Part shown: positions 1 to 64,000 of the stretch, one piece after another | How positions within the stretch are numbered: position 1 is the first letter of the stretch | Layout: each line of letters opens with the position of its first letter | NCBI RefSeq assembly: GCF_018476525.1 | Contig: NZ_JAHCST010000008.1 | Coordinates: 62,001 to 126,000 of the forward strand | Source: Acrocarpospora catenulata | Lineage (GTDB): Bacteria; Actinomycetota; Actinomycetes; Streptosporangiales; Streptosporangiaceae | DNA: 64,000 nt | Reading direction: 5' to 3' | Translations under genes and position numbers: made by a program | The notes under the pieces: generated by a model | What the model was told of the DNA's origin: nothing | The model's database searches: none | Seen by the model: only the letters and a program-made list of their open reading frames with translations

Positions 1-195
1 CCAGATGTTGTACGGCGTGGCGTTCCTCAGGTTGACGGCTCCGTCGGCGAGCCAGAACCTCGCGACCTGCTGAGCCGCCGTCAGGGTGGGAGCCAACGGG
101 ACCGCCAGCACACTCGCGGCCTGTGCCGGTTGAGCGACGACTGCGGAACCCAACAGGCTGAATCCGACACCTAACGCGACCAGTGCACGTCTCAA
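1..195 (-). CDS. secreted protein, N-terminal part only
   Basis: Only the first 65 codons lie in the window; the gene runs off the left edge. I start it at a TTG (195-193) because a GGGAGA ribosome site lies 7 bases upstream. The N-terminus is a clear Sec signal peptide: RR, a hydrophobic stretch (ALVALGVGFSLLGSAVVA), then AQAA. The mature part begins VLAVPLAPTLTAAQQVARFW and continues with ADGAVNLRNATPYNIW. This resembles the start of secreted trypsin-like peptidases of actinomycetes, but no catalytic residue is visible, so the function is left open. It is divergent from the small peptide gene at 648. Confidence 0.6.
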   Translation of the reverse strand, partial: MRRALVALGVGFSLLGSAVVAQPAQAASVLAVPLAPTLTAAQQVARFWLADGAVNLRNATPYNIW

Positions 196-647
196 GTTCG
201 ATCTCCCGTCCGGTCGTGGGGCGATCTCGGCGCCCCGTCAGCGTGGAGAGCCGGCCGAGCAGCACGGCCGGCGATCGGCAAGATCGTAACTTTGACCGGA
301 CCTCCGATTCCAGAAGTTTTAGATCACATGTTCGAAACAAGAGGGAGGTGGCGGGTCGCCCGGCCATCGTCTGGCATCTGGCGGCTCGTCCAGCCGTCTG
401 CGGCCAGGGCTGAGGGCGACTGCCACACCAAGATTGAATGGGACGAGAAGACCCGCTCTTTCATGAAGTTTTAGCAGGATTATGGCCGATAGGATCAGCA
501 GGCTCTCTGATTCGCGTGTGCCGAGGATTCAGGGGAATTCGCGCTCATTGGCCGAGAGTGATGCCGGTGTTTATCGATCGCAGCCAAGGGGATATCTGCT
601 GCCGAACTCGCTCATTCTGGGCGAAGCAACAGATTCGGGAGGATGAT
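196..647. other. divergent intergenic region, no gene supported
   Basis: About 450 bases separate the TTG of the leftmost gene from the peptide gene at 648. The part from about 460 to 650 is visibly lower in GC than its surroundings, as expected for a promoter region. A possible promoter for the peptide gene is TTGGCC (548-553), 17 bases, TTATCG (571-576), which is weak. Short open frames here show neither a convincing ribosome site nor actinomycete third-position GC. Confidence 0.5.
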
Positions 648-743
648 ATGTACGGCTACCTACCGTATAGTTCTACCGGCCCGGCTCCCCGTATTGGGGG
701 CGTGCGCAACTGGCAGGCGGACATTCTTCGCGGCCAGTCGTAA
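648..743 (+). CDS. 31-aa peptide upstream of a prolyl oligopeptidase
   Basis: A strong GGGAGGA site (637-643) lies 4 bases before the ATG and gives a 31-residue peptide. It starts MYGYLPYSSTGPAPR and ends ADILRGQS. It has no hydrophobic signal and no cysteine, but is rich in Tyr, Pro and Gly near the N-terminus. An 82-base gap carrying a perfect hairpin separates it from the prolyl-oligopeptidase gene on the same strand. A small gene next to a POP could be a peptide substrate (POPs process some RiPPs) or a leader peptide controlling the next gene. I recognise no known family. The ribosome site and tight context are seen; any function is inference. Confidence 0.55.
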   Translation: MYGYLPYSSTGPAPRIGGVRNWQADILRGQS

Positions 744-753
744 CTGAGTGAGT

Positions 754-788
754 CGAGGTACTGCGTGCGTATACGCCGCAGTACCTCG
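754..788. promoter_or_regulatory. 35-nt near-perfect inverted repeat, attenuator or operator
   Basis: CGAGGTACTGCG (754-765) pairs perfectly with CGCAGTACCTCG (777-788). The centre, GCGTATACGC (767-776), is itself a palindrome, so the whole element folds into one stem with a single bulged T. It sits between the 31-aa peptide stop and the POP start. No T-run follows, so it is either a non-canonical terminator/attenuator or a protein-binding palindrome. Confidence 0.6.
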
Positions 789-824
789 ATCTACGGCAGG
801 TAGGGCGACATCCGGGGGGCGTTT

Positions 825-2939
825 ATGGCGCGATTGTTTTACCCTGCCGCTTGGCGCAGCGACGTGGTGGAGGACCTGTTCGGATTCCCGGTTCCCGACC
901 CCTACCGGTGGCTGGAAGACGGCGGTGACGCACGCGTGCAGGCCTGGGCCGCGGCCCAGGATTGTCTATTCCACGCCTACCGCGGCGGATGGCGGGAGAC
1001 GCGATCGTGGGCGGTCCTGGTGGATCAGGTGTCGTCCTTCGGCGTGTCGGAGCCTCCGATGGTGCGTGGTTCGGTCATGTTCCTCGCCGAGCAGCTCCGC
1101 GGGGATGAGCAACGGCGCCTGCTCGTCATCGACGCGGAACGGAACAGGCGGGTGCTGGTCGACCCGGTAGAGCTCGATCCGTCCGGCCGTACCGGGCTTT
1201 ACGCCTGGTGGCCATCGCGCGAGGGCGAACGTGTCGCCGTCCAGATGGAGGTCGCCGAGCAGCCCGGCAGCGACATCATGGTGCTGGACGTGCGTACCGG
1301 GGAGGCGGTGGACGGGCCGTTGCCGCGCGCCCGCAACACCTCGCTGGCCTGGCTGCCGGGCGGGGACGCGTTCTACTACGTCAGCCGTGTTCCGGACGAA
1401 GAACTGGCCCCCGGCGACATGCGCCTGCAGCGCAGGGTGAGGTTGCACCGGGTCGGTACGCCCTGGCAGACCAACACGGTGGTGTTCGGCGGCGACGACG
1501 CCCCAGACCACTACTACGGGCTCACGGTCAGCGCCGACGGCCGCCATCTGGCGATCACCGCGATGGCCGGGCCTGCCTCATACAACGACGTGTACGTGGC
1601 CGAGCTCATCGACCCGGAAGCCCCGCAGTTCGTCAAGATCGTGGACGGAGCCACCCTGGGCGCCCGGGTTCTCCCACGCTTCCTCGCGGACAACAACCTG
1701 CTGCTGGTCACCGACTACCTGGCCCCGTGCGGCCGCGTCTGTGTGGCGGACCGGCACGACGCCGACCCGGCCGCATGGCGCACGCTGGTGGCCGAGGATC
1801 GCGAGGCCCCCTTGGACGAGTGCCTGGTCCTGGAAGACCCGGCGCTTCAACGGCCCCTCCTGCTGGTGGCGCGCGCCCGCCACGGCATCTCCATCCTGAC
1901 CCTGCACGATCTCGCCAGCGGCCAACCGCTCACCAGCCTGCCCCTTCCCGGCGCGGGCGTCGTGTCATCCCTGCGCACGAACCTGCCCTACGGACGTCAC
2001 GCATGGTTCAGCTACTGCGACGTGACCACTCCACCCACGATCTATCGCTACGACGCCACCAGCGGGAGGACCGAACAGGAAACCGGCGCCACAACAGCCG
2101 GGCGTACCGCGGGAATCCGCAGCCGCAGCGTTCGCTATCCCGCCGGCGACGGCACTGAGATCACGCTGTTCCTGTTCACCCCGGCCGAAGAGCATGAGGG
2201 CCCTCGCCCCACCCTCCTTTACGGCTACGGCAGCTTCGGCATGCCGATGCGTCCATGGTTCTTCCCCCTGGCGGCCGCATGGGTCAGCGCCGGTGGCACG
2301 TACGCGATCGCCTGTGTACGCGGCGGCGGTGAAGAAGGCCAACGCTGGCACGAGGCAGGCCGTGGACCGCACAAACACCGCGCGATCAGCGACTTCAACG
2401 ACGCCGCCACCTGGCTCATCGACGCCGGTCTGACGACCCGCGACCAACTGGCGATCTTCGGCCAGTCCGGCGGCGGGCTACTGGTCACCGCCGCCGCCAC
2501 CCAGCGACCAGACCTGTACGCCGCGGTCATCGCCGAAGGCCCGCTGTGCGACATGGTGCGCTACGAAAACTTCGGCCTGGGATGCACCTGGAAAGAGGAA
2601 TTCGGTAGCGCCGCCCACCCCGAACAACTCCAATGGCTTCTTGAATACTCTCCGTACCACAACATCACGCCCGGAGTCCCCTATCCCGCATTCCTCTTGG
2701 CCGGCGCGGTAACCGATCTACAGACCGGAGAGGCTCACGTCACCAAAATGTGCGCGGCCCTTCAACATGCCACCAGCAGCGACCGGCCGATCCTCATGCG
2801 CCGGGAACCCGACACCGCCCACGCCGCCTCTCCCGCGAGCAAAGAACAGGCCCTGACCGCGGACATCCTGGCCTTCGCCGGAAAATACACCGGTCTGTCA
2901 CCCGAAAAGGCCACCAGAACCATACTGAGAACGGCCTGA
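825..2939 (+). CDS. prolyl oligopeptidase family protein (S9A)
   Basis: A 704-residue protein of typical S9A length. It has an N-terminal POP cap (the DPYRWLED motif near residue 25 is characteristic), a beta-propeller and a C-terminal alpha/beta hydrolase. The nucleophile is in GQSGGG, Ser548; likely Asp is D631 (GAVTDLQ) and likely His is H666 (DTAHAAS). The Asp and His surroundings differ from the usual DDRV and GHG contexts, so specificity may be unusual. There is no signal peptide, so it is cytosolic. The ATG at 825 has a GGGGGGC site upstream. The family hydrolyses prolyl bonds of short peptides, and the neighbouring 31-aa peptide contains Pro6, Pro12 and Pro14. A bidirectional terminator follows. 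Confidence 0.9.
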   Translation: MARLFYPAAWRSDVVEDLFGFPVPDPYRWLEDGGDARVQAWAAAQDCLFHAYRGGWRETRSWAVLVDQVSSFGVSEPPMVRGSVMFLAEQLRGDEQRRLLVIDAERNRRVLVDPVELDPSGRTGLYAWWPSREGERVAVQMEVAEQPGSDIMVLDVRTGEAVDGPLPRARNTSLAWLPGGDAFYYVSRVPDEELAPGDMRLQRRVRLHRVGTPWQTNTVVFGGDDAPDHYYGLTVSADGRHLAITAMAGPASYNDVYVAELIDPEAPQFVKIVDGATLGARVLPRFLADNNLLLVTDYLAPCGRVCVADRHDADPAAWRTLVAEDREAPLDECLVLEDPALQRPLLLVARARHGISILTLHDLASGQPLTSLPLPGAGVVSSLRTNLPYGRHAWFSYCDVTTPPTIYRYDATSGRTEQETGATTAGRTAGIRSRSVRYPAGDGTEITLFLFTPAEEHEGPRPTLLYGYGSFGMPMRPWFFPLAAAWVSAGGTYAIACVRGGGEEGQRWHEAGRGPHKHRAISDFNDAATWLIDAGLTTRDQLAIFGQSGGGLLVTAAATQRPDLYAAVIAEGPLCDMVRYENFGLGCTWKEEFGSAAHPEQLQWLLEYSPYHNITPGVPYPAFLLAGAVTDLQTGEAHVTKMCAALQHATSSDRPILMRREPDTAHAASPASKEQALTADILAFAGKYTGLSPEKATRTILRTA

Positions 2940-2945
2940 GGCGGA

Positions 2946-2970
2946 GCCGCCCCCGTGGACCGGGGGCGGC
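2946..2970. terminator. bidirectional hairpin terminator
   Basis: GCCGCCCCCG (2946-2955) and CGGGGGCGGC (2961-2970) form a perfect 10-bp stem with a 5-base loop. It lies between the converging ends of the POP gene (2939) and the arabinofuranosidase gene (2988). Confidence 0.75.
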
Positions 2971-2987
2971 TTCGTGCACGGTGGGGT

Positions 2988-4550
2988 CTATGCCCAGGGC
3001 TGGGATACGACCCAGCTCACGTCGTCGGCCCAGGAGGTTGCGCTGTCGAAGGTGTTCGAGCCGCCGTTGCCGGCGATGTAGACGGTGTTGTTGTAGTGGC
3101 GGAGGAATCGGGTCGGGAAGTTGTAGGAGGCGAACGAGGCGCCCTGGCCGTTGAGTCCGGTCTGTGGGCAGAACGTCGCGTCGGAGGCGAAGAGCGCGGT
3201 GCCGTCGTTCGCCTGGCGGTACAACTGGTAGTTGCGGTGCCGCAGGAAGCTGTTGGGGTAGTTCCTCGATTCGAACGACACGCATGAGCTGCCGGCCAGA
3301 CCGCTGCGGACGATCCAGGTGGCGTCGTTCTTGTCGAGGGACGAGCTGGACGAGGTGATCACCGACGTGATCGCGTTGTCGTTCTGGTGCCGGATGTAGC
3401 GGGTGTTGCAGCAGGACGTCGTCGCGCGCAGCGAGATCGACGAGTCGGGGGTCAGGGTGCCGTTCGCGCCCCCGGCCGGCGTCGCGTAGCCGGCGGCGAC
3501 GATGTTGGCCTGGACCGCGTTCTCGGTGGCGTCCGACGGATAACCGGAGGTCATCACGCCTTCGTAGAAGGTGCCGGTGCCGCTGATGCTGTTGTCGCCG
3601 CCGATACCGAGGATGATGGCGCCTTCCTTCTTCATCGGGTTGTAGCCTGCGACGTTCGGGCGTACCCCGTTGTAGAAGGTGGACAGGCTGCCAGACTGGG
3701 CGTTGCCGCCGCGGATGGCCCAGTGGTTCGGCTCGCCCTTGACGATGGCGGTCAGGAACCGGTGGTTCACGGTCGGGTCGTTGGCGTTGTACCTCTGGTT
3801 CACCCCGGAGAACAGGCCGTTTTCGAGATCGGCCATGATCCAGGGGCCGTTGCCGGCGCCGTAGCCCCAGATCGTGTTGTTCCCGAAGTAGATGGCCTCC
3901 ATGGTGCCGTTGCCGTTGTCGCGGCTGTTGGTCTCGGCGTTGCCGTAGTCGAAGCAGCAGCCGTTGTTGTAGTGGGTGCCGTTGAAGATGGCGTACATGC
4001 CCTCCGGCTGGTCCGCCTTCGCGACGCCGTTGGTGGCGTTGTTGCGGTACCCGGTGCCGGGGGCCACGTAGACCCCGTACGCCTTCTGGCCGCCGATCCT
4101 GACCGGTGCCGCGGTCGCGATCGCGAGGTTGTCGTATCCGCCCGCGGCCGGGCCGGAGAACCCGCCGGGGGGTGCCTGGGTGAGGCGGTTGTTCCGGCCG
4201 GACTGGTCGTAAATGATGGTGATGAGGCAGGTTGTGCCGGCGCAGAACGAATCCTGGGTGGCGGCGTTGGCGACTCCGCCCGCGCTCAGGACGCCGATGT
4301 CCCTGGTGGTGTTGTCCGAGGAGCGGCGTACCTGGTAGAGGGCGCCGTTGTAGGCGGCGTACAGGGCGCGGGTCGTGCTGTGCGCCGCCACGCACGGCGT
4401 GCCGCCTGAGGCGTAGATGTCACACGGCTGTGACGTCGCGGCCTGTGATGGCGTGGAGATGCCGGACAACAGACCGGCGGCGAGTGCGATGGCCGCACCC
4501 GCGGACAGCAGCGCCTTTTTGGGGTGCCGGAATCTGGACCTTAAAGTCAT
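2988..4550 (-). CDS. secreted alpha-L-arabinofuranosidase, GH54 + CBM42
   Basis: A 520-aa secreted enzyme that releases arabinofuranose side chains from arabinan and arabinoxylan. The ATG at 4550 has AGAGG upstream and opens a signal peptide ending near SQA|ATSQPC (about residue 38). Residues about 40-365 match the AbfB/GH54 catalytic fold, with CDIYASGGTPC, IIYDQSGRNN and the vicinal CC (198-199). E243 in ADLENG and D319 in GGDN are 76 residues apart, as are the nucleophile and acid of the characterised fungal enzyme (E221/D297). The C-terminal 150 residues are a CBM42 arabinose-binding beta-trefoil with repeated IRHQN, LRHRN and LRHYN motifs. A LacI-type operator and a promoter lie upstream. 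Confidence 0.93.
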   Translation of the reverse strand: MTLRSRFRHPKKALLSAGAAIALAAGLLSGISTPSQAATSQPCDIYASGGTPCVAAHSTTRALYAAYNGALYQVRRSSDNTTRDIGVLSAGGVANAATQDSFCAGTTCLITIIYDQSGRNNRLTQAPPGGFSGPAAGGYDNLAIATAAPVRIGGQKAYGVYVAPGTGYRNNATNGVAKADQPEGMYAIFNGTHYNNGCCFDYGNAETNSRDNGNGTMEAIYFGNNTIWGYGAGNGPWIMADLENGLFSGVNQRYNANDPTVNHRFLTAIVKGEPNHWAIRGGNAQSGSLSTFYNGVRPNVAGYNPMKKEGAIILGIGGDNSISGTGTFYEGVMTSGYPSDATENAVQANIVAAGYATPAGGANGTLTPDSSISLRATTSCCNTRYIRHQNDNAITSVITSSSSSLDKNDATWIVRSGLAGSSCVSFESRNYPNSFLRHRNYQLYRQANDGTALFASDATFCPQTGLNGQGASFASYNFPTRFLRHYNNTVYIAGNGGSNTFDSATSWADDVSWVVSQPWA

Positions 4551-4706
4551 GATGAACCTCTGCCTTTGCAGGGTGACTGTTAATGCCGGGAATTTCAGGC
4601 ATAGGACGTCGGCCGAAAGTCGCGGGCGATCGTCACACGAATGCATGCGCGACCATATCCACGCTGACCTGCGGCGTCGCGACAAGGGTGGGAAAGAAGT
4701 ATGCGC

Positions 4707-4720
4707 TGTTAGCGCTAACA
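4707..4720. promoter_or_regulatory. LacI-family operator TGTTAGCGCTAACA
   Basis: A perfect 14-bp palindrome with the AGCGCT centre typical of LacI-family regulators of polysaccharide genes in actinomycetes. It lies about 50 bases downstream of the candidate promoter start and 157 bases upstream of the GH54 ATG, so it would act as a roadblock. No LacI regulator gene is in the window. Confidence 0.75.
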
Positions 4721-4775
4721 TTTTCAGGGCTCTATACGGCCTCCAAGGCGTGGTGTTTTTGGGGTTTACGGGCTC

Positions 4776-4804
4776 ACTATGGAACGGGAGCGTATGTTAG
4801 TCAA
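4776..4804 (-). promoter_or_regulatory. candidate promoter of the GH54 gene
   Basis: On the minus strand TTGACT (4804-4799) is followed after exactly 17 bases by CATAGT (4781-4776). This is a reasonable sigma-70-like pair oriented towards the arabinofuranosidase and upstream of its operator. Confidence 0.5.
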
Positions 4805-4831
4805 GGTTTATCAAAATAATGCGCGGCCCGG

Positions 4832-7800
4832 TCAGATGATCGCGGGACAGACCTCCCGGTGGCTCAGGTCTGCTCCCACGTGCTCGCGCCACTCCTCCTG
4901 AGTGAGCCGGCGCCCCGCCCGCTCGCACACGGCAGGGACGGCCCGCGCGGGATCGGTCGGCAGGTCCTGGTATGTGCCGTCCCGCCCCACCACGCGCAGG
5001 AGCGAGCCGTCGGCCGTGAAAGCGAGCGCGGGGCCCTTCACCGCGTACGGATCGGACGTGCCGGTGGTCACGGTCCAGCCGGCACCGAGCTGCCGGCCCG
5101 CGACCGTGTCGAACAGCGTCACCCTGGTGTCGTGGACGACCGCCAGAATCCGCCCATCGGGGGAGAACCTGGCCCCCACCACGTCTCCCGGCACCCTGAA
5201 CACCTGACCCGTCGTACGCCAGGTGCGGGTGTCCCACAGGACCACCGCCCTGCTCCCGTACGGCGACGCGGCCAGCGGCCCCTTCGGCGCGAGCGTCATC
5301 CACCGCTGGGCGAGCGTGCCGGGGCCTTCCGCGTGGGGAAGCACCTTACGGGCGACGAGGTCGATGACGTCGGCGCCCCCGTCGTCGGCGGTGACGAGGA
5401 ACCTGCCGTCGGAACTGAACGACAGGACGCCTCCCGCGACGGTGTCGAACCGCGCCACCTGACTGCGCCTCGCCAGGTCGACGAGGACGACGTCGCCCTG
5501 GCCGTAATAGTCGTTGGGCAGGGCGTGACCGATGGCGAGCAGGCGGCCGTCGGGGCTGAACTGCATGTCCGCCGTGTAGTAATTCGACATCACGGGCAGA
5601 TCGCCGAGCTTCCGCCCGGACACGGCGTCCCAGAGCGTGGGGCCCACGGTGTGATCGTTCGGGGGGAGGGTGACCACGGTACGGCCATCGGGGCTGACCC
5701 GCACGATCAGCTCGTTCCCAGGGGCGGCGAATCGCCCGGTTTCGGTGAAGCCGGGCACCGACCAGCTGCTTACGGTGCCGCCCGTCAGGGCGAACAGCGC
5801 GTCTCCTGACGTGGTGAACTGCGGGTGCAGAGCCTCGGGAGGCAGGACGCGCCGAGGGCCGGTCTGCCGGCTGACGTCGTAGGTGGTCACGCGTCCGGCG
5901 TCGTCCAGGATGCTCAGCGTGCGATTGCCTGAGTCGAGCCGTGGGGAGCCGATGATCCTGGATGTGATGGTCACCCGGAGGAGCGGGGCCGCGTCCGCCA
6001 GCCGCCACAGCGTGAGGTCCCCACCCGCGGAGTCGGCGAAGGTGATCAGGAAGCGGCCGTCGGGGCTGAAGATGGCGTCGGCGGCGTCCCCGGGGAAGAC
6101 CCGCCGGTCCCGCTTGCCGGTGGACAGATTCCACAGCGTCGTGCCGTCCTCCTGGACGGCGGCCAGCGCGCCATCCGGGCTGAAGGCGAGGACCGACCCC
6201 GGCAGGTGGCCGGGGAGCCGCTTGTCCGCCGGTGTTCCCTCGTCGGGAAAGGTCCGCAGCGTCGTGTTGACGATGCCGAAGCGGTCGCCTGGCCCGAGCC
6301 GCGCGCCGCTCAGATACCCGTCCACTTTCTCCAACGCCCGACGTGCCACATTCCACAACCCGACGTACGGCCCGCCTATGTTGTCGCGGACGACGATGTA
6401 GCCCCCGCCGGGGCTGAACTCCATGCTTTCCGGGCGGCCGTCGTTGTTCGTCATCTCCGCCGGCCCCCACCGGCCTTCACCCAGCCGCCGGCCGGTCCGC
6501 AGGCTCCACAGCTCCAGCATCTTGCCCCGCGCGAGCGCCAGCGTGTCACCGTCGGGACCCACCGCGGCGGTGACGGGCGCCTCGCCGATCCCGCCGAAGG
6601 TCCTGACCGGCAGTCCCGTCACCACGTCGTAGGCGGTCACCCGGTCGGCGCCGGCGCTGATCAGCGTACGCCCGTCGGGACTCAGCGCCCGTCCCTCGTT
6701 GGCCGGGGCGGGATCGGTGAAGACCGACTGCTCCTGCTGGGCGAGCGAGCTCAGCACCGCGGATTCCGCCTCGGGGACGCCGGCTATGCGGTAGGCCGCC
6801 ACGCTGAGCAGCATCGCCTTCACCGGGTCCGTCCCGCGCAGCGCGTCCGCCTGCAGCGCCACCCGCCGGGCCGTGGCCCGCGCCTGCTCGCCGGCCAGGC
6901 GCCTGCCGGTCTCGTCGTTCCTGACCGACTGGTCCCAGGCGAGGGCGCCGGCGGTGAGCGAGGCGATGAGCAGGACCACCACGCCGCTGGTGACCAGGCG
7001 CCGTCGCCTGGCCTGCCGTGCCGACCCGGTCCTGCTGGCCTCGACGAACTCCCGCTCCGTGGCGTTCAGGGTCAGGTGTGTGGCCCCGGTCCAGTCCAGC
7101 GCCTGGCGCAGGGCGGTGCCGCGGAGGAGGTCCTCAGGGCGGCGGCCGTTGCGCGCCCACCGGCGGGCCGACTCGCCCAGTTCGCGGTGCCGGCCGAGCG
7201 CGTCGCGGTCGACGGTCACCCATTCGTGCAGCCTGGGCCAGGCGTACAGCAGGGCGGCGTTGCCGATGGCGACCGTGTCCTCCCGGCGGCGGACCAGTAC
7301 GGCCTGCTCAAGCGTGGCGAGCACCCGTTCGGCGGCCGGGTGCCGTACCTCGAGCAACTCCTCCAGCGGGGCGGTGCGCGGCACCTCCTCGCCGTCGCGG
7401 ACGTCCACCAGCCGCAGCAGCAGATCGCGCGCCACCTGACGCTCGGACGGCGGCAGCCCGGCGTAGACCTTCTCGGCCACCGCGCCGAGCGCCGGTTCGT
7501 CGGCCGGCCCGTCGGGCGGGCGCACGTCGACGGCGGCCTGGGCGCCCTCGGCCAGTGTCGTGCCCCCGCCGCCGCCGAGTAACGCCAGCAGCAGGCGCTG
7601 CGCCGACGGACGCGAGGCAGGGTCCTTCGACAGCGCGGCGCGCACCAGATCCCGCAGCCCACCGGGCAGGACCTCGACGTCGGGGTCGTGATTGAGCAGG
7701 CGGTTGATGACCGCGAACGTCGTCGGGGCGGTGAACGTGTCACGTCCCGTCGCGGCGAACAGGACCACCGCGCCCCAGGCGAACACGTCGGCCGCCGGCT

Positions 7801-8368
7801 CGGCGCGCCCTCCGGAGAACAGCTCCGGCGCCATGTACATGGGGGTGCCGGCCAGCTCGCCCATCGAGGTCATCGACAGGCTCGCGGCCCGGGCGATGCC
7901 GAAGTCGATCACCCGCGGCCCGTCGGGGCCCAGCAGGACGTTCTCCGGCTTCAGGTCACGGTGCACCACATCGGCCTGGTGGATGGCGGCCAGCGCGGTG
8001 GCCATGCCCACGGCCAGCCGGTGCAGCCGGTCTCCCGTGAGCGGAGCCCCCCGCACCGCCGTACGCAGGCTCGGGCCGGGGACGAACTCGGTGACGATGT
8101 ACGGGCGCTCGCCCTTGAGGTCGTGGTCCCGGATGCGGGCCGTGCAGAACGACGCCACCTGCTGGGCGGCGGTCACCTCCCGGGTGAAGCGGCGGCGCAG
8201 GGGAGAGTCGCCCGACAGGTAGGCGTGCAGGACCTTGACCGCCACGCGGTTGGCCGCCTCGTCGTAGCCCTCGTAGACGACGCCCTGGCCACCCGAGCCG
8301 AGCCGGCTCGCCAGCCGGTAGCGGCCCAGCCTCGACGGGTCCCCCGGGCGCAGCGCGTCAGCCGTCAT
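4832..8368 (-). CDS. Ser/Thr protein kinase with WD40 propeller
   Basis: An 1178-aa membrane receptor-like kinase. The N-terminal PknB-type domain is complete: glycine loop GSGGQGVVYEG (24-34), K45, HRDLKPEN with D138, DFG (155-157) and APE-like APE/L at 180. Residues about 290-450 resemble the helical/winged region that follows the NTPase in nSTAND1 proteins (LPPSERQVARDLLLRLV, then RLHEWV), but no NTPase domain precedes it. One membrane helix follows (VVVLLIASLTAGALAW, about 460-475), with a linker of the RRVALQADAL type. The remaining 650 residues are WD40-type repeats, each with a FSPDGR-like signature. The ATG at 8368 has AAGAGA upstream. The extracytoplasmic propeller would sense a ligand or partner; the target is unknown. 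Confidence 0.9.
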   Translation of the reverse strand: MTADALRPGDPSRLGRYRLASRLGSGGQGVVYEGYDEAANRVAVKVLHAYLSGDSPLRRRFTREVTAAQQVASFCTARIRDHDLKGERPYIVTEFVPGPSLRTAVRGAPLTGDRLHRLAVGMATALAAIHQADVVHRDLKPENVLLGPDGPRVIDFGIARAASLSMTSMGELAGTPMYMAPELFSGGRAEPAADVFAWGAVVLFAATGRDTFTAPTTFAVINRLLNHDPDVEVLPGGLRDLVRAALSKDPASRPSAQRLLLALLGGGGGTTLAEGAQAAVDVRPPDGPADEPALGAVAEKVYAGLPPSERQVARDLLLRLVDVRDGEEVPRTAPLEELLEVRHPAAERVLATLEQAVLVRRREDTVAIGNAALLYAWPRLHEWVTVDRDALGRHRELGESARRWARNGRRPEDLLRGTALRQALDWTGATHLTLNATEREFVEASRTGSARQARRRRLVTSGVVVLLIASLTAGALAWDQSVRNDETGRRLAGEQARATARRVALQADALRGTDPVKAMLLSVAAYRIAGVPEAESAVLSSLAQQEQSVFTDPAPANEGRALSPDGRTLISAGADRVTAYDVVTGLPVRTFGGIGEAPVTAAVGPDGDTLALARGKMLELWSLRTGRRLGEGRWGPAEMTNNDGRPESMEFSPGGGYIVVRDNIGGPYVGLWNVARRALEKVDGYLSGARLGPGDRFGIVNTTLRTFPDEGTPADKRLPGHLPGSVLAFSPDGALAAVQEDGTTLWNLSTGKRDRRVFPGDAADAIFSPDGRFLITFADSAGGDLTLWRLADAAPLLRVTITSRIIGSPRLDSGNRTLSILDDAGRVTTYDVSRQTGPRRVLPPEALHPQFTTSGDALFALTGGTVSSWSVPGFTETGRFAAPGNELIVRVSPDGRTVVTLPPNDHTVGPTLWDAVSGRKLGDLPVMSNYYTADMQFSPDGRLLAIGHALPNDYYGQGDVVLVDLARRSQVARFDTVAGGVLSFSSDGRFLVTADDGGADVIDLVARKVLPHAEGPGTLAQRWMTLAPKGPLAASPYGSRAVVLWDTRTWRTTGQVFRVPGDVVGARFSPDGRILAVVHDTRVTLFDTVAGRQLGAGWTVTTGTSDPYAVKGPALAFTADGSLLRVVGRDGTYQDLPTDPARAVPAVCERAGRRLTQEEWREHVGADLSHREVCPAII

Positions 8369-8453
8369 GGTCTCTTAGATGGCGGATCACCGGCTTTGGT
8401 TCGGCGGGGGCACCCGGTACGGGCTACAAGCGAGTCCGCCATCGGCCGAGCAG

Positions 8454-8476
8454 CGCGATCATTGATCTTGATCGCG
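8454..8476. terminator. inverted repeat downstream of the ABC gene
   Basis: CGCGATCA (8454-8461) and TGATCGCG (8469-8476) are perfect 8-bp arms around a 7-base loop. The element lies between the end of the cassette-1 ABC gene and the kinase start. It has no T-run on the minus strand, so it may be an operator for the kinase instead. Confidence 0.35.
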
Positions 8477-8513
8477 TCTTCTGCGGCAGATGATGTCGCT
8501 GTGGTCGGTCGGT

Positions 8514-10364
8514 TCAACCCTCGAAGTGGCCTGGCTGGGCGTGCTCGACGGGGTCGCGATAGCCGGAGGCCTGGAGTTTGAACAGACGGGCGTACAGGCC
8601 GTTTCGTGCGATGAGCTCGTCGTGCCGTCCCACCTCGGCGAACACGCCGTCCTGAAGGACGGCGAGTGTGTCGGCGTGGCGGATGGCGCCGAGCCGGTGT
8701 GAGACGAGCACGCTCGTCTGGCCGGTTCGCAGGGCCGCTATGCGGGTGTGGACCTCGTGTTCCGCCTCCGCGTCCAGGCCGGAACTCGGCTCGTCCAGGA
8801 TCAGGAGATCACTGTCGCGCCGCAGCATCGCGCGGGCAAGTGCCACCCGTTGCCACTGTCCTCCGGAAAGGAAGACCCCGGTGTTCTCCTGATCGGACTC
8901 GTCGATGAACAGCCGGGTGAGCAGGGTTTCGTAGCCGCGGGGCAGGGATTGGAGCTTCTTGTCGATTCCCGCCTCGCGAGCGGCGGATTCGATGGCGAGC
9001 GTGTCCCGCATGAGGTCGAGCCGCCCGATCGCGATGTTCTCCCGTGCCGACATGTCGTAGGCCATGAAGTCCTGGAAAACGGCGCCTATCCTGGCTCTGA
9101 GTTCCGCCGGCTCGAAGTCCCTCAGATCGATTCCGTCCCAGGTGATGTGGCCCGCGGTGGGATCGTACATGCGGGTCAGGAGCTTCACTATCGTGGTCTT
9201 TCCCGCGCCGTTCAGGCCCACGAGTCCCATGGACGTCCCGGCCGGAATGTCGAGGCAGGCGCCTTGGAGAATCCAGGGATGGTCTTCGCTGTAGCGGAAC
9301 CAGACGTCGTGCAGCCTGATGCCTTGGGACAAGGAGGGGATCCGTGCGGGGTGTGGGGCCACGACGAGATCCGGTTCTGTGCTCTCGACGGCCAGGAAAC
9401 TCTTGAACAGCAAGATCTGCCCATGGGTTCGCGCCACTTCGCCGACGAGCGCGGCGAGGTGGCTCTGCGTTCCTGCCACGGCGGCGATGAACATCGAGAT
9501 GTCGCCGATCAGCAGAGCACCGTCGCGGGCGTGGATGATGGTCCAGACCAGACCGGTTCCCGCGATCAGCGCCGCCAACGTGCCAAGCGAGAGTTGGGTT
9601 ACGAGGTCACGCAGATCCAACTTCCTGTTCTCGGCATTGGCCGCCCGCCGCTCGGCGACCATCCGGGTGTGCAGGAAGGACCCGATGCCGAACAGGCGGA
9701 CCTCTTTCGCGGCCTGATCGTCGGTCATCAACTGCGCGTAGAAGATTTCCCGTCGTTCGAGCGGGCCCAGTTTCATGTGCATGGCGACCCGGCGCCGGGA
9801 AAGCGAAACCTCCGCCAGCAGGGTCGGCACCATGCTGGTCAGGATCACGCCTGCCATGATCGGGTTGAGGGCGAACAAGGATGCGACGAAACCCGCGGCG
9901 CCCAGGGCCGCTGCGGAGATGGACAGGAATCCCGAGAGGATCTGGCTGGGCGTGCGGCCGCCCATGGTCTGCGCCAGCCTCAGCTGGTTGAGGAAGGCGG
10001 GGTCTTCGAAGCGCGCGAGTCCCGGCAGCCGGTTGAGTGCGCCATACAGTCTGCTCTGGGCCGTCAGCGCAATCGATCTGTCCAGTTCCGATTGGCAGTA
10101 GCGGGCGCCCTCCGTCAGTGCCTTCGATGCCAGTCCCAGCGTCGCGAGCAGGGTCGCGAGAACGAGAACGGCTCTCGTCGGCTGGCCCAGCACGATGGCG
10201 TCCAGAATGAGTTTGGTCAGCCAGGCCGTGGTGACGGGTACTGCGGCGGTGCCCACGGCGATGAGCACCGCCAAAATGACGAGCCGTGACCTCGCCTGCC
10301 AGGCCAGGGAAAATGTCCTGGCCGTCATATGGGCGCTTTCTCGCATTGATTTCGGCCGGATCAT
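8514..10364 (-). CDS. ABC exporter of six-Cys peptide cassette 1
   Basis: A 616-aa half-transporter with five to six membrane helices, then an ATPase with Walker A GLNGAGKTT, signature LSGGQ, Walker B LLILDEPSSGLD and the H-loop VSHRLG. There is no N-terminal C39 peptidase, so leader removal must come from another enzyme, plausibly the operon's S26 peptidase. It is the last gene of cassette 1, 11 bases after the MauE-like gene; the ATG at 10364 has AAAGGA. It is clearly paralogous to the exporter at 33770-35587: both have near-identical VFQD-MAYD segments and the same acidic insertion just before LSGGQWQRVALARA. Likely role: export of the 68-aa cysteine-rich peptide. Confidence 0.85.
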   Translation of the reverse strand: MIRPKSMRESAHMTARTFSLAWQARSRLVILAVLIAVGTAAVPVTTAWLTKLILDAIVLGQPTRAVLVLATLLATLGLASKALTEGARYCQSELDRSIALTAQSRLYGALNRLPGLARFEDPAFLNQLRLAQTMGGRTPSQILSGFLSISAAALGAAGFVASLFALNPIMAGVILTSMVPTLLAEVSLSRRRVAMHMKLGPLERREIFYAQLMTDDQAAKEVRLFGIGSFLHTRMVAERRAANAENRKLDLRDLVTQLSLGTLAALIAGTGLVWTIIHARDGALLIGDISMFIAAVAGTQSHLAALVGEVARTHGQILLFKSFLAVESTEPDLVVAPHPARIPSLSQGIRLHDVWFRYSEDHPWILQGACLDIPAGTSMGLVGLNGAGKTTIVKLLTRMYDPTAGHITWDGIDLRDFEPAELRARIGAVFQDFMAYDMSARENIAIGRLDLMRDTLAIESAAREAGIDKKLQSLPRGYETLLTRLFIDESDQENTGVFLSGGQWQRVALARAMLRRDSDLLILDEPSSGLDAEAEHEVHTRIAALRTGQTSVLVSHRLGAIRHADTLAVLQDGVFAEVGRHDELIARNGLYARLFKLQASGYRDPVEHAQPGHFEG

Positions 10365-10375
10365 CGTGTCCTTTG

Positions 10376-10897
10376 CTAGGCGAAGAGATCTGCCAGGTCG
10401 TCCATCAGGACGACCAGAAACGACAGGACCAGTCCCGCGACAATGGTGATCCCTGTTCCTGCGGTCCACGGGCCAAGCCCGACGTCGGCGCTGAGCATGC
10501 CGACGACGGCCGCCACGGCAAGTAGGGTATTGCGCACGACGTGCCTAGTGGAGAATTCCGATGCCTGTCGTCCAAAGCAGTTGCAGGCCACGGAGCTGCC
10601 TCGGCGGATCACGGTGATAATCGCCGCATTGAATACCACGCAGAGCGCGGCGGGAAGGGCGAAGGCGTACACGAGCAGAGTCGAGCTCGTCATCAGGCCG
10701 AGCACTATCGACAGGACGGTGACCAGCTCGGCCGTGATTATCAGGAGTGCGACACTCGGTACGGCCCCGAGGGGCAGGAGCTGCATATTGCGGACCGAGT
10801 CCGTGAACGACGAGTAGTGGAGGATTTTGCCGACGCTCGAAGTAAGGAAGACGACGGCGAGTAGAGTTCCGCTGAATACGAGTAAATAGTCTGCCAT
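10376..10897 (-). CDS. MauE/DoxX-like redox membrane protein, cassette 1
   Basis: A 173-aa protein with four hydrophobic segments and a CNCFG motif (about residues 105-109) in a loop after the third segment, as in MauE-like proteins that shuttle electrons for periplasmic or extracytoplasmic disulfide chemistry. The start MADYLLVFSGTLLAVVFL leads straight into a membrane helix, followed by SSVGKILH, the family's conserved S-KL region. It lies 48 bases after the S26 peptidase gene and 11 bases before the ABC gene. With the thioredoxin-like neighbour it probably forms or isomerises disulfides in the six-cysteine peptide. The family assignment is good; the substrate is inferred from context. Confidence 0.8.
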   Translation of the reverse strand: MADYLLVFSGTLLAVVFLTSSVGKILHYSSFTDSVRNMQLLPLGAVPSVALLIITAELVTVLSIVLGLMTSSTLLVYAFALPAALCVVFNAAIITVIRRGSSVACNCFGRQASEFSTRHVVRNTLLAVAAVVGMLSADVGLGPWTAGTGITIVAGLVLSFLVVLMDDLADLFA

Positions 10898-10945
10898 CTA
10901 GCCGTCACCTACAAACAGTCAGCGGGCCCAGGCCATCTGGTCCCG

Positions 10946-11338
10946 TTATATTGTCAGCCGCCGTATCATTCGCCCCACTACTCGATCCATCGGTACGAAC
11001 CCGAAATGACGCGAATCCATACTGGACGGCAGGTTGTCGCCGAGAACGAATACATGGTCCGGCGGCACCACTCCCAGCCCGCCCGGGAATCGGTCGCCGG
11101 CGACGGCCGCGATCCGCTTGACGAGTTGCCCCGGCGAGTCGGGGCGTGTGATCACCACAACGTCGCCGCGCGCATAATTGGACGGACGGCGCGCGATAAT
11201 GACCCTGTCACCCGCGTTCAGGTGCGGGTTCATGCTCGATCCATGAACATGCACGACGCCGAACTTCCGGCGAAGCACGCCGAGGGTGGAAGCCAGACAG
11301 AACGCCACCGAGACAAGTGCTATGTAAGCAAGTTCCAT
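10946..11338 (-). CDS. S26 family signal peptidase, cassette 1
   Basis: A compact 130-aa single-pass signal peptidase. One N-terminal helix (YIALVSVAFCLASTLGV) precedes the catalytic box HGSSMNP (Ser before Met), the lysine box LVKRIAAVAGD and the C-terminal GDN-SMDSRHFG box, so all essential elements are present. I prefer the ATG at 11338, with GGGG 9 bases upstream, to the in-frame TTG three codons earlier, whose GGGG is too close. It follows the thioredoxin-like gene by about 40 bases. Its place in the operon and the AxA motif in the peptide leader suggest it is the dedicated leader peptidase, not the housekeeping LepB. Confidence 0.88.
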   Translation of the reverse strand: MELAYIALVSVAFCLASTLGVLRRKFGVVHVHGSSMNPHLNAGDRVIIARRPSNYARGDVVVITRPDSPGQLVKRIAAVAGDRFPGGLGVVPPDHVFVLGDNLPSSMDSRHFGFVPMDRVVGRMIRRLTI

Positions 11339-11377
11339 GGCAGGCAACCCCGGTCGAGCAGGTAGGCGGAAACAGGG

Positions 11378-11902
11378 TTACGCGGGTGTGTTGATTCTCG
11401 ATTCCGGGCCGATCTTCGGACTGGTCGCGAGCACGTTCCCGAATCCCACGGTGACGAAGACGGGGACTCCGGCGACACCGAACGCCCTGGCAACGGGCCC
11501 GTTCGGCTCTTCGATGAGAACAGGTCCCAGCGCCTCCAAAGTGGCCATGACGTCCCCGTCGTATACGCCGGAGAGTACGGACACGACTGTTCCCTTGTTC
11601 ATGGTCGCGTAGGAGATGAACGCCGGCATGGCCTCCTTGCAAGGGGCGCAGCCCGGCGAGAGGAAGGCGAACACGGTACCGAATTCGAGGGTGTCACGAT
11701 CGACCGTCACCCCCTGTGTGCTGGTGGCCATGAACTCGCCTACCGGAGTTCCCGGCGATGAGCTCAGCTGGAGGTCTCCAGCCTGGATGGGCGCCACTCC
11801 CGCGCCCCGCCCGACCTTTCGCGCGATACCCAGGATGAGCACCAGGTTGAGCAGAGTCAGACACAACGTCAGTATTAACAGACTTACCTGGAATGCGATC
11901 AC
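11378..11902 (-). CDS. TlpA-like thioredoxin protein, cassette 1
   Basis: A membrane-anchored thioredoxin-fold protein of about 174 aa from the GTG at 11902. An in-frame TTG at 11956 would add 18 residues, but the GTG puts the membrane helix (LLILTLCLTLLNLVLILG) at the very N-terminus, as in the paralogue at 35592-36131. The active site is CAPC in SPGCAPCKEAMP, and the cis-proline loop is VAGVPVFVTV. It would face outside the membrane and reduce or oxidise cysteines. It lies between the six-Cys peptide gene and the S26 peptidase gene, all in one direction. Confidence 0.8.
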   Translation of the reverse strand: MIAFQVSLLILTLCLTLLNLVLILGIARKVGRGAGVAPIQAGDLQLSSSPGTPVGEFMATSTQGVTVDRDTLEFGTVFAFLSPGCAPCKEAMPAFISYATMNKGTVVSVLSGVYDGDVMATLEALGPVLIEEPNGPVARAFGVAGVPVFVTVGFGNVLATSPKIGPESRINTPA

Positions 11903-12054
11903 AGTTCGGCCCCGGACGTAGATGGAGGTGGGGATTTCCGGACACCGGCACCGCAATCCATATCAGCATCACGATGCCGGGGATTCCAGCGATCAGATCA
12001 TCCCGCGAGAGCCGGCCGAACTACGATCACGGCAGCTCCTTGGGGTGATCGGTT

Positions 12055-12261
12055 TCAGCAGGTACCGCAGCCCAGGTCCGAGCTGTAGTAGTAGACGCCA
12101 CCGCCGCTGGGGTAACACCGGTAGGTGATCACTTTCCGGGAGTAGGTCGATGAGCAGTAGTAGCAGGAGGTGCTGTATACGGTGCAGGAGGCCGCTGCGT
12201 CTGATTCCGGAAGAACTGCCGACAGCAGTTCATCTCTGAAACGAGCCAAAGTGCGCTTCAT
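12055..12261 (-). CDS. six-cysteine secreted peptide precursor 1
   Basis: A 68-aa precursor with a strong GGAAGGAAG site before the ATG. The leader MKRTLARFRDELLSAVLPES is amphipathic, not a classical hydrophobic signal. It ends in DAAA|SC, giving an AxA motif at residues 22-24. The core (25-68) has six cysteines at 26, 33, 36, 49, 65 and 68, many Tyr/Ser/Gly residues, and ends GCGTC. The leader aligns with the precursor at 36268-36477 (M-RTL-R--D-LL---LP, then A-A at the same position), and both cores contain CYP. It is the first gene of the operon, with thioredoxin-like, S26, MauE-like and ABC genes after it. Likely a secreted disulfide-rich bacteriocin or signal; activity unknown. Confidence 0.85.
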   Translation of the reverse strand: MKRTLARFRDELLSAVLPESDAAASCTVYSTSCYYCSSTYSRKVITYRCYPSGGGVYYYSSDLGCGTC

Positions 12262-12428
12262 CGGATGATGTCTTCCTTCCTGATCGGAGTGATGTCGGGT
12301 TGAAGAATCTGCCGAACAACAACGCGGGTTTTCTGCTTACTTGCTCTCGTTGATGGAAGGCCCGGGTGCATACCTCCAGAGGTCGTCGTTTCTGCCCCAC
12401 AGCCTGGGGTGGGGCCAGGGTCTGCTCG

Positions 12429-12479
12429 GGCTGAGCATCGGACACGCCGGTATAGATCGGGTATAGGCCCAGGTGGAAC
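12429..12479 (-). promoter_or_regulatory. SARP-type promoter block of cassette 1
   Basis: Two GGTATAG heptamers (12449-12455 and 12460-12466) are spaced exactly 11 bp. A 51-bp ungapped stretch matches 39054-39104, upstream of the SARP gene, at 43 positions. Read towards the peptide gene, the repeats are followed about 9 bases later by CGATGCTC, a possible -10. Heptamer repeats at 11-bp spacing just upstream of -10 are the usual SARP binding layout. It lies about 190 bases upstream of the six-Cys peptide ATG. Confidence 0.7.
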
Positions 12480-12484
12480 AGGCT

Positions 12485-12757
12485 TTACCGCATCGTCAGC
12501 TGCAACTTGCCGGTCTCGTCAGTTGTGTGGACCTCGACGCTCAGGGTGGCACCGTCCGGCAGTCGAAGATCGAAGATTGGGTCAGAGTTGAGCAGTTCGA
12601 ACGCATCCAGCGCCGGCTCGTCGAGCCTGACCAGCTGTGCCTGAGCCTCCCAGGTACGCCCCTCGGAGCGGATCACCAACATCACCTCGAAGCTCGCAAG
12701 GCAAGTGATGGGATTCGCCCACCAATCCAGCCAAGCGTTGCTCTCGTAGACGTCCAT
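12485..12757 (-). CDS. hypothetical protein, 90 aa
   Basis: It starts MDVYESNAWLDWWANP, with an AAAGG site upstream, and ends GKLQLTMR. The protein is acidic, has one cysteine and no signal or membrane segment, and alternates beta-like stretches (FEVMLVIR, EAQAQLVRL, TLSVEVHTTD), suggesting a small beta-sandwich. It sits just upstream of the cassette-1 promoter block and is divergent from the response regulator at 12815, with 57 bases between starts. I do not recognise a family. It could belong to the two-component system or be an accessory or immunity gene of cassette 1. Confidence 0.65.
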   Translation of the reverse strand: MDVYESNAWLDWWANPITCLASFEVMLVIRSEGRTWEAQAQLVRLDEPALDAFELLNSDPIFDLRLPDGATLSVEVHTTDETGKLQLTMR

Positions 12758-12814
12758 GGTGAGCAGCCTTTCAGTGGACGGTGAGTCACGAGGACTGGCG
12801 CTTACGATCGATGC

Positions 12815-13504
12815 ATGGCAGGTGCGAGTGTGCTGGTGGTGGAAGACGATCCGGTGATCGGGGCGGAGCTGAGTGAGGCCCTCGACGTCAACGGGTACGC
12901 TGCCACGCTGGCCACTGATGGGCAGGCGGCGATTGAGAGGGCCCAGTCTGCTGCGCCTGATCTTGTTCTGCTGGATCTCGGGCTGCCTGACCTGGATGGT
13001 GTGGTCGTGTGCCGGAAGATCCGGCTTGCGGTGCCGGAGGCGGTGATTGTCGTTCTTACGGCGCGTACCGAGGAGCTCGATGTCGTGGTCGCCCTCGACG
13101 CGGGCGCCGACGACTACCTGACCAAGCCGTTTCGGCTGGCCGAACTGATGGCCCGCCTGCGTGCGCACATGCGCAGGCAGGCGGTGATCCCGCAGGAACG
13201 GATGCTGACCGTGGGCGCGCTGCGCCTGGACCTGGCGGCGCGGCGGGCTTTCCTCGACGGGACGGAGCTGGCGCTGCGGCCCAAGGAGTTCGATCTGCTG
13301 GCGGTTCTGGCGGGCAAGGCGGGGGAGGTCGTCACCCGCGAGGATCTGATGGACCAGGTCTGGGACGAGAACTGGTTCGGCTCCACCAAGACGCTCGACG
13401 TGCATGTGTTCGCGCTCCGCCGCAAGCTGGAGGAACCGCGCGTGGAGGGTGGGGCGCCGAGGATCACGACGGTCCGTGGGCGGGGCTACCGTTTCGAGCA
13501 ATGA
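12815..13504 (+). CDS. OmpR-family response regulator
   Basis: A 229-aa regulator. The receiver domain has acidic DD at 11-12, phospho-acceptor D54 in LLDLGLPD, T in VLTAR and K in LTKPF. The C-terminal winged helix (RPKEFDLLAVLAGKAGEVVTRE ending RGRGYRF) is typical. No clear ribosome site precedes the ATG, so translation may be leaderless. The partner is almost certainly the histidine kinase at 13580-14872, which converges on it. A 25-bp tandem repeat fills the gap. Likely target: the divergent lipoprotein/ABC operon from 14987. Confidence 0.92.
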   Translation: MAGASVLVVEDDPVIGAELSEALDVNGYAATLATDGQAAIERAQSAAPDLVLLDLGLPDLDGVVVCRKIRLAVPEAVIVVLTARTEELDVVVALDAGADDYLTKPFRLAELMARLRAHMRRQAVIPQERMLTVGALRLDLAARRAFLDGTELALRPKEFDLLAVLAGKAGEVVTREDLMDQVWDENWFGSTKTLDVHVFALRRKLEEPRVEGGAPRITTVRGRGYRFEQ

Positions 13505-13597
13505 TCAAGGCAAACCGGGTAACAACAGATCAAGGCACCCCGGGTAACAAGAGATCACGGCCACCGGCTTAACAAGGGATCACAGCACACCGGGAAG
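13503..13597. repeat. 25-bp tandem repeat, four copies
   Basis: GATC starts at 13503, 13528, 13553 and 13578, an exact 25-bp period. The unit is about GATCAAGGCANCCCGGGTAA plus CAA; the fourth copy is partial. It begins at the stop codon of the response regulator and runs into the last codons of the converging histidine kinase, so it occupies the whole gap between them. Confidence 0.85.
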
Positions 13598-14872
13598 TAG
13601 CAGGCTGAACACTGGTGGGCGGTCGCGTTGCAGGAGGAGGCGGCCTCCCTCGGCTTCGGCCAGTGAGCGGGCCAGGGCGAGGCCGATGCCGTGGCCGTCC
13701 CGGGGCATGCGGCCGAAAACGTCGCGGCCCTCGGCGACGCCCTCGCCCTGATCGCTCACGTTGACCGCTATCCCGGGCCCCACATCGGTAACTGTGAGCA
13801 GCACCTCCCCGGCGCCGTGGCGCATCGCGTTGTCGAGGAGGACGAGCAGGATCTGCCGGACCGCGGCCGACGACGCGGTCACCACGGGGAGGTCGCCGTC
13901 GAGCCGGATCGTCAGGCGGCGGCCCTGCCCGGCCAGCAGGCCGTGCCAGTCCTGGCGGACCTCCTCCACCAGCGCGGGCAGCTCGAGCGGCAGCCCCGCG
14001 CCGTGCTCGTCGCGGGCCAGGGTGACCAGATCCTCGATGATCGTCCGCATGCGCTCCCCGCGCGCCAGAGCATTCCTGATGGCCTCCGTCCGGTCGGCGG
14101 ACGGGCGGGACAGCGCCGACTCCAGGCCCAGCATCAGCCCGGTCAGCCCGGTGCGGAGCTGGTGGGAGACATCCGCGCTGAATGCCCGTTCCCGGGCCAG
14201 CACCTCGCCCAGCCGCCGCGCGGTCGCCTCCAGAGCCGCTCCGGCCTGGTCGGCCTCCAGCACTCCTGATCTCGGCGCCCGTACGGTGAAATCCCCGTCG
14301 CCCAGCGCCTGCGCGGCCCGGGTCAGCCGTTCGAGCGGGGTGGCCAGGCGGCGGGCCAGGTAGCCGGCCATCGCCGCGGCCAGCCCGAGCGCGACGACCG
14401 CCAGCCCGCCCAGCACCAGCCACGCCTGGTGCACCCGTTCCGCCACCTCGTCGTACGGGGTGGCCACCCGGACGGTCAACGCGATGCCCTCGTCGGACGG
14501 GATGGGCGCGGTCACGGCGAGGTACCCGTCCTCGATCGTCTGGTGGGTGTGTCCGTCCCGGCTCAGGGCGGCGAACGCCGAGGTCGGCGGCCCGGCTCCG
14601 AACAGCCGCTTTCCCTGGACGGTGTACACCCCGGCCAGGTGCGTGGAGACGTTCTTCGGCAGCGTCGGCGGGTTCGGGTCGGTGCCGGCGTCGTCGGGGA
14701 CGGTGGCGGCGATCCACGCGGCGTCCCGTTGCAGCGCGGAGGCCGTCTGGTCGCGATAGAGACGGCCGACCGACACCGCCAGCGGCGCCGCGAACAGCAG
14801 CACCGCCAGCGAGGTGGCGGCCACGATCGCGATCAGCGCCCGGCGGCGCAGCGGGGTCCCGGGGGGCCTCAT
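13580..14872 (-). CDS. sensor histidine kinase
   Basis: A 430-aa membrane kinase: helix near residues 12-34, an extracytoplasmic domain of about 110 aa, a second helix (VLGGLAVVALGLAAAMAGYL), HAMP, then the phospho-acceptor helix with His in FSADVSHQLRTGLTGL. The ATPase part has an N box (LLVLLDNAMRHG), a G1 box (VSDQGEGV) and a G2 box (GHGIGLAL). The sequence before the H box is SADVSHQLRTGL where most kinases have HELRTPL; this is a common actinomycete variant. Its start faces the ABC operon at 14987 and its end meets the cognate regulator, a layout typical of peptide-stress sensing modules. Confidence 0.92.
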   Translation of the reverse strand: MRPPGTPLRRRALIAIVAATSLAVLLFAAPLAVSVGRLYRDQTASALQRDAAWIAATVPDDAGTDPNPPTLPKNVSTHLAGVYTVQGKRLFGAGPPTSAFAALSRDGHTHQTIEDGYLAVTAPIPSDEGIALTVRVATPYDEVAERVHQAWLVLGGLAVVALGLAAAMAGYLARRLATPLERLTRAAQALGDGDFTVRAPRSGVLEADQAGAALEATARRLGEVLARERAFSADVSHQLRTGLTGLMLGLESALSRPSADRTEAIRNALARGERMRTIIEDLVTLARDEHGAGLPLELPALVEEVRQDWHGLLAGQGRRLTIRLDGDLPVVTASSAAVRQILLVLLDNAMRHGAGEVLLTVTDVGPGIAVNVSDQGEGVAEGRDVFGRMPRDGHGIGLALARSLAEAEGGRLLLQRDRPPVFSLLLPGVL

Positions 14873-14894
14873 GTCCGCATCGTCGCAGGTAGGA

Positions 14895-14940
14895 GGTTAA
14901 CGTCCCGATAAATGCAAGGAGAAGGTGAACGTCGCGCTAA
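14895..14940. promoter_or_regulatory. direct repeat in the HK/ABC divergent promoter
   Basis: GGTTAACGTCCCGATAA (14895-14911) and GGTGAACGTCGCGCTAA (14924-14940) match at 13 of 17 positions with 29-bp spacing. They lie between the divergent kinase and lipoprotein/ABC genes and are candidate binding sites for the 12815 regulator. Confidence 0.5.
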
Positions 14941-14986
14941 CCATTCGCTCAGCGGGCGCTGACCCGGTCGTTCCTACGGTGCATCC

Positions 14987-15514
14987 ATGGACGTACGACA
15001 CACGGCGCTCGCGCTGGTCACCGTGGCCGCACTGGGGGCGTGCGGCGGGCAGCCCCAGGCCGCCCAGACCACCGTCCCAGCCGCGCACCCGACCGAGTCC
15101 AACCCCGTCGGCGACATCCCGGACGACACCGTCTTCCTCCCCTTCCGCCCCCAGGGCCAGGGCTACGAGGTCAAGGTGCCCGAGGGGTGGGCGCGCAGCG
15201 ACCTGCCCACCGGCGCGACCTTCACCGACAAGCTCAACAGCGTTCGCGTGGAGCTCGGCGCCCCATCGGACCCGCCAGGCCGCCCCATCGACCAGAAAAC
15301 CGTCAACCGCACGGGCGGCCAGGCCCGGCTGACCGTCTACCGCGTCGACAGCGCTCCCGACCCGGTGACCGGCAAGGTCGTCCTGGACGAGGTCGAGCGC
15401 TACGTCTTCGACAAGGGCGGGCGGCAGGCGATCCTGACCCTGTCCGGTCCGGTCGGCGCCGACAACGTCGACCCGTGGCGTACGGTCTCCGACTCCTTCC
15501 GGTGGACGTCGTGA
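14987..15514 (+). CDS. lipoprotein, ABC operon
   Basis: A 175-aa exported lipoprotein: MDVRHTALALVTVAALGACGG carries a lipobox (LGAC) with Cys19. The mature protein has a short disordered stretch, then a compact domain of the type FRPQGQGYEVKVPEGW ... VSDSFRW, which resembles the small PsbP/LpqN-like lipoproteins of actinomycetes. Its stop overlaps the GTG start of the ABC ATPase by 4 bases, so it is translated with the transporter. Likely a substrate-binding or sensing subunit outside the membrane; its ligand is unknown. Confidence 0.8.
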   Translation: MDVRHTALALVTVAALGACGGQPQAAQTTVPAAHPTESNPVGDIPDDTVFLPFRPQGQGYEVKVPEGWARSDLPTGATFTDKLNSVRVELGAPSDPPGRPIDQKTVNRTGGQARLTVYRVDSAPDPVTGKVVLDEVERYVFDKGGRQAILTLSGPVGADNVDPWRTVSDSFRWTS

Positions 15515-16164
15515 TCCTCCAGGCCGAGGAGCTGTACCGCTTCTACCGGTCAGGCGAGGAGGAGACCCGGGCACTGCGCGGCGTCTCGCTGACCGCCGGC
15601 GCGGGCGAGGTCGTGGCGATCAGCGGCCCGTCGGGTTCGGGCAAGTCGACGCTGCTCAACTGTGTGACCGGGCTCGACGACCCCGACGGCGGCTCGGTGC
15701 GGATCGCGGGACGGCGCATCAGCCATCTCCCCGAGGCGGAGAAGGCGCGGCTACGATCACGCCTGGTCGGCGTGCTGTTCCAGAGCGGCAACCTCGTCGG
15801 GCACCTGACCGTCGCGCGGAATCTGCGGCTGGCCCAGGCGCTGGGCGGGCGGCCGGACCGCGCCTACCTGGACGAACTGCTGGACCGGCTGGACCTGGTG
15901 GGCCTGCGCGACGCCTGGCCCAGCGCATTGTCGGGCGGCGAGGCCGCGCGGGCCGGGCTCGCGGTGGCGCTCGCCTGCCGTCCCGCGCTGCTGGTCGCCG
16001 ACGAGCCGACCGGGGAGCTGGACGCCGGTAGCGAGGCGTCCGTACTCGACCTGATCAGGGACCAGGCACGCGAAAAGACCGCCGTCGTCATCGCCTCGCA
16101 CAGCGCGGCCGTACGCAACCGGGCCGACCGGGTGGTCGAACTCGCCGACGGGCGGCTCGTATGA
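15511..16164 (+). CDS. ABC transporter ATPase (MacB/LolD type)
   Basis: A 217-aa ATPase with Walker A GPSGSGKST, signature LSGGEAARAG, Walker B LLVADEPTGELDA and a degenerate H-loop IASHS. I chose the GTG at 15511 because it overlaps the lipoprotein stop (GTGA); another in-frame GTG lies at 15502. It overlaps the next ATPase gene by 4 bases. Two ATPases plus one large FtsX permease is a common make-up for antibiotic/peptide-resistance or lipoprotein-release machines. Confidence 0.9.
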   Translation: MILQAEELYRFYRSGEEETRALRGVSLTAGAGEVVAISGPSGSGKSTLLNCVTGLDDPDGGSVRIAGRRISHLPEAEKARLRSRLVGVLFQSGNLVGHLTVARNLRLAQALGGRPDRAYLDELLDRLDLVGLRDAWPSALSGGEAARAGLAVALACRPALLVADEPTGELDAGSEASVLDLIRDQAREKTAVVIASHSAAVRNRADRVVELADGRLV

Positions 16165-16802
16165 CGGTCGTCGCCTGTCAGGACGTCGCCCGCACCTACG
16201 GGCGTGGCCACAAGGCCGTCGTCGCCGTACACGGGATCTCCTGCGGGCTCGGCCGGGGAGACCACGTAGCGCTTACGGGGCCGTCGGGCTCGGGCAAGAC
16301 CACCCTGCTGCACCTGCTCGCGGGCCTGGATCGGCCCACCACCGGCACGATCGCCTGGCCCGACCTGGACGACGAGCCGCGCGGCCACGTGGGAGTGGTC
16401 TTCCAGGGCCCCAGCCTGCTGCCGCCGCTGGACGCCGCGGAGAACGTCGCCCTGCCCCTGCTCATCGCCGGGCAGCCGGCCGCGGACGCCAGGCTGCGGG
16501 CCCTGGCGGCACTCGACGCCGTCGGTGTCGGCGACCTGGCGGCCAAGCTCCCCCAGGAACTGTCCGGCGGGCAGGCCCAGCGCGTCGCCGTCGCCCGCGT
16601 CCTCGCCGGATCGCCGCAACTGATCATCGCCGACGAGCCGACCGCGCAACTCGACGCGCCGCTGGCGGTCCGGGTCGTCGAGTTGCTGGTGACCGTGGCC
16701 GAGGAACTGCATGCCGCCCTGGTCATCGCCACGCACGACGCGCGGATCGCCCAATTGCTGCCGGTTCACTGGCGCATGCGCGATGGAGGGCTGACATGCT
16801 GA
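16161..16802 (+). CDS. ABC transporter ATPase (MacB/LolD type)
   Basis: A 213-aa ATPase with Walker A GPSGSGKTT, signature LSGGQAQRVAVARVL, Walker B LIIADEPTAQLDA and H-loop IATHDA. It is distinct from its upstream neighbour, suggesting a heterodimer. It overlaps the previous gene (ATGA) and the following permease gene by 7 bases, so all are translationally coupled. Confidence 0.92.
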   Translation: MTVVACQDVARTYGRGHKAVVAVHGISCGLGRGDHVALTGPSGSGKTTLLHLLAGLDRPTTGTIAWPDLDDEPRGHVGVVFQGPSLLPPLDAAENVALPLLIAGQPAADARLRALAALDAVGVGDLAAKLPQELSGGQAQRVAVARVLAGSPQLIIADEPTAQLDAPLAVRVVELLVTVAEELHAALVIATHDARIAQLLPVHWRMRDGGLTC

Positions 16803-19321
16803 CCTGGCTCTGGCTGTACGGCCTGCTCACCCGCCGCGGCGCCCGGCTGGCGGTCGCGGCCGCCGGGATCGCGCTCGCCGTGGCGCTGCCCGCCGCGCTC
16901 GGCGTCTTCCTGTCGTCGGCCAAGACGACGATGACGGCTCGCTCGGTCGAGCGGGTGGCGGTCGACTGGCAGGTGGAGGCCCAACCAGGCGCCTCGATCA
17001 CGACGCCCATGCCCGGCACGTTCAGGGAAGTGGACTTCGCCGCCTTCGACGGGCTCAGCACCCCGACCATCGACACCGGTCCCGGGCGCGCGCTGGGGCT
17101 GCCCGCCGACTATGCCGACGTCTTTCCCGGCCAGACACGGCTGCTCGCGGGCGACGCCACGGGCGCGTTGCTGGCCCAGCAGACCGCCGCCAACCTGCAC
17201 GCCGAGCCGGGCACGACCGTGACCGTGCATCGGCGGGGCCGGCCGGACGCTGAGGTCACGGTGTCGGGCGTGGTCGAACTGCCCGAAGCCGACGCGCTGT
17301 TCCAGCGGGTCGGCGCACCCGCGGGAGCGCAACCGCAGGCGCCTCCGGACAACGTCCTGATCTTGCCGGCGGCCCGCTGGCACCAGCTCTTCGACGGCAG
17401 TGCGACGGCGCGCACCCAGTTTCACGTGCGCCTGGACCACCAGCTGCCGCCCGATCCCGCCGACGCCTATATCAAGGTGACCGGCGCGGCGCGCAATCTC
17501 GAAGTGCGGATGGCCGGCAGCGGGTTGGTCGGCGACAACCTCGGCGCGGCCCTGGGCGCCGCCCGCGAGGACGCGCTCTATTCACAACTGCTGTTCGTGT
17601 TCCTCGGCGTGCCCGGCGTGGTGCTCGCCGTCCTGCTCACCGCGTCGGTCGCCCGATCCGGGGCCGTACGGCGGGCGTCCGAGCAGGCCTTGCTCCGCGC
17701 CAGAGGCGCCACCCCGGCGGTGTTCCTGCGGCTGGCGCTGGCCGAGACCCTGATCGTGTGGGCGGCGGGCACGCTCGCCGGGCTCGGCCTGGCCGCGCTC
17801 ACCGGGCCCGTCGGCGGATGGGGGGCGGTCAGCGCCGCCCTCGGCCTGGTTGTCACGTGCGCGACGGTGCTGCCTTCGGCGTTGCGGCCCGGCAGTGTGA
17901 TCACGGGACGGGCGCCCGTCACCACCGGCCGGCCACCCGCCGCGCTCCGGTTCTGGCTTGATTTCGTGCTGATCGCGGCGGCTCTGGTGCTGTTCCGGCT
18001 GACCACCGGGCACCAGCTCGTCCTGGTGCCGGAAGGGCTGACGCAGATCTCGGTCGACTACTGGGCGTTCGCCGCGCCCGCGCTGCTGTGGGCCGGGCTG
18101 GGGCTGCTCGTCTGGCGACTGGTCCTGCTCCTGGTCGGGCCGGGCAGGGGACTGCTCGCCAGGCTCGCGGCGCCGCTGGCCGGCGGACTCAGCGGCACCG
18201 TCGCCGCCTCGATCGCCCGGCAGGCGGGGCCGATCGGCAGAGGCGTCACCGTGGCCGCGCTCGCCGTGGCGTTCGTGCTCTCCACGGCCACGTTCAACGC
18301 CACGTACCGGCAGCAGGCGAACGTCGACGCCGTGCTGACCAACGGGGCCGACGTCACGGTCACCCGTACCACGGCCACCGAAGGCCGGCTCGCCGGTGTG
18401 CCCGGTGTCTCGGCCGTCGAGCCGCTCCAGCACGGGTTCGCCTACGTCGGCTCCGACCTGCAGGATCTTTACGGCCTGCGCGCCGGCACCGTGCTGTCGG
18501 CGGCCCGGCTGCAGGACGCCTACTTCCCCGGCGACACCGCCGCGGGCGCGGTCGGGAAGCTCGCCGCCCGGCCGGACGCGCTGCTCGTCAGCCAGGAAAC
18601 CGTCACCGACTTCCAGCTGCGGCCGGGCGACCTGGTACGCCTGCGAACCCAGGACGGCCAGGTCGTGCCCTTCCACTACGCGGGCGTCGTCGCCGAATTC
18701 CCCACGGCGCCGCGCGACAGCTTCCTCGTCGCCAACGCGTCCTACCTGGCCAGCGCCTGCCCCCGGTCGTGCGGGTCGACCACCTTCCTGGTCTCCACCG
18801 ATGGCACGGCCCCGCACGTCGTCGCCGCCCGGCTGCGGGACCGGCTCGGTCCGAGCGCGGGCATCAGCGACCTCGACACGACGCGCCGGATCGTCGGGTC
18901 GAGCCTGACCGCCGTCGATCTGGGCGGGCTGAGCGCCATCGAGCTCGGGTACGGCCTGGCCCTCGTCGTGGCCGCGACCGGGCTGCTGCTGGTCCTCGGC
19001 TTCGCCGAACGACGCCGGACCTTCGCGCTGGCCCGCGTGCTGGGGGCCAGGCCACGGCAGCTCGGCGCGTTCATCTGGACCGAGGTGGCACTGGTCGGGC
19101 TCGGCGCGGCGCTGCTGGGGACGGCCGCCGGGTGGGCGGTCGCGCGCATGCTCGTGGCCGTGCTGACCGGCGTGTTCGATCCGCCGCCCGACCAGCTCGC
19201 CATCCCCTGGGGTCACCTGGCCGTCCTGGCCGGGCTCGGCCTGGTGGTGCTGCCTGCCGCCGGGCTCATCGCGCTGCGGGCGGCCCGCCGGCCGCCGCTG
19301 ACGGTCCTGCGGGACCTGTGA
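16796..19321 (+). CDS. FtsX-like ABC permease
   Basis: An 841-aa permease with two FtsX modules. An N-terminal helix is followed by a large extracytoplasmic domain (about 50-260), helices with the LLRARGATPAVFLRLALAE signature, a central hydrophobic block, a second extracytoplasmic domain (about 490-720) and a last module with RVLGARPRQLGAFIWTE. This architecture is usual for actinomycete resistance transporters that act on membrane-active peptides or lipids by mechanotransmission. It is coupled to both ATPases and its stop overlaps a possible GTG of the next gene. Confidence 0.9.
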   Translation: MLTWLWLYGLLTRRGARLAVAAAGIALAVALPAALGVFLSSAKTTMTARSVERVAVDWQVEAQPGASITTPMPGTFREVDFAAFDGLSTPTIDTGPGRALGLPADYADVFPGQTRLLAGDATGALLAQQTAANLHAEPGTTVTVHRRGRPDAEVTVSGVVELPEADALFQRVGAPAGAQPQAPPDNVLILPAARWHQLFDGSATARTQFHVRLDHQLPPDPADAYIKVTGAARNLEVRMAGSGLVGDNLGAALGAAREDALYSQLLFVFLGVPGVVLAVLLTASVARSGAVRRASEQALLRARGATPAVFLRLALAETLIVWAAGTLAGLGLAALTGPVGGWGAVSAALGLVVTCATVLPSALRPGSVITGRAPVTTGRPPAALRFWLDFVLIAAALVLFRLTTGHQLVLVPEGLTQISVDYWAFAAPALLWAGLGLLVWRLVLLLVGPGRGLLARLAAPLAGGLSGTVAASIARQAGPIGRGVTVAALAVAFVLSTATFNATYRQQANVDAVLTNGADVTVTRTTATEGRLAGVPGVSAVEPLQHGFAYVGSDLQDLYGLRAGTVLSAARLQDAYFPGDTAAGAVGKLAARPDALLVSQETVTDFQLRPGDLVRLRTQDGQVVPFHYAGVVAEFPTAPRDSFLVANASYLASACPRSCGSTTFLVSTDGTAPHVVAARLRDRLGPSAGISDLDTTRRIVGSSLTAVDLGGLSAIELGYGLALVVAATGLLLVLGFAERRRTFALARVLGARPRQLGAFIWTEVALVGLGAALLGTAAGWAVARMLVAVLTGVFDPPPDQLAIPWGHLAVLAGLGLVVLPAAGLIALRAARRPPLTVLRDL

Positions 19322-19335
19322 TCGGGGGGAATTTG

Positions 19336-21114
19336 TTGACCGAGAAGACCCGGCTCCTGCTCAGCACCCTGGCACTGGTGCTCGCCACCTCGCTCGGCTT
19401 CGCCGCGCGCACTTCCGGCTGGACGGCACGCGACTGGGCGTTCAGCCAGGCCGTCCAGTCGGCCCGCGCGCCGTGGCTGACCGGGATCGCGCAGGTGCTC
19501 GACATCGGGTTCAGCACCGTCGCGGGCACGATCATCGTGATCGCCCTGACGGCGGGGCTCGCGTTGGCCGGCAGACATGCCGATGCCGTCCGCACCCTCG
19601 CTGTCGTGCTGGCCGGCTGGGGGATCAGCATGGTCCTCAAAGTGGTCGTCGGACGGCCTCGGCCCCCCGTCCACCACGCCCTGCTGGGTGAACTGGGCGA
19701 CAACAGCTTCCCCAGCGGCCATGTCTGCCTGACCCTGTCGCTGGCCATTGCCGCCGCACTGCTGATCCGCCGCCGCTGGGTGATCGTCGCCGGTGCCGTC
19801 GTGGTCGTGGCGCAGATGTTCGCACGCGTCTACCTGGGCGCCCACTACTTCACCGACACCCTGGGCTCACTCGTCGCGGCACCCGCCGCGATCGTGTTGG
19901 CGCTGAGCCTGGGGCGGGCACGCCGGCTCGGTGTACTGCTGCTGGGCCACGCCAACCGCCGCCGCGCCCGTCAGCCGGAACCGCCCGGCAGCCGGCAGAT
20001 AAAGATCTTGCTGTTGCACGCCAACGGCATGGGCGGGACCATCAGGTCCGTCTACAACCTCGCCGCCGACCTGGCCACCGATCACGAGGTCGAGATCGTC
20101 AGCGTGGTGCGAACCCGGCCGGAACCGTTCTTCGCCGTACCGGACGGGGTCACGGTCACCTTCCTCGACGATCGCGTCGGACGGCGCCCGTGGGGCCTCC
20201 GCAGTCGGCTGATTCCCCGTGAGGAAGCCGCCTACAAGACCTTCTCGCTGCGTACCGACTGGCTGCTTATCCGGTTCCTGCGGGGGCTGCACGGAGGCGT
20301 TCTGATCAGCACACGGCCGGGGCTGAACCTGGTGACCGCCCTCTTCGCGCCGCCGGGCGTCATCACGATCGCGCAGGAGCACGTCGGCCTCGCCGCCCAC
20401 AAGCCCGCGATCCGAGCGCTGATCCGCCGCAGGTACGGCCGCCTCTCCGCCCTCGTGACACTGACCGAGGCCGATCGCACGGCCTATCGCACGATCCTCG
20501 GCGCGGACGCCCGGCTGGAGCGCATCCCCAACGCCCTGACGCCGCTCACCGGCGGCCCGTCCCCCTTGGAGGCGCCCACGGTGCTGGCTATCGGACGGCT
20601 GACCAGGGTGAAGGGATTCGACCTGCTGATCAAGGCGTGGCAGCGGGTGGCCGCCGACTTCCCCGGCTGGCGGCTGCGCATCGTCGGTGCCGGTCCCCAG
20701 ATGGCCCACCTCGCCACCGCCGTACGCGATCGTGAACTGGAGGACTCTGTGCAACTGCCCGGACCCATCGCCGACATCGGCGCCCAGCTCGACGGTGCGT
20801 CCGTGCTGGCGCTGAGCTCGCGGCACGAGGGCTTCTCCATGACGATCGTCGAGGCGCTGAGCAAAGGCGTGCCCGTCGTCAGCTTCGACTGCCCGAACGG
20901 CCCACGCGAGATCATCACCCAGGGCCGTGAGGGGCTCCTCGTTCCGGCCGGCGACACGGCCGCCCTGGCGGAGGCCATCGAGCAGCTCATCCGTGACCGT
21001 GACCGGCGCCTGGAACTGGGCGGCAGGGGCCTGCAGACGGCGAAGCGGTACGACCCCGGCCGCATCGGTACCGAGTGGCGGCGGTTGCTCGACGATCTCG
21101 CAGCGGCGGGCTGA
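19336..21114 (+). CDS. PAP2 phosphatase-GT4 glycosyltransferase fusion
   Basis: About 592 aa. The N-terminal 210 residues are a PAP2-type membrane phosphatase: KVVVGRPRPP, SFPSGH and RVYLGAHYFTD are the three catalytic motifs among five to six helices. After an Arg-rich linker (near ANRRRARQPEPPGSR) comes a complete GT4 glycosyltransferase with HANGMGG, IGRLTRVKGFD and HEGFSMTIVEAL. I use the TTG at 19336, with GGGGGGA 5 bases upstream; a GTG at 19318 overlapping the FtsX stop is also possible. The fusion suggests a lipid-linked sugar acceptor is dephosphorylated and glycosylated at the same membrane site, inferred only from the two domains. Confidence 0.82.
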   Translation: MTEKTRLLLSTLALVLATSLGFAARTSGWTARDWAFSQAVQSARAPWLTGIAQVLDIGFSTVAGTIIVIALTAGLALAGRHADAVRTLAVVLAGWGISMVLKVVVGRPRPPVHHALLGELGDNSFPSGHVCLTLSLAIAAALLIRRRWVIVAGAVVVVAQMFARVYLGAHYFTDTLGSLVAAPAAIVLALSLGRARRLGVLLLGHANRRRARQPEPPGSRQIKILLLHANGMGGTIRSVYNLAADLATDHEVEIVSVVRTRPEPFFAVPDGVTVTFLDDRVGRRPWGLRSRLIPREEAAYKTFSLRTDWLLIRFLRGLHGGVLISTRPGLNLVTALFAPPGVITIAQEHVGLAAHKPAIRALIRRRYGRLSALVTLTEADRTAYRTILGADARLERIPNALTPLTGGPSPLEAPTVLAIGRLTRVKGFDLLIKAWQRVAADFPGWRLRIVGAGPQMAHLATAVRDRELEDSVQLPGPIADIGAQLDGASVLALSSRHEGFSMTIVEALSKGVPVVSFDCPNGPREIITQGREGLLVPAGDTAALAEAIEQLIRDRDRRLELGGRGLQTAKRYDPGRIGTEWRRLLDDLAAAG

Positions 21115-21116
21115 CC

Positions 21117-21788
21117 GTGCGCGCCGGGCCGCCCAGCGTGGCGATCGCCGAAGACGACCTGCCGCTGCGCGGTCTGATCTCGCGCGGCCTCCGGGAGGAG
21201 GGCTTCGACGTGCGTGTGAGCGTACCCACCGGGACCGCCCTGCTGCACGGCGTCCAGCAGACCCCGACCGACCTGCTGGTGGTCGACATCGGCCTGCCGG
21301 ACGCCGATGGCCGCGACGTGGTGATGGCGCTGCGGGCGCGCCGCGTCCATGCGCCGGTGCTCCTGCTGACCGCCCGCGACGGGCTGTCCGACCTGCTTTC
21401 CGGATTCCGTGCGGGTGCCGACGACTACCTGGTCAAGCCGTTCGCGTTCGCGGAACTGACCGTGCGGTTGCACGCGCTGGCGCGGCGCTTCGCCCCGGCG
21501 GCCCCGCCGGAAGGGCTGCGGCTCGACCCGGCCGGGCACAGCATCACCGACGGAGAGCGCGCCGTCCGGCTCACGCCCACCGAGTTTCGCCTGCTGGCGC
21601 CGATGATGGCGCGGCCCGGCGAGGTCGTTCGCCGGCACGCGCTCATCGCCGCCGCCTGGCCCGACGGCGCGATCGTGCACGACAACACGCTGGACTCCTA
21701 TGTCACCCGCCTGCGCCGCAAGCTCGCGGGGCTGGGCACGCAGGCGACGATCACCGCAGCCCGCGGCGTCGGATATCGGTACTCGTGA
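21117..21788 (+). CDS. OmpR-family response regulator
   Basis: About 223 aa from the GTG at 21117, two bases after the glycosyltransferase stop, with GGCGGG upstream. The receiver has ED-D acidic residues, phospho-acceptor Asp in VVDIGLPD, T in LLTAR and K in LVKPF; the winged helix ends RGVGYRYS. It overlaps the histidine kinase by 4 bases. The genes from 14987 to here run with almost no gaps, so transporter, fusion and two-component pair probably form one operon. Confidence 0.9.
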   Translation: MRAGPPSVAIAEDDLPLRGLISRGLREEGFDVRVSVPTGTALLHGVQQTPTDLLVVDIGLPDADGRDVVMALRARRVHAPVLLLTARDGLSDLLSGFRAGADDYLVKPFAFAELTVRLHALARRFAPAAPPEGLRLDPAGHSITDGERAVRLTPTEFRLLAPMMARPGEVVRRHALIAAAWPDGAIVHDNTLDSYVTRLRRKLAGLGTQATITAARGVGYRYS

Positions 21789-23029
21789 TCCGCCGCCGCC
21801 TGCTGGCCGTCACCACCGCTTCGGTGGCCGCCGCGCTGCTGGTGCTCACCATCGGGTTCTGGGCGGTCCTGACTCGTGGGCTCGACCAGGACGCCGTGCG
21901 TGTGCTGCGCTCGCGCGCCGAGGCCACGATGACCACTGTGGAGGTCACCCCGGGGGGACTCGCGGTCGAGGATCCGCCGTTGGACCAGGTGATCGACGAC
22001 AACGCGTGGGTGTTCGACGCGTCCGGACGCGTACTGGCCCAACCGCACGCCGGGGCCGACGTGACCCGGGCCGCCGCGGCCCTCAAGCCGGGCATCCAGG
22101 ACGTGGGCGACGTGCGCCTGCTGGCCGTCCCCGCCCCGGCCGGGGGCACCGTCGTAGTGAGCGTGTCCCTGCGTCCCTACCGGGACAGCGCGCGAATCGC
22201 ACTGCTGGCCGCCCTGGTGCTGGACCTGGCCGTCCTCGCCCTGGTGGTGGTGCTCACCCGGCAGGTGGTCAGGGCGGCCCTGCGCCCGGTGAGCGCGATG
22301 ACCCGCCAGGCGCTGGAGTGGAGCGAGCACGACCTGGACCGCCGTTTCTCCTGGGGGCCGGTACGCGACGAGCTGACGGGCCTGGCCGCCGGGCTCGACG
22401 TCCTGCTGGATCGCGTCGCGATCAACCTGCGGCACGAACGGCTGCTCAGCGCCGAGATCGCGCACGAACTGCGCACCCCGCTCGCCCGGCTGCGAGCCGA
22501 GGCCGAGATCGCGCTGCTCCGCCCCCGGCCCGCCGCCGAACTCCGCGACGCGCTGCGCGGCGTGGTCACCCACACGGGCGAACTGAGCCACGTGGTCGAC
22601 ACGCTGCTGGGGTTCTCCCGTACCGCCCTCACCTCGGCGGGGTGCAGGATCGGGGACGCGGTTCAGGGCCCCGGTGTGGACTTCACCTGTGACCCCGGGC
22701 TGCGGGTGAGCTGCGAGTCCGAACTGGTCACCCGCATCCTGGCGCCACTGCGCCACAACGCCCTGACGTACGGCTGCGCGGAACGCGTCACGGTGGCCAG
22801 GGACGGATCGGCCGTGACCTTCACCGTCACCGACAGCGGTCCGGGAGTGCGGCCCGGCGAGGAAGAGCTGATCTTCGAGCCCGCGCATCGGGGGAGCGCC
22901 TCGCATCTGGCCGAGGGCTCAGGGCTCGGCCTCGCCCTGTCCCGACGCCTGGCCAGGGCGAGCGGCGGCGACGTGACGGCGGTCGCGGGCGCCGGCGGCC
23001 GCTTCGTGGTGCGGCTGCCGCTGGCCTGA
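21785..23029 (+). CDS. sensor histidine kinase
   Basis: 414 aa from the GTG at 21785 (overlap GTGA with the regulator). Two membrane helices flank a sensor domain of about 120 aa. HAMP follows, then the H box SAEIAHELRTPLARL, an N box (RHNALTYG), a G1 box (VTDSGPGV) and a G2 box (GSGLGLAL). The N box reads RHNAL where NLLxNA is usual, a mild divergence. It probably controls its own operon and the adjacent membrane protein gene at 23074, whose promoter has paired TCAGG repeats. Confidence 0.9.
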   Translation: MIRRRLLAVTTASVAAALLVLTIGFWAVLTRGLDQDAVRVLRSRAEATMTTVEVTPGGLAVEDPPLDQVIDDNAWVFDASGRVLAQPHAGADVTRAAAALKPGIQDVGDVRLLAVPAPAGGTVVVSVSLRPYRDSARIALLAALVLDLAVLALVVVLTRQVVRAALRPVSAMTRQALEWSEHDLDRRFSWGPVRDELTGLAAGLDVLLDRVAINLRHERLLSAEIAHELRTPLARLRAEAEIALLRPRPAAELRDALRGVVTHTGELSHVVDTLLGFSRTALTSAGCRIGDAVQGPGVDFTCDPGLRVSCESELVTRILAPLRHNALTYGCAERVTVARDGSAVTFTVTDSGPGVRPGEEELIFEPAHRGSASHLAEGSGLGLALSRRLARASGGDVTAVAGAGGRFVVRLPLA

Positions 23030-23035
23030 ACGCAG

Positions 23036-23051
23036 TCAGGATGATTTCAGG
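23036..23051. promoter_or_regulatory. paired TCAGG direct repeat
   Basis: TCAGG occurs at 23036-23040 and 23047-23051, spaced 11 bp (one helical turn), 23 bases before the start at 23074. This is the normal arrangement for an OmpR-type regulator such as the 21117 product. Confidence 0.45.
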
Positions 23052-23073
23052 CGGCCGATGTGAGCCTGCGACC

Positions 23074-23829
23074 ATGAGAATGCTCAACAAGGTCCCCCAG
23101 GTCACGATCTTCTTCTGGATCATCAAGGTGCTCTGCACGACGGTCGGCGAGACCGCCGCCGACTTCCTGAACAGCAACCTGAACCTGGGCCTGACCAACA
23201 CCACCTACGTCATGGCCGCGCTGCTGATCGCGACCCTGGTCATACAGTTCGCGCTGCGCCGCTATGTGCCTGGCGTCTACTGGCTCGTGGTCGTCCTGAT
23301 CAGCGTCGTGGGCACGCTGATCACCGACAACCTCACCGACAACTTCGGCGTCCCCCTGGAGGCCACGACCATCGCGTTCGCGATCGCCCTCGCGATCACG
23401 TTCGCCGTCTGGTACGCCGTCGAACGAACACTGTCGATCCACAGCATCCGTACGCCGCGGCGCGAGGCCTTCTACTGGCTGGCGATCCTGTTCACCTTCG
23501 CCCTCGGCACCGCCGCCGGCGACCTGGCAGCCGAGTCGCTCAGCCTCGGTTACGCCCTGTCGGCCGTCGTGTTCGGCGCGGCGATCGCCCTGGTGGCCAT
23601 CGCCCACTACGGCTTCAGGTTGCAGGCGGTCGCCGCGTTCTGGCTCGCCTACATCCTGACCCGCCCCCTGGGCGCCTCGATCGGCGACTACCTGTCCCAG
23701 CCGTCCGACGACGGCGGCCTGGGCCTGGGCACGATCGTCACCAGCAGCCTGTTCCTGGCCACCATCCTGGGCTTCGTCCTCTACCTGAGCCTCAGCCGCC
23801 GCGACGAGATCCCGGCAGCGGCACGCTGA
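23074..23829 (+). CDS. COG4705-type integral membrane protein
   Basis: A 251-aa protein with about eight membrane helices. The family signature is plain: KVPQVTIFFWIIKVLCTTVGETAADFL at the N-terminus (positions 4-30) and its internal echo FYWLAILFTFALGTAAGDLAAE, so it is an internal duplication with acidic residues in both halves (E, D in GETAADF and GTAAGDL). I take the ATG at 23074; an earlier in-frame ATG at 23041 would overlap the TCAGG repeats. Such proteins often sit beside histidine kinases in actinomycetes; their transport role is not known. Confidence 0.85.
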   Translation: MRMLNKVPQVTIFFWIIKVLCTTVGETAADFLNSNLNLGLTNTTYVMAALLIATLVIQFALRRYVPGVYWLVVVLISVVGTLITDNLTDNFGVPLEATTIAFAIALAITFAVWYAVERTLSIHSIRTPRREAFYWLAILFTFALGTAAGDLAAESLSLGYALSAVVFGAAIALVAIAHYGFRLQAVAAFWLAYILTRPLGASIGDYLSQPSDDGGLGLGTIVTSSLFLATILGFVLYLSLSRRDEIPAAAR

Positions 23830-23875
23830 CGTTCAATCCACGACCAGTCCGGTTCGCGCTCTCGTTTGGCCAGGC

Positions 23876-24385
23876 TCAGGGGCTCGCCTCGCCGAGGGTG
23901 GCCAGCCAGTCGGTGGCCTGGCGGAAGTGGGCGTCCTTGATGCCGGTGGAGGCGCCGATGTGGATGAGGCGGAAGCGGTTGACGTTGGGGTGCTGGTTGA
24001 GCCAGAGGCGGTCGTGGCGGGACAGGTCGTCGTCGAACCAGATGAACGGGCGGCCGGCGACGTGCTCGGCGACGGCGGGGGTTTTCCGGCAGCAGCCGGG
24101 TGGTGTCAGAGTTTTGGTCTTGGTGACTTCGATGACCGGTAGCTCGGGCAATCCGAGGATGGGGCCGACGGCGCGGTTGGCGTCGTGCTCCCAGGTGGTC
24201 GCCCAGGTCAACTCCGCGCCGGTCGTCTCGGCGAGCTCGAGCAGTTTCGGTCCGTGGGCGGGGTTGAGCCAGAGGTCGAACGCCATGCCGTCGCAGGTGA
24301 GGTTGTGATGTTGCCAGTCTTCGCCGGGACGGCGGAACGGGTTCAGCACGCCGTCGACGTCGAGCAGGATCAGCGGGCGGTTCAT
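23876..24385 (-). CDS. HAD-like domain protein
   Basis: A 169-aa cytosolic protein beginning LILLDVDGVLNPF, the HAD motif I with both aspartates (DVD). WATTWEHDAN matches the motif II region, and WFDDDLSRHDRLW carries motif IV acidic residues. It has no cap domain and matches a group of small actinomycete HAD-like proteins of unknown substrate. It stands alone, 200 bases downstream of the NUDIX gene on the same strand. Confidence 0.8.
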   Translation of the reverse strand: MNRPLILLDVDGVLNPFRRPGEDWQHHNLTCDGMAFDLWLNPAHGPKLLELAETTGAELTWATTWEHDANRAVGPILGLPELPVIEVTKTKTLTPPGCCRKTPAVAEHVAGRPFIWFDDDLSRHDRLWLNQHPNVNRFRLIHIGASTGIKDAHFRQATDWLATLGEASP

Positions 24386-24486
24386 GCGGCGGCCTTTCGG
24401 AGTCGGGCGGGTGTTCTGCCACGCGGTCGGCTAGGACCAGGCGTCACGGCCAGTGAGTTCGCCTGCGGGCAGCGTTTGCAGCCTTC

Positions 24487-24504
24487 TGACCACGGTGGTG
24501 GTCA
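24487..24504. terminator. hairpin downstream of the NUDIX gene
   Basis: TGACCAC (24487-24493) pairs with GTGGTCA (24498-24504) around a 4-base loop, between the NUDIX stop (24586) and the HAD start (24385). There is no T-run; it is a possible terminator only. I see nothing else in this 200-base gap. Confidence 0.35.
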
Positions 24505-24585
24505 CGGATTCGCTACGAGTTACAAGGTGGATGGCGCAAGTGTGGGGAAGTTTGGGAGCGAGTGAGCGTCGGAGGTCCGCTCTGG

Positions 24586-25320
24586 CTAGCGGGAAGCTGA
24601 CATTCCGCCCGACCTCGTCAATGGCGGAGTGAGTGTCGCGGCGAGACCTCGGCGGAACAGGGCGGCAGGGCGTCCGACGTCGGGGAGCCGTCGTTCACCA
24701 ATGGGCATGACGAAGCCCTGGGTCTTCATGACCTTGCGGCGGAAGTTGCTGGGATCAAGGGGGGCGCCCCATACCGCCTCGTATATTTGGCGCAGGTCGG
24801 CGATGGTGAAGGGCTCCTTGCAGAAGGCGGCGGCGATCGTGGTGTGCTCAAGCTGGGACCTGGCCCGCTCCAACCCGTCACGGAGGATCTTCTCGTGGTC
24901 GAAGGCGAGGGGGGTCTGTCCGTCGAGGATGGAGGACACCGGGGTCCAGTGGGCGGCGGACGCGTCGGTTCCCGCCTGGGGCATGGGGAGATCGGGGCCG
25001 AGCGCAAGGTAGGCGATGGAGATGATGCGTCCACGTGGGTCGCGACCGGGGTCGCCGTAGGCATGTAGTTGTTCCAGGTGCAGGCTGTCGCCGACTACTC
25101 CGGTTTCTTCTCGTAGTTCCCGCCGGGCGGCCGCGTCCAGCGCCTCGCCATCACGAACGAACCCGCCGGGCAACGCCGTTTCGCCACGGTAGGGCATGTT
25201 GCCGCGCTCGATCAGTAGAACCTGGAGTCGGCCACCGCGCACGGTGAAGATCACCAGATCCACTGCCACAGCCAGGGAGGTGGGCGGGCGGCGTCGGTGG
25301 ACTGTATTGCTCATTGCCAT
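24586..25320 (-). CDS. NUDIX protein with NrtR-like winged helix
   Basis: A 244-aa protein. The N-terminal NUDIX domain has GGFVRDGEALDAAARRELREETG (the GX5EX7REUXEE box, all positions present). The C-terminal half, from FTIADLRQIYEAVWGAPLD, is the winged helix of NrtR-type regulators, where NUDIX binds ADP-ribose and the C-terminus binds DNA to control NAD metabolism. RRKVMKTQGFV is the typical wing. The ATG at 25320 has GGGG upstream; another ATG is two codons later. It is divergent from the membrane protein at 25402, so it may control that operon as well as itself. Confidence 0.85.
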   Translation of the reverse strand: MAMSNTVHRRRPPTSLAVAVDLVIFTVRGGRLQVLLIERGNMPYRGETALPGGFVRDGEALDAAARRELREETGVVGDSLHLEQLHAYGDPGRDPRGRIISIAYLALGPDLPMPQAGTDASAAHWTPVSSILDGQTPLAFDHEKILRDGLERARSQLEHTTIAAAFCKEPFTIADLRQIYEAVWGAPLDPSNFRRKVMKTQGFVMPIGERRLPDVGRPAALFRRGLAATLTPPLTRSGGMSASR

Positions 25321-25326
25321 AACCCC

Positions 25327-25384
25327 ATTAAAGGTCCAGTTGACTCTAAGTGCCGACCGTGCTTATGGTCAGATTTACCTTAAT
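25327..25384. promoter_or_regulatory. inverted repeat in the NUDIX/operon divergent promoter
   Basis: ATTAAAGGT (25327-25335) and ACCTTAAT (25377-25384) are inverted copies at the two ends of this AT-rich 81-base gap, with GACC-GGTC between them. It is a candidate operator for the NrtR-like protein. Confidence 0.4.
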
Positions 25385-25401
25385 GACTACCGGGAGGGCT
25401 C

Positions 25402-27117
25402 ATGGCCCGAGCACGCACGGTACGTCTCGAGAACAGCACAGGGGCGGTCAACTCGAAGGCGACACAGTACCTATGTGCTGGCGTGTACCTCGATCGTGAA
25501 TTCCGCGAGATGGTCATCCGCCGTGTCTACAACGACTCCAAGCACATGGTCGCGCCTTCCTACGGCTTCGATCTGGTGCCGGTCGTCGTGCACGCCTGGC
25601 GGGCGTGGCGCCTGGAAACACTGAAGTGGGCGCTGATCCTCGCTATCCTCCTTGGCGGTTTTGCAGGGGCACCCGCGGTGGCCGTCGCCGTAATGGCGTT
25701 GTTCGGCCTGTGCTGGTCTATTGCCGTCGCGGTCAGAAGCGCACTGGTCGCGGTACCGCTGAAGGCCAGAGAGCGCGCGGACCGGTTCTTACGGCGCGCC
25801 CGCTGGCACAGCCAGTCGAACGATCTCGCCGAGCATCTCCGTTCCCTGAAGCTTGCCTGCACCGGCAGTGGTGTCCTGATCGTGGTCGTCCCCGTGATCT
25901 CTGGCGTGGCACAGATTCCGCTGCCCCAGTTACTGCAGCAAGCAGCGATCATGGGAATGTTGCCCATTCTCGTCGCGTGCGGTTGTGGTGCGGCCCAACG
26001 CAGCGCGTTGCATCAAACAGCCAAGGGCCGACTGCCCTCGCCGGACAGTCGCCGGTATCGGGTGATCGACGAACAGCAGCACCACCCGTTTGTTATTTAT
26101 AGCAGGCCCTCAATGGAGGAGCCGGATCCGGATAACTTCCGCGAAATCCTGGCACTGGATGACTCGCGTAAGCCATTCGTTGGTGCCGGACGGCTGATCC
26201 ATCGCTGGAACCCGCCACTCAACATCCACCTGTTGAAGGAGGGCAAGGGCAGCATGGCGGATCGGGAGTTCGATCCGCTCCCGTTCAAGGCGCACAAGCT
26301 GGTCAACCATCTGAAGTGCGAGATGCAACGGCTCGACGGGCAGGATGACGCCACCAGCCTTCCCGGATTCGGAAAAGCAGACCGTATATATGTAGCGGAG
26401 GCCGATGTCGACTCCGAGCGCGACTGGCTGCAAGGCGAGCCCGCTGCGTACAAAATCAATGAGATTATTGATCGGCCATTCGACCGATTCCATCACTTCC
26501 TCGAAATCCGTACGTCGGTAGCCGGTGAGCTGGTCACCACCGTGTTCCTTCGCACCACAGTCAAAGGGCGCGCGCTCAGCCTCGACTTCGCCGCATGTGC
26601 GCTGACGCGTACGCCGGACGAGTATCACATTCTCGACGAGTACGGCGAAGACGGAGTCACCGCCGTCCTCCGGGCGGCGGCCCGGTCCCTTACCGAACTT
26701 CCCGCCGACATCATGCAGGCGTGGCGCCTGATTCGCGTCCCAATCGTCCTGTTCGGAGCGTTCAGAGCACGGCGAAGCCGCGTTCTCGACCCCAAACGGG
26801 GTGTGAAGATCGGAGCAAAGCTGAGTGTGCGGGAAGAGAAGCGCATGCCGTGGGAGTCGGCTCAACTCGACCGAACGCTCATCTCCGACCATGTGAAGCT
26901 CATCGAGGACCGTCTGTTGAAGGTGGCAACCGAGTTCCTGCGCGAACACCAGGTCGACGTATCGGAGTTCGAGGAACGCGCTACCAGCATCATAAATACC
27001 GGGATCATGAACTTCGGTGAATCGATGACCGTCAACAACTCTGCGGTCGGCGCCAACGCGGTGAAACTCGATTTACCCGAATCCTTTGGCAGCGTATCAG
27101 GAGGAGGTCACACGTGA
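25402..27117 (+). CDS. membrane protein of a putative conflict operon
   Basis: A 571-aa protein of no family I recognise. The N-terminal 55 residues are soluble (MARARTVRLENSTGAVNSKA), then come two hydrophobic pairs (about 75-115 and 155-200). A large cytosolic region of about 320 aa follows, and a C-terminal motif at 530-553 reads IINTGIMNFGESMTVNNSA. That motif is echoed at the start of the next protein (GIINQGGSMIINGTAIG). The ATG at 25402 has GGGAGGG. The stop overlaps the next GTG by 4 bases. The architecture (membrane anchor plus an adaptor motif shared with a nucleoside-phosphorylase effector) suggests the sensor or platform of a defence or signalling module. Confidence 0.75.
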   Translation: MARARTVRLENSTGAVNSKATQYLCAGVYLDREFREMVIRRVYNDSKHMVAPSYGFDLVPVVVHAWRAWRLETLKWALILAILLGGFAGAPAVAVAVMALFGLCWSIAVAVRSALVAVPLKARERADRFLRRARWHSQSNDLAEHLRSLKLACTGSGVLIVVVPVISGVAQIPLPQLLQQAAIMGMLPILVACGCGAAQRSALHQTAKGRLPSPDSRRYRVIDEQQHHPFVIYSRPSMEEPDPDNFREILALDDSRKPFVGAGRLIHRWNPPLNIHLLKEGKGSMADREFDPLPFKAHKLVNHLKCEMQRLDGQDDATSLPGFGKADRIYVAEADVDSERDWLQGEPAAYKINEIIDRPFDRFHHFLEIRTSVAGELVTTVFLRTTVKGRALSLDFAACALTRTPDEYHILDEYGEDGVTAVLRAAARSLTELPADIMQAWRLIRVPIVLFGAFRARRSRVLDPKRGVKIGAKLSVREEKRMPWESAQLDRTLISDHVKLIEDRLLKVATEFLREHQVDVSEFEERATSIINTGIMNFGESMTVNNSAVGANAVKLDLPESFGSVSGGGHT

Positions 27118-27989
27118 CCGGACAGTTCAAGAACAGCGGAATAATCAATCAGGGCGGCTCCATGATCATCAACGGCACCGCGATCGGTGACGGGGCCGCG
27201 GTTGTCCACCAACATCCGTCAGCGGCAACCGTCAGCAGACGCGCGGACGTTGGCGTGATAACGATCAAACCTTTGGAGGCAACGGCGGTCGTGGAGGCCT
27301 TCGGGCTCGAACGTGAATCCATGAACGGAGTCCAATTCTGGCTTGGAACAACCGACCTTCGAGGGGTAGCCACCAGGGTGGCGATGATACTTTCGCACGG
27401 TCAGGGCCAGCGATCGACGATGGCCGCGTTCGAGAATCTCAGGGAGACCTTCCGGCCGGCTGTCATCGCACTCGTCGGTATCGGTGGCGGGTTCTACCCG
27501 GATGTCTCAGCGGGCGACGTCGCCATAGGGACGCGCGCTGTATACTACGACCTTCGAAAGGAAACCGCTGACGGGGTCCAGCGCAGAGGCGAGGACCGTG
27601 AGACGCCTGCCATAGTGGTAAATGCCGTAAACAGCTTCTTCGTCGACTATGGTGAACCGGCACGGTTCGCGAGCGAAGATGACGAATTTCGCGTTATTTC
27701 CTGCATTATTGGAACGGGCGACGCCGTCATTGCGGATGCGGATTCCGAGATCAGGAAGTATCTTAAACACTACAACGACAAGGTTTCTGTGGTTGACATG
27801 GAAGCCGGCGGCCTGGCCCAGGCATTTCACGAGCGCGGTAACTCGCCCCAGCTGCGCGGTTGGGTGGTGATCCGCGGGGTTTCCGACCACTCGGACAAAG
27901 CTAAGGACGACGCCCTGCAGAAAACGGCCGCCCGGCACGCAGCCGAGGTACTGCGGGTACTGATTCCCTACCTTCCCTGTCGCTCCTGA
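27114..27989 (+). CDS. nucleoside phosphorylase/MTAN-like effector
   Basis: About 291 aa from a GTG with AGGAGGAGGT upstream, overlapping the previous stop. After a 40-aa N-terminal extension holding GIINQGGSMIINGTAIG, the rest is a PNP/MTAN fold: VGIITIKPLEA-like start, ALVGIGGGF, SAGDVAIGTRAVYYD, VVDMEAGG (the substrate-binding ME) and RGVSDHSDKAKDD. This last motif carries the acidic residue used for purine-base cleavage. Such stand-alone MTAN-like domains are used as nucleotide-depleting effectors in bacterial conflict systems. The shared N-terminal motif would let it assemble on the membrane partner. Confidence 0.85.
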   Translation: MTGQFKNSGIINQGGSMIINGTAIGDGAAVVHQHPSAATVSRRADVGVITIKPLEATAVVEAFGLERESMNGVQFWLGTTDLRGVATRVAMILSHGQGQRSTMAAFENLRETFRPAVIALVGIGGGFYPDVSAGDVAIGTRAVYYDLRKETADGVQRRGEDRETPAIVVNAVNSFFVDYGEPARFASEDDEFRVISCIIGTGDAVIADADSEIRKYLKHYNDKVSVVDMEAGGLAQAFHERGNSPQLRGWVVIRGVSDHSDKAKDDALQKTAARHAAEVLRVLIPYLPCRS

Positions 27990-28001
27990 CCGGGAGTCCC
28001 G

Positions 28002-28643
28002 ATGACAGAGTTCATGATCGGGGTGGTGAGTTCGCTTGTCGCTACCGTGCTCGCGGTAGTGGGCGGTATGGTGCTGTCGCCTCGCGTGCGCTCCTGGCCA
28101 ACCTTGCTTCTGTCCAGATTCACTGGCCTGGGGATCTCCCGGGTACATCCACGACAGCGTGTCGCCGCCAACGATCTCACGAAAGAGCTGAGCAAAGCCC
28201 GCTGGGTACGGGTGCTCGCCGGCCGAGGAAATGAACTCACCCGCGACGGGTTCGCCGCTCTGTGGGAAGACACGGGACGCCGCCTGGAGTTCGTTCACGT
28301 GCTGCTTCCCGACACCGACCATCGCTCCGCATCATGGCTGGATTGGCGTGAAGACGAGATCCGGCGTATCGACCCTGGCTTCTCCCGGGGAATGCTGGCC
28401 GAACAGGTCGACATCAACGCCGGCTACATCAGCGAGGTCGCCGTCGACAGGAACAACATCGAATTGCGTCGCTACAACCTCCCCAACCTTCACCGAATAG
28501 TGATCACCGATCGCGTGGCGTTTCTCACTCTCTACCGCCGGGCGTCCCACGGCCGTGACTCGTCCTGCATCGTGGCGTCTCGCCCTGGCCTGATGTATGA
28601 CTATGCCCTCCAGCTCTTCACCACGGCCTGGGACCATGTCTAG
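28002..28643 (+). CDS. membrane-anchored protein, third gene of the operon
   Basis: A 213-aa protein with an N-terminal helix (MIGVVSSLVATVLAVVGGMVL) and a cytosolic domain containing WVRVLAGRGNELTRDGF, LEFVHVLLPDTD and LHRIVITDRVAFLTLY, ending YALQLFTTAWDHV. The alternating strands and the VLLPD / ITDRVAF pair look like phospholipase-D-fold sensor domains attached to some actinomycete regulators, but no HKD motif is seen. It follows the phosphorylase gene by 12 bases with GGGAG upstream. Probably a regulator or second membrane component. Confidence 0.65.
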   Translation: MTEFMIGVVSSLVATVLAVVGGMVLSPRVRSWPTLLLSRFTGLGISRVHPRQRVAANDLTKELSKARWVRVLAGRGNELTRDGFAALWEDTGRRLEFVHVLLPDTDHRSASWLDWREDEIRRIDPGFSRGMLAEQVDINAGYISEVAVDRNNIELRRYNLPNLHRIVITDRVAFLTLYRRASHGRDSSCIVASRPGLMYDYALQLFTTAWDHV

Positions 28644-28987
28644 GCGAGTGCTTGAATTGACCGGTTCGTATTCATCTGTCCCGAGCTATTGGCGCACACC
28701 TTTGGTTCGATTCGGGAGAGGTGTAGATGCCGCGCACCCAGGTCGACCGACCTCGTCCGCGACAGTGGCCCCGGCAGCCACAGGCCGAAGTAGGTCACGC
28801 GGCGGCTACTGAGTGTGGTGTGGTGGCTTTTCGCGGGGCTCGCTGGCCGCTCGCCGTTCGTCCTGCGGCCATCGGGAGAGCCTGCGGCGCATCCAGGTCC
28901 ATGTGCATATCTACCGATTTATCCTCAAATGTCCTGTTAATGAATGTGTGACTCTTTGGTGATTCCGCATCACTAGAGTCACGTCTT
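28644..28987. other. intergenic region, no firm gene
   Basis: 344 bases between the conflict operon and the 5'-nucleotidase gene. A 74-codon frame from 28727 has a GAGAGG site, but its composition and lack of structure do not convince me. The last 80 bases are AT-rich and probably hold the nucleotidase promoter. Confidence 0.5.
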
Positions 28988-30757
28988 ATGTCTTCAGTAC
29001 TAGGCCGGACCCTCGTCGCCGGCGTCGCCGTTGTGGTCGTTGGGGTTCTCTCGTCCGGGGTTCCCGCATCCGCCTCCCCCGACCACACGGTGAAGGTCAC
29101 CGTGATGGCCAGTTCCGACATCCACGGAAACGCTCTCAACTGGGACTACTTCAAGAACATGGAGTACGACGACAGCGCGCACAACGACGTGGGGCTGGCG
29201 AAGATCTCCACGTTGGTCAACCAGATCCGCGCTGACCGTGGGGCCGATCACACCCTGCTCTTCGACTCCGGGGACACCATCCAGGGGACCCCGCTCGACT
29301 ACTACTTCGCCAAGGTCGAACCGATCACGGAGACCGGCGCGACCCACCCGATGGCCAGGGCCATGAACGCCATCGGGTACGACGCCGTGACGCTCGGCAA
29401 CCACGAGTTCAACTACGGGCTGCCCCTGCTGGCCACCTGGGTCAAGCAGATGAAGGCCCCGGTGCTGGGCGCCAACGCGGTGTCGGTCAAGAACGGGCGG
29501 CCGGCGTACCAGCCGTTCATCATCAAGACGATGAACGTCAAGGGCGAGAAGCCGATCAAGGTCGGCGTGCTCGGTCTCACCAACCCGGGTGTCGCGATCT
29601 GGGACAAGGCCAACGTCGAGGGCAAGCTCAAGTTCCTCGACCTGGTCGACACCGCCAAGAAGTGGGTGCCGATCATCCGGGAGAAGGGCGCCGACGTCGT
29701 GCTCGTCACCGCGCACGCCGGCGACAACGGCCTGTCCTCGTACGGCACCGACCTCCCGGTGGAGAACGCCTCGGCGCTCGTCGCCGAGCAGGTGCCGGGA
29801 ATCGACGCCGTCCTGTTCGGCCACGCCCACAACGACGTGCCGCAGCGGTTCGTCACCAACAAGGTGACCGGCCAGCAGGTGCTGCTCACCGAGCCTGGCC
29901 GGTGGGGTCAGCGCCTCTCGGTCGTCGACTTCAACCTCACCAAGCAGCGCGGCAAGTGGACGGTCACCGGCAAGTCCTCGACCACGCTGAACACCAACAC
30001 GGTCGCCGAGGACCCGAAGATCGTCAAGCTGATGAAGGAACAGCACGACAAGACGGTCGCCTACGTCAACCAGGTGATCGCCCAGTCGAAGGAGCAGCTG
30101 TCGGCCACCGAGTCGCCGTACAAGGACACCCCGATTCTGGACTACATCCAGAAGGTGCAGACCGACGTGGTCAGCCAGGCCATCGCGGGTACGGCGGACG
30201 CCTCGCTGCCGGTGCTGTCGATCGCCGCGCCCTTCAGCCGGACCGCGGTCTTCCCGGCGGGGCCGGTGAGCGTCCGTGACATGGCGGGCCTGTACGTCTA
30301 CGACAACACGCTGCTCGGCATCAAGCTGACCGGCGCCCAGATCAAGGACTACCTGGAGTACTCCGCCAAGTACTTCGCCCAAGTGGCTCCCGGCGCGCCG
30401 ATCAACCTCGCCACCCTCACCAACGCGAGCGGCACCCCGGACTACAACTACGACCAGCTGTCCGGCGTCCACTACGACATCGACATCTCCCAGCCGGTCG
30501 GTCAGCGCATCGTCAACCTGACCTACCAGGGCAACCCGGTCGCGGCCGGTCAGCAGTTCGTGGTGGCCATCAACAACTACCGGCAGTCGGGCGGCGGCGG
30601 CTTCCCGCACGTCACGACCGCTCCGGTGGTCTACAACGCCCAGGTGGAGATCCGCCAGGCGCTGATCGACGCCGCCAGCGCCTCCGGCACGATCGACCCG
30701 GCCAACTTCGCCGACCTCAACTGGAAGCTCGTCCGCGAGGGCGTACCGGTCTTCTAG
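28988..30757 (+). CDS. secreted bifunctional metallophosphatase/5'-nucleotidase
   Basis: A 589-aa UshA/CpdB-like enzyme. A signal peptide (VAGVAVVVVGVLSSGVPASA) is followed by the calcineurin-like phosphoesterase core: SSDIHGN, FDSGDTIQG, LGNHEFNYG, VTAHAGDNG and GHAHNDVP supply all metal ligands. The C-terminal domain of about 200 aa, with the YVYDNTLLGIKLTGAQIKDYLE region and GGGGFP (binding of the base), is the 5'-nucleotidase domain. It hydrolyses extracellular nucleotides for phosphate and nucleoside salvage. It has its own terminator downstream. Confidence 0.92.
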   Translation: MSSVLGRTLVAGVAVVVVGVLSSGVPASASPDHTVKVTVMASSDIHGNALNWDYFKNMEYDDSAHNDVGLAKISTLVNQIRADRGADHTLLFDSGDTIQGTPLDYYFAKVEPITETGATHPMARAMNAIGYDAVTLGNHEFNYGLPLLATWVKQMKAPVLGANAVSVKNGRPAYQPFIIKTMNVKGEKPIKVGVLGLTNPGVAIWDKANVEGKLKFLDLVDTAKKWVPIIREKGADVVLVTAHAGDNGLSSYGTDLPVENASALVAEQVPGIDAVLFGHAHNDVPQRFVTNKVTGQQVLLTEPGRWGQRLSVVDFNLTKQRGKWTVTGKSSTTLNTNTVAEDPKIVKLMKEQHDKTVAYVNQVIAQSKEQLSATESPYKDTPILDYIQKVQTDVVSQAIAGTADASLPVLSIAAPFSRTAVFPAGPVSVRDMAGLYVYDNTLLGIKLTGAQIKDYLEYSAKYFAQVAPGAPINLATLTNASGTPDYNYDQLSGVHYDIDISQPVGQRIVNLTYQGNPVAAGQQFVVAINNYRQSGGGGFPHVTTAPVVYNAQVEIRQALIDAASASGTIDPANFADLNWKLVREGVPVF

Positions 30758-30766
30758 GCATGGCGT

Positions 30767-30803
30767 AACCCCCGCCGGTCAGCTGGATGCCCCGGCGGGG
30801 GTT
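30767..30803. terminator. bidirectional hairpin terminator
   Basis: AACCCCCGCCGG (30767-30778) pairs perfectly over 12 bp with CCGGCGGGGGTT (30792-30803), loop 13 bases, and TTTC follows. It serves the convergent 5'-nucleotidase and XRE genes. Confidence 0.85.
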
Positions 30804-31649
30804 TCACCGGGAGGCGGTGAACTGCTCCTGGCCCAGAACGGCGAGTAGTTGCAGCTTCTCGTAGCCCTCGGTGCGTGGCGGAGCGGTGAGGACGAGCAGG
30901 GCCTGGGACTGGTCCTCGGTGAACAGCACCTGGCAGTCCAGTTCGATCGGGCCGAGTTCGGGATGGATGAGGATCTTGTGGTCCGCGAAGCGCTTGGCCA
31001 CCTCGTGCCGGTCCCACAGGCTGGCGAACTCCGCGCTCACCTTCTGCAGCGCCCGGACGAGTTCGCCGGCCCTGGACTTGGGGCCCATCGATCCGTAGGC
31101 GGCTCGCAGGTTCGCGACCTGGGCCTGGCTCTGCCTGTCGCGGTCGTCCTCGGGGTAGCGCAGCCGTTCGGCGGGATCGGTGAACCAACGGTAGATCTCG
31201 CTGCGGGCGAGCCCGGTGTAGCCGGACCTGTCGCCGAACAGGGCGGCGGCCATCCGGTTCTGCACCAGCGTCTCGCCCAGGTTGGACAGGATGAGAGCCG
31301 GGGTGTCGTCCAGGCGGTCGAGCACCCGCAGCAGCGCGGGGGCGACGTGCGTCGTGGTCGCCGTAGACGCCGGGGGGTTGTGTCCGGCTATCTGGAACAG
31401 GTAGTCGCGCTCGTCGCCCGTCAGCCGTAGCGCGCGGGCGAGCGAGGCGAGCATCTGCTCGCTGGGCTGGGGGCCGCGCTGCTGTTCGAGCCGCGTGTAG
31501 TAGTCGGTCGACATCGCGGCGAGGGCCGCCACCTCCTCGCGCCGCAGGCCCGGGGCGCGGCGGCGGGCGCCAGAGGGAAGCCCGACGTCCTTCGGCTGGA
31601 GCGCCTCACGGCGGCGGCGCAGGAAGTCGGCGAGTGCTCCGCGGTCCAT
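30804..31649 (-). CDS. XRE-family regulator with MmyB-like domain
   Basis: A 281-aa regulator with an N-terminal HTH (LRREEVAALAAMSTDYYTRLEQQRG, about 55-79) and a C-terminal MmyB-like ligand-binding domain (RYPEDDRDRQSQAQVANLRA; LGPIELDCQVLF). It is divergent from the SDR gene at 31749 with 99 bases between, the usual arrangement for this family, which represses a neighbouring short-chain dehydrogenase. The start MDRGALADFLRRRREAL is standard. Confidence 0.9.
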   Translation of the reverse strand: MDRGALADFLRRRREALQPKDVGLPSGARRRAPGLRREEVAALAAMSTDYYTRLEQQRGPQPSEQMLASLARALRLTGDERDYLFQIAGHNPPASTATTTHVAPALLRVLDRLDDTPALILSNLGETLVQNRMAAALFGDRSGYTGLARSEIYRWFTDPAERLRYPEDDRDRQSQAQVANLRAAYGSMGPKSRAGELVRALQKVSAEFASLWDRHEVAKRFADHKILIHPELGPIELDCQVLFTEDQSQALLVLTAPPRTEGYEKLQLLAVLGQEQFTASR

Positions 31650-31748
31650 GTGTTCAGTATCCGCCCCCCGCGCAAACGAACCAGGGATCGCTGATCCCCC
31701 GATAAGCGCTCTCTGCACACGCGGCCGCCCGCCGCGCAGGCTGGGCAC

Positions 31749-32513
31749 ATGGAAATCTCTGGAAACACCGTCTTCATCCCGGGCGCCACGAGCGGCATCG
31801 GCCTCGCTCTCGCCCTTGCGCTGCGGGACAAGGGGAACACGGTCATCGTCGGCGGCCGGCGCGCCGAACTGCTTGAGCGGATCGCCGCGGAGCACCCCGG
31901 CGTCGACACCGTGCGGATCGACACGACCGATCCCGCGAGTATCGCCGCCGCGGCGAACGAGGTGCTGGCCAGGCACCCGAATCTCAACGTCCTCGTCACG
32001 ATGGCCGGGATCATGCGGGTCGAGGACTGGCGCAAGCCCGAGTCGTTCCTCGCCTCGGCCGAGTCGGTCATCACCACCAACCTGCTCGGCCCGATCCGCC
32101 TCATCGCCGCGTTCATCCAGCACCTGACGGAGCAGCCGGACGCCACCATCGTCACCGTCTCCTCGGGCCTGGCGTTCGCGCCGCTCAAGGTCACACCGAG
32201 CTACAACGCGTCCAAGGCCGCGATCCACATGCTCAGCGAGTCGATCAGGCTGCAGTTGGCCGACACGAGCGTGCGGGTCGTGGAACTGGAGCCGCCGTCC
32301 GTCCGTACCGCGCTGCTGCCCGGTCAGGAGGACAGCGAGTTCGCGATGCCGCTCGAGGAGTTCGTGGCGGAGGTCGTCGCGCTGCTCGAAGCCCAGCCCG
32401 ACGCGAGGGAAATCCAGGTCGAGCGCGTGAAGTTCCTGCGCTACGGCGAAGCGCGCGGCGACTACGACCAGGTCGTCGCGACGCTCAACGCGTCCGACCC
32501 GCACGGCAAATGA
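31749..32513 (+). CDS. SDR family oxidoreductase
   Basis: A 254-aa short-chain dehydrogenase of the DltE/YdfG type. It has GATSGIG (about 11-17) for NAD(P) binding, the NVLVTMAGI motif, catalytic Ser in VTVSSGLAFAP and YNASK with Tyr and Lys. The MIRPV-like KVTPSYNASKAAIH segment is complete, so it should be active. The substrate cannot be told. It is divergent from the XRE/MmyB regulator, which probably controls it. Confidence 0.92.
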   Translation: MEISGNTVFIPGATSGIGLALALALRDKGNTVIVGGRRAELLERIAAEHPGVDTVRIDTTDPASIAAAANEVLARHPNLNVLVTMAGIMRVEDWRKPESFLASAESVITTNLLGPIRLIAAFIQHLTEQPDATIVTVSSGLAFAPLKVTPSYNASKAAIHMLSESIRLQLADTSVRVVELEPPSVRTALLPGQEDSEFAMPLEEFVAEVVALLEAQPDAREIQVERVKFLRYGEARGDYDQVVATLNASDPHGK

Positions 32514-32573
32514 CAGCCGGTTCCGGCTAGGTTGATCACGACCTGTCCTGTCATGTGAGGAGTCCCTGGCCCC

Positions 32574-33029
32574 ATGGCCTCCATCCGGCACGAAATCGTG
32601 ATCGACGCGCCCCCCGAGCACATCTGGGACGTGCTGCGCGACGTCGGCGCGGTGCACGAACGCCTGCTGCCCGGCCGGGTCAGCGACACCCGGATCGAGG
32701 GTGACCAGCGGTTCCTGACCTTTCCCGACGGGCATGTGGTCCGTGAGCTGATCGTCTCGATCGACGATGACGCCCGCCGGCTGGCCTACTCCGTCGTCGA
32801 GGGCGCGCGGCCGCCGACCGAGCACCACCATGCCTCATTCGAAGTCCGGTCTGAGGGGGATGGTGCCGGTCGGCTGATCTGGACCACCGATGTTCTGCCG
32901 CACTCGCTCGCCGCCGAGTTCCGCATTCGCATCGAACGCGGAGCGGCGGAGATGAAGCAGACGATCGAGGCGGCGAGGCTATTCGTCGGGCAGCAGGTAC
33001 CGCCAGGAGAGCACGAAGACCGCTCCTGA
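32574..33029 (+). CDS. SRPBCC-family protein
   Basis: A 151-aa START/Bet v1-like protein: IRHEIVIDAPPEHIWDVLRDVGAVH begins it and the helix MKQTIEAARLFVG ends it. It belongs to the polyketide cyclase/lipid-binding group that binds small hydrophobic ligands. ATG with GAGGAG upstream. Its last 51 bases overlap the opposite-strand lipoprotein gene; the fold is complete before the overlap. Function beyond ligand binding is unknown. Confidence 0.85.
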   Translation: MASIRHEIVIDAPPEHIWDVLRDVGAVHERLLPGRVSDTRIEGDQRFLTFPDGHVVRELIVSIDDDARRLAYSVVEGARPPTEHHHASFEVRSEGDGAGRLIWTTDVLPHSLAAEFRIRIERGAAEMKQTIEAARLFVGQQVPPGEHEDRS

Positions 33030-33731
33030 GCTGGTCTTGAAGAGCGCCTTGCCGTACTCCTGGCCGGCGGGAACGGCCTTGATGAGCGCGCCTGACGCTG
33101 CCTCGTCGAGGTCCTGCTGCCAGATCGGCTCCACCGTGCCTGACGGCTCCGGGACCCCCGCCGGCCACGCCTGCGGTGTGCCCTCCGCCGAGGCCGCCCC
33201 CTCGGCGACCATGCGGACGCGGGTGGCGGTGTAGTCGGCACCCTCCGTGGTGGCCCGGCTCGCCAGGCCGTCCATCAGCTTCTTCGCGTCCGAGAGTTCC
33301 TTCGGGTAGTAGTCCGCGACCTGGTCCAGCGCGGGGACCCGTACCTCCAGCATCTTTCCGTCCTTGGCCCGTACGCCGAGGATGGTGGTGGGGATGTCGG
33401 TCACCATCGGCGCGTCCGGTTTCGGGGTCGCGGTCGGCGGCTGGCCGGTCAGGTACTTCTCCATCGACGCGACGGTCTCGTCCACCTGCGCCTTGGTCAG
33501 GTCGAGCTTCTTGGTCGCGTCAACGATCACCAGACCGTCGCTGTACACCACCACCCGTGGCGGACGAAGCGCGTTCATGGTCGCGGTCACGAACCCGCCT
33601 TCGGCCCCCCACAAGGCGACCGGCTGCGCCGGCCCGTCCTCGGCGGCGACAGCAGTCGTGTCCGGCCCCGTTCCCCCGCAGGCGGCGACCAGCGACAACG
33701 TGGCCACAAGGAAGGTCATTCTCAGTCTCAT
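32979..33731 (-). CDS. lipoprotein downstream of cassette 2
   Basis: A 250-aa lipoprotein: MRLRMTFLVATLSLVAACGG has a lipobox with Cys18. The mature domain has no family I recognise; it contains PRVVVYSDGLVIVDA, which is typical of a group of actinomycete lipoproteins predicted to read a ligand, and ends VFVLSWRYLLPDE. The ATG at 33731 has GGGG upstream. It lies 38 bases after the ABC gene on the same strand, so it may be a component of cassette 2, for example a self-protection lipoprotein; that is inference. Its end overlaps the SRPBCC gene by 51 bases. Confidence 0.75.
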   Translation of the reverse strand: MRLRMTFLVATLSLVAACGGTGPDTTAVAAEDGPAQPVALWGAEGGFVTATMNALRPPRVVVYSDGLVIVDATKKLDLTKAQVDETVASMEKYLTGQPPTATPKPDAPMVTDIPTTILGVRAKDGKMLEVRVPALDQVADYYPKELSDAKKLMDGLASRATTEGADYTATRVRMVAEGAASAEGTPQAWPAGVPEPSGTVEPIWQQDLDEAASGALIKAVPAGQEYGKALFKTSSGAVFVLSWRYLLPDE

Positions 33732-33769
33732 GCCCCAGAAACGTAAGCCCCCCTCATGTGGTTCAAGCC

Positions 33770-35587
33770 CTAACCGCCGTTCCCCCGGGTGAGCTGGAAG
33801 TCGGCCGCCTGGCGGGTGAACAGGCGGGCGTACTCGCCGTCGAGGGCCATCAGCTGGTCGTGGGTGCCCTCTTCGGCGATCCGGCCGTCGGTGAGGACGA
33901 CGATGTGGTCCGCGCCGCGCACGGTGTTGAGGCGGTGGGAGATGAGCAGACTGGTACGCCCGGACCGGTAGTCGCGGAGTCGCTGGTGGATGGCGTGTTC
34001 GGCGTCGGGGTCCAGGCCCGAGCTGGGCTCGTCGAGGATGAGCAGGTCGGCGGTGTCGGCGCGGAGGAGGGCGCGGGCGAGGGCGACGCGCTGCCACTGG
34101 CCACCCGACAGGAGCACGCCCTGGCCGGGGTCCTCGTCCGGGTTGGCGGCGAAGAACCGCGACAGGATGGTGTCGTAGCCGCGGGGCAGGCTCATGAGTT
34201 TGTCGTGGATGTCCGCCCTGCTGGCCGCCTCGTGGAGCCGTTCCGGCTGGTCGAGGGAGTCGACGGCGCCGACGGCGATGTTCTCGGCGGCGGTGAGGTC
34301 GTAGGCCATGTAGTCCTGGAACACGGCTCCGATCCGGCGGCGCAGGCCGGCGATCCGCAGGTCGCGCAGGTCCGTGCCGTCCCATTGGACGCTGCCGCGC
34401 TCGGGGTCGTACAGGCGGCACAGCAGCTTGACGATGGTGCTCTTGCCCGCGCCGTTCAGGCCGACCAGGGCCACACTTCGCCCGTACGGGATGGTCAGGT
34501 TCACGCCCCGGAGCACGTAGGGGTGGTCGGCGTCGTACCGGAACCACAGGTCGCGGAGTTCGATGCCGCGCCGCAGCGGGGGCACGTCGCCGCCGGTGGC
34601 GGGTTCCGGCAGGTCGGGTCCGGCGGTCACGACGTGGGCGTAGTGGCCGGCCAGGACGAGTGCCTCGGTCAGATGGGCCAGCTGGACCACCATGCCGGAG
34701 AGGGCGGACTGGGTGCCCGCCACGGCGGCGGTGAGGACGGCCAGGTCGCCGATGCCGGCCTTGCCCGCCGCTATCCAGGAGACCAGCACGATCAGCGCGG
34801 CGCCCGCGATGATCGTGCTGAGAGCGGTCAGCGCTCCGTTGTAGCGGATGGCGGTCAGGTCCACCCGGCGTTCGGCCCGCTGCTGGGCGGCCAACTCGCC
34901 CAGCATGCGCCGGCGCAGGAAGTCGCCGATGCCGAACAGCCGGATCTCCTTGGCGGCCTGATGGTCGAGCATCAGCGTCTGGTAGAACATCCGGCGGCGT
35001 TCCGCGGGGGCCACCTCCCAGTTCAGGAGGGCGCGGTGGCGGCTGAGCCGGAGCTGGATGATCAGTTCGGGTACGGTGGCCGCGGCCACGACGGCGGCCA
35101 GCAGCGGGCTCAGCGTGGCGAGCGCGCCGAGCAGCCCGGTGATGGTGACACCGCTGCGGATCACGCCCAGCCCTGACTCGGTGATGAGCTGCGGGGCGGT
35201 CTGGGCGGACTGCTGGGCCATCTGGAGCCGGTCGTGGAACCGCGGGTTCTCCAGCCTGGTCAGCCCCTGCATGCGGCAGACGGCGGTGAACAGTTCGTCG
35301 CTGGTGTGCCAGACGATGCGGCGGTGCTGCTCCCGCTGGACGTACCCGGACAGGTGGGGCAGCAGCGCGGTCAGCGCTCCGAGTACGGCCATCGCGGCGG
35401 CCAGCGGGGTCGTCGAGGGGCCCACTCCGGCGGTCAGGCGATCGATCAGCAGTTTGGTCAGCCACGTGATCGCGACGGGGGAGGCGCCGGTCAGGACCGC
35501 CATGGCGAGCTGGGACAGGGCGAGTACGGGTCCGGCGCGCCAGACGAGCGCCAAGGTGAGCCGCAGCGGCCCGAGTCGTGACCTCAC
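33770..35587 (-). CDS. ABC exporter of six-Cys peptide cassette 2
   Basis: A 605-aa half-transporter: membrane domain (helices around residues 15-300), ATPase with Walker A GLNGAGKST, signature LSGGQ, Walker B LLILDEPSSGLD and H-loop ISHRLN. No C39 peptidase. It starts with GTG at 35587, four bases after the thioredoxin-like stop. It is paralogous to the cassette-1 exporter at 8514: both have AKEIRLFGIG/AKEVRLFGIG, VFQD-MAYD and an acidic insertion before LSGGQWQRVALARA. Likely exports the 69-aa six-cysteine peptide. Confidence 0.87.
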   Translation of the reverse strand: MRSRLGPLRLTLALVWRAGPVLALSQLAMAVLTGASPVAITWLTKLLIDRLTAGVGPSTTPLAAAMAVLGALTALLPHLSGYVQREQHRRIVWHTSDELFTAVCRMQGLTRLENPRFHDRLQMAQQSAQTAPQLITESGLGVIRSGVTITGLLGALATLSPLLAAVVAAATVPELIIQLRLSRHRALLNWEVAPAERRRMFYQTLMLDHQAAKEIRLFGIGDFLRRRMLGELAAQQRAERRVDLTAIRYNGALTALSTIIAGAALIVLVSWIAAGKAGIGDLAVLTAAVAGTQSALSGMVVQLAHLTEALVLAGHYAHVVTAGPDLPEPATGGDVPPLRRGIELRDLWFRYDADHPYVLRGVNLTIPYGRSVALVGLNGAGKSTIVKLLCRLYDPERGSVQWDGTDLRDLRIAGLRRRIGAVFQDYMAYDLTAAENIAVGAVDSLDQPERLHEAASRADIHDKLMSLPRGYDTILSRFFAANPDEDPGQGVLLSGGQWQRVALARALLRADTADLLILDEPSSGLDPDAEHAIHQRLRDYRSGRTSLLISHRLNTVRGADHIVVLTDGRIAEEGTHDQLMALDGEYARLFTRQAADFQLTRGNGG

Positions 35588-35591
35588 CCTG

Positions 35592-36131
35592 TCAGGTCCG
35601 GGACGGTACGGGCAGCCGCTCCAGCTTCAGGCTGCTGGCGGCGATGGTGGCGTCGGGGCCGACCAGGAAGAACGACGGGAAGGCCGTGACCGCGAACGCG
35701 TCCACCACCGCGCCACCCTCGCCCTCGACGACCACGCTCACGTCGTCCGTCAGCGCGGCGAGCAGGTTCGCGGGCTTCTCCTGGCCCTCCACCACCACCG
35801 CCAGCACCCGTACGCCGTCGGCCGCGGCCTCGCGGGCGGTGGCGGCGAAGGCGGGCGCCTTCGGCAGGCAGTGCCGGCAGTCGGTGCTGAAGAACCCGAC
35901 GAGGGTACGCTCGCCCGCGAAGTCGTCCGTGGTGACCTTGGTGTCCGTGGCGGTGAGCGCGGAGAAGGCCGGGATCTCGGCGCCCACGTCGAGGCCGGGG
36001 CTGACGGGAAGTCCCCCGGCGGGGGAGTCCTTGGTGATCTTTCGGAGTTTCCTGATGACCGCGCCGGTCAGGAGCAGGTTCACCAGCACGAGGCCGCCGA
36101 GCAGGATGACGGCGGCGACCAGGACGGCCAT
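35592..36131 (-). CDS. TlpA-like thioredoxin protein, cassette 2
   Basis: A 179-aa membrane-anchored thioredoxin-fold protein. One N-terminal helix (AAVILLGGLVLVNLLLTGAV) is followed by a redoxin domain whose active site is CRHC in FFSTDCRHCLPKAPAF. The cis-proline loop is VTAFPSFFLVG. The CRHC pair, different from CAPC of the cassette-1 paralogue, suggests a different redox potential. It lies between the six-Cys peptide gene and the ABC gene. Confidence 0.85.
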   Translation of the reverse strand: MAVLVAAVILLGGLVLVNLLLTGAVIRKLRKITKDSPAGGLPVSPGLDVGAEIPAFSALTATDTKVTTDDFAGERTLVGFFSTDCRHCLPKAPAFAATAREAAADGVRVLAVVVEGQEKPANLLAALTDDVSVVVEGEGGAVVDAFAVTAFPSFFLVGPDATIAASSLKLERLPVPSRT

Positions 36132-36165
36132 GGGCGTTCCCTTCGCTTCGAGGGTCGTGTGTCGT

Positions 36166-36267
36166 TCAGCGGAACAGGTCGTCGAGGAGCACGACGGCCG
36201 GCGCGGCGGCCGGCGCCCCCGAGGGGCGCGGGAAGGCCGCCGAGCCGCCGTACCCCGTTACCTCGTG
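36166..36267 (-). other. 33-codon open stretch, possible MauE remnant
   Basis: In frame directly after the six-Cys peptide 2 stop, 33 sense codons end PAVVLLDDLFR and a TGA (36166-36168). The end resembles that of the cassette-1 MauE-like protein (VVLMDDLADLFA). Cassette 2 has no MauE gene, so this may be a remnant of one. The match is short, and no start codon with a ribosome site was found. Confidence 0.3.
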
Positions 36268-36477
36268 TCAGCAGTAGCCGATGTTCTGCCAGGGGCTGCT
36301 GCAGCTGGGACGGTGGTACTTGATGCAGAGAAAACCCGTCGGGTTGGGGTAGCACTCCCGGTACCGGGTGCAGCCACCCGTCACCCAGTACTCGAAACAG
36401 TTGTCGGCCTGCGCTTCGGCTCCGGGAAGGAGTCGTTCGAGCAGCCGGTCTCCCAGGCGGTTCAGCGTGCGGATCAT
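36268..36477 (-). CDS. six-cysteine secreted peptide precursor 2
   Basis: A 69-aa precursor; the ATG at 36477 has AAGGGAG. The leader MIRTLNRLGDRLLERLLPGA parallels precursor 1 at the same residues (RTL, R, D, LL, LP) and ends AQA|DNC, an AxA motif at residues 22-24, exactly as in precursor 1. The core has six cysteines at 27, 36, 42, 51, 59 and 69, contains ECYPNPTG (compare RCYPSGGG) and ends with Cys. Spacing differs from precursor 1, so the folds need not match. The thioredoxin-like and ABC genes follow on the same strand; an S26 peptidase is divergent. Confidence 0.85.
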   Translation of the reverse strand: MIRTLNRLGDRLLERLLPGAEAQADNCFEYWVTGGCTRYRECYPNPTGFLCIKYHRPSCSSPWQNIGYC

Positions 36478-36548
36478 GCGTGCTCCCTTCACTGATTCGG
36501 GCGGGGAGGCCGCCCGCCCTGTGAGGATGCTCGGCGCGGCCTTCGCCA

Positions 36549-36604
36549 CGGTTGCGGCCGATCCGGGTACGCCGCAACCGGACGCGCTACCACGGCGCAA
36601 CCGG
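36549..36604. promoter_or_regulatory. inverted and direct GCCGCAACCG repeats
   Basis: CGGTTGCGGC (36549-36558) and GCCGCAACCG (36571-36580) are perfect inverted copies; a third near-copy, GGCGCAACCGG, lies at 36594-36604. They sit between the divergent six-Cys peptide and S26 genes and are candidate operators for cassette 2. Confidence 0.5.
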
Positions 36605-36649
36605 GCCGTCGCAGAATCCCGATCGGCAGCCCAGGCCGAAAGGTTGATC

Positions 36650-37090
36650 ATGCAAGCGATTCTGTTGTCGTCGCTGGTCGTGGTCGCGGTGGCGATCGTG
36701 GCCCGGCGCCGCTTCGTCGTGGTACGGGTGGCGGGGACGAGCATGGTTCCGACGTACCAGCCGGGAGATCGGGTCCTGGTACGGCGCGGCGCGCAAGCGG
36801 CCCTGCGGCGCGGTCAGGTGGTGGTCTTCCGGCGGGTCGAGCCGGGCGGCGCGTCAAGACCTGCCCCCCGGCTGCGTGAGACGGAGTGGCTGATCAAGCG
36901 GATCGCCGCGATGCCGGGTGACCGGGTGCCCGACCAGGTCACGGCGGGTGTGCGTGCCGCGCCGGGAGATCTGGTCCCGGCCGGCCGGCTGGTGGTGCTC
37001 GGCGACGGCCCCACCAGCCGGGATTCGCGGGACTGGGGTTACCTGCCGGTGGAGGAGGTGCTGGGCGTCGTCATGCGCAGGCTGTCGTAG
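36650..37090 (+). CDS. S26 family signal peptidase, cassette 2
   Basis: A 146-aa single-pass peptidase: helix LLSSLVVVAVAIVA, catalytic box AGTSMVPTY, lysine box WLIKRIAAMPGD and final GD-PTSRDSRDWG box, so active-site Ser and Lys are present. ATG with AAAGG. It is divergent from the six-Cys peptide gene, 172 bases apart, and converges on the SARP gene. It is the counterpart of the S26 enzyme in cassette 1 and probably cuts after the AxA motif of peptide 2. Confidence 0.88.
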   Translation: MQAILLSSLVVVAVAIVARRRFVVVRVAGTSMVPTYQPGDRVLVRRGAQAALRRGQVVVFRRVEPGGASRPAPRLRETEWLIKRIAAMPGDRVPDQVTAGVRAAPGDLVPAGRLVVLGDGPTSRDSRDWGYLPVEEVLGVVMRRLS

Positions 37091-37096
37091 CCAGCG

Positions 37097-38983
37097 TTAG
37101 GAACACCGCGCGAGCAGCGCGCCCAGGACACGGGCGATCGCCTTGTCCCGGTCGTCGGGGGTTTCCTCCAGTTCGGCGCGTTCCCGTGCGTAGAGCCGCA
37201 CCAGATCATGGCAGCGGTAGCGGAACCGTCCGTCCCCGTCGCTGCCCTCGCAGGTCAGCAGCTGGGCGTCCACCAGCCGATCGGCGCAGGTCTCCGCCTC
37301 GGACACGGGGACGTCGAGGGCCGCCGCGAGCACCCAGGCGGCGAAGGCGGGGGCGTCGAGCAGGCCGAGCAGGCGCAGGGCCCGCCGGGAGGTCTCGTCG
37401 AGCATGCGGTAGTCGGCGGCCAGGCTCGCCCGTACCGACAGGTCGCCGATGGCGAGCTCCGCCAGGCGTTGCCGCTCGCCGCGCAGGCGGTCCGCCAGGT
37501 GTTCGAGGCGCCAGTGCTCGCGTAGCGCCAGTTTCGCCCCGGCGATCCTGATCGCCAGGGGAAGGTGGTCGCAGAGCCGCAGGATCTCGGCGGCGACCGC
37601 GGGCTGGGCAGCCACCCGGTCCGGCCCGGCGATGCGCGCGAGCAGCGCCGACGCGGATGCCGGGTCGAGCGTGCCGACGCGTGCGGACCGGGCGCTCAGT
37701 CCGGCCAGCCTGCGCCTGCTCGTCACCAGCACGGCGCAGCTCGGACTGCCCGGCAGGAGCGGCCTGACCTGCTCCTCGCTCGCGGCGTTGTCCAGCACCA
37801 CCAGCACGCGGCGCGGGGCCAGGAGGGCACGGAACAGTTTTCCGCGCTCCTCAAGCCCGTACGGCACCGCCCGCTCGTCCACGCCGAGGGCGATCAGAAA
37901 GTGCGCCAGCGTCTCGGCCGGGTCGCTCGGGCACGGGCAGGTTCCGTTCAGGTCGATGTAGAGCTGGCCGTCGGGGAACGTCTCCCGCAGGCGGTGGGCG
38001 ACGTGGACGGCGAGCGTCGTCTTGCCGGCGCCCGCCCTGCCGTACAGCGCGACGACCGGCATCGTGTGGCCCGCGCCGGTGAGCGACAGGCGCAGCGACG
38101 CGGCCATCTCGTGCCGGCCGGTGAAGTCCGCGATGTTCGGCGGCAGATGGCACGGCGCGACCGCCGTGGGCCCGATGCACGCCTCGTCTTCGGCAGGGAG
38201 ATGGGCCGCCCCGTCCAGCCCGAGGATCTCGTCGACGACCTCGGCCGGGTCGCCCCGCAGGATCGCCTCGTGCATCCGCTGCAGCATCCAGCCGGGCTCC
38301 ACGCCGAGTTCCTCGCCCAGCACGGTTCGCGTCCGCTGGTAGACCCGTAACGCCTCGGCCTGGCGCCCGGCGTGGCAGAGCGCCAGCATCAGACAGGCGT
38401 GCAGCCGTTCCCGGTACGGATGCAGCTCGGCCATCTCGGTCAGGCCGGTGACCAGCTCCGCGTGGCGGCCCAGGGCCAGGTTGACGGCGGCCAGTTCCTC
38501 GTGGGTGAGCAGCCGCTCCTCCTCGAGCCGCCGCGCCTCGTCCGCCACCAGCGCCGCGTCCCCGATGTCGGCGTACGCGGGCCCCCGCCACAGGTCCAGC
38601 GCACGCTGGAACAACGTCCCCGCCCTCGGCAGATCCGCCTTCCTCCTGGCGGCCCGCCCCGCCGCCGTGAGCTCGTGGAAGCGCAGCGCGTCCAGCTCCG
38701 GCGGCAGCACGGTGGCGGCGTAGCCACCGGTGCCGTGGACGATGCGGTCGTGCTCGCCCATCGCCTGCCTGAGCCGCAGCACGTACACCTGAAGGGTCTT
38801 GTGCGCGCTGCGCGGCGGATCGTTCCCCCACAGGGCCTCGATCAGCGTCGGCACCGCCACCGGCCGGCCCGGCGTGCACAGCAGGGTCGCCAGCAGGCGT
38901 CGCAGCATCGCCGCGCCCAGCGGGACGGGCACCCCGTCGCGGCTCGCCCGCAGCGGCCCGAGAACGTCGAACTCCAACAACAT
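37097..38983 (-). CDS. SARP/AfsR-family regulator
   Basis: About 628 aa. It has an OmpR-like DNA-binding domain (about 5-90; ALWGNDPPRSAHKTLQVYV), a BTAD helical domain (about 97-245; RFHELTAAGR...RLHACLMLALCHAGRQAEALRVY) and an NB-ARC-type NTPase with Walker A GRAGAGKTT and VLVVLDNA (Walker B). The C-terminal TPR domain of full AfsR is mostly missing. I start at the ATG 38983, which has GAGGGG, not at 39028. Such SARPs activate secondary-metabolite and peptide clusters by binding heptamer repeats. A promoter with these repeats lies upstream, and an identical block precedes cassette 1. A CebR-like operator sits between. Confidence 0.9.
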   Translation of the reverse strand: MLLEFDVLGPLRASRDGVPVPLGAAMLRRLLATLLCTPGRPVAVPTLIEALWGNDPPRSAHKTLQVYVLRLRQAMGEHDRIVHGTGGYAATVLPPELDALRFHELTAAGRAARRKADLPRAGTLFQRALDLWRGPAYADIGDAALVADEARRLEEERLLTHEELAAVNLALGRHAELVTGLTEMAELHPYRERLHACLMLALCHAGRQAEALRVYQRTRTVLGEELGVEPGWMLQRMHEAILRGDPAEVVDEILGLDGAAHLPAEDEACIGPTAVAPCHLPPNIADFTGRHEMAASLRLSLTGAGHTMPVVALYGRAGAGKTTLAVHVAHRLRETFPDGQLYIDLNGTCPCPSDPAETLAHFLIALGVDERAVPYGLEERGKLFRALLAPRRVLVVLDNAASEEQVRPLLPGSPSCAVLVTSRRRLAGLSARSARVGTLDPASASALLARIAGPDRVAAQPAVAAEILRLCDHLPLAIRIAGAKLALREHWRLEHLADRLRGERQRLAELAIGDLSVRASLAADYRMLDETSRRALRLLGLLDAPAFAAWVLAAALDVPVSEAETCADRLVDAQLLTCEGSDGDGRFRYRCHDLVRLYARERAELEETPDDRDKAIARVLGALLARCS

Positions 38984-39007
38984 CACCCCTCGCGAGGCCC
39001 AGTCGTG

Positions 39008-39021
39008 TGGGAGCGCTCCCA
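39008..39021. promoter_or_regulatory. CebR-type operator TGGGAGCGCTCCCA
   Basis: A perfect copy of the 14-bp palindrome recognised by the cello-oligosaccharide repressor CebR of streptomycetes. It lies 25 bases upstream of the SARP ATG and downstream of the SARP promoter block, so a repressor here would block transcription. Confidence 0.85.
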
Positions 39022-39053
39022 TCTTCATGAAGCCCGCTTCTCTTCGCGTGCTT

Positions 39054-39104
39054 GGCCGAGCATCGAAGACGCCGGTATAGGTCCGGTATAGGTCCTGGTA
39101 GAAC
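39054..39104 (-). promoter_or_regulatory. SARP-type promoter block of the SARP gene
   Basis: GGTATAG at 39074-39080 and 39085-39091, spacing 11 bp, in a 51-bp block that matches 12429-12479 at 43 positions. Read towards the SARP gene, the repeats precede CGATGCTC at the same distance as in cassette 1. Suggests autoregulation by the SARP. Confidence 0.7.
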
Positions 39105-39113
39105 GCGTTCCGG

Positions 39114-39770
39114 TCAGCCTCCCGGGCTGGTCAGGCCGGACTGGTAGGCGAAGACGACGAGTTGGGCGCGGTCGCGGGCGTGGACTTTCATCATGGCGCG
39201 GCTGACATGGGTCTTCACGGTGGCGGGGCTGATCACCAGGTGGGCGGCGATCTCGTCGTTGGACAACCCCTGGGCGGCCAGCGCGGTCACCTCGCGTTCG
39301 CGGTCGGTCAGGTGAGGCAGCCCCGCCGGAACCGGGTGCGGGCGGCGGGCGACGAACTCGCCGATGAGGCGGCGGGTGATGGCCGGTGACAGCAGGGCGT
39401 CCCCGCGGGCGGCCACCTGGATCCCGTGCAGCAGGTCGGCCGGGTCGGTGTCCTTCACCAGGAATCCGGTGGCGCCCGCGCGCAGCGCCTCGTAGACGTA
39501 CTCGTCCAGCCCGTAGTTGGTCAGGATGATCACATGGACGCCGGACAGGTCCGGGTCGCCGGCGATCCGCCTGGTCGTCTCGATGCCGTCCATCCCGGGC
39601 ATCTGCACGTCGACCAGCGCGACGTCGGGCAGGTGCCGCCGGGCCAGAGCCAGGCCCTGGGCGCCCTCGGACGCCTCGCCGACGACCTCGATGTCGTCCT
39701 CGGCCTCCAGCAGGGCGCGGAATCCGGCGCGGATCAGGGGCTGGTCGTCGACGAGGAGGACGCGGATCAC
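39114..39770 (-). CDS. NarL/LuxR-family response regulator
   Basis: A 218-aa regulator: receiver with DDQ acidic pair, phospho-acceptor Asp in ALVDVQMPGMDG, and T-A/K in the usual places (LVKDTD). The C-terminal LuxR HTH is LTDREREVTALAAQGLSNDEIA. It overlaps the cognate histidine kinase gene by 4 bases. The block at 39054-39104 lies just downstream of its stop. Confidence 0.93.
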   Translation of the reverse strand: MIRVLLVDDQPLIRAGFRALLEAEDDIEVVGEASEGAQGLALARRHLPDVALVDVQMPGMDGIETTRRIAGDPDLSGVHVIILTNYGLDEYVYEALRAGATGFLVKDTDPADLLHGIQVAARGDALLSPAITRRLIGEFVARRPHPVPAGLPHLTDREREVTALAAQGLSNDEIAAHLVISPATVKTHVSRAMMKVHARDRAQLVVFAYQSGLTSPGG

Positions 39771-40903
39771 GGCAGGTCCTTGATGGGAAGCTGGGCGTGG
39801 ACGGAGAAGCCGCCCTGCGGGCGAGGATGGGCCTGCAGGCGACCGCCGAGCGCGGTGACGCGTTCGCGCATGCCGATCAGGCCGTTGCCGGGGGTGGGCG
39901 ACAGGAGGGGTGAGCCCAGCCCGTCGTCCTCGACGCGCACCGCGAGCTCCTGCGGCTCGTAGCTGATGGTCACCGCGGCGGTGGCGGGGCCGGCGTGCCG
40001 GGAGACGTTCGTCAGGGCCTCCTGGACGATGCGGTAGGCGGCCCGGTTCACGGCCGCGGGCAGCCTGCGGGTCTCGCCGCTGATCGTCACGGTGGTGGGC
40101 AGGCCCGCCGAACGCACCCGATCGACCAGGCTGTCCAGCTGGTCCAGGCCGCTGCCCGGCGGCTCGCCGGTGGCGTCGCGCAGGGCCTCCAGGGTGGCGC
40201 GCAGCTCACGCATGGCGTCGGCGCCGGCCTCCCGGATGGCCAGCAGCGCCTCGGGCACCTCCTCGCCGTGTTTGCGGGCCAGGTGAATGGCCACCCCGGC
40301 CTGCACCTTGATGACCGAGATGCTGTGGGTGAGCGAGTCGTGCAGCTCGCGGGCGATCCGCAGCCGTTCCTCACCGGCTCTGCGCCTGGCCGCCTCCTCG
40401 CGGGTGCGCTCGGCCTCGGCGGCCCGCTGTTCGGCCTGCTCAAGGTAGGCCGCCCGGTGGCGGCTCACCGTGCCGCCGATCACGGCGGCCAGGAACCAGC
40501 CCAGCAGGAGGACCGTCTGCTCCACGATCGCCCGGGTGGGCTGGGCCGCGCCGGCCAGGCTCGCCGCCAGCGAGCCGGACAGGAACACGGCGCCCGCGGC
40601 CGCCGCGAGCAGCCGCCGGTCGTGCCTCGCCGCGGTGTAGACGGCGATCAGGACGGGGAAGGCCGCCTGCTGGGCGGGGGCGGCGGCCACGGCGTAGGCG
40701 AGCATGCACGCGGTGGTGACCAGCAGGACCGGGACCGGGGCACGGCCGCGTACGGCCAGAGCGAGGCAACCGGCCGCGATCGCCGCATAGCTCAGCGGGC
40801 CGGTGCCGGGCACCGAGGCGGCACTGGCGATCTGCACGGCGGTGAGAGCCACCGCGAGGGCGACATCGGGCACCGTCTTATGCCGCCTCAGCTCGAACAG
40901 CAT
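39767..40903 (-). CDS. NarL-type sensor histidine kinase
   Basis: A 378-aa kinase with about five membrane helices and no large outer domain, then a coiled coil (AEQRAAEAERTREEAARRR). The HisKA_3 dimerisation helix carries His in ELHDSLTHSISVIKVQ, and the ATPase has VEDDGLGSP and GNGLIGMRERV. It is the usual intramembrane-sensing kinase; the signal is unknown. Coupled with the regulator at 39114 and divergent from the membrane protein at 41100. Confidence 0.92.
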   Translation of the reverse strand: MLFELRRHKTVPDVALAVALTAVQIASAASVPGTGPLSYAAIAAGCLALAVRGRAPVPVLLVTTACMLAYAVAAAPAQQAAFPVLIAVYTAARHDRRLLAAAAGAVFLSGSLAASLAGAAQPTRAIVEQTVLLLGWFLAAVIGGTVSRHRAAYLEQAEQRAAEAERTREEAARRRAGEERLRIARELHDSLTHSISVIKVQAGVAIHLARKHGEEVPEALLAIREAGADAMRELRATLEALRDATGEPPGSGLDQLDSLVDRVRSAGLPTTVTISGETRRLPAAVNRAAYRIVQEALTNVSRHAGPATAAVTISYEPQELAVRVEDDGLGSPLLSPTPGNGLIGMRERVTALGGRLQAHPRPQGGFSVHAQLPIKDLP

Positions 40904-41099
40904 TCCAGCACTTTACGGGCGATACCCGGACGGCCTCATCCGCGCGGTGTCGTATGTGCGGCTACTCCCAGGGTGGTAGATCGCCGGAACCTGGTCCCGA
41001 TGCCGTACGGGCGATGCCTCCCCTGGTGGGACGCCTTCGGCCCAGGACTGGACGAGCATTGCCCGTCGTCGCTATTTCCCGCACCCCGTCGAGGAAACC

Positions 41100-41447
41100 A
41101 TGTTTGTGCGTATCGCGATCACCCTGCAGACAATCGCGCTCCTCCTCCAGGCCGTCACCGCCGGGCTGCTGCTGTCCTCACCCGGCGGGCGCGCGCTGCA
41201 CAGCGTCTCGGCGATCGCCGTGGTGGTCACGGTGCTGCTGCACCTGGTCGCGGCGATCACCACCCGGCAGCGGAACGTGATCCTGCCCGCCGTCGGCGCG
41301 GTCGCGATGACGATCGTGCAGATCGCCTTGGGCATCGCGCATGTGAAGAGCCTGCACGTGCCGCTCGGGGTGGTGATGTTCGGCGTGAGCCTGCTGCGGT
41401 TCGGCCAGGTCTGGGCCGAGCGCCGTACGCCCGTGGCCGTGGCATGA
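41100..41447 (+). CDS. small membrane protein, four helices
   Basis: A 115-aa integral membrane protein (ITLQTIALLLQAVTAGLLL and HSVSAIAVVVTVLLHLVAAI among four helices). His residues in HSV, HLVAAI and HVKSLHVP are spaced like cytochrome b561-type or DUF6220-type proteins, which would suggest haem or copper handling. ATG with GAGGA. Its stop overlaps the multicopper oxidase start (ATGA), so the two are made together. Confidence 0.8.
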   Translation: MFVRIAITLQTIALLLQAVTAGLLLSSPGGRALHSVSAIAVVVTVLLHLVAAITTRQRNVILPAVGAVAMTIVQIALGIAHVKSLHVPLGVVMFGVSLLRFGQVWAERRTPVAVA

Positions 41448-42904
41448 CGTTCACCCGCCGGGATGCCCTGCGCCTGTTCGGCCTGGGCGCGGTCGCCGCC
41501 GTCTCGGGGTGCTCGCTACTGGGCCGTAGCCCGCAGCCCAGGATGTTGTCCAGCAGCGCGCCGCTGCCCACGCCGTACACCGTGCCGCTGCCGCTGCCCG
41601 CGGTGGCCGTGCCGTACCGGACCGACGGCCAGGCCGACTACTACGAGCTGATTCAGCGTACGGCCGAGGTGGAGATCCTGCCCGGCCTGCGTACCCCTGT
41701 CTGGGGGTACGGCGGGCAGTTCCCCGGACCCACCATCAAGGCGCGCAGCGGCCGCCGGACGGTCGTGCGCGTCACCAACACCCTGGGCCAGCCCACCGTG
41801 ACCCACCTGCACGGCGGGCACACCCCGCCGGAGTCCGACGGGTACCCCACGGACCTGGTCCAGCCGGGCACGCACCGCGACTACGTCTTCCCGCTCGACC
41901 AGCGGGCGGCCACGCTCTGGTACCACGACCACCGCATGGACTACACCGGACCCCAGGTGTGGCGCGGTCTGGCCGGGTTCTTCCTGGTCGGTGACGATGA
42001 GGAGGCCTCGCTGCCGCTGCCCTCGGGCGAGCGGGACGTGCCGCTGCTGATCTGCGACAGGTCCTTCAACGCCGACGGCACCATGCCCTATCCGGCCCGC
42101 GCCGACGGCCCCGGCGCGGCCGAGGCGTTCATGGGCGGCGTGCTCGGCGACGTCATCCTGGTCAACGGCGTCCCCTGGCCGCAGTTGCGGGTAGCCGGCG
42201 CCCGCTACCGGCTCCGGCTGCTCAACGGGTCCAACGCCCGCACCTACGAGCTCGCGCTGTCGTCCGGCGGTGCCTTCACGCAGATCGGCAGTGACGGGGG
42301 CCTGCTCGCGACGCCGCGATCGTTGCGTCAGGTACGGCTGGCGCCGGGCGAACGCGCGGATGTGGTGGTCGACTTCGCCGCGTACCGGGTCGGCGACCAC
42401 GTCGAACTCCGCAACCTCGCCGGCGAGGGACCGCAGGCCGGGATCATGCGCTTCACCGTGGACCGCGCCGCCCGTGACGACTCGGCGATCCCGGCGACGC
42501 TGTCGCGCGTCGAGGCGCTCGACCCGGCACGGGCCGCGGTGACCCGCGATTTCGAGTTCACCAGCGGCGGCATGCACGGCGGAACCGGCTGGCTGATCAA
42601 TGGCATGCCCTTCGACGCCCGGCGCGTCGACGCCCGGCCGAGGCTCGGCCAGGTGGAGATCTGGCGGCTCACCAGCGACGTCTCCCATCCGGTCCACCTC
42701 CACCTGGCCCCCTTCCAGGTGCTGTCGGTAGCCGGCGAACGCAGGGACGGGCCCCCGGAGTGGAAGGACACGGTCGAGCTGCGAGAGACCCAGTCCGTGG
42801 AGATCATCACCCGCTTCACCGGCTATCGGGGCCGCTATGTCCTGCACTGCCACAACCTGGAACACGAGGACATGGCCATGATGAGCACATTCGAAGTGGT
42901 CTGA
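41444..42904 (+). CDS. multicopper oxidase, Tat-exported lipoprotein
   Basis: 486 aa. The start TRRDALRLFGLGAVAAVSGCS combines a twin-arginine motif with a lipobox Cys. Three cupredoxin domains follow. All four copper motifs are present: HLHGGH, WYHDHRMD, HPVHLHLAP and HCHNLEHEDMAMM; the last has the type-1 Cys-His pair with an axial Met. Metal oxidase or laccase of the CueO/SpoA kind. It is coupled to the 4-helix membrane protein. A terminator follows. Confidence 0.92.
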   Translation: MTFTRRDALRLFGLGAVAAVSGCSLLGRSPQPRMLSSSAPLPTPYTVPLPLPAVAVPYRTDGQADYYELIQRTAEVEILPGLRTPVWGYGGQFPGPTIKARSGRRTVVRVTNTLGQPTVTHLHGGHTPPESDGYPTDLVQPGTHRDYVFPLDQRAATLWYHDHRMDYTGPQVWRGLAGFFLVGDDEEASLPLPSGERDVPLLICDRSFNADGTMPYPARADGPGAAEAFMGGVLGDVILVNGVPWPQLRVAGARYRLRLLNGSNARTYELALSSGGAFTQIGSDGGLLATPRSLRQVRLAPGERADVVVDFAAYRVGDHVELRNLAGEGPQAGIMRFTVDRAARDDSAIPATLSRVEALDPARAAVTRDFEFTSGGMHGGTGWLINGMPFDARRVDARPRLGQVEIWRLTSDVSHPVHLHLAPFQVLSVAGERRDGPPEWKDTVELRETQSVEIITRFTGYRGRYVLHCHNLEHEDMAMMSTFEVV

Positions 42905-42951
42905 CTTACAAGGGTTGCGGTGACTCCAGGTCGAGTGCGCCGGCCAGAATG

Positions 42952-42978
42952 GCCCGGCGGGGGGTAGCCCCGCCGGGC
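42952..42978. terminator. bidirectional hairpin terminator
   Basis: GCCCGGCGGGG (42952-42962) and CCCCGCCGGGC (42968-42978) form a perfect 11-bp stem with a 5-base loop, between the converging multicopper oxidase and GH5 genes. Confidence 0.8.
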
Positions 42979-42992
42979 TGGGGGTTGTTCGG

Positions 42993-45086
42993 TCAGCTGG
43001 TGGTGCCGGTGACCGTGGAGCCCGACTTGGTGATGTAGTAGTTCACGGTCGTGCCGCTCCAGAAGTGGAAGGTGAGCGTCACCCGCTGGCCGTCGTTGAC
43101 CTCGCCGAAGAAGTCCGGCTTCAGGGTGATGGTGTTGGAGCTGTAGTTGGGTGCGAACGTGACGTCGAACTCCTTGAACGACGTCCAGTTCTGGGGGCCG
43201 GCGTTGGTGCCGTTGGCGTACTTGGCCTCCATCGTGGCGAGCTGGTCACCCCTGAACTGGGTGGGGATGGTGAAGTTGCCCGTCACGCCGGTCGAGTTCT
43301 GCAGGATCGGCGTGTCGTAGCTGAGGATGTCGATCCGCCACGGGACGCCCTGGGAGAACCTGGCCGACAGCGTCGCGTTCACGCCGTACGCGCGGGAGCC
43401 CGTCAGCCGGGTGAGCGCCGAGGCCGTGAGGGTGAGCTGGCTGCCCGAGACGGTGTAGTCGGTGCCGTTCACCAGATCGGTGCTGCCCTGCCTGAGGCCC
43501 TGGAACGTGGTGCCGTTCAGGTTCAGCGTGAGCGTCTTGCTGCTGATGGCGGACGACCTCGCGTTGTACACCTGGTCCGAGGAGGCCGTGCCCGAGCGGG
43601 TCGTCCAGCTGGACTTGATCTGCCCGAACAGTTCGGGGTCGGACCACTGGAACGAGGTGCGGCCGAAGTGCTGGCCGTTGTCCCACAGCATGGTGGTGAG
43701 CTGCCGGAACCTGGCGTAGTAGCCGAGGTACTCGAAGAACTTCAGTTTCTCGCCCTGCTCGATCGTGCCGGTGTGGCGGTCGAAGCCCAGCAGGCCGTAC
43801 TCACCGATGATCACGGGGATGCCGCGGGCCACGAAGGCGTTGTACGCCCGGTCGAACTGGTCGATCAGGTCCTGCTGCACGGTGGCGTCGAAGCGGGTGC
43901 CGCCGGCGATGTTCACGCTGAACGGCCAGTATCCGTAGAAGTGCACGGTCGCGACGAGGTTGGGGTCGTTCATCGCGTTGAACGTGGTGACCAGCTCGTT
44001 GAGCCTGGCCTGGTCGGCCGAGGTGTGCAGGGTCGGCAGGACCAGGAGCCGGGTCGCGTTGTTGCCGCCCGACTGGCGGACGATGTTCCGGAAGGACGTG
44101 TTGAGCTCGTTCAGCAGCGTCGCGTTCTGGGCGTCGCCGGAGCTGCCGGTGAACTGCGGCTCGTTGACGCTCTCGAAGAGCAGCTTGGCGGAGGAGTTCC
44201 GGAACGTGGTGGCGATCTGGGTCCAGGTCGCGTTGTAACGGGCGAGGACGTTCGTCCGGTCGCCCGGCATGTTGTTGATCCACTGCCAGGAGTCGTGGTG
44301 GATGTTGATCATTACGTAGAAGCCCTCGGCGAGGGCCCAGTCCACGACCTCTTTCACCCGGTTCATGTGCGTCGCGTTGATGGTGTAGCTGGGCGCGCCA
44401 CCCTGGTACTGGCCCCAGGTCACCGGGATCCGGATGCTGTTGAAGCCCTGCGCCTTGATGTTGCGGAGCAGCGCCTGCGTGATCTGCGGGTTGCCCCATG
44501 AGGTTTCGCCGCTACCGGTGGCGTCGAGGGAGTTGCCCAGGTTCCAGCCGGGCTGCATCGCGGCCACGATGGCGCGCGCGTTGCCGGGCGGCGGGGTCGG
44601 CGTGGGCGTCGGGGTCGGTGTCGGGCTGGGCGTCGGGGTTGGGGTCGGGGTGGGTGTCGGGGATGGCGTGGGGGTGGGGCTCGGCGAGCCGCCGCAGGTC
44701 ACGCCGTTGAGGGTGAAAGTGGTCGGGTTGGTGTTGGTGCCGGTGTAGCTGCCGTTGAAGCCGACGGTGATGCCGGCTCCCGATCCCAGGCCAGGGGCCC
44801 ATCCCGGGGCGGTCACCGTCACGTTCGCGCCCGACTGGGTCCAGGTTCCGCTCCAGCCGTCGGTGACCCGCTGGTTACCGGGCCAGGTATAGCGCAGCGT
44901 CCACGGGCTGACCGCGTCGCCGAGGTTGTTGATCGTGATGTTGGCGCCGAATCCGCTGCCGTTGTCCCAGGCCTTGGTGTAGGTCACGGAACAGGCGACC
45001 GCCGCTTGGGCCGGGGCGACGGTCACCCCGATCGCGGCCAGCAGCGCCGCCGCTGTGGACAGAGTCCATAAACGCAGTCTCTTCAC
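42993..45086 (-). CDS. secreted cellulase, CBM2 + GH5 + C-terminal Ig-like/CBM46 domains
   Basis: 697 aa from a GTG at 45086 with GGAGG upstream. A signal peptide ends near AQAA|VACSV. The CBM2 (about 30-135; TWPGNQRVTDGWSGTW carries the binding tryptophans) binds crystalline cellulose. A Pro-Thr-Ser repeat linker of about 30 residues follows. The GH5 domain (about 190-480) has acid Glu in FESVNEPQF and nucleophile Glu in IIGEYGLLG. The last 200 residues form an X2-like Ig domain and a CBM46-like beta-domain (WTSFKEFDV). An endoglucanase of beta-1,4-glucans. A CebR-type box lies 36 bases upstream. Confidence 0.93.
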   Translation of the reverse strand: MKRLRLWTLSTAAALLAAIGVTVAPAQAAVACSVTYTKAWDNGSGFGANITINNLGDAVSPWTLRYTWPGNQRVTDGWSGTWTQSGANVTVTAPGWAPGLGSGAGITVGFNGSYTGTNTNPTTFTLNGVTCGGSPSPTPTPSPTPTPTPTPTPSPTPTPTPTPTPPPGNARAIVAAMQPGWNLGNSLDATGSGETSWGNPQITQALLRNIKAQGFNSIRIPVTWGQYQGGAPSYTINATHMNRVKEVVDWALAEGFYVMINIHHDSWQWINNMPGDRTNVLARYNATWTQIATTFRNSSAKLLFESVNEPQFTGSSGDAQNATLLNELNTSFRNIVRQSGGNNATRLLVLPTLHTSADQARLNELVTTFNAMNDPNLVATVHFYGYWPFSVNIAGGTRFDATVQQDLIDQFDRAYNAFVARGIPVIIGEYGLLGFDRHTGTIEQGEKLKFFEYLGYYARFRQLTTMLWDNGQHFGRTSFQWSDPELFGQIKSSWTTRSGTASSDQVYNARSSAISSKTLTLNLNGTTFQGLRQGSTDLVNGTDYTVSGSQLTLTASALTRLTGSRAYGVNATLSARFSQGVPWRIDILSYDTPILQNSTGVTGNFTIPTQFRGDQLATMEAKYANGTNAGPQNWTSFKEFDVTFAPNYSSNTITLKPDFFGEVNDGQRVTLTFHFWSGTTVNYYITKSGSTVTGTTS

Positions 45087-45121
45087 TTCAAGCCTCCATG
45101 GAAGGAGCTCCCGGGTCAGGT

Positions 45122-45135
45122 CGGGAGCGCTCCCA
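45122..45135. promoter_or_regulatory. CebR-type operator of the GH5 gene
   Basis: CGGGAGCGCTCCCA, one base off the CebR consensus palindrome (first T is C); the central 12 bp are a perfect palindrome. It lies 36 bases upstream of the GH5 GTG. Confidence 0.8.
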
Positions 45136-45408
45136 TGTTTGGCGTGATCACCCGTAGGTGTACAGGACGTTTCCCCAGGCTGCTCCGCTGACCTGCTCCT
45201 GCGCATGAAGCGTTCATCGGAGGTAAGAAAGTTTCAGCTGCGGGTGATGGCGTGGCCGCCGGTGAAACATTCACCGGGAGCGTGCTGCCCGCCGTGGCTT
45301 GACCTGCGCCGGTGAAGATTTCTATCTGCAGGTGTTTCCTGTGAAGAGACGCAGATTTACGGTAACTCCGTTTCCATTCGGAAAACGGTCGATCGCATCG
45401 AAATTTCG

Positions 45409-45422
45409 TCGAAGCGCTTCGA
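45409..45422. promoter_or_regulatory. LacI-type operator of the GH12 gene
   Basis: TCGAAGCGCTTCGA, a perfect 14-bp palindrome with the same AGCGCT centre, 58 bases upstream of the GH12 ATG. The flanks differ from CebR, so a second LacI-family repressor is possible. Confidence 0.65.
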
Positions 45423-45480
45423 AAGTTGAAATTCGACAATTCGGTGCCCGCCGTCGGCGACAACAGCGGAAAGGGAAATC

Positions 45481-46173
45481 ATGCTCAGAACGCTGCGTCT
45501 CTTCGTCCCGGTATCCATTCTCGTCGCGCTGGTCGGGGTGCTCGCCCAGCCCGCCCAGGCCGCCGTCTGGTCCTCCACGGCCCAGTGGGCCACCTGGACC
45601 AACGGCGGCTACACCCTTTACAACAACATCTGGGGCAGCGGCGCCGGCCCACAAACGATCTGGGCGAATTCGTACAGCAACTGGGGTGTCTGGGCGAACC
45701 ACCCCAACACCGGTGGCGTCAAGTCCTACCCCAACGCCACCCGGAACGTGAACCGGCGGATCAGCACCCTCGGCAGCGCGACCAGCAGCTTCAACGTCAC
45801 CGTGCCGAACGGCGGCGCGTACACCTCCGCGTACGACATCTGGTGCGACGGCAACACCTACGAGATCATGCTCTGGATGAACAAGTACGGCCCGGTGGGC
45901 CCGCTCGGCTCGCGGCAGACGAGCGCCTCGGTGGGCGGTCACACCTGGGACGTCTACCGCGGCTCCAACGGTGCCAACCAGGTGTTCTCCTTCGTACGCC
46001 AGGGCAACACCAACGCCGGGACCGTGGACATCAAGGCGATCCTGAACTGGATTCGGTCCAGGGGCTGGTTCGGTGACGTGACGCTCAGCTACGTGCAGTT
46101 CGGCTACGAGATCACCTCGTCCAGCGGCGGCATGGACTTCCGTACCAACAGCTTCTCGGTGTCGGCGACCTGA
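45481..46173 (+). CDS. secreted endoglucanase, GH12
   Basis: A 230-aa single-domain enzyme of full GH12 length. The signal peptide ends AQPAQAA|VWSS. Catalytic residues are E128 in TYEIMLWMN (nucleophile) and E210 in FGYEITSSSGG (acid/base). AYDIWCDG precedes the first. It has no carbohydrate-binding module, unlike the divergent GH5 cellulase, and would act on amorphous cellulose or xyloglucan. Controlled by the operator at 45409. Confidence 0.92.
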   Translation: MLRTLRLFVPVSILVALVGVLAQPAQAAVWSSTAQWATWTNGGYTLYNNIWGSGAGPQTIWANSYSNWGVWANHPNTGGVKSYPNATRNVNRRISTLGSATSSFNVTVPNGGAYTSAYDIWCDGNTYEIMLWMNKYGPVGPLGSRQTSASVGGHTWDVYRGSNGANQVFSFVRQGNTNAGTVDIKAILNWIRSRGWFGDVTLSYVQFGYEITSSSGGMDFRTNSFSVSAT

Positions 46174-46180
46174 CCGGTCA

Positions 46181-47320
46181 TCAAGGCCTGGGAGGCAGCG
46201 AGAATCGGAGTGCCGCGGCCGTGGTGACGGTCTTCAGTGGGGTGTCGGCGGTGACGTGTTCGACCAAGCCGCCTTCGTCGATGACCGTCTCGGCCAGGTC
46301 GTTGAGGACATCGGGAGTCTGCCGGGTGGGACCGCCGCAGAGCGGGCAGGTCTCGCCGGAGCGGGCCAGCCAGCCGGACTCGTCGCAGACCACGCCGGGC
46401 ACCTCGGCGTCGTCCTGGATGAGCAGGGTATTGATCGCGGCGATGGTCCCACCCCACAGGCAGTCGTCGATGCCCAGCGCGGCGTTGCCACCGGCCGCGG
46501 CGCTCTCGAAGATCTCCTGCGCCAGGCGGCGCTCCTGCTCGCGCTCGAAGTCGGCGATGACGCGCCCGGCGCTCTCCCTGATGTCCTCGGTGGTGGCCTT
46601 GTCCATGTCGAGGTTGAAGGTGCCCGCGACCTTCCGGCGCAGCTGGTGCGGCAGGAAGTCCAGGAAGACGGCCACCTCCTCGTGCTGGCCGCCGATGATC
46701 AGCAGGTCGTAGTCCCTGGTACGGAAGATCTCGCCGAGCAGGGCCGCGGTCTGGCGGAAGTGCCGTTTGGTGAGGTCGTCGGCCTTGTTCCGGACCCCAT
46801 GCTCGGCGAAACCGGCCCAGCCGCCGTAGTCGGGCTTACGCAGGGTGCGCCCCTGCACCTTGCCGATCTCGCGGAGCTCCTTCTGGTACAGCTCCCAGGC
46901 CTGGGCCGATTCCCGGTCGACGAGCAGGACGCAGGCACGGTGGTACTCGTCGAGCACCGCGAGCATGGGCCGGACGTACGGGGTCTGGTCCACCACGATC
47001 CGGTCGCGCACCGCACGCGGGAGCGTGACGACCTCGAACAGGTCGCCCTCGCTGCACGAGAACACCGCGACGGCGCCGATCGTGCCCTGCCCCAGCCCTG
47101 ACTCGCCCTCGATGCGCTCGATGTCGCGCCGCAACGAGAGCTGTGCCCGCCGGTCGAACGACGGGTCGCGGGTGAGCGGGCGGATCTCGGTGATGAGGCT
47201 GTTCAGCCGGGTGCGGATGGCGTCGAGGCCGTCATAGCCCAGGGTGACGTACATGGACAGGACCGGCAGACCACCACCGTCGAAGCGGATGAGACGGTCG
47301 ACGGTGCTTTTGGTGATCAT
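46181..47320 (-). CDS. baeRF family protein (eRF1-like)
   Basis: A 379-aa cytosolic protein of the bacterial archaeo-eukaryotic release factor group (related to Vms1/VLRF1 peptidyl-tRNA hydrolases). VLSMYVTLG begins the N-domain; the middle domain contains HEEVAVFLDFLPHQL and RKVAGTFNLD, conserved in the family. The C-terminal CDESGW / CPLCGG pair (about residues 323-345) is a zinc ribbon. I start at the ATG 47320, which has GAAGGACGG. The presumed role is ribosome rescue or tRNA handling under stress. It converges on the GH12 gene with 7 bases between. Confidence 0.85.
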   Translation of the reverse strand: MITKSTVDRLIRFDGGGLPVLSMYVTLGYDGLDAIRTRLNSLITEIRPLTRDPSFDRRAQLSLRRDIERIEGESGLGQGTIGAVAVFSCSEGDLFEVVTLPRAVRDRIVVDQTPYVRPMLAVLDEYHRACVLLVDRESAQAWELYQKELREIGKVQGRTLRKPDYGGWAGFAEHGVRNKADDLTKRHFRQTAALLGEIFRTRDYDLLIIGGQHEEVAVFLDFLPHQLRRKVAGTFNLDMDKATTEDIRESAGRVIADFEREQERRLAQEIFESAAAGGNAALGIDDCLWGGTIAAINTLLIQDDAEVPGVVCDESGWLARSGETCPLCGGPTRQTPDVLNDLAETVIDEGGLVEHVTADTPLKTVTTAAALRFSLPPRP

Positions 47321-47407
47321 GTGCCGTCCTTCGTCGATTACCGTCATGAGAGTCAATCTAGGAACTGCTCAGTAACGGGCGGACAACGTCACCTACAAGA
47401 ACCGCCG

Positions 47408-47872
47408 TCACTGCGGATCGAGCGCGGAAAGGATCCGCTGGGCCAGCTCGACGAAGGTGCGCAGCTCCTCTTCGGACAGCGCCGCGAACCAGCCGGCGAC
47501 CGCGGCGTGGTCGCCCTCGTCGCGCGACGACCAGTACGCCCGGCTCGTCTCGGTCACCGACAACAGCTTGCGCCGTCCGTCGGCGGGATCGTCGTTTACC
47601 GCCAGCATGCCTTTGCGCTGGAGCGCCTGGACGAGCTGGGCCACGTTCTGGTGGGTGGTGCCCAGACCCGCGGCGGCCTGCTTCAACGAGGGCGCGCCCA
47701 GTCCCGCCACCAGGGTCAGCAGCGCCGCCTGCTGGGTGGTCAGTCCATCGGCGCGCAGCCGGTCGTCCATCAGATAGCGGAGCCGCTGCGCCAGATAAAG
47801 GCTGGTCCGGAACGCCTCTACGGGGAGAGTCAGCTCTCCGTCGAGGAAAGGGAGCTTGTCGGTCGAAGACAT
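47408..47872 (-). CDS. MarR-family regulator
   Basis: A 154-aa winged-helix repressor: LTTQQAALLTLVAGLGAPSLKQAAAGLGTTHQNVAQLVQALQRKGMLAV is the HTH and wing, with DPADGRRKLLSVT. It is divergent from the frameshifted glycosyltransferase (47893). The short gap holds a palindrome, the expected MarR operator, so it probably controls both genes. The MGT-type glycosyltransferase suggests a drug- or antibiotic-responsive pair. Confidence 0.9.
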   Translation of the reverse strand: MSSTDKLPFLDGELTLPVEAFRTSLYLAQRLRYLMDDRLRADGLTTQQAALLTLVAGLGAPSLKQAAAGLGTTHQNVAQLVQALQRKGMLAVNDDPADGRRKLLSVTETSRAYWSSRDEGDHAAVAGWFAALSEEELRTFVELAQRILSALDPQ

Positions 47873-47895
47873 AGTCAATATATTACCTATCTATG
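47870..47895. promoter_or_regulatory. MarR operator palindrome
   Basis: ATAGTCAATATATTACCTAT (47871-47890) has outer ATAG/CTAT arms and a perfect AATATATT centre. It covers the ATG of marR and the promoter of the glycosyltransferase gene. Unusually AT-rich for this genome. Confidence 0.7.
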
Positions 47896-49193
47896 TCGGC
47901 AGAACACCACATCGTCCTGATGCCGCACTGCGGCTACATCTCCGAGACCTCCCGCATGCTGGAGATCCACCGCGCTTGGTGGCGCGCGGCGCCGGCGTGC
48001 GCATGGCCACCCACGGCGGCACCCACGAGGCGCTCCTGCGCGCCGCCGGTGTCGAGTACGACATCGTGGGCCCGCACATGAGCCCCGACCGCTCGGCCAG
48101 GTTCGTCGCCTCGGCCATGGGCTTGGGCGACGTGCGCCAGAGCATGTACGACGACACCGAGTTACTCACCTATGTCCAGGCCGAGGCGGCGTACTTCCGC
48201 GAGCACGGAACCCGTACCGTCGTCACCGGATGCACGCTGACCACGCTGCTGTCCACCCGGCTGGCCGGCGCCGCGCTGGTGACCGAGCACGCCGGCAGCT
48301 GGGTTCCGCCCGCCTTCGACCACGGCCTGGCGCCTGCGCCGACCATGCGCGCCACCCGCCACCTGCCCGCCGCGGTCGGACGCCTGCTCGCCAACAGGGT
48401 GCTGCCCCGCACGCGCTTCTACTGCGGCGGCTTCAACCGGACCGCCGCCCGCCTCGGCGTCGAGGGGGTGCCCAGCGTGGCCGCGCTCATGCTCGGCGAT
48501 CTCACCCTGGTCCCCGAGATCCCCGAGGTGCTGGGCATTCCCGCCGACGAGCTCGCGGCCTGGACTCCGGCCGGGCGCCGGCACTACCGGCCCGCCACCC
48601 GGCTGCGCTACAGCGGCCCGCTCTACTCCCACCTCGACGTGCCGCTGCCCGACCACGTCGCCGCGTTCCTCGACCGGCCGGGTCCGGTCGTCTACGTCGC
48701 CATCACCTCCAGCTCGCCCGGCCTGGTCCGGCGGGTCGTACGGGCGCTGCGGCCGCTCGGCGTGAACGTGCTGGTGGCGGGCACCGTGCACGAGCTCGGC
48801 GACCTCGCGGACGAACGGACCTGCGTCGGCGGCATCCTGCCCAGCCACCTGGTCATGCCCCGGGTCACGCTCGCGGTCACCGCGGGCGGGCAGGGCAGCA
48901 TGCAGACGGCGATGGCCATGGGCACACCGGTGATCGGCATCCCGCTCCAGCTCGAGCAGGACCTCAACGTCGCGCTCCTCCAGCGCCACCACGCCGCACT
49001 CCTGGTCGCACCCCGGCACGCCGGTACCGACCGGCTCACCCGGGCAGCGGCCCGCATGCTCGCCGAACCACGCTTCAGGACCGAAGCCCAGCGCATCCGT
49101 GATCTCTACGCGGTGGTCGACGGACCGGGCAACGCCGCCGAAGCCATCATCGACCTGACCGAACGGTCGTCGACGACGGGAATCCCCGCATGA
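47893..49193 (+). pseudogene. MGT-type glycosyltransferase with one frameshift
   Basis: The start (MSAEHHIVLMPHCGYISETS) is in one frame and the rest, from LVARGAGVRMATHGG on, in another. Losing one base near 47974-47977 joins them: the N-terminal frame would then read HRA-LVARGAG. The rest is a UDP-glycosyltransferase of the macrolide MGT/GtfB type, with EGVPSVAALMLGDL and the C-terminal donor motif LPSHLVMPRVTLAVTAGGQGS and AMAMGTPVIGIPLQLEQDLN. Total length after repair is about 433 aa. Either the gene is inactive or there is a sequencing error; no slippery site is obvious. Likely glycosylated a drug or lipid under MarR control. Confidence 0.85.
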
Positions 49194-49470
49194 GCGCAGC
49201 TCATAGCCGACGTTGCTTTGACTGGCAGCGGATTGCAAGTTTTCACGTTCTTGCGCAAAGTTCTCTAGAGAAGTTGGTTCTTCCCTCTGCAAGGGTTTTG
49301 GGGGAGGTGGGTCACCGCAACCACCCTTTGGGTGGGCATACCAGACCACTAGACACCGAAATCTAACGCACAGTCAAAAGGGCTGTCAAGGCATCGCCTG
49401 GGCTCGGATCTCGGTGACCGGAGACACTAGTCCATCCGAACCTCCGCCACCACCGAAACGCAGAAATCTC
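49194..49470. other. intergenic region with hairpins
   Basis: 277 bases between convergent genes. It contains the 12-bp palindrome TTCTCTAGAGAA (49261-49272) and the hairpin CCACCC-TTT-GGGTGG (49321-49335). I do not recognise a riboswitch or small RNA. Confidence 0.5.
49321..49335. terminator. hairpin in the glycosyltransferase/GH15 gap
   Basis: A 6-bp GC-rich stem with a TTT loop. It lies downstream of both converging genes, which is the right position for a terminator, but the stem is short. Confidence 0.35.
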
Positions 49471-51285
<1,815 letters not shown>

Positions 51286-51467
51286 GGCATCACGCTATGT
51301 GCCGCCGCCAGGGGGCCGGATCCGCTGGGGGTCAAATGGCGGCAGATCTTCAGTGGGTGGTTTGCTCCGATTTGACCGATTTGCGACCTTTTGGCATCCT
51401 GGCATAGGAAGCCTGGTGCCAGACGCCAGGCGATCGTCAATGTTCCCGGCCACCAATTGGACACGTA
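51286..51467. other. short intergenic region
   Basis: 182 bases between the divergent GH15 and GGCT-like genes; a promoter region. I see no clear operator. Confidence 0.5.
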
Positions 51468-52295
51468 TTGTCTCCCCTTGGTACAGCCCCGCTCTTCGCC
51501 GAGAATCCGGCGACCCATCCGCTTGGCTACCCCGGACGCCTGCCCTCGGGGTCGGGCGTCTTCTCCGGCGATCACTATGTGCCGCTCCATCCGGCCGCGC
51601 GGAAGCCGGCGGACGCCTGGACCCTCGGCTCCGGAGAACGACTCGACGATCACCTCGCCCGCCTGGGCGCCACCCCGCTGCACCGCCGGCACCGGGTGAT
51701 CGCGGTCGGTTCCAACGCCGCCCCCGGCCAGCTCCGGCGGAAGTTCAGCCACCGTCACCCCCGGCCGGTGATCCCGCTGACCCAGGCCGACGTGCACGGC
51801 ATCACCCCCGGCGTGTCCGCCCACATCAACCCGAACGGCTACCTGCCCGCCGTCCCCGTGGCGGCCCCGGGGACGGTCTCCCGCCTGTTCGTGCTCTGGC
51901 TGGACGACCGGCAACTCGACATCCTGGACGCCACCGAACCCAGCTACGACCGCCGCCCGGTCCCCGAGGACCTGCACCCCGTCTCGCTGGTTTCCGGGGT
52001 ACGGCTCCAGGGTTGCCACATTTACGTCGGCAAGCATGGATATCTGGCCGATGCCGAAGGTATGCCGTACCCGCTGGAAGACCAGCGAACACTGATCACG
52101 CACCTTCTCAACGCCTCCGCCACCCTCAAAGAACTGTGCGGCGATTCCCCGGGCGATTTCATCGCCAAAGTGAAGGACATCGCCGTACGGGAAACCGCGT
52201 ACGCCCTGTTCCGCAGCGAAGGCCTGGTGCGTACGCCGCCAAGAATGGTGGTGGGGAGCCACCCAACCGGGCGACTCCCCACAATTGCCGGGTGA
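51468..52295 (+). CDS. gamma-glutamylcyclotransferase-like protein
   Basis: A 275-aa protein from a TTG at 51468. An N-terminal 75-residue extension precedes HRVIAVGSNAAPGQLRRKF; the YGSN-type turn of the GGCT fold is here VGSN. SRLFVLWLDDRQLDILDATEPSYDRR contains the acidic residue used as base (E in DATEPSYDR). The GGCT fold releases 5-oxoproline from gamma-glutamyl amines. It is tail to tail with the small double-glycine peptide gene with no gap (52295/52296). The start is uncertain. Confidence 0.65.
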   Translation: MSPLGTAPLFAENPATHPLGYPGRLPSGSGVFSGDHYVPLHPAARKPADAWTLGSGERLDDHLARLGATPLHRRHRVIAVGSNAAPGQLRRKFSHRHPRPVIPLTQADVHGITPGVSAHINPNGYLPAVPVAAPGTVSRLFVLWLDDRQLDILDATEPSYDRRPVPEDLHPVSLVSGVRLQGCHIYVGKHGYLADAEGMPYPLEDQRTLITHLLNASATLKELCGDSPGDFIAKVKDIAVRETAYALFRSEGLVRTPPRMVVGSHPTGRLPTIAG

Positions 52296-52430
52296 CTACG
52301 GCAGGGCCTCGATGACGGCGTCGCGCCAGTCGTAGTGCATCCAGTCGTAGTTCGCGGGAAGACCGCCGGTGACGTCGGCGAGCTCGTTGTCGCTCAGCTG
52401 GCGAGCGGTAATTTCGAAGCTCATCTGCAT
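52296..52430 (-). CDS. double-glycine leader peptide
   Basis: A 44-aa peptide. The leader ends LSDNELADVTGG, a clear double-glycine motif of exported peptides, and the core LPANYDWMHYDWRDAVIEAL is 21 residues with a YDW-MH-YDW repeat and no Cys. A GGAAAGGG site lies just upstream; the first ATG is at 52430, the second at 52424 has the better spacing. No peptidase-ABC exporter is adjacent; the next gene on the other strand is an MFS transporter. It is probably a RiPP or pheromone precursor. The modifying enzyme is unknown; the radical SAM gene at 61.7 kb belongs to the FxSxx locus. Confidence 0.65.
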   Translation of the reverse strand: MQMSFEITARQLSDNELADVTGGLPANYDWMHYDWRDAVIEALP

Positions 52431-53062
52431 GAACCCTTTCCGGTGTGGATTTACCTCCACCAAGGTCGCATCCGCCACTTGTGCAACTCTTGGCGATCAC
52501 TAGGGGTCCGACTTGGGACAGAGGCAGCGCCCGGTGTCTCGGCCGCGATCACTGCCTGTGGTGCGCCGCTTACCTTCGCATGCGCACGGCACTTGGCGAG
52601 TGGTTGAGACCGGATGGTCGGAAGCCCGCTGACCTGGGCCATCACATCGAGACGGAGCACAGAGGGCTACGGGTGGTCCCCGATGGGGCGGAACCTGTAA
52701 GTATATCGCGACAGGCGGTCAAGGTGCGGAGTTTTTGCCCCGTGAGGCCCCTGCTTCCAATAGGGTCTAGGTCTTCCCGGCTGGCTGGAGGCGGAGCCAT
52801 TTCGACGTCCTCGGCTTGCCTTTTGTCGTCGAAACACAGCAACACTCCTCGGGGACGGCACGGGTTGCGCGGGCGTGTGCCGTAACTTGTGGGCTTGCCG
52901 ACGCGCCGGCCCCGCACCCAGGAGGACGATTTGACCGCTGCGACGTTCTGCCTGGTCGCATGCCGCCTTCTGCTTACGTTTCCGCCCAGCAGGGGCGATC
53001 CCGATGGCGCCCGCAGGTTGGTGTTCAAATAAAAATGCCAGGCCATCGGAAAAAGAGTACAA
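52431..53062. other. intergenic region, no firm gene
   Basis: 632 bases. A GGAGG followed by a 33-codon TTG frame near 52932 is the only hint of a gene. The last 40 bases before the MFS start are AT-rich. I see no repeat, RNA or insertion sequence. Confidence 0.5.
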
Positions 53063-54679
53063 ATGTCAGGAAATTCGCTGTTAGCAGCGGGTTCAGATAT
53101 GGCGGAGCCCCGTCCAGGTTTTGGGTCGGAAATTTTCATGAATCCTGGGGCGGGTGAGCATGGGCAAAGAGTGCGCTCCTATTTTTCCCGCCTCTGGTCG
53201 GCCTCCCTGCTCTCGGGGATCTCCTTCCGAACTCTCGGTGTGGTTTATCCGCTTTTCGCCATTCACCACATGGGCGGCTCTGCGGCGATGGTGGCCTGGA
53301 TCGGCCTGGTCTGGACCGTACCGGGGGTAATCCTCTATCTGCCGATGGGCGCGCTGATCGATCGCCTGGGCCCGCGAAGGGTCATGCTCGGGACCGAGTT
53401 CATCCGGTGCGTGACCCTGGTGGTCTTCATTGTGGCCGTGGTGAGGGATCAGGGCCCGCCCCTCCTCCTGTTGGTCGCCGCCGGAATCGAAGGGCTGATG
53501 TGGGCCGCCTATTCGCTCGCGGAGGCGGTCGTGCTCCCCGCCGTGGTGGCCACCGACTCGCGGCCACCGGGGAAGGCGGACCGGTTCGCGCTGATGGAGT
53601 TGGGGACCCATGGCTCATCGCTGGTCGGAAGGCCGCTGGGTGGCCTTCTGCTCACCCTGAACATGTATGCGCCGTTCCTGCTGAACGCGGTCTTCTTCGT
53701 GGGGTCGTTCTTCCTCGTCCGGTCGGTGAAGTCGCCGGAGACGCGCGCTCCGGTCCGTCGAAGGCTGCTGGGCGAGGCGCTGCACGGGTTGCGGGTCGTG
53801 CGGAAGGGCCGGTTCCTGCTCGCCTTGGCCGGCACGTCAGGAATCAGCAACCTTGTGGTCCAAGCGTTGATCATGGTGTTCATCGCGGGCTCCACCGGCC
53901 AGCCCGCCTGGATGGTCGGGCTGGTCGTGGCGGGGGGAGGACTGGGCGGTATCGCAGGCTCGACTCTGGCCATGTGGATCCCCGTGCCGCGGCATATGTG
54001 GCTGTTCCAGCTGTGGACCACGACCACCGTGTTGCTGCTCGCGGCGTGCTTTCCCAGCCCGTGGATGTTCCTGCTGGCCATGGTGTGCAGCGGATTCGTC
54101 GGCAGCCTGACCAACGTGACGCACAAGATGTTCGAGGCGGAACATGTGCCCGCCGAGTCGCGGGCCCGGGTGGCGAGCGCCTCGCGACTGGCCGGACGGG
54201 TGGCCACCGCGGTGGCGGCGCCGCTCGGCGCGGCTATGGTCGCCTGGTTCGACATCAAGCCGGCCACCGGGATCCTGGCGACCGCGATGATCTGCACCAC
54301 GGTGCTTCCGGCCGTGTTCAGTCCCCGCTACCGGCAGCTTGCGCTGGGCGTCTGGAAGTCAGGGCTGAGGACGTTTGCCCGCCAGCTTTTCCGCCTCTTT
54401 ACGGAGATGGGCCGGCAGAGGCGGAGGTGGCGCGGTGAGCGCGCGCCGGGCCAGCACAGCCGCCGCCGTTTCTTCGCCCGCCGTTTCTTTGTCCGCCGTG
54501 CCTTTGTCGAGCAGGTGGCGGAGCCGGGCCGCGTAGCAGAGCACGGTCCCGTGGTCGGGACCCTCCGCGAGCGCCTCCGCGATCTCCAGTTCGGCCTCCG
54601 CTCGGCGGCCCAGCTGGGCGAGCGCCAGCGCGCGGGCAGCCCGGGCGCTCGGATGCTGGAGGGGCCGGATCAGGTCTAG
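53063..54679 (+). CDS. MFS transporter with an aberrant C-terminus
   Basis: A 12-helix-like MFS protein (MFS_3/enterobactin-exporter type). FRTLGVVYPLFAIHHMGGSA begins helix 1, DRLGPRRVMLG is the motif after helix 2, and the transporter core ends near residue 435 (WKSGLRTF). Another 100 residues, rich in Arg, run on and are read from DNA that antisense encodes the end of the nSTAND1 gene (54359-54679). The normal stop seems to be missing. The start is uncertain: 53063, 53099 and 53138 are all possible and no strong ribosome site is seen. Exporter of a small hydrophobic compound or peptide; could serve the adjacent double-glycine peptide. Confidence 0.75.
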   Translation: MSGNSLLAAGSDMAEPRPGFGSEIFMNPGAGEHGQRVRSYFSRLWSASLLSGISFRTLGVVYPLFAIHHMGGSAAMVAWIGLVWTVPGVILYLPMGALIDRLGPRRVMLGTEFIRCVTLVVFIVAVVRDQGPPLLLLVAAGIEGLMWAAYSLAEAVVLPAVVATDSRPPGKADRFALMELGTHGSSLVGRPLGGLLLTLNMYAPFLLNAVFFVGSFFLVRSVKSPETRAPVRRRLLGEALHGLRVVRKGRFLLALAGTSGISNLVVQALIMVFIAGSTGQPAWMVGLVVAGGGLGGIAGSTLAMWIPVPRHMWLFQLWTTTTVLLLAACFPSPWMFLLAMVCSGFVGSLTNVTHKMFEAEHVPAESRARVASASRLAGRVATAVAAPLGAAMVAWFDIKPATGILATAMICTTVLPAVFSPRYRQLALGVWKSGLRTFARQLFRLFTEMGRQRRRWRGERAPGQHSRRRFFARRFFVRRAFVEQVAEPGRVAEHGPVVGTLRERLRDLQFGLRSAAQLGERQRAGSPGARMLEGPDQV

Positions 54680-56401
54680 ATCGCGCAGCGCGGCCTCGGA
54701 CTCGTTGAGATCGGCCAGGATCTCCCCTCGGGCGCGCAACGCCTCGACGACGTTGCCTTCCTGGTGCAGGAGCCCGTCCAGTAACTCCTTCGCGCGGACC
54801 TTTTCGCCGCCGTACCAGAGCGCCCAGCTGAGCTGGGTCACGATGCTCACGTCGCCGCCGCCGACTCGGTTCAGCGCCGCCCTCAGCTCGGTGACGGCCT
54901 GGTCGGGCTGCCCCTGGTACATCAGGATCCGCCCGATCGCGGCGAGCAGCCGGCCCACCGCCTCGGTCGCGCCGCCGAGCCCGGTGAACAGCTCCGCGGC
55001 GCGCAAGTAGTGGTCGATGGCACGCTGGAAGTCGTTCTGCTTGTAGGCGATGTTGCCGAGCAGCGACTCGATCTCCGCGCTGAGCTGGAGATCGTCCACC
55101 CCGGCCGCGGCGGCTTGTTCGGCCTCCTCGCGCGCCAGGTCGAGGTTGCCCTCGGCGAGGGCGAGCTCGGCCCGATGCAGGTGGTCCTGCGCCGTGGGCT
55201 CGGCCACGGGCGCGGTCCTGCGGCGCACCCGCAGGAGCCAGTCCACCAGCCGGTCGTGAGACAGCTCGCACCAGTACTCGTCGGCCGCCCTTTCGACCCT
55301 GAGCACGTTGCGGTCGACCAGGGCCGTGACGACGGCGTTGGGAACGCCCGCCGTCAGGGTCTGGCCCTGGTACACCCTCCGGCGGTTGCCGTACTGGTCG
55401 ACGAAGGAGCCACGCAGCCACCGCTTCAGCGCCGCCGCGCCGCCTGGGTAGGCGTGCTTCTCCGCGACTCGGGCGACCACACCGTCGCCGAACTCGGTGA
55501 GCGAGCTGTCGGTCAGGGCGAAACGGCGGACGTGTGCGGACGTGATCAACGTGACGTCGGCGGGCAGCGAGTGCCACAACGTGGCGCAGGCGACCTGGAG
55601 GCGGACCGGGTCGACGGTTTCGAGCAGGGGCGGGGTGCCGTCGGGGGCCATGGCCGCGGCGGACATGTCCACCATGCGCAGATCCTGGACCAGCTGGTCC
55701 GCCACCCCGCCGGCGAAGGAGCGGAAGGTGCCTTCGAGGGGCCCTTCCACGGCCCGGACGGCGGCGGCGCAGCTCAGCGGGGCCAGCCGGAAGTGCTCCC
55801 GGTCGACGCCGGCCAGTTTGAGCTCGTGGGCGAGCAGATCGCTCAGCCGGTCCTCCCGGATGGAGAACAGCAGCCGTAGGTTGGGATCGTCGTCCAGCGC
55901 CTCCACCAGCTGATCGATCAGCCATTCGCAGTACGGATGCCGCTCGAAGGTGTCCAGGAAAAGTTCCTCGGCCTGGTCGATGGCGATGAGCACCAGAGCC
56001 GGGTCGCCGTAGGGGTCGTACCGGGCGTGCCGCCGCCGGAGGAAGTCCCGCACGGTCATCCTGGCCAGGCGCATCGGCGCCTCCTGGGGCGCCCACGAGG
56101 ACAACAGCGCGAAGACGTGCGGGTTGTGCTCGGGCAGGGCGGGCGTGGGGAACGAGGTGCCGTGCGACACCCGGCCGATCGGCAGCGCGTCCGCCTTGTA
56201 CGGCTCGATCAGCGGCAGCACACCCGCCTGGATCAAGGAGGTCTTCCCGGTTCCCGACGGCGCGTGCAGGACGGTCATCCGGTTGGACTGCCAGAGATCC
56301 GAGAGTTCGTACGCCTCCTGCTCCCGCCCGAAGAACTTGTCGGACTCCTCGGTACGGAAGGCCCGCAGTCCCACGTACGGCTCGTAGGTCGACGGAATCA
56401 C
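54359..56401 (-). CDS. nSTAND1 NTPase with TPR repeats
   Basis: A 680-aa STAND-type sensor from the GTG at 56401, overlapping the SIR2 stop by 4 bases. YVGLRAFRTEESDKFFGRE is the classical nSTAND1 start; Walker A is APSGTGKTS (47-55), Walker B VLIAIDQAEE. Sensor residues (LLFSIREDRL) and a winged-helix region follow. From about residue 420 on are TPR-type helical repeats (ELALAEGNLDLAREEAEQAA, AELFTGLGGATEAVGRLLAA). Probable function: ligand-triggered oligomerisation that activates the SIR2 partner. Its last 321 bases overlap the MFS gene on the other strand. Confidence 0.88.
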   Translation of the reverse strand: MIPSTYEPYVGLRAFRTEESDKFFGREQEAYELSDLWQSNRMTVLHAPSGTGKTSLIQAGVLPLIEPYKADALPIGRVSHGTSFPTPALPEHNPHVFALLSSWAPQEAPMRLARMTVRDFLRRRHARYDPYGDPALVLIAIDQAEELFLDTFERHPYCEWLIDQLVEALDDDPNLRLLFSIREDRLSDLLAHELKLAGVDREHFRLAPLSCAAAVRAVEGPLEGTFRSFAGGVADQLVQDLRMVDMSAAAMAPDGTPPLLETVDPVRLQVACATLWHSLPADVTLITSAHVRRFALTDSSLTEFGDGVVARVAEKHAYPGGAAALKRWLRGSFVDQYGNRRRVYQGQTLTAGVPNAVVTALVDRNVLRVERAADEYWCELSHDRLVDWLLRVRRRTAPVAEPTAQDHLHRAELALAEGNLDLAREEAEQAAAAGVDDLQLSAEIESLLGNIAYKQNDFQRAIDHYLRAAELFTGLGGATEAVGRLLAAIGRILMYQGQPDQAVTELRAALNRVGGGDVSIVTQLSWALWYGGEKVRAKELLDGLLHQEGNVVEALRARGEILADLNESEAALRDLDLIRPLQHPSARAARALALAQLGRRAEAELEIAEALAEGPDHGTVLCYAARLRHLLDKGTADKETAGEETAAAVLARRALTAPPPPLPAHLRKEAEKLAGKRPQP

Positions 56402-57309
56402 GATGTCGCCCCCATCCGTTCCCGCAACTGGTGGCAGAACTGTTCGGCACTTCCCCAGAAGATGGAGATCTTCCACTTCTCGTAGTACGTCTCCAGCTGG
56501 TTTTTGATTTCGTCGGGATCGGCCCGGCCGTCGGGGAACTCGGGAGCGAGCTGCACGCTGATGTGCCGCCGGGAGTTCATGGCCGGCACGGTCTGCGCGA
56601 GCCGGGTGAACATGAAACGAAACGTCCAGTCCTGCAGGCTGTAGCCGATGAACAGCAGGGAACGCCGGGTGAGCGCCGCCTGGATGACCGGGGGCAGCAT
56701 GCGCTTGCTGGTGGAGATCCGGTCGTGCGCCAGGTTCACCATGAAGTCGAGATAGTCGTCCTCGGTCAGGACCACCGAGTGCGGGTCTTCCAAGGTTCCG
56801 TGCAGGTGGTAGATGAGGGGAAAGTCAGGCTGCGGATTCCAGCCGGCCTTGCTGCCGAAGAGTTCGCGCGCGTAGCGGATGTCAGGGTTCCAGGGGCAGG
56901 CGGTGCGGCTGGGACGCTTTCCGACGGCGACCAGGGACTGGTAGATGAAGTCGTCGTAGTTCGTCGTGAGATAGACGGGGATGGGAAAGCCGGCCAGCAG
57001 GCCGTGGGGTTCCAGGGGGTGGGCGAAATCCGGCGGGTCGGCACCGACGAGCCGATCGCGGATCAACTTCTTGACGTAGATCGGATCCCCGAACCTCATC
57101 GCCCCGAATTGGGTGACCCTGGTGAGGTTCTCCGGATCCGCGTACGGATAGCCCCAGAGCCCGGCCATCTCTCTGCTCAACTCCCTTCCGGTGGGAAGGG
57201 TGGCGCCGCAGGCCCCGGCGCCGATGAAGGGCGTGCAGTCCCCGTTCCGCAGTAGGTGGATGAGCCGATCCCAAGCGGGCTCATCCATCTCACCCATGTC
57301 CGGCACCAT
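56398..57309 (-). CDS. SIR2-like NADase protein
   Basis: A 303-aa SIR2-fold protein: FIGAGACGATLP (NAD-binding glycine motif, 28-39), YLTTNYDDF (N and D of the active site), the catalytic His region LIYHLHGTLEDPHSVVL, and FIGYSLQDWTFRFMF. In defence systems such SIR2 domains cleave NAD to kill infected cells. It overlaps the nSTAND1 gene by 4 bases, a strong sign of a two-gene sensor-effector pair. Upstream on the same strand, 149 bases away, is the FxSxx-COOH precursor gene. Two or three in-frame ATGs make the exact start uncertain by a few residues. Confidence 0.9.
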   Translation of the reverse strand: MVPDMGEMDEPAWDRLIHLLRNGDCTPFIGAGACGATLPTGRELSREMAGLWGYPYADPENLTRVTQFGAMRFGDPIYVKKLIRDRLVGADPPDFAHPLEPHGLLAGFPIPVYLTTNYDDFIYQSLVAVGKRPSRTACPWNPDIRYARELFGSKAGWNPQPDFPLIYHLHGTLEDPHSVVLTEDDYLDFMVNLAHDRISTSKRMLPPVIQAALTRRSLLFIGYSLQDWTFRFMFTRLAQTVPAMNSRRHISVQLAPEFPDGRADPDEIKNQLETYYEKWKISIFWGSAEQFCHQLRERMGATS

Positions 57310-57458
57310 TCTGCGTCGGGAACCGATCAGCCCCGAGCGTCCGTCCGACTCCGACGGGTGTGCTCATTGTTCACCGGAGCTTTCCGGGCAGGCGGGCCCG
57401 GCGGTTCGCCACATTACTCCCTCTTCGCTGTCCCGGCGGAGACAGCGAACATTTCGGG

Positions 57459-57614
57459 TCAGATGGAGGAGTCGAAACCGGCGGACAGTTCCTGTGTTCT
57501 TTCCTGTTCGACAAGCTTGGCGATGGTGCTGACCAGCACCGGGCTCTCCAGGGAGGCCAGTTCGTGGAGTGAAAGGTCACTCGTGTCGATGAGACCGAAA
57601 GGCGTGTCGGACAT
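57459..57614 (-). CDS. fxsA: FxSxx-COOH RiPP precursor FxsA
   Basis: A 51-aa peptide that ends GFDSSI and stop, so its last five residues are F-D-S-S-I, the FxSxx-COOH signature. It starts MSDTPFGLIDTSDLSL, has Leu/Glu-rich helical middle (ELASLESPVLVSTIAKLVEQ), and the ATG at 57614 has GGAG 6 bases upstream. The radical SAM enzyme of these systems cross-links the C-terminal Phe to the Ser position. The matching FxsT gene is divergent and the radical SAM gene is 4 kb away. It is followed on its strand by the SIR2-nSTAND1 pair. Confidence 0.85.
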   Translation of the reverse strand: MSDTPFGLIDTSDLSLHELASLESPVLVSTIAKLVEQERTQELSAGFDSSI

Positions 57615-57703
57615 CTCGCTCTCCAGATCCTTGGCTGCGTGACGTGGGCGAATGTTTCAGTAGCGAACGTAAATGGTTTTGTGCGGGTCCGAAAATGACG
57701 GCC

Positions 57704-57739
57704 TTGGCCGCGGCGTTCTGGATCGAGATATAATTCTCG
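57704..57739 (+). promoter_or_regulatory. candidate promoter of fxsT inside a palindrome
   Basis: TTGGCC (57704-57709) and a consensus TATAAT (57729-57734), spacer 19 bases. The -10 lies in the inverted repeat CGAGA-TATAAT-TCTCG (57724-57739), so a regulator could mask it. Confidence 0.5.
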
Positions 57740-57822
57740 ATGCTCGATGCCGTTCAATCAACCGTTACACCCTCGAATAATGAGGGCTTGGACCCTGATT
57801 CGGCCGGAGGCAAAGACGCGAC

Positions 57823-60354
57823 ATGTCGGAGTTATCGCTCACGGCCCATGCCGTGCCGGATCGCAGGCCAGACGTCTGGGTCAACGTTCCTGAACGGAAT
57901 GCGAACTTCACGGGGCGCAACGATCTCCTGGCCCAATTGCGAGACGGCATCGGGGCCGTCACGGCGGTTCTCCCGCAGGCGCAGGCGTTGCACGGGCTGG
58001 GCGGTGTGGGGAAGACCCAGCTGGCGGTCGAATACGCCTGGCGTTACCGCGCCCACTACGACTTGGTGGCCTGGATCTCGGCCGACCAGACCCGGCTCGT
58101 CCCGGCCGCGCTGGCGGCGCTGGCCCCGGCCCTGCGGCTGCCGTCCTCGGCGGCCACCGGCATCCCCACCACCGCGCGGGCCGTGCGGGACGCGCTGGAA
58201 CGCGGGGAACCGTACCGGCGGTGGCTGCTGATCTTCGACAACGCCGAGGAACCTGAGGACATCCGGGAGTTCATTCCGCGGGGCGCCGGGCACGTGCTCA
58301 TCACCTCCCGCAACCCGCGCTGGGACGACTACGAGAAGACGCTCCGTGTGGAGGTCTTCCAGCGTTCGGAGAGCGTGGCGTTCCTGGACAAGCGGCTGTT
58401 GCGGGCGCCGGAGCCGGAGGTGGCCAACCTGCTCGCGGTCAAGCTCGGTGACCTTCCGCTCGCTCTTGAGCAGGCCGGTGCGTACCAGGCGCAGACCGGC
58501 ATCACCGCCGAGGAGTACATAGAACTGCTCGATGAGCAGACCAGCCGGCTCCTGGACGCCAACCGGGCTCCCGGGTACCCCATGTCGATGACGGCGGTCT
58601 GGCAGCTGTCGGTGGCCGGTCTGCGCAGCAAGGTGCCGGAGGCCATCGAGGTGCTGCGTTGTTGTGCCTTCTTCGGTCCTGAGCCGATTCCGCGGGCCGT
58701 GTTCAAACGCGGAGCCAGCGAGCGTACGCCCAAGTTGCAGGCAATCCTGTCCGACCCCATCCTCCGGGACAAGATCTTCCGAGAGCTCGGCCGGTTCGCG
58801 CTGACCCGGCTCGACGCCACGGCCGGCACCCTCCAGGTGCACCGGCTGGTCCAGGCGCTGCTGCGCGAGGAGCTCACGCCAGAAGAGCAGGAGATGTACC
58901 GGGCCGAGGTGCACATGCTGCTGGCCGGGGCCGCGCCGAAGGACCCTGACGACACCGGGACCTGGGCGGAGTTCGCGGCCCTGTTCGCCCACGTCAAACC
59001 GTCGGATCTGATCGTCTCCCGGCATCCGGAGGTGCGGGCCTTCGCCATCGAGATGGTGCGCTACCTGCACCGGGCCGGCATCTACCATGACGCGCTCGGC
59101 TTCCTGGACGAGCTGCTCCAGCAGTGGATTCCCGAGCTGGGCTCCACCCATCCCGACGTGCTGGCCGCTCGCCGGCACCGCGGCAACGTGCTGCGGGTGC
59201 TGGGCCGCTACGCGGAGGCGTACGAGACCAATGGGGAGACGCTCGAACAGATGCGGCGGCTCCTCCCGCCGAACTCGCATGAGCTGCTCTGGATGAGCAA
59301 CAGCTTCGGGGCCGACCTGCGGTCGCGGGGGGACTTCCACGGCGCCCGGGAGCTGGACGAGGAGTCGGAGACGGCGTTCATCGCGGCCTTCGGGGAGGAG
59401 AGCCCGCACACCCTGCGCCTGCGCAACAGCATCGCCCTCGACTACGCGCTCACCAGCGACTACGAGCGGGCCCGCAACCTGCACGCGACCACCTACGTGC
59501 GGCAGGAGGAGCGCAGCCAGGAGGCGGGCCGGGCCTCGGTGCTCATCTCCTGGAACAACCTGGCGCGGGTGGTCCGGCTGCTCGGCGACTACGCGGAAGC
59601 GTGCGACCTGGGCGAGGAGGCGTACGAGTACGGCATCCGCGAGTTCACCGCCGACCATCCGCTCACCCTGCTGACCGCCAAGGACCTGGCCATCGCGCGC
59701 CGCCGCAAGGGCGATCTGAACGAGGCGCTGAGCCTGGCGACGAAGAACCACGAGCAGTACCAGCAGACCTTCGGGGACCGGCACCCGGAGACCATGGCGG
59801 CGGCGATCAACGTCTCGAACACGCTGCGCACCCTGGACCGGATCGACGAGGCGTTCCAGCACGCCGCCACCGTGCTTCCCCGCTATCCGGACGTCTTCGG
59901 CGCCGACCATCCGTTCACCCTCGGCTGCCGCGTCAACATCGCCCTCCTGCACCGCCTGCGTGGCGAGGCCGATCGCGCGCTCGAACTCAACACGGCGATC
60001 CTGGCGCGGCTCACCGAACGGCTCGGGCCCAATCACGACTACACACTGACCTGTGCGCACAACCACGCCGGCGACCTGGCAGAACTGGGCCGTCACACGG
60101 ACGCGATCGAGCTCGGCCGCCAGACGTACGACCGCTCGATGGCGCTGTTCGGCGAACTCCACTACATGACCCTCTGCTGCGCGGCCAACCTGGCGCTGGA
60201 CCTGCGTTCGGCCGGTGCGGAAAAGGAGTCCGACCTCCTTCGCGAACAGGTTCTGGAGCGGTACGGCGCGGCGGTCCGCATGGGCCACCCCGACGCGAAC
60301 GCCGTGGTCAAGGGCCTGCGGATCGAGTTCGACTTCGACCCTCCGCCTATCTAG
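57823..60354 (+). CDS. fxsT: FxSxx-COOH system TPR protein FxsT
   Basis: An 843-aa NB-ARC/TPR protein. The start PDVWVNVPERNANFTGRNDLL is characteristic of FxsT; Walker A is GLGGVGKT (58-65), Walker B WLLIFDNAEE. The NTPase is followed by winged-helix and helical regions, and from about residue 410 by tetratricopeptide repeats of the LGDYAEACDLGEEAYEYG / HPLTLLTAKDLA kind (about nine). It is divergent from FxsA by 208 bases. FxsT is a standing member of FxSxx-COOH loci, presumably a STAND-type switch; its ligand is unknown. Confidence 0.92.
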   Translation: MSELSLTAHAVPDRRPDVWVNVPERNANFTGRNDLLAQLRDGIGAVTAVLPQAQALHGLGGVGKTQLAVEYAWRYRAHYDLVAWISADQTRLVPAALAALAPALRLPSSAATGIPTTARAVRDALERGEPYRRWLLIFDNAEEPEDIREFIPRGAGHVLITSRNPRWDDYEKTLRVEVFQRSESVAFLDKRLLRAPEPEVANLLAVKLGDLPLALEQAGAYQAQTGITAEEYIELLDEQTSRLLDANRAPGYPMSMTAVWQLSVAGLRSKVPEAIEVLRCCAFFGPEPIPRAVFKRGASERTPKLQAILSDPILRDKIFRELGRFALTRLDATAGTLQVHRLVQALLREELTPEEQEMYRAEVHMLLAGAAPKDPDDTGTWAEFAALFAHVKPSDLIVSRHPEVRAFAIEMVRYLHRAGIYHDALGFLDELLQQWIPELGSTHPDVLAARRHRGNVLRVLGRYAEAYETNGETLEQMRRLLPPNSHELLWMSNSFGADLRSRGDFHGARELDEESETAFIAAFGEESPHTLRLRNSIALDYALTSDYERARNLHATTYVRQEERSQEAGRASVLISWNNLARVVRLLGDYAEACDLGEEAYEYGIREFTADHPLTLLTAKDLAIARRRKGDLNEALSLATKNHEQYQQTFGDRHPETMAAAINVSNTLRTLDRIDEAFQHAATVLPRYPDVFGADHPFTLGCRVNIALLHRLRGEADRALELNTAILARLTERLGPNHDYTLTCAHNHAGDLAELGRHTDAIELGRQTYDRSMALFGELHYMTLCCAANLALDLRSAGAEKESDLLREQVLERYGAAVRMGHPDANAVVKGLRIEFDFDPPPI

Positions 60355-61657
60355 GGCGATTGCGGCGGATCCACTCACTCCGATGCCGGGTCGCGGCGGC
60401 TCGCGCCTGGGTCAACGCACGGTCCGGCACCGGTTCCGGCAGCCAGGCCGCGACCGTGTCACGGATCACGCCGACGAAGTCACGACCCTCCGGCGTCAGA
60501 CCGTCACCGGCCAGCAGGCTCGCCGTGCCGTCGTGGACCGCCTGACGCCATCGGGCGAACTCGGAATGTGCCCGCCCCTGGTCGTGATCCGGCAGCCGCC
60601 GCTGTCGCCGCCAGAACGCGGTCACGCCCAGGTAGGCGTAGACCCCCTGCAACAGCCCGTAGACCGGGCGGGGATCCTTCCGCCACGGGGCGTAGTAGCG
60701 GGTGGTGTGCCCGGGTTCGGTGAGCTGCACCACCTCCTGGAGGGCGGTCAGCTTGGCGTGCTGGATCTCGTGGGCGAGCGTCGAGGCGGTCGTGACGGCG
60801 TCGGGTGGTTCGGACATCGCGATCGTGCCGAAGACCTCGCGGGCGGTGGCGCTGTTCAGCCCTTTCCCGGGGGCCTCGATGGGGGTCACGACGGAGATCG
60901 CCGCGGCGACCTCGGCGGCGGTGGCGGGGTGGCCCGTCCGGAGGAGACTCCATGCCTCCGTCAAGCGCGAGCTCCAGTGGGGGTGGTCGGCCATGTCGAG
61001 CCGGGGACACCGGGTCGTCACGTCCGGCCACCGGCAAGGGTCGAGATCGTCGATGGTCAGGACGGGCCCGCCCGGCAGCGGAACCCTCCTGAGCGCATCC
61101 CAGTGCGGGGAGTCGGTTTCCTGGGTGACGGTGGAGGTGAGGCCATCGATGGTCAGCAGCGCACCTCCGGGGCCCGGGCGGGTGGCGACGGTCACTTCGC
61201 CGGGCGGGCGCGGGAGGCGCAGGCGGCCGAGGGAGGGCAACGTCAGGGAGTCGGCGAAGAGCGGCAGCCGCTGCTCGTGGCTGAGGCCGGCGTCGATCGC
61301 GGCGACGATCGGCAGCGTGCCCAGGAGACCCGGATCCAGGCCGGGCGCCGCCGCTTGGGCGCCCACCGATTTCAGCGACTGCCACAACCAGCTGCCCACC
61401 GCGGGATAGGCGAGAACGCGGTTCACGCTGGCCGGGGCCCGGGTCTCGAGGTCCGCCAGTGCCTGGTACGCATGGGTGGCCAGCCGGGCATGGGGATGGT
61501 CGGCCGCGATCGTCTCCCGTACCAGGCTGAGCAGCACCGCGCGATGTTTGCTGCGCTGGACCCTGCGCAGCAAGGCGACCGCGGGTTCGCCGCCACCCCC
61601 GGTGGCCAGTTCGGCGAGCATCTCGCCGGGAACGCGGTGCAGGGTGGGTGTGATCAT
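60347..61657 (-). CDS. HExxH peptide-modification-associated protein
   Basis: A 436-aa protein carrying STLAHEIQHAKL: HEIQH is a complete HExxH zinc motif, and E in YGLLQGVYAYLG-type context follows about 35 residues later. It is the HEXXH-motif domain that in many FxSxx-COOH loci is the C-terminal extension of the radical SAM protein FxsB; here it is a separate gene that overlaps the FxsB stop by 4 bases (ATGA). ATG with AAGGAGC. It converges with FxsT, overlapping it by 8 bases. Probable role: binding or processing the FxsA precursor. Confidence 0.85.
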   Translation of the reverse strand: MITPTLHRVPGEMLAELATGGGGEPAVALLRRVQRSKHRAVLLSLVRETIAADHPHARLATHAYQALADLETRAPASVNRVLAYPAVGSWLWQSLKSVGAQAAAPGLDPGLLGTLPIVAAIDAGLSHEQRLPLFADSLTLPSLGRLRLPRPPGEVTVATRPGPGGALLTIDGLTSTVTQETDSPHWDALRRVPLPGGPVLTIDDLDPCRWPDVTTRCPRLDMADHPHWSSRLTEAWSLLRTGHPATAAEVAAAISVVTPIEAPGKGLNSATAREVFGTIAMSEPPDAVTTASTLAHEIQHAKLTALQEVVQLTEPGHTTRYYAPWRKDPRPVYGLLQGVYAYLGVTAFWRRQRRLPDHDQGRAHSEFARWRQAVHDGTASLLAGDGLTPEGRDFVGVIRDTVAAWLPEPVPDRALTQARAAATRHRSEWIRRNRPR

Positions 61658-62922
61658 CTGGCGCTCCTTGCCTTGGCCACATCCCTGGCGACCCGCTGGT
61701 GAATATGCGAGATGAGCCGGTAAAGGTCGAGGCAGTAAACCGAGGGATTGGCGAAACCGTTGACGTCGCTGTAGCGGTGCGCGTACAGGCCGCCTCCGCA
61801 GATCGTGTGAATATCGCAGGCGCGGCACCTGGCGGCCAGTTCCAGTGAACCGCGCTGCCTGGCAATGAATCCGGGATGGTGGAGCACGGACTCGAACGAG
61901 TCTTCGGCGACGTGCCGGGCGGTGGCCGCGGCGCCCTGGTAGGCGGATTTCAGAATGTCGGACTGCTCGATACTGCCGTCTGTTTCGACCACCACCATGC
62001 GCGCGGGCGAGAGGCCGATGGCCTCCGTGCGGGAGGGGTGTCCCATGAGCAGACGGATGATCTCCGTGAAGAAACGGATTTCGGTTTCCGTTCTCGGTGA
62101 GTCGTACCAGCGGTCAAAAACGGCGATCAGCCAGTCGGCGTACGGCGTCGCCGTCGATTCCGGATCGCGGAACGGCGGCGGCCGGGACCAGTTGCCGTGC
62201 GGCAGTAGCAGGTCGATCGCCGGAGGGTCGAACTCGATCAGCGCCTCGTAGGTGGCGACGGGGTCGTTGCGGATGTCGACGGTGCAGAGGATCCCCGAGA
62301 ACAGCCGGTGGTGCCGCCCTCTGGCCAGCCGGTTCAGCGCCGCGACCACCTGCGGGTGGCTGCTCCTGCCGCTGGCGAAGACCCGGTGCCGGTCGTTGGC
62401 GGCCTGGTATCCGTCCAGGCTCACCCCGACCCGGACCTCCAGCTCCTCGAAGAGGTCGAGGAAATTCTGGTCGAGCAGAATGGCGTTGGTCTGCACGGCA
62501 ATGTGTATCCGGGTTCCGACGTCGGCCGCGCGCCGGATCGCTTTTACCGCGTAGCCGATGAGTTCCGGTCCCGCCAGCAGTGGTTCGCCGCCGTGCAGAA
62601 TTACCTCGATTTCCGCGAGGTCGTGGATTCTGGCGTGGTCGCCGATCCGCCGGGCGATCCGGTCGAGGGTGGCATGCGTCATGTTGATCGGCTGAGTGCG
62701 CCAGGATTGGTCGGCCATCTGGTACATGTAGCAATAGCGGCAGGCCAGGTTGCACCGGCTGTTGATCTTCAAGATGAACTGCCTGAAGGCGAGTGCCTTC
62801 CCGGCAGGCCCATGGTGCTGGAGTGATCCCTCCGTTTTGCCATCTCCAGACAAGTGCGCCATCCCCAAGGCGGTCAATGTTTTTGTCACGGAATGCACCT
62901 TCCATCTGGCCTTAGTTCTCAT
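61654..62922 (-). CDS. fxsB: FxsB-type radical SAM/SPASM protein
   Basis: A 422-aa radical SAM enzyme. CNLACRYCYMY holds the CxxxCxxC cluster motif (about 60-67), HGGEPLL the SAM-binding GGE, VQTNAILL and VGVSLDGY the usual strands. The C-terminal SPASM-like region has Cys in CRACDIHTICGGG and CLDLY for auxiliary clusters. It is the short FxsB without the HExxH extension, which is encoded by the next gene. The start is uncertain: ATG 62922, or a GTG at 62889 with GAAGG upstream. Forms a cyclophane at the FxSxx end of FxsA. Confidence 0.9.
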   Translation of the reverse strand: MRTKARWKVHSVTKTLTALGMAHLSGDGKTEGSLQHHGPAGKALAFRQFILKINSRCNLACRYCYMYQMADQSWRTQPINMTHATLDRIARRIGDHARIHDLAEIEVILHGGEPLLAGPELIGYAVKAIRRAADVGTRIHIAVQTNAILLDQNFLDLFEELEVRVGVSLDGYQAANDRHRVFASGRSSHPQVVAALNRLARGRHHRLFSGILCTVDIRNDPVATYEALIEFDPPAIDLLLPHGNWSRPPPFRDPESTATPYADWLIAVFDRWYDSPRTETEIRFFTEIIRLLMGHPSRTEAIGLSPARMVVVETDGSIEQSDILKSAYQGAAATARHVAEDSFESVLHHPGFIARQRGSLELAARCRACDIHTICGGGLYAHRYSDVNGFANPSVYCLDLYRLISHIHQRVARDVAKARSAR

Positions 62923-63049
62923 CCGGAGTCAAGATTCGCTGTTGCCTGGGCCGCGCGGATGAGGCAAACGGAGCTTTGTCGGCGCTTTGTTGTCCGCCAA
63001 TCAGGGCCAGGGGAAGGCTGGAAATCAGCCGTAGAGCGTCAGGGGGGCG

Positions 63050-64000
63050 ATGATGATGGGCCACCACAGGGCCGGTCACCACAGGACGACCTTCGCGGAG
63101 AGCCCGGACGGCGGCTACGTCACCTCGGAGGGCGGTCTGGCCGTACTGGAGAATCCTCTGCTCAACAAGGACACGGCGTTCAGTCATGAGGAGCGGGTGC
63201 GGCTCGGGCTTGACGGGCTGATTCCGCCGGTGGTGGAGACGCTCGACGAGCAGGAGGCCCGGGCGTACGCGCAGTATCTGGCGCAGCCGACCGACCTGCT
63301 GAAGAACGTCTTCCTGACGGCGCTGCAGGACCGCAACGAGGTGCTCTTCTACCGGCTGCTCTCCGACCACCTGCGGGAGATGCTGCCCATCGTGTACGAC
63401 CCCACGGTGGCCCAGGCCATCAAGAACTACAGCCACGAGTACCGCCGTCCGCGCGGCGTCTACCTGTCCATCGACGACATGGACGGCATCGAGCAGGCCT
63501 TCCGGAACTTCGGCCTGGCCGCCGACGAGGTGGATCTGATCGTGGCCTCCGACGCCGAGGAGATCCTGGGCATCGGCGACTGGGGCGTGGGCGGCGGGGC
63601 GGGGATCGCCGCCGGGAAGCTGGCCGTCTACACGGCCGCCGCCGGCATCGACCCCGGCCGCGTCATCCCGGTGGCCCTGGACGTCGGCACCAACAACGAA
63701 GCCCTGCTCAACGACCCCTTCTACCTCGGGGTACGGCATTCGCGGGCGCGCGGGCGGCGCTATGACGAGTTCATCGACGCGTACGTCTCGACGGCCACCC
63801 GCCTGTTCCCGGACGCGATGCTGCACTGGGAGGATTTCGGCCCCTCCAACGCCAGGCGCATCCTGGAGAAGTACACCCCGCGCATCCCCACCTTCAACGA
63901 CGACATGCAGGGCACGGGCGCGATCGTGCTGGCCGCCATGCTGGGCGCCGCCCGCATCGCCGGCACCCCCATGCGCCACCAGCGCGTCGTCGTCTTCGGC
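63050..64000 (+). CDS. NAD-dependent malic enzyme, N-terminal 317 aa
   Basis: Start at the first of three ATGs (63050), AGGGGGGCG upstream; the gene leaves the window at 64000. Malic enzyme N-domain: [42 protein letters not shown] with the catalytic Tyr, [11 protein letters not shown], and [24 protein letters not shown] carries the catalytic Lys; the [10 protein letters not shown] and WEDFG motifs bind the metal. Oxidative decarboxylation of malate to pyruvate with NAD. The NAD domain begins at VVVFG at the edge. Confidence 0.93.

What the first reader, a model, noticed from the sequence alone, without database searches (positions are those of the whole stretch)
12429..12479. Shared 51-bp SARP promoter block links the two loci
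43 of 51 positions match between 12429-12479 and 39054-39104 with no gap. Both hold two GGTATAG heptamers at 11-bp spacing and then a common GAGCATCG (minus strand CGATGCTC) at the same distance. Surrounding sequence does not align. SARP proteins bind such heptamer repeats next to -10. The SARP gene lies beside cassette 2, so it should activate cassette 1 and itself.
Basis: partly seen in the sequence, partly recalled or inferred. Interest (0 to 1): 0.8.

Follow-up and report, generated by a model that had tools for sequence, protein, structure and literature searches.

The report
Shared SARP-type promoter of peptide cassettes
The repeated 51-base block is a real on-switch of the kind read by SARP activator proteins: in this soil bacterium it sits in front of a small cysteine-rich peptide operon, an activator gene and five other loci, and relatives from about nine genera carry it, often beside other activator genes.

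Summary
In detail: 43 of 51 positions match, ungapped, with unaligned flanks. Read on the minus strand, the coding strand of both genes, it is a complete promoter: CTATACC-N4-CTATACC-N9-GATGCT. The GAGCATCG tag is the -10 element. The genome has 7 such sites. The exact pattern occurs in 30 of 297 genomes of the family; the backwards control occurs in none. 29 of 64 sites lie within 450 bp of a SARP gene start (chance about 0.3% each). In eight relatives the SARP start codon lies exactly 7 nt after the -10. If that is +1, the repeats fall at -40 to -19, where AfsR binds the afsS promoter. So a SARP-type promoter is well supported. Autoregulation of the window SARP is likely: in one relative its own promoter is the genome's only CTATACC site. 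A third site in the window (36585-36617, +, cassette-2 signal peptidase) was missed. The claim that this SARP drives cassette 1 is weaker: a same-genus genome keeps cassette 1 and its site but lacks this SARP, and carries another SARP (C46 type) with the site at its own gene. Known kind of promoter, new heptamer and regulon. Nothing here shows binding.

The parts
12449..12466 (-). Cassette-1 SARP-type operator: CTATACC (12466-12460), CGAT, CTATACC (12455-12449)
   Evidence: conserved upstream of orthologous cassettes in G106, G127 and, degenerate, G027
12434..12439 (-). -10 element GATGCT of the cassette-1 promoter; predicted +1 about 12426
   Evidence: A at position 2 and T at position 6 are fixed by the search pattern; the remaining letters, which were free, are conserved in 56 sites; position of +1 inferred from leaderless SARP promoters
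12472..12478 (-). TTCCACC, degenerate third half-element one turn upstream (PWM consensus TNCNACC)
   Evidence: PWM of 56 sites: A 46/56, C 51/56 at the key columns; role inferred
12055..12261 (-). 68-aa Cys/Tyr-rich precursor peptide, first gene of cassette 1
   Evidence: orthologs 78-81% identical in G127 and G106
11378..11956 (-). TlpA/MauD-like thioredoxin protein, cassette 1 (start uncertain)
   Evidence: weak NCBIfam MauD match; BLAST match to TlpA relatives
10946..11347 (-). S26 signal peptidase, cassette 1
   Evidence: Pfam PF10502 5e-26
10376..10897 (-). MauE/DoxX membrane protein, cassette 1
   Evidence: Pfam PF07291 1.5e-21
8514..10469 (-). ABC exporter, cassette 1
39074..39091 (-). 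SARP-gene operator: CTATACC (39091-39085), GGAC, CTATACC (39080-39074)
   Evidence: conserved in Microbispora-type orthologs L136, L138, L139, L141 and, with one mismatch, L240 and L243
39059..39064 (-). -10 element GATGCT of the SARP promoter; predicted +1 about 39051
39097..39103 (-). TTCTACC, degenerate third half-element
   Evidence: role inferred
37097..39028 (-). SARP (OmpR-type DNA-binding domain + BTAD + NB-ARC), 643 aa, lacking the C-terminal TPR half of its orthologs
   Evidence: Pfam PF03704 1.5e-42, PF00486, PF00931; AfsR is the top solved structure; truncation
36585..36617 (+). Third SARP-grammar promoter in the window: CGCTACC-ACGG-CGCAACC-N9-CAGAAT, in front of the cassette-2 S26 gene
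   Evidence: 0 expected by shuffles; conserved in L201, L202, L204, L241; in genome G199 the grammar occurs only here and at the SARP promoter
36524..36556 (-). Weak candidate of the same grammar facing the cassette-2 precursor: CGCAACC-GTGG-CGAAGGC-N9-CATCCT
   Evidence: conserved in the alignment of 7 cassettes; coordinates
36268..36477 (-). 69-aa Cys-rich precursor peptide, cassette 2
36650..37090 (+). S26 signal peptidase, cassette 2 (divergent)
35592..36131 (-). TlpA-like thioredoxin, cassette 2
   Evidence: Pfam AhpC-TSA 7e-13
33770..35587 (-). ABC exporter, cassette 2
   Evidence: 45% identical to the cassette-1 exporter

Best explanation
The block is an activator-dependent promoter read by SARP-family proteins. 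Two SARP protomers sit side by side on the CTATACC direct repeats, taking the place of a -35 element, and recruit RNA polymerase to the GATGCT -10. Transcription runs leftward into the cassette-1 precursor operon (+1 about 12426) and into the SARP gene (+1 about 39051). The window SARP most likely activates its own gene and, through the weaker CGCTACC/CGCAACC repeats at 36585-36617, its own cassette 2. Cassette 1 has joined the same operator regulon, which at least one other SARP (C46 type) can probably read, so its regulator may be that SARP, the window SARP, or both. Shown: sequence, architecture, conservation, linkage to SARP genes. Inferred: binding, the TSS, activation, and which SARP acts where. 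The confidence given is for a SARP-read promoter; I put autoregulation of the window SARP at about 0.7 and its action on cassette 1 at about 0.5.
For: Architecture: 11-bp direct repeats with the 3' repeat 8-9 nt from the -10, the rule stated for SARP promoters in PMC10936776. Conservation: exact pattern in 30/297 genomes and 9 genera, 0 backwards-control hits. Bases left free in the search are conserved: GNCGTGTCCGATGCT downstream and ACCAGGG upstream. SARP linkage: 29/64 sites within 450 bp of a SARP start, against about 0.3% expected per site, binomial about 1e-54 if sites were independent; about eight SARP lineages in the tree. TSS: in L107, L111, L119, L121, L124, L125, L126 and L129 the SARP ATG is exactly 7 nt after the -10; taking ATG as +1 puts the repeats at -40 to -19, identical to the AfsR afs box (PMC10936776). 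Autoregulation: window-type SARPs in four genomes of one genus carry the site at their own promoter; in G215 it is the only site within 2 mismatches, and G215 has no C46-type SARP; in G199 the generalised grammar occurs only at the SARP and S26 promoters. Protein: AfsR is the top structure hit, aligned over the whole DNA-binding and BTAD region.
Against: No binding or transcript data. DNA-contact residues differ between the SARP lineages that carry the same site: AfsR positions 88/92 are V/R in the window SARP, T/T in C46 type, L/Q in C112 type, so some may be targets rather than readers. Cassette 1 keeps its site in G127, which lacks the window SARP. In G172, G148, G083 and G162 the C46-type SARP has no good site at its own gene. 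About 7 of the 64 sites have poor context and may be chance.
Confidence: 0.85

Rival explanations
1. Another SARP of the genome, the C46 type (G000:C46) or the C112 type, is the real reader of CTATACC at cassette 1, and the window SARP gene is itself one of its targets (a cascade), the window SARP reading only the CGCWACC variant in cassette 2.
For: C46-type SARPs carry the site at their own promoter in G000, G106 and G127, exactly the genomes with an intact cassette-1 site. G127 has cassette 1 without the window SARP. The cassette-2 promoters carry a different heptamer.
Against: G215, G199, G193 and G220 have the CTATACC site at the window-type SARP but no C46-type SARP, and in G215 that is the only site, so the window type must be able to use it or some unidentified reader must exist.
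Confidence: 0.45
2. An OmpR/PhoP-type response regulator, which can also use 11-bp direct repeats, reads the site, for example the one encoded at 12815-13504 next to cassette 1.
For: An OmpR-type regulator starts about 380 bp from the cassette-1 site, and a PhoP site overlaps the AfsR site at afsS (PMC10972967).
Against: No homolog of that regulator is found by the cassette-1 sites of G106 and G127; only 4 of 64 fetched loci hold any OmpR-type match, none within 350 bp, against 29 with a SARP within 450 bp.
Confidence: 0.05
3. The two blocks are a recent duplication of a promoter fragment with no shared regulation.
For: The two cassettes are paralogous (exporters 45% identical).
Against: Flanks do not align; each site is separately conserved with its own gene in other genomes and genera; five further sites exist in the genome.
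Confidence: 0.02
4. CTATACC...GATGCT is the recognition sequence of an alternative sigma factor rather than an activator operator.
For: A fixed spacing to a -10-like box would also fit a sigma factor.
Against: Two identical copies one helical turn apart, a degenerate third copy upstream, three copies in the related G199 cassette-2 promoter, and the SARP linkage.
Confidence: 0.04

Closest known systems
AfsR / afs box of the afsS promoter, Streptomyces coelicolor (PMC10936776; PDB 8hvr, 8jke, 8k60)
   Same: SARP domain with NB-ARC; two 11-bp direct repeats; same predicted register to the start site (-40 to -19); weak -10, no proper -35
   Different: Heptamer CTATACC instead of the CGTT(T/C)ATCG repeat; site at SARP genes themselves, secreted lectins and Cys-rich peptide cassettes instead of afsS; window SARP lacks TPR
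Small SARPs with heptamer repeats (ActII-ORF4, DnrI, FdmR1 as reviewed in PMC10972967)
   Same: Heptamers with short spacers overlapping -35; sometimes three repeats; cluster-situated activator
   Different: Those sites are described as pathway-specific; here one operator is linked to about eight SARP lineages
PimR (SARP-LAL) operator of pimM (PMC3367932, PMC5930380, as reviewed in PMC10972967)
   Same: Heptameric direct repeats with 4-nt spacers
   Different: Different heptamer and targets; PimR drives a PAS-LuxR regulator gene

Membership tests
SARP-dependent promoter | Direct repeats of about 7 bp at 11-bp (or 22-bp) period | tested here: met
SARP-dependent promoter | 3' repeat 8 bp from the -10 element | tested here: met
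   9 nt from CTATACC, 8 nt if the heptamer is taken as TATACCG, whose final G is required by the pattern; rule from PMC10936776
SARP-dependent promoter | Repeats at -40 to -19 relative to the start of transcription | tested here: inconclusive
   met if the leaderless ATG in eight SARP relatives is +1; no transcript data
SARP-dependent promoter | Bound by a SARP and activated by it | not testable with these tools
   needs gel shift, footprint or reporter assay
SARP protein family (gene 37097-39028) | OmpR-type DNA-binding domain followed by BTAD | tested here: met
   PF00486 and PF03704; alignment to AfsR structures 8hvr and 8k60
AfsR orthologue | Full NOD and TPR domains, score above the NCBIfam AfsR cut-off | tested here: not met
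   NF053617 527.6 bits against cut-off 1430; TPR half missing

The most novel reading that the evidence does not exclude
One operator, CTATACC-N4-CTATACC-N9-GATGCT, is shared by about eight SARP lineages in Streptosporangiaceae-type actinomycetes, so that SARPs cross-activate one another and a common set of secreted lectins and Cys-rich peptide cassettes, instead of each SARP owning a private cluster-specific heptamer.
Probability: 0.4. Interest if true: 0.6.

Novelty: new member of a known kind. Interest (0 to 1): 0.45.

Why it matters
It gives a precise, searchable operator for SARP regulons outside Streptomyces, with a predicted start of transcription, and links two uncharacterised Cys-rich peptide cassettes to named activator genes. 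Overexpressing one SARP could switch on several silent loci at once. It also offers a direct test of whether SARPs share operators across lineages. The site-linked SARPs never have serine at AfsR position 91, which 20 of 26 other SARPs of this genome have; this is a post hoc hint at the specificity code.

Tried and rejected
Direct reading by the neighbouring OmpR-type regulator was rejected because it is not found with cassette 1 in relatives. The C119 paralogous cassette has no CTATACC site and its SARP is split between frames. A scan for the general grammar upstream of more distant SARP relatives gave few and mostly GC-rich hits, judged chance, apart from a possible CGCACAG repeat in Goodfellowiella, L256. 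Searching papers for MauE with RiPP gave one general paper. Matching recognition-helix residues to the heptamer gave no simple code. No structure prediction was run: it would not model protein-DNA recognition.

Full report
Check of the observation. The two blocks match at 43 of 51 positions with no gap, and neither flank aligns. Other equally similar 51-mers in the window are a tandem repeat and a stretch inside two paralogous exporter genes, so this is the only such pair in promoter position. Both genes beside the blocks run on the minus strand, so the block should be read there: CTATACC-N4-CTATACC-GGCGTSTYC-GATGCT.

What lies downstream. Block 1 precedes a 68-aa Cys/Tyr-rich peptide (12055-12261), followed by a TlpA-like protein, an S26 signal peptidase, a MauE protein and an ABC exporter. 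Block 2 precedes a 643-aa SARP with an OmpR-type DNA-binding domain, BTAD and NB-ARC. The SARP is followed by a paralogous cassette with a second Cys-rich peptide, TlpA, exporter and a divergent S26 peptidase.

Genome-wide picture. The whole 10.3-Mb genome holds seven such sites: the two here, one at the promoter of another SARP (C46), one between a SARP and a coaBC-like gene (C112), and three at secreted proteins, two of them ricin-lectin-like by inspection. Below these seven the matches degrade to background.

Family-wide picture. The exact pattern occurs in 30 of 297 genomes and 9 genera; the pattern read backwards occurs in none. I fetched 64 sites. Bases that the search left free are conserved: ACCAGGG upstream, TC-C in the spacer, CGTGTCC and the GATGCT letters. 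Upstream there is a degenerate third element, TNCNACC. 29 of the 64 sites lie within 450 bp of the start of a SARP gene, on the same strand or divergently. With 38 BTAD matches in this genome the chance for a random place is about 0.3%, so the enrichment is extreme even allowing for relatedness. In the tree the site-linked SARPs fall in about eight lineages and are clustered (6 changes against 18.5 in shuffles).

Promoter geometry. In eight relatives the SARP start codon stands exactly 7 nt after the -10 box, which implies leaderless messages starting at the ATG. With that as +1 the two 11-bp repeats occupy -40 to -19. This is the position of the afs box bound by the AfsR dimer in the solved transcription complex, and the same paper gives 11-bp repeats with the 3' repeat 8 bp from the -10 as the common rule (PMC10936776). 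The spacing here is 9 nt counted from CTATACC or 8 nt counted from TATACCG.

Autoregulation of the window SARP. Orthologs in another genus (G220, G215, G193, G199; the nearest named relatives are Microbispora) keep the site at the SARP promoter next to the same cassette, and with one mismatch so do M. catharanthi and M. bryophytorum. M. amethystogenes lacks it. In G215 it is the only site in the genome within two mismatches, and that genome has no C46-type SARP. Generalising the heptamer to CNNWACC gives a third match in the window, at 36585-36617 on the plus strand, in front of the cassette-2 S26 gene; shuffles give none. It is conserved in orthologs, with three tandem copies in G199. In the whole of G199 the generalised grammar occurs twice, at the SARP and at this S26 promoter; in G000 it occurs four times, three of them in this window. 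The heptamer was generalised after seeing the cassette-2 alignment, so the window count alone is post hoc; the G199, G215 and G220 recurrences are the stronger part. This ties the SARP to its own cassette.

Does it drive cassette 1? Cassette 1 with an intact site is also in G106 and G127. G127 has no orthologue of the window SARP; its best match is 50%. Both genomes have a C46-type SARP with the site in its own promoter. So another SARP must be able to read cassette 1 in G127, and in the window's genome both could. The window SARP as activator of cassette 1 is plausible but not singled out. The OmpR-type regulator next to cassette 1 is not conserved there.

Limits. Everything is comparative sequence evidence; no binding, no transcript. 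The sites are not independent, since many are orthologous. The position-91 signature (never serine in site-linked SARPs, serine in 20 of 26 others; Fisher 0.0002 by eight lineages, 0.008 by four) was found after the fact. Family membership in the sense 'SARP-dependent promoter' is met on architecture and untested on binding; the regulator itself is a SARP but not an AfsR orthologue by the NCBIfam cut-off.

Noticed in passing
37097-39028: The window SARP is 643 aa; orthologs are 1052-1130 aa. The C-terminal TPR half is gone while the junction to the S26 gene is kept. The AfsR paper reports an inhibitory effect involving the domains outside the SARP domain, so this copy may be deregulated.
   Followed up: partly
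G000 contig C119 (L041/L042): A third paralogous peptide cassette (69-aa Cys-rich precursor, TlpA, exporter) beside a SARP split between two frames, without CTATACC site.
   Followed up: partly
L105, L112, L130, L132, L133, L134, L150, L151 just after the -10: Several target transcripts would begin with a similar head, roughly CCCGAGCCG-N4-CGGCTTCG, able to form a stem; a possible shared 5'-UTR element.
   Followed up: no
L158/L205 (G027:C65): Next to a SARP 61% identical to the window SARP there is CTAAAAC-N4-CTAAACC followed by CATGCT, on the strand opposite to the SARP: possibly a diverged heptamer of the same grammar.
   Followed up: no
L045, L048, L106, L116: Ricin-lectin-like secreted proteins are recurrent targets of the site in several genomes of the genus.
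   Followed up: no
44583-44684: Imperfect short-period tandem repeat inside the cellulase-like ORF 42993-45206.
   Followed up: no

Follow-up and report, generated by a model that had tools for sequence, protein, structure and literature searches.

The 64,000-nucleotide stretch of Acrocarpospora catenulata DNA analysed here (the window) carries two gene cassettes, each built around a small precursor peptide with six cysteines. Cassette 2 encodes on the minus strand the 69-residue precursor pep2 (36268..36477), an open reading frame that matches the family profile at E=4e-25 and is composed of a leader of residues 1–24 (MIRTLNRLGDRLLERLLPGAEAQA) and a core of residues 25–69. The predicted mature core (DNCFEYWVTGGCTRYRECYPNPTGFLCIKYHRPSCSSPWQNIGYC; 36271..36405, minus strand) is delimited by a family-wide AxA boundary, and its cysteines C27, C36, C42, C51, C59 and C69 are separated by gaps of 8, 5, 8, 7 and 9 residues. 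On the same strand lie a membrane-anchored TlpA/MauD-like thioredoxin-fold protein with a CRHC motif (35592..36131; AhpC-TSA PF00578 49 bits, Redoxin 43 bits, MauD TIGR02661 E=4e-5) and the exporter ABC2 (33770..35587), a TMD–NBD half-transporter assigned from Pfam domains and the family tree, in which ABC_tran and ABC_membrane are the only full domains matched and no C39 peptidase domain is found. Divergent from the pep2 gene, the S26 signal-peptidase-like protease S26-2 (36650..37090, plus strand; PF10502 77 bits) retains its catalytic Ser in GTSM and Lys in LIKR. An AfsR/SARP-type regulator with Trans_reg_C, BTAD and NB-ARC domains in Pfam (37097..39028, minus strand) is kept alongside cassette 2 across genera, and the DNA block 33784–38999 is conserved in four g65 genomes. 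Orthologues of pep2 in G098 and G120 are 83–84% identical, and no match to pep2 was found on plasmids. The exporter subfamily of the cassettes was found on Streptomyces clavuligerus and Embleya plasmids.

Cassette 1, also on the minus strand, encodes the 68-residue precursor pep1 (12055..12261; profile E=4e-12), a TlpA/MauD-like protein with a CAPC motif (11378..11911), the protease S26-1 (10946..11347; PF10502 92 bits), the membrane protein MauE1 with a CNCFG motif (10376..10897; PF07291 77.5 bits) and the exporter ABC1 (8514..10346; family tree). The pep1 cysteines C26, C33, C36, C49, C65 and C68 are spaced by gaps of 6, 2, 12, 15 and 2 residues. An earlier note on this DNA had located the cassette 2 genes and read the two cysteine patterns correctly, as counting confirmed, and its claim that the components are sequence-related holds at identities of about 45–46% for the ABC exporters, 38% for S26, 32% for TlpA and 12/25 for the leader. 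It had overlooked the MauE gene of cassette 1 and the scar that is all that remains of MauE in cassette 2. A third cassette is present in the same genome, with a peptide, pep3, matching the family profile at E=2e-23; within this genome the best match of ABC2 is the cassette 3 exporter (67%), followed by ABC1, and the next full-length exporters reach at most 36%.

A constant leader and a variable cysteine-rich core

Across 41 examined loci we collected 54 precursors that share a 24-residue leader ending in D-R-x-x-x-x-x-x-P-x3-A-x-A. The proline and the last alanine are invariant (54/54), and the first alanine of the AxA motif (53/54), the aspartate (52/54) and the arginine (48/54) are nearly so; information reaches at most 4 bits per leader column, and the core is variable. 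Cores contain 4, 6 or 8 cysteines, an even number in 53 of the 54 precursors, in a spacing that is not conserved family-wide, and from one locus or species to another both core sequence and cysteine pattern vary strongly. The maximal 10-residue hydropathy of the leaders averages 0.85 and peaks at 1.99, so they possess no h-region and, judged by hydropathy, are not Sec signal peptides with a hydrophobic core.

A precursor, MauE, a MauD/TlpA-like protein, an ABC exporter and an S26 protease occur together at 33/41 loci, and their catalytic motifs are retained throughout the family (S26 Ser/Lys 37/37, MauE CxC(F/L)G 37/37, TlpA CxxC 39/40); S26 counts derive from a rebuilt profile, the earlier iterated one having drifted into ABC reading frames. 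When 80 named loci were chosen by ABC similarity, TlpA, MauE, S26 or the leader appeared at only 25, which are the nearest by ABC at about 41% identity or higher, and at 0 of the 55 others. Several precursors per locus occur, with seven in L104 and three in L101, as do several cassettes per genome, and a family peptide is found in 5/5 genomes of the genus. A BTAD-type regulator cluster accompanies 23/41 loci, against about 37 BTAD genes in the 10.3 Mb A. catenulata genome. Recurrent neighbours otherwise comprise cassette parts, regulators and generic genes, with no further modification enzyme among them, leaving disulfides as the sole predicted modification. A conserved leader followed by a variable core, with dedicated processing and modifying genes beside the precursor, makes the family a candidate RiPP family in the wide sense. 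Pep1 and pep2 belong to no NCBIfam or Pfam family, giving chance-level matches far under the cut-offs, the PDB holds no sequence relative of the peptides, and in one annotated example the precursors are hypothetical proteins; the cassette family is widespread in soil actinobacteria and apparently uncharacterised.

Both parts of the precursor are under purifying selection in the coding frame (pN/pS 0.28 for the leader and 0.46 for the core). The core evolves more quickly than the leader, its cysteines are invariant within ortholog sets, and its pN/pS below 1 gives no sign of diversifying selection. We followed the earlier note in predicting the structures of both mature cores, with AlphaFold models built on 4 and 7 sequences. 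Both models are compact, all-beta sheets with no helix, the pep2 core having four strands in AlphaFold2 (mean pLDDT 84.6) and the pep1 core three (pLDDT 91.1), and a fold search with the core models returned no match at E below 0.001.

Separate clades and loss of processing genes

We placed the 37 cassette exporters in a tree with seven other exporters of the A. catenulata genome. The 37/37 cassette exporters stand apart from the seven non-cassette exporters with deep forks left open, in agreement with the earlier note, which had staked its case on cassette pairs being closer to each other than to unrelated exporters. Its further proposal that two copies had diversified within one region fails on the same evidence: ABC2 and S26-2 nest with orthologues of another genus (84–88% and 80% identity), and ABC1 and S26-1 sit in a different clade, among copies from the same genus. 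Local duplication is thus ruled out by the ABC and S26 trees, since the two exporters belong to different clades of one subfamily and the closest relatives of cassette 2 lie in another genus, and the 21 kb proximity of the cassettes is therefore probably incidental. Judged from sequence, cassettes 1 and 2 are paralogous in a wide sense, sharing a constant leader and processing set around a variable cysteine-rich core. We also sought a clean empty site for cassette 1, but its flanks lie far apart in G107 and a simple insertion could therefore not be shown.

The lipoprotein gene downstream of ABC2 (32979..33731, minus strand), which the earlier note had offered as a possible immunity gene, falls outside the system. 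Genes 76–80% identical to it are present in four same-genus genomes, on contigs without detectable cassette 2 (G107:C23, G128:C29, G027:C73 and G080:C30), and the lipoprotein is on this ground not cassette immunity.

The idea of a fixed processing set around an evolving core stood only in part: leader and set are constant and the core varies, but MauE is gone from cassette 2 and S26 from cassette 3. In cassette 2 about 480 bp are deleted, leaving a scar of the last 17 or so codons (..AVVLLDDLFR-stop; 36166..36219, minus strand), and BLASTN homology to L093 restarts at L093:9066, within the 3′-terminal part of a MauE gene that is intact there (9007–9546); L092, L094 and L096 likewise have an intact MauE at this place. 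The S26 gene of cassette 3 is cleanly lost (L091 compared with L095), and cassette 3 of the same-genus genome L095 is also without MauE and keeps its other genes. Genome searches turned up no cassette-type MauE other than MauE1. This pattern of a MauE lost in cassette 2, an S26 lost in cassette 3 and a sole MauE in cassette 1 suggests sharing in trans, and the three cassettes probably share parts, with MauE supplied by cassette 1 only and S26 by cassettes 1 and/or 2. Reduction of MauE to a scar could instead mark cassette 2 as a decaying remnant inactivated by that loss, which we consider unlikely given that the pep2 leader, its six cysteines, ABC2, the TlpA CRHC motif and the S26 catalytic residues are all intact, that pN/pS between pep2 and its orthologues stays below 1, that the genome retains one MauE, and that the MauE-less cassette 3 of L095 keeps its remaining genes.

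Predicted pathway and role of the product

We propose, at a probability of roughly 0.7, that the cassette makes a small secreted disulfide-rich peptide through ABC export, TlpA/MauE oxidation and S26 cleavage. The precursor would begin reduced, with a 24-residue amphipathic leader that the dedicated ABC exporter would recognise to move it across the membrane. Outside the cell, the membrane-anchored TlpA/MauD-like protein would form disulfides, typically three, and MauE, a membrane protein with a CxC motif, would reoxidise it. The dedicated S26 protease would then cut after A-x-A, where this motif and the constant upstream proline appear to mimic a signal-peptide end, and free a 45-residue beta-sheet peptide, probably under control of the SARP/AfsR-type regulator. 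What can be read from the DNA is which genes are present, how leader and core are conserved, the catalytic motifs and the gene losses; step order, cleavage site, disulfides, sharing in trans and activity are inferred. The predicted cleavage site follows from the motif, and S26 may act on another substrate.

Parts of this pathway resemble known systems. MauD and MauE are thought to form disulfides in the light chain of methylamine dehydrogenase, a small exported cysteine-rich subunit, and the same two families (PF07291 MauE and a MauD-like thioredoxin fold) occur in the cassettes; the cassettes differ in that they would act on a short peptide that has an ABC exporter and S26 protease of its own, and no mau structural genes or dehydrogenase subunits are among their recurrent neighbours. 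The small S26-type protease SodX trims a short non-Sec leader from the nickel superoxide dismutase SodN, a likeness that extends to protease and leader type but not to the substrate, which is unrelated to SodN; against TIGR02754 (nickel SOD maturation protease) S26-1 scores 52.3 bits and S26-2 36.9 bits, below the cut-off of 63.25. Class II bacteriocins likewise combine a short leader, a dedicated ABC exporter and a disulfide peptide, but use a GG leader and a C39 domain on the exporter, whereas the cassettes have AxA, a separate S26 protease and no immunity gene that we found; an AxA motif in place of GG, GA or GS and an exporter without C39 do not match the class II double-glycine type. Bacterial defensins (PMC11561630) are also small, secreted and six-cysteine. 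They were selected for a CS-alpha-beta cysteine pattern together with a predicted signal peptide, whereas pep1 and pep2 have leaders without an h-region and all-beta core models without a helix.

The sole relevant match in searches of an open-access library, and as far as its description goes the closest prior report, is the set of MauE-containing candidate RiPP families in Streptomyces from decRiPPter (PMC7794033), which are computational candidates and uncharacterised. As described there, mauE, in one family together with mauD, adjoins the gene of a cysteine-rich precursor where a mau operon is absent, and S. viridosporus, which that report names, also holds a member of the present family (L167). 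The decRiPPter precursors have at least 8 cysteines, compared with six in pep1 and pep2 and eight in some relatives here, and the parts of that description available to this comparison, which is one of descriptions only, do not include the leader, S26 or the AxA site. SR25 of Nonomuraea is unrelated as far as its text shows. It is close to an even call, leaning slightly against, that the cassettes represent an undescribed class of pathway, actinobacterial and at least one cyanobacterial, that combines a signal-peptide-like leader end lacking a hydrophobic core, dedicated ABC export, an S26 cut after MauD/MauE oxidative folding, and paralogous cassettes that draw in trans on a single MauE and a single S26.

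For the predicted product an antimicrobial or competition role is plausible and the most likely. More specifically and more tentatively, the peptide could be a dedicated bacteriocin directed against close relatives, with immunity conferred by the exporter or an unrecognised gene: a constant leader with a variable core, multiple precursors per locus and cassettes per genome, and a SARP-type regulator all fit, but the core is under purifying selection, the proposed immunity lipoprotein occurs without cassette 2, and no recurrent immunity gene adjoins the cassettes in a survey blind to a locus-specific gene or exporter immunity. That same lack of an immunity gene, the association with a regulator and the finding of a family peptide in all five genomes of the genus would suit an extracellular cue for differentiation rather than a toxin, a signalling role made rather unlikely by the strong variation of core and cysteine pattern and by receptors not being conserved as neighbours. 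A metal-binding or redox peptide, akin to the copper-binding peptides found in clusters with DoxX-like proteins, is improbable; MauE has a DoxX-like fold and weakly matches the NCBIfam HvfX model, but at 13.6 bits against a cut-off of 80, no MNIO enzyme is among the recurrent neighbours, and even cysteine numbers without a family-wide spacing, beside a TlpA oxidoreductase, are better suited to disulfides.

A secreted disulfide-rich peptide made in this way would provide MauE and MauD, whose functions are poorly defined, with a 45-residue substrate far simpler than methylamine dehydrogenase, and because A. catenulata has naturally lost MauE from one cassette and S26 from another, shared processing can be put to a direct test there. 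With the leader motif and the five-gene module as a simple rule, a large family of uncharacterised disulfide-rich peptides can be sought out among antibiotic-producing actinobacteria.

Gene content of the two cassettes

All four genes of cassette 2, the six-cysteine cassette at 33770-37090, are present as the earlier note had described. On the minus strand, transcription runs from the peptide gene (36268-36477) through a gene for a TlpA-like protein with a CRHC motif (35592-36131) to an ABC exporter gene (33770-35587), and an S26 protease gene diverges on the plus strand (36650-37090). Cassette 1, the related cassette in the window, comprises peptide (12055-12261), TlpA-like (11378-11911), S26 (10946-11347), MauE (10376-10897) and ABC (8514-10346) genes. 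The encoded proteins share 46% (ABC), 38% (S26) and 32% (TlpA) identity, and likeness of the peptides is confined to the leader (12 of 25 residues identical). The peptide cysteine gaps noted earlier, 8,5,8,7,9 in cassette 2 and 6,2,12,15,2 in cassette 1, are correct. Searches of Pfam and NCBIfam returned no family covering either peptide. AlphaFold2, run on both cores (the peptide after the 24-residue leader) as had been suggested, yielded compact all-beta models for cassette 2 (pLDDT 84.6) and cassette 1 (pLDDT 91.1), and a structure search returned no significant match to either.

A family defined by leader and exporter

Cassettes 1 and 2 belong to a family and are more than a pair. The A. 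catenulata genome (a 10.29 Mb draft, 181 contigs, 98% complete) carries a third cassette on another contig, with an ABC 67% identical to that of cassette 2 and a peptide with identical six-cysteine spacing. Among 151 genomes in the window's GTDB family, 20 have relatives, and a 19-row profile matched 35 of the 395 genomes searched in the class, with strong matches in the window's family and one other. Across 41 loci (40 fetched for context, plus the window) and 54 precursors, the common leader carries Asp (52/54), Arg (48/54) and Pro (54/54), then x3, Ala (53/54), x, Ala (54/54). All but one of the 54 cores contain 4, 6 or 8 cysteines, the first usually a few residues past AxA, and 33 of the 41 loci encode precursor, MauE, TlpA, ABC and S26 together. 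Locus L104 (G062:C28, 8582-14453) has six tandem precursor genes and one more after MauE, all seven cores different, with a single TlpA-ABC-S26-MauE set. At L149, one TlpA-like copy (8740-9306) has CGPT in place of CxxC and is possibly a redox-inactive partner, with a second TlpA-like gene at 10194-10730. The L137 precursor (G027:C41, 9711) has the usual leader and about four core cysteines before its frame continues for >300 residues; no cassette genes adjoin it, and it is probably a frameshifted or fused remnant.

As a control, we scanned named genomes with the ABC profile, which returned 80 loci. Loci at ABC identity of ~41% or more (L158-L181 and L186) contain the other cassette parts and usually the leader, and derive from Thermomonospora, Actinomadura, Nonomuraea, Nocardiopsis, Embleya, Streptomyces, Micromonospora, Amycolatopsis, Rhizocola and the cyanobacterium Komarekiella. 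None of the other 55 of the 80, mostly more distant exporters, has other cassette parts or leader. The exporter subfamily and the peptide thus occur together. On a cyanobacterial contig of a Komarekiella atlantica MAG (L178, 5221-8782; 41.3% GC), the genes for TlpA, a precursor with eight cysteines and the leader motif, S26 and ABC stand consecutively, and the module is therefore not limited to actinobacteria. Streptomyces clavuligerus linear megaplasmid pF1D18A holds a complete cassette with two precursors (L238, 6222-10447). The S. clavuligerus annotation of the module reads two hypothetical proteins, a MauE/DoxX family protein, a hypothetical protein, an ABC transporter and an S26 family signal peptidase; the leader motif lies in the two first-named hypothetical proteins.

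The closest report found in the open-access literature, compared by description only, is decRiPPter (PMC7794033), which puts forward three families in Streptomyces that contain mauE, one of them mauD as well, as uncharacterised RiPP candidates. These resemble the present family in having mauE/mauD beside the precursor, but their precursors have at least 8 cysteines whereas the window peptides have six.

Separate lineages and proposed sharing of parts

An ABC phylogeny, proposed earlier as a check, separated all 37 cassette exporters from seven other exporters of the same genome, with several deep forks open. The cassette 2 exporter groups with its counterpart in cassette 3 and with orthologues 84-88% identical to it from another genus (g65), and the cassette 1 exporter groups with two same-genus copies and one G062 copy; a quick S26 tree agrees. 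We therefore reject local duplication, and the idea that two copies diversified within one region is not supported. In genomes G107 and G128 the conserved cassette 1 DNA spans exactly 8551-12320 between unrelated flanks; in g65 the conserved block of cassette 2 spans 33784-38999 and takes in an AfsR/SARP-type regulator (37097-39028). A Ser/Thr kinase-WD40 gene flanks cassette 1 (window 4832-8368; compare L094:18567-19901). In genome G140 it is found, with the lipoprotein gene, ~8-10 kb away from the orthologue of cassette 2, a rearranged neighbourhood.

Four loci (L092, L093, L094 and L096) have an intact MauE gene between peptide and TlpA. Comparison with these reveals that cassette 2 has lost ~480 bp of this region, from the peptide stop codon to the last ~17 MauE codons, which persist as a scar at 36166-36219. 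Cassette 3 (L091, G000:C119) also lacks MauE and, compared to same-genus locus L095 (9900-10345), has at 13238 cleanly lost exactly the whole S26 gene, 445 bp, in a stretch otherwise 92-93% identical. In this 181-contig, 98% complete draft the sole cassette-type MauE is that of cassette 1 (191 bits; next DoxX-like protein, 44), and the cassette-type S26 genes are those of cassettes 1 and 2. The simplest reading of these gene complements is that the three cassettes share MauE and S26 in trans, although further copies may sit in an assembly gap. Cassette 2 could instead be decaying, but its cysteines, leader and catalytic motifs are intact, as is purifying selection.

Proposed export, maturation and function

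With a maximal 10-residue hydropathy of 0.85 on average, the leader has no hydrophobic core, which makes Sec export unlikely, and the ABC has no C39 domain in a domain search, which indicates that it does not cut the precursor. The constant P-x3-A-x-A matches the way a type I signal peptide ends, and the dedicated S26 has the Ser/Lys motifs. Export would follow a non-Sec route through an ABC with no cutting role, with S26 a candidate to cleave after A-x-A. A membrane anchor on the TlpA-like protein and an invariant CxC motif in MauE would suit an oxidising pair outside the membrane.

The lipoprotein gene 3′ of the cassette 2 exporter had been put forward as possible immunity. It lies outside the block conserved in g65, and four genomes of the same genus carry it on contigs that lack cassette 2, so this role is rejected. 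No immunity gene recurs among neighbours of the cassette loci and core pN/pS is 0.46, not >1, so a signalling role for the peptide is a live alternative. A regulator-cluster member occurs in 23 of the 41 non-independent loci; from ~37 BTAD genes in 10.3 Mb of one genome, roughly 5-10% of 20 kb stretches would contain one by chance. A core that varies, loci with several precursors (seven in L104), genomes with several cassettes and a SARP-type regulator together suggest that the product is a peptide used in competition.

What the first reader, a model, noticed from the sequence alone, without database searches (positions are those of the whole stretch)
39008..39021. Perfect CebR-type box in front of the SARP gene
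TGGGAGCGCTCCCA is the sequence of CebR operators, which sense cellobiose or cellotriose. It lies between the SARP promoter block and the SARP ATG. A near-identical box controls the GH5 cellulase 6 kb away. If functional, cellulose breakdown would release the SARP and thus the peptide cassette: an unusual coupling of plant-biomass sensing to peptide production.
Basis: partly seen in the sequence, partly recalled or inferred. Interest (0 to 1): 0.75.

Follow-up and report, generated by a model that had tools for sequence, protein, structure and literature searches.

The report
Cellulose-sensor operator before antibiotic-type regulator gene
A perfect landing site for the bacterium's cellulose-sugar repressor lies just in front of the master switch of a small-peptide gene set, and the same kind of site lies before several other peptide-making genes in this bacterial family, so breaking down plant matter probably switches on these compounds.

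Summary
The box is real. TGGGAGCGCTCCCA occurs once in the window, at 39008-39021, with 0.00 expected in shuffles. It is centred 31.5 nt upstream of the SARP ATG. The genome holds 19 exact copies, against 0 of the reversed control palindrome. They precede GH5/6/9/12/48 cellulases, the cebEFG-bgl-cebR operon and NRPS genes. The genome encodes a CebR/CelR next to cebEFG (413.8 bits to PDB 5YSZ).

The SARP cassette (SARP, S26 peptidase, Cys-rich 69-aa peptide, redoxin, ABC exporter) is syntenic in 9 Microbispora genomes. One of these 9 (G142) also has an exact box before its SARP; the other 8 do not. So the coupling is lineage-specific: ancestral and lost, or gained twice.

The larger finding is that CebR boxes precede secondary-metabolism genes across the family. 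One NRPS gene has an exact box upstream in 27 of 27 genomes of four genera.

Best reading: CebR represses the SARP, and cello-oligosaccharides release it. The principle is known for thaxtomin/TxtR in Streptomyces scabies. The SARP/peptide and conserved NRPS targets appear new. Binding, induction, and SARP control of the peptide genes are inferred, not shown.

The parts
39008..39021 (.). CebR/CelR operator TGGGAGCGCTCCCA (perfect 14-bp palindrome)
   Evidence: 19 exact copies genome-wide against 0 control; exact box at the orthologous position in G142
39074..39095 (.). 11-bp direct repeat GGTATAGGTCC x2, resembling a SARP-type binding site (spacing recalled from the SARP literature); about 52 nt upstream of the box
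   Evidence: related repeat block present in several Microbispora orthologues
37097..38983 (-). SARP transcription activator (Trans_reg_C + BTAD + NB-ARC, 628 aa, one TTA codon at 212); in-frame alternative start 39028
   Evidence: Pfam; start and TTA; lacks the C-terminal part of its orthologues
36650..37090 (+). S26 signal peptidase-like protease of the cassette
   Evidence: Pfam (longer ORF), NCBIfam TIGR02227; syntenic
36268..36477 (-). Cys-rich 69-aa peptide gene, putative product or precursor
   Evidence: no NCBIfam match; found in 9 of 9 Microbispora cassettes
35592..36131 (-). Redoxin/AhpC-TSA-type thiol oxidoreductase (weak MauD match)
   Evidence: Pfam, NCBIfam
33770..35587 (-). ABC exporter (membrane + ATPase)
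   Evidence: Pfam; 84-88% identical in Microbispora
39114..39770 (-). LuxR-type response regulator immediately upstream of the SARP, same direction
   Evidence: Pfam
39767..40903 (-). Histidine kinase (HisKA_3), overlaps the response regulator gene
   Evidence: Pfam
45122..45135 (.). Second CebR box CGGGAGCGCTCCCA (one mismatch)
42993..45206 (-). GH5 cellulase with CBM2, CBM_X2 and CBM46; the box overlaps the start of the called ORF (a shorter start downstream of the box is likely)
   Evidence: Pfam; GH5-CBM46 genes of the same domain make-up in G002 and G004 carry exact boxes
45481..46173 (+). GH12 cellulase, divergent from the GH5 gene and sharing its box region
   Evidence: Pfam

Best explanation
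The box is a CebR (CelR) operator. CebR, encoded on contig C94 directly after cebEFG-bgl, sits on it between the promoter repeats and the start codon of the SARP gene, and blocks transcription when cello-oligosaccharides are absent. Cellobiose or cellotriose imported by CebEFG releases CebR, so the SARP is made together with the cellulases. The SARP then activates its own promoter through the 11-bp repeats and the divergent S26/peptide-redoxin-exporter genes next to it. Shown here: the box, its non-chance abundance, the CebR gene, the regulon, the recurrence before the orthologous SARP of one other genus, and cassette synteny. Inferred: binding, repression, induction, autoregulation, and SARP control of the peptide genes.
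For: Exact box, 0.00 expected in the window. 19 exact copies in the own genome and 84 in five genomes of the genus, against 0 reversed-palindrome controls. Targets are GH5/6/9/12/48 cellulases, cebE and LacI genes. The LacI gene after cebEFG-bgl matches PDB 5YSZ over nearly its whole length with an identical AGVGRGTVSRVINGS recognition-helix region. The box centre is 31.5 nt upstream of the ATG, within the range seen at cellulase and LacI genes of this regulon (for example 28-46 nt). The SARP is the only called gene that starts beside the box. G142, a Microbispora genome, has an exact box before its 76%-identical SARP, after the same type of repeat block. The cassette is conserved in 9 of 9 Microbispora loci that have the SARP. 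The peptide, redoxin and exporter genes have no box of their own within 3 mismatches, so only the SARP can link them.
Against: 8 of 10 close orthologues (window plus 9 Microbispora) have no box at the SARP, although the three Microbispora genomes counted carry many boxes elsewhere. The more distant copies also lack it, including the own paralogue on C119 and those in G002, G017 and G316. No sigma-70-like promoter was found near the SARP start by a simple scan, so the distance from the transcription start is unknown. The HK-RR genes end about 130 nt upstream in the same direction, so SARP could also be read from them. Other LacI paralogues with boxes (L020, L029) might bind the same site.
Confidence: 0.72

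Rival explanations
1. CebR binds the box, but the site has little effect on the peptide cassette. The SARP is driven mainly by HK-RR read-through or other signals, and the box is a recent, near-neutral gain.
For: The box is absent in 8 of 10 close orthologues. HK-RR lies directly upstream on the same strand.
Against: A roadblock in the leader would also stop read-through. An exact 14-mer at the same place in two genera is hard to keep without selection.
Confidence: 0.17
2. The box is bound by another LacI-family regulator of the same regulon rather than by CebR.
For: Two further LacI genes have boxes upstream of themselves in 5 of 5 genomes of the genus.
Against: Only the ceb-operon LacI was compared with solved structures here; it keeps the recognition-helix region of 5YSZ. 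By eye, the other two differ in the corresponding positions.
Confidence: 0.07
3. The palindrome is a chance match or a coding/leader feature with no regulator.
For: An in-frame upstream ATG means the box could encode MGALP.
Against: 19 copies against 0 controls in this genome, 84 against 0 in the genus, 712 against 6 in 120 family genomes (my addition of the table), and recurrence in G142.
Confidence: 0.02

Closest known systems
CebR control of txtR and thaxtomin genes in Streptomyces scabies (passages read in PMC4890002, PMC5332605, PMC12527672)
   Same: CebR operators of the same 14-bp palindrome govern a cluster-situated activator and biosynthetic genes; the activator gene has a TTA codon (TxtR in print; the SARP here).
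   Different: TxtR is AraC/XylS-type and its sites are imperfect and lie at -786/-900 or inside txtB. Here the activator is a SARP, the site is perfect and about 31 nt before the start, the organism is not Streptomyces and has an apparent full cellulase regulon, and the neighbouring product is a ribosomal Cys-rich peptide.
CelR regulon of Thermobifida fusca and other actinobacteria (passages read in PMC3377646)
   Same: Same type of palindrome, same operon layout of cellobiose transporter, beta-glucosidase and CelR, cellulase targets; close CelR homologues and sites were reported for Streptosporangium roseum.
   Different: The passages read list glycosyl hydrolases, transporters, regulators and signalling proteins, not NRPS or SARP cassettes; the supplementary site tables were not seen.
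Cello-oligosaccharide-responsive clusters of S. scabiei (passages read in PMC8914351)
   Same: Cellulose breakdown products raise several secondary metabolites.
   Different: The passage on cryptic clusters that respond says none of their genes has a predicted CebR site upstream, so that response is thought indirect; here sites lie directly at NRPS and SARP genes.

Membership tests
CebR/CelR operator | TGGGAGCGCTCCCA palindrome | tested here: met
   Exact; same consensus in PMC4890002 and PMC4898821 (passages)
CebR/CelR operator | Genome encodes a CelR-type LacI repressor in a cellobiose-transporter operon with its own boxes | tested here: met
   L018: two boxes, cebE-like SBP, two further ORFs read as permeases, GH1-like ORF, LacI; only the SBP and LacI were run against libraries
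CebR/CelR operator | Bound by CebR and released by cellobiose or cellotriose | not testable with these tools
   Needs gel shift
SARP family activator | N-terminal winged helix plus BTAD | tested here: met
   PF00486 33.8 bits, PF03704 145.9 bits
AfsR equivalog (NF053617) | Score over the curated cut-off of 1430 bits; full-length C-terminal region | tested here: not met
   526.2 bits; C-terminal region absent
CebR-gated cluster activator (thaxtomin type) | CebR site controls an activator that turns on a biosynthetic cluster | tested here: inconclusive
   Site and cassette synteny present; no expression evidence
RiPP/bacteriocin cassette | Match of the peptide to a curated precursor family | tested here: not met
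   Peptide has no NCBIfam match; Pfam was not run on the peptide

The most novel reading that the evidence does not exclude
In this actinomycete family CebR is a master switch that ties cellulose breakdown directly to peptide secondary metabolism. Besides the SARP-peptide cassette it gates a set of NRPS genes, one with an invariant operator in four genera, others conserved through the genus, and a large regulator with a LuxR-type C terminus in Microbispora bryophytorum. Plant-polymer sensing and chemical defence or signalling would form one old regulon, not a pathogen's special invention.
Probability: 0.6. Interest if true: 0.78.

Novelty: new variant of a known kind. Interest (0 to 1): 0.6.

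Why it matters
If true, cellobiose is a rational elicitor for silent peptide and NRPS clusters in Streptosporangiaceae-type actinomycetes, a natural-product source where elicitors are mostly guessed. It would move CebR control of secondary metabolism from one plant pathogen to a broad lineage, and it makes the question 'which signal turns on this cluster?' directly testable by growth on cellobiose and a cebR deletion.

Tried and rejected
Chance or coding origin of the box: rejected by controls. Box as a fixed feature of the cassette: rejected, 8 of 10 close orthologues lack it. Box unique to this genome, which I held after (0 of 25 loci at <=2 mismatches): rejected when G142 was found. Gain or loss history: the tree of SARP+redoxin+ABC does not resolve the base (8.9/31 and 73.2/48 support), so it stays open. 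A direct box at the peptide operon: none within 3 mismatches. A shared SARP-type repeat in the peptide/S26 intergenic region: not found; only a 10-mer GATGCTCGGC is shared. Family searches with n=400 scored only 3-4 candidates per genome, so 5 of 341 and 27 of 341 are lower bounds; the first missed known M. bryophytorum, M. catharanthi and M. amethystogenes orthologues, which one search recovered. Of the 30 sites at <=1 mismatch in the own genome, 29 were examined; C128:16003 was not fetched. No structure prediction was run. Literature: eight searches; none listed a CebR-controlled SARP, or CebR control of NRPS in this family, in the open-access library searched; on 5YSZ listed only ceramics papers among its first five, so its identity as T. 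fusca CelR is recalled.

Full report
OBSERVATION. The palindrome TGGGAGCGCTCCCA is at 39008-39021 as reported. It is the only exact copy in the window, with 0.00 expected in 100 dinucleotide shuffles. A one-mismatch copy at 45122-45135 lies at the start of the GH5 gene (two sites at <=1 mismatch against 0.03 expected). At <=3 mismatches the window has fewer hits than expected (4 against 7.42), so only the two strong sites matter.

PLACE. The SARP gene runs from 38983 to 37097 on the minus strand (BTAD 145.9 bits, Trans_reg_C 33.8, NB-ARC 47.2). The box centre is 31.5 nt upstream of that ATG. Further upstream is an 11-bp direct repeat at 39074-39095, which resembles SARP binding sites (spacing recalled). 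A response regulator and histidine kinase lie upstream in the same direction. In-frame ATGs at 39028 and 39022 precede the box; start choice is unsettled.

GENOME-WIDE. The own genome (10.29 Mb, 181 contigs) has 19 exact and 11 one-mismatch sites; the reversed palindrome has 3 at <=1 mismatch and 0 exact. Composition models expect 0.05-0.14 exact copies. Five genomes of the genus have 19, 16, 17, 15 and 17 exact sites (84 in all) against 0 controls. In 120 family genomes, 87 have at least one; my addition of the table gives 712 against 6 controls.

REGULON. I examined 29 of the 30 own sites (C128:16003 was not fetched). Pfam-called genes at exact sites include GH5, GH6 (three), GH9, GH12 and GH48 enzymes with cellulose-binding domains, a cebE-like solute-binding protein (two boxes), a family-5 solute-binding protein/LacI pair and a second LacI gene. 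Three of the 29 sites had no called gene starting nearby. The ceb locus reads SBP, two ORFs taken as permeases, GH1-like ORF, LacI. That LacI protein's best solved relative is 5YSZ (413.8 bits, next best 156.3) with an identical recognition-helix region; 5YSZ being T. fusca CelR is recalled.

SARP BOX IN RELATIVES. All nine carry the S26, peptide, redoxin and ABC genes beside it. One of the nine, G142, has an exact box before the SARP, again after the repeat block. The other eight have no site within 2 mismatches there, though the three Microbispora genomes counted have 18-21 sites at <=1 mismatch elsewhere. More distant copies (own C119, G002, G017, G316) lack it, as do the 25 loci. The tree leaves the base open: an old box with losses, or two gains, both fit.

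NRPS. The boxes also precede NRPS genes. In the own genome, condensation domains (49 matches) form 14 groups by my grouping; four groups have boxes at gene starts, two with an exact site and two with one-mismatch sites only. The divergent condensation-domain/NRPS pair has an exact box in 5 of 5 genus genomes. The NRPS beside the ceb operon was found in 27 of 341 family genomes from four genera, and all 27 have an exact box 120-252 nt upstream; the box is the longest invariant block of that promoter alignment. In the fifth genus genome (G001) this NRPS was not found by the search, but an exact box lies between the same glycosyltransferase-like gene and a PP-binding ORF. Microbispora genomes show boxes at further NRPS genes (similar by BLAST to the genus NRPS), and M. 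bryophytorum has one 84 nt before a 958-aa protein with a LuxR-type C terminus.

MECHANISM. The simplest reading is repression of the SARP by CebR bound in the leader, lifted by cello-oligosaccharides, followed by SARP activation of the neighbouring peptide genes. The first step rests on operator identity, abundance, placement and recurrence in G142. The second rests on synteny only. The SARP gene has a TTA codon, as reported for TxtR (PMC4890002, passage), so a second developmental lock is possible.

KNOWN WORK. CebR control of txtR/txtA/txtB is published (passages in PMC4890002, PMC5332605, PMC12527672; the original mBio paper was not held). CelR sites across actinobacteria are published (PMC3377646, passages). 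In S. scabiei, responding cryptic clusters were reported without CebR sites upstream (PMC8914351, passage). Hence a new variant of a known kind.

Noticed in passing
L018:11319-11332 (G000 C94:49318) and L224-L253: An NRPS gene near the ceb operon has an exact CebR box upstream in 27 of 27 genomes (four genera) where the gene was found.
   Followed up: yes
L024:2943-2956 and 3109-3122: Divergent stand-alone condensation-domain gene and NRPS share an exact CebR box, conserved in 5 of 5 genomes of the genus.
   Followed up: partly
L208:2953-2966 (M. bryophytorum genome G007): Exact CebR box 84 nt before a 958-aa protein with a LuxR-type C terminus, another large regulator possibly under cellobiose control.
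   Followed up: partly
window 37097-38983: The window SARP (628 aa) lacks the C-terminal part present in orthologues (ORFs of 1052-1163 aa in G142, M. catharanthi, M. bryophytorum); a possible loss of a sensing domain.
   Followed up: partly
window 39020-39045: A GAGAAG-ATG element before the box is an in-frame alternative SARP start here; in M. catharanthi the matching ATG, read by eye, opens a short separate upstream ORF.
   Followed up: no
window 36478-36600: The peptide/S26 divergent promoter has a block (GCATCCTCACAG..GCGGGCGGCCT) strongly conserved with three Microbispora species, and shares the 10-mer GATGCTCGGC with the SARP promoter on the other strand.
   Followed up: partly
G000 C119 (L107, L202): A second, diverged copy of the SARP-peptide-redoxin-ABC cassette exists in the same genome, without a CebR box.
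   Followed up: partly
window 38985-38998: Palindrome CCTCGCGAGG at the SARP ribosome-binding region, also seen in M. catharanthi and M. bryophytorum; scored as terminator-like by a simple scan.
   Followed up: no
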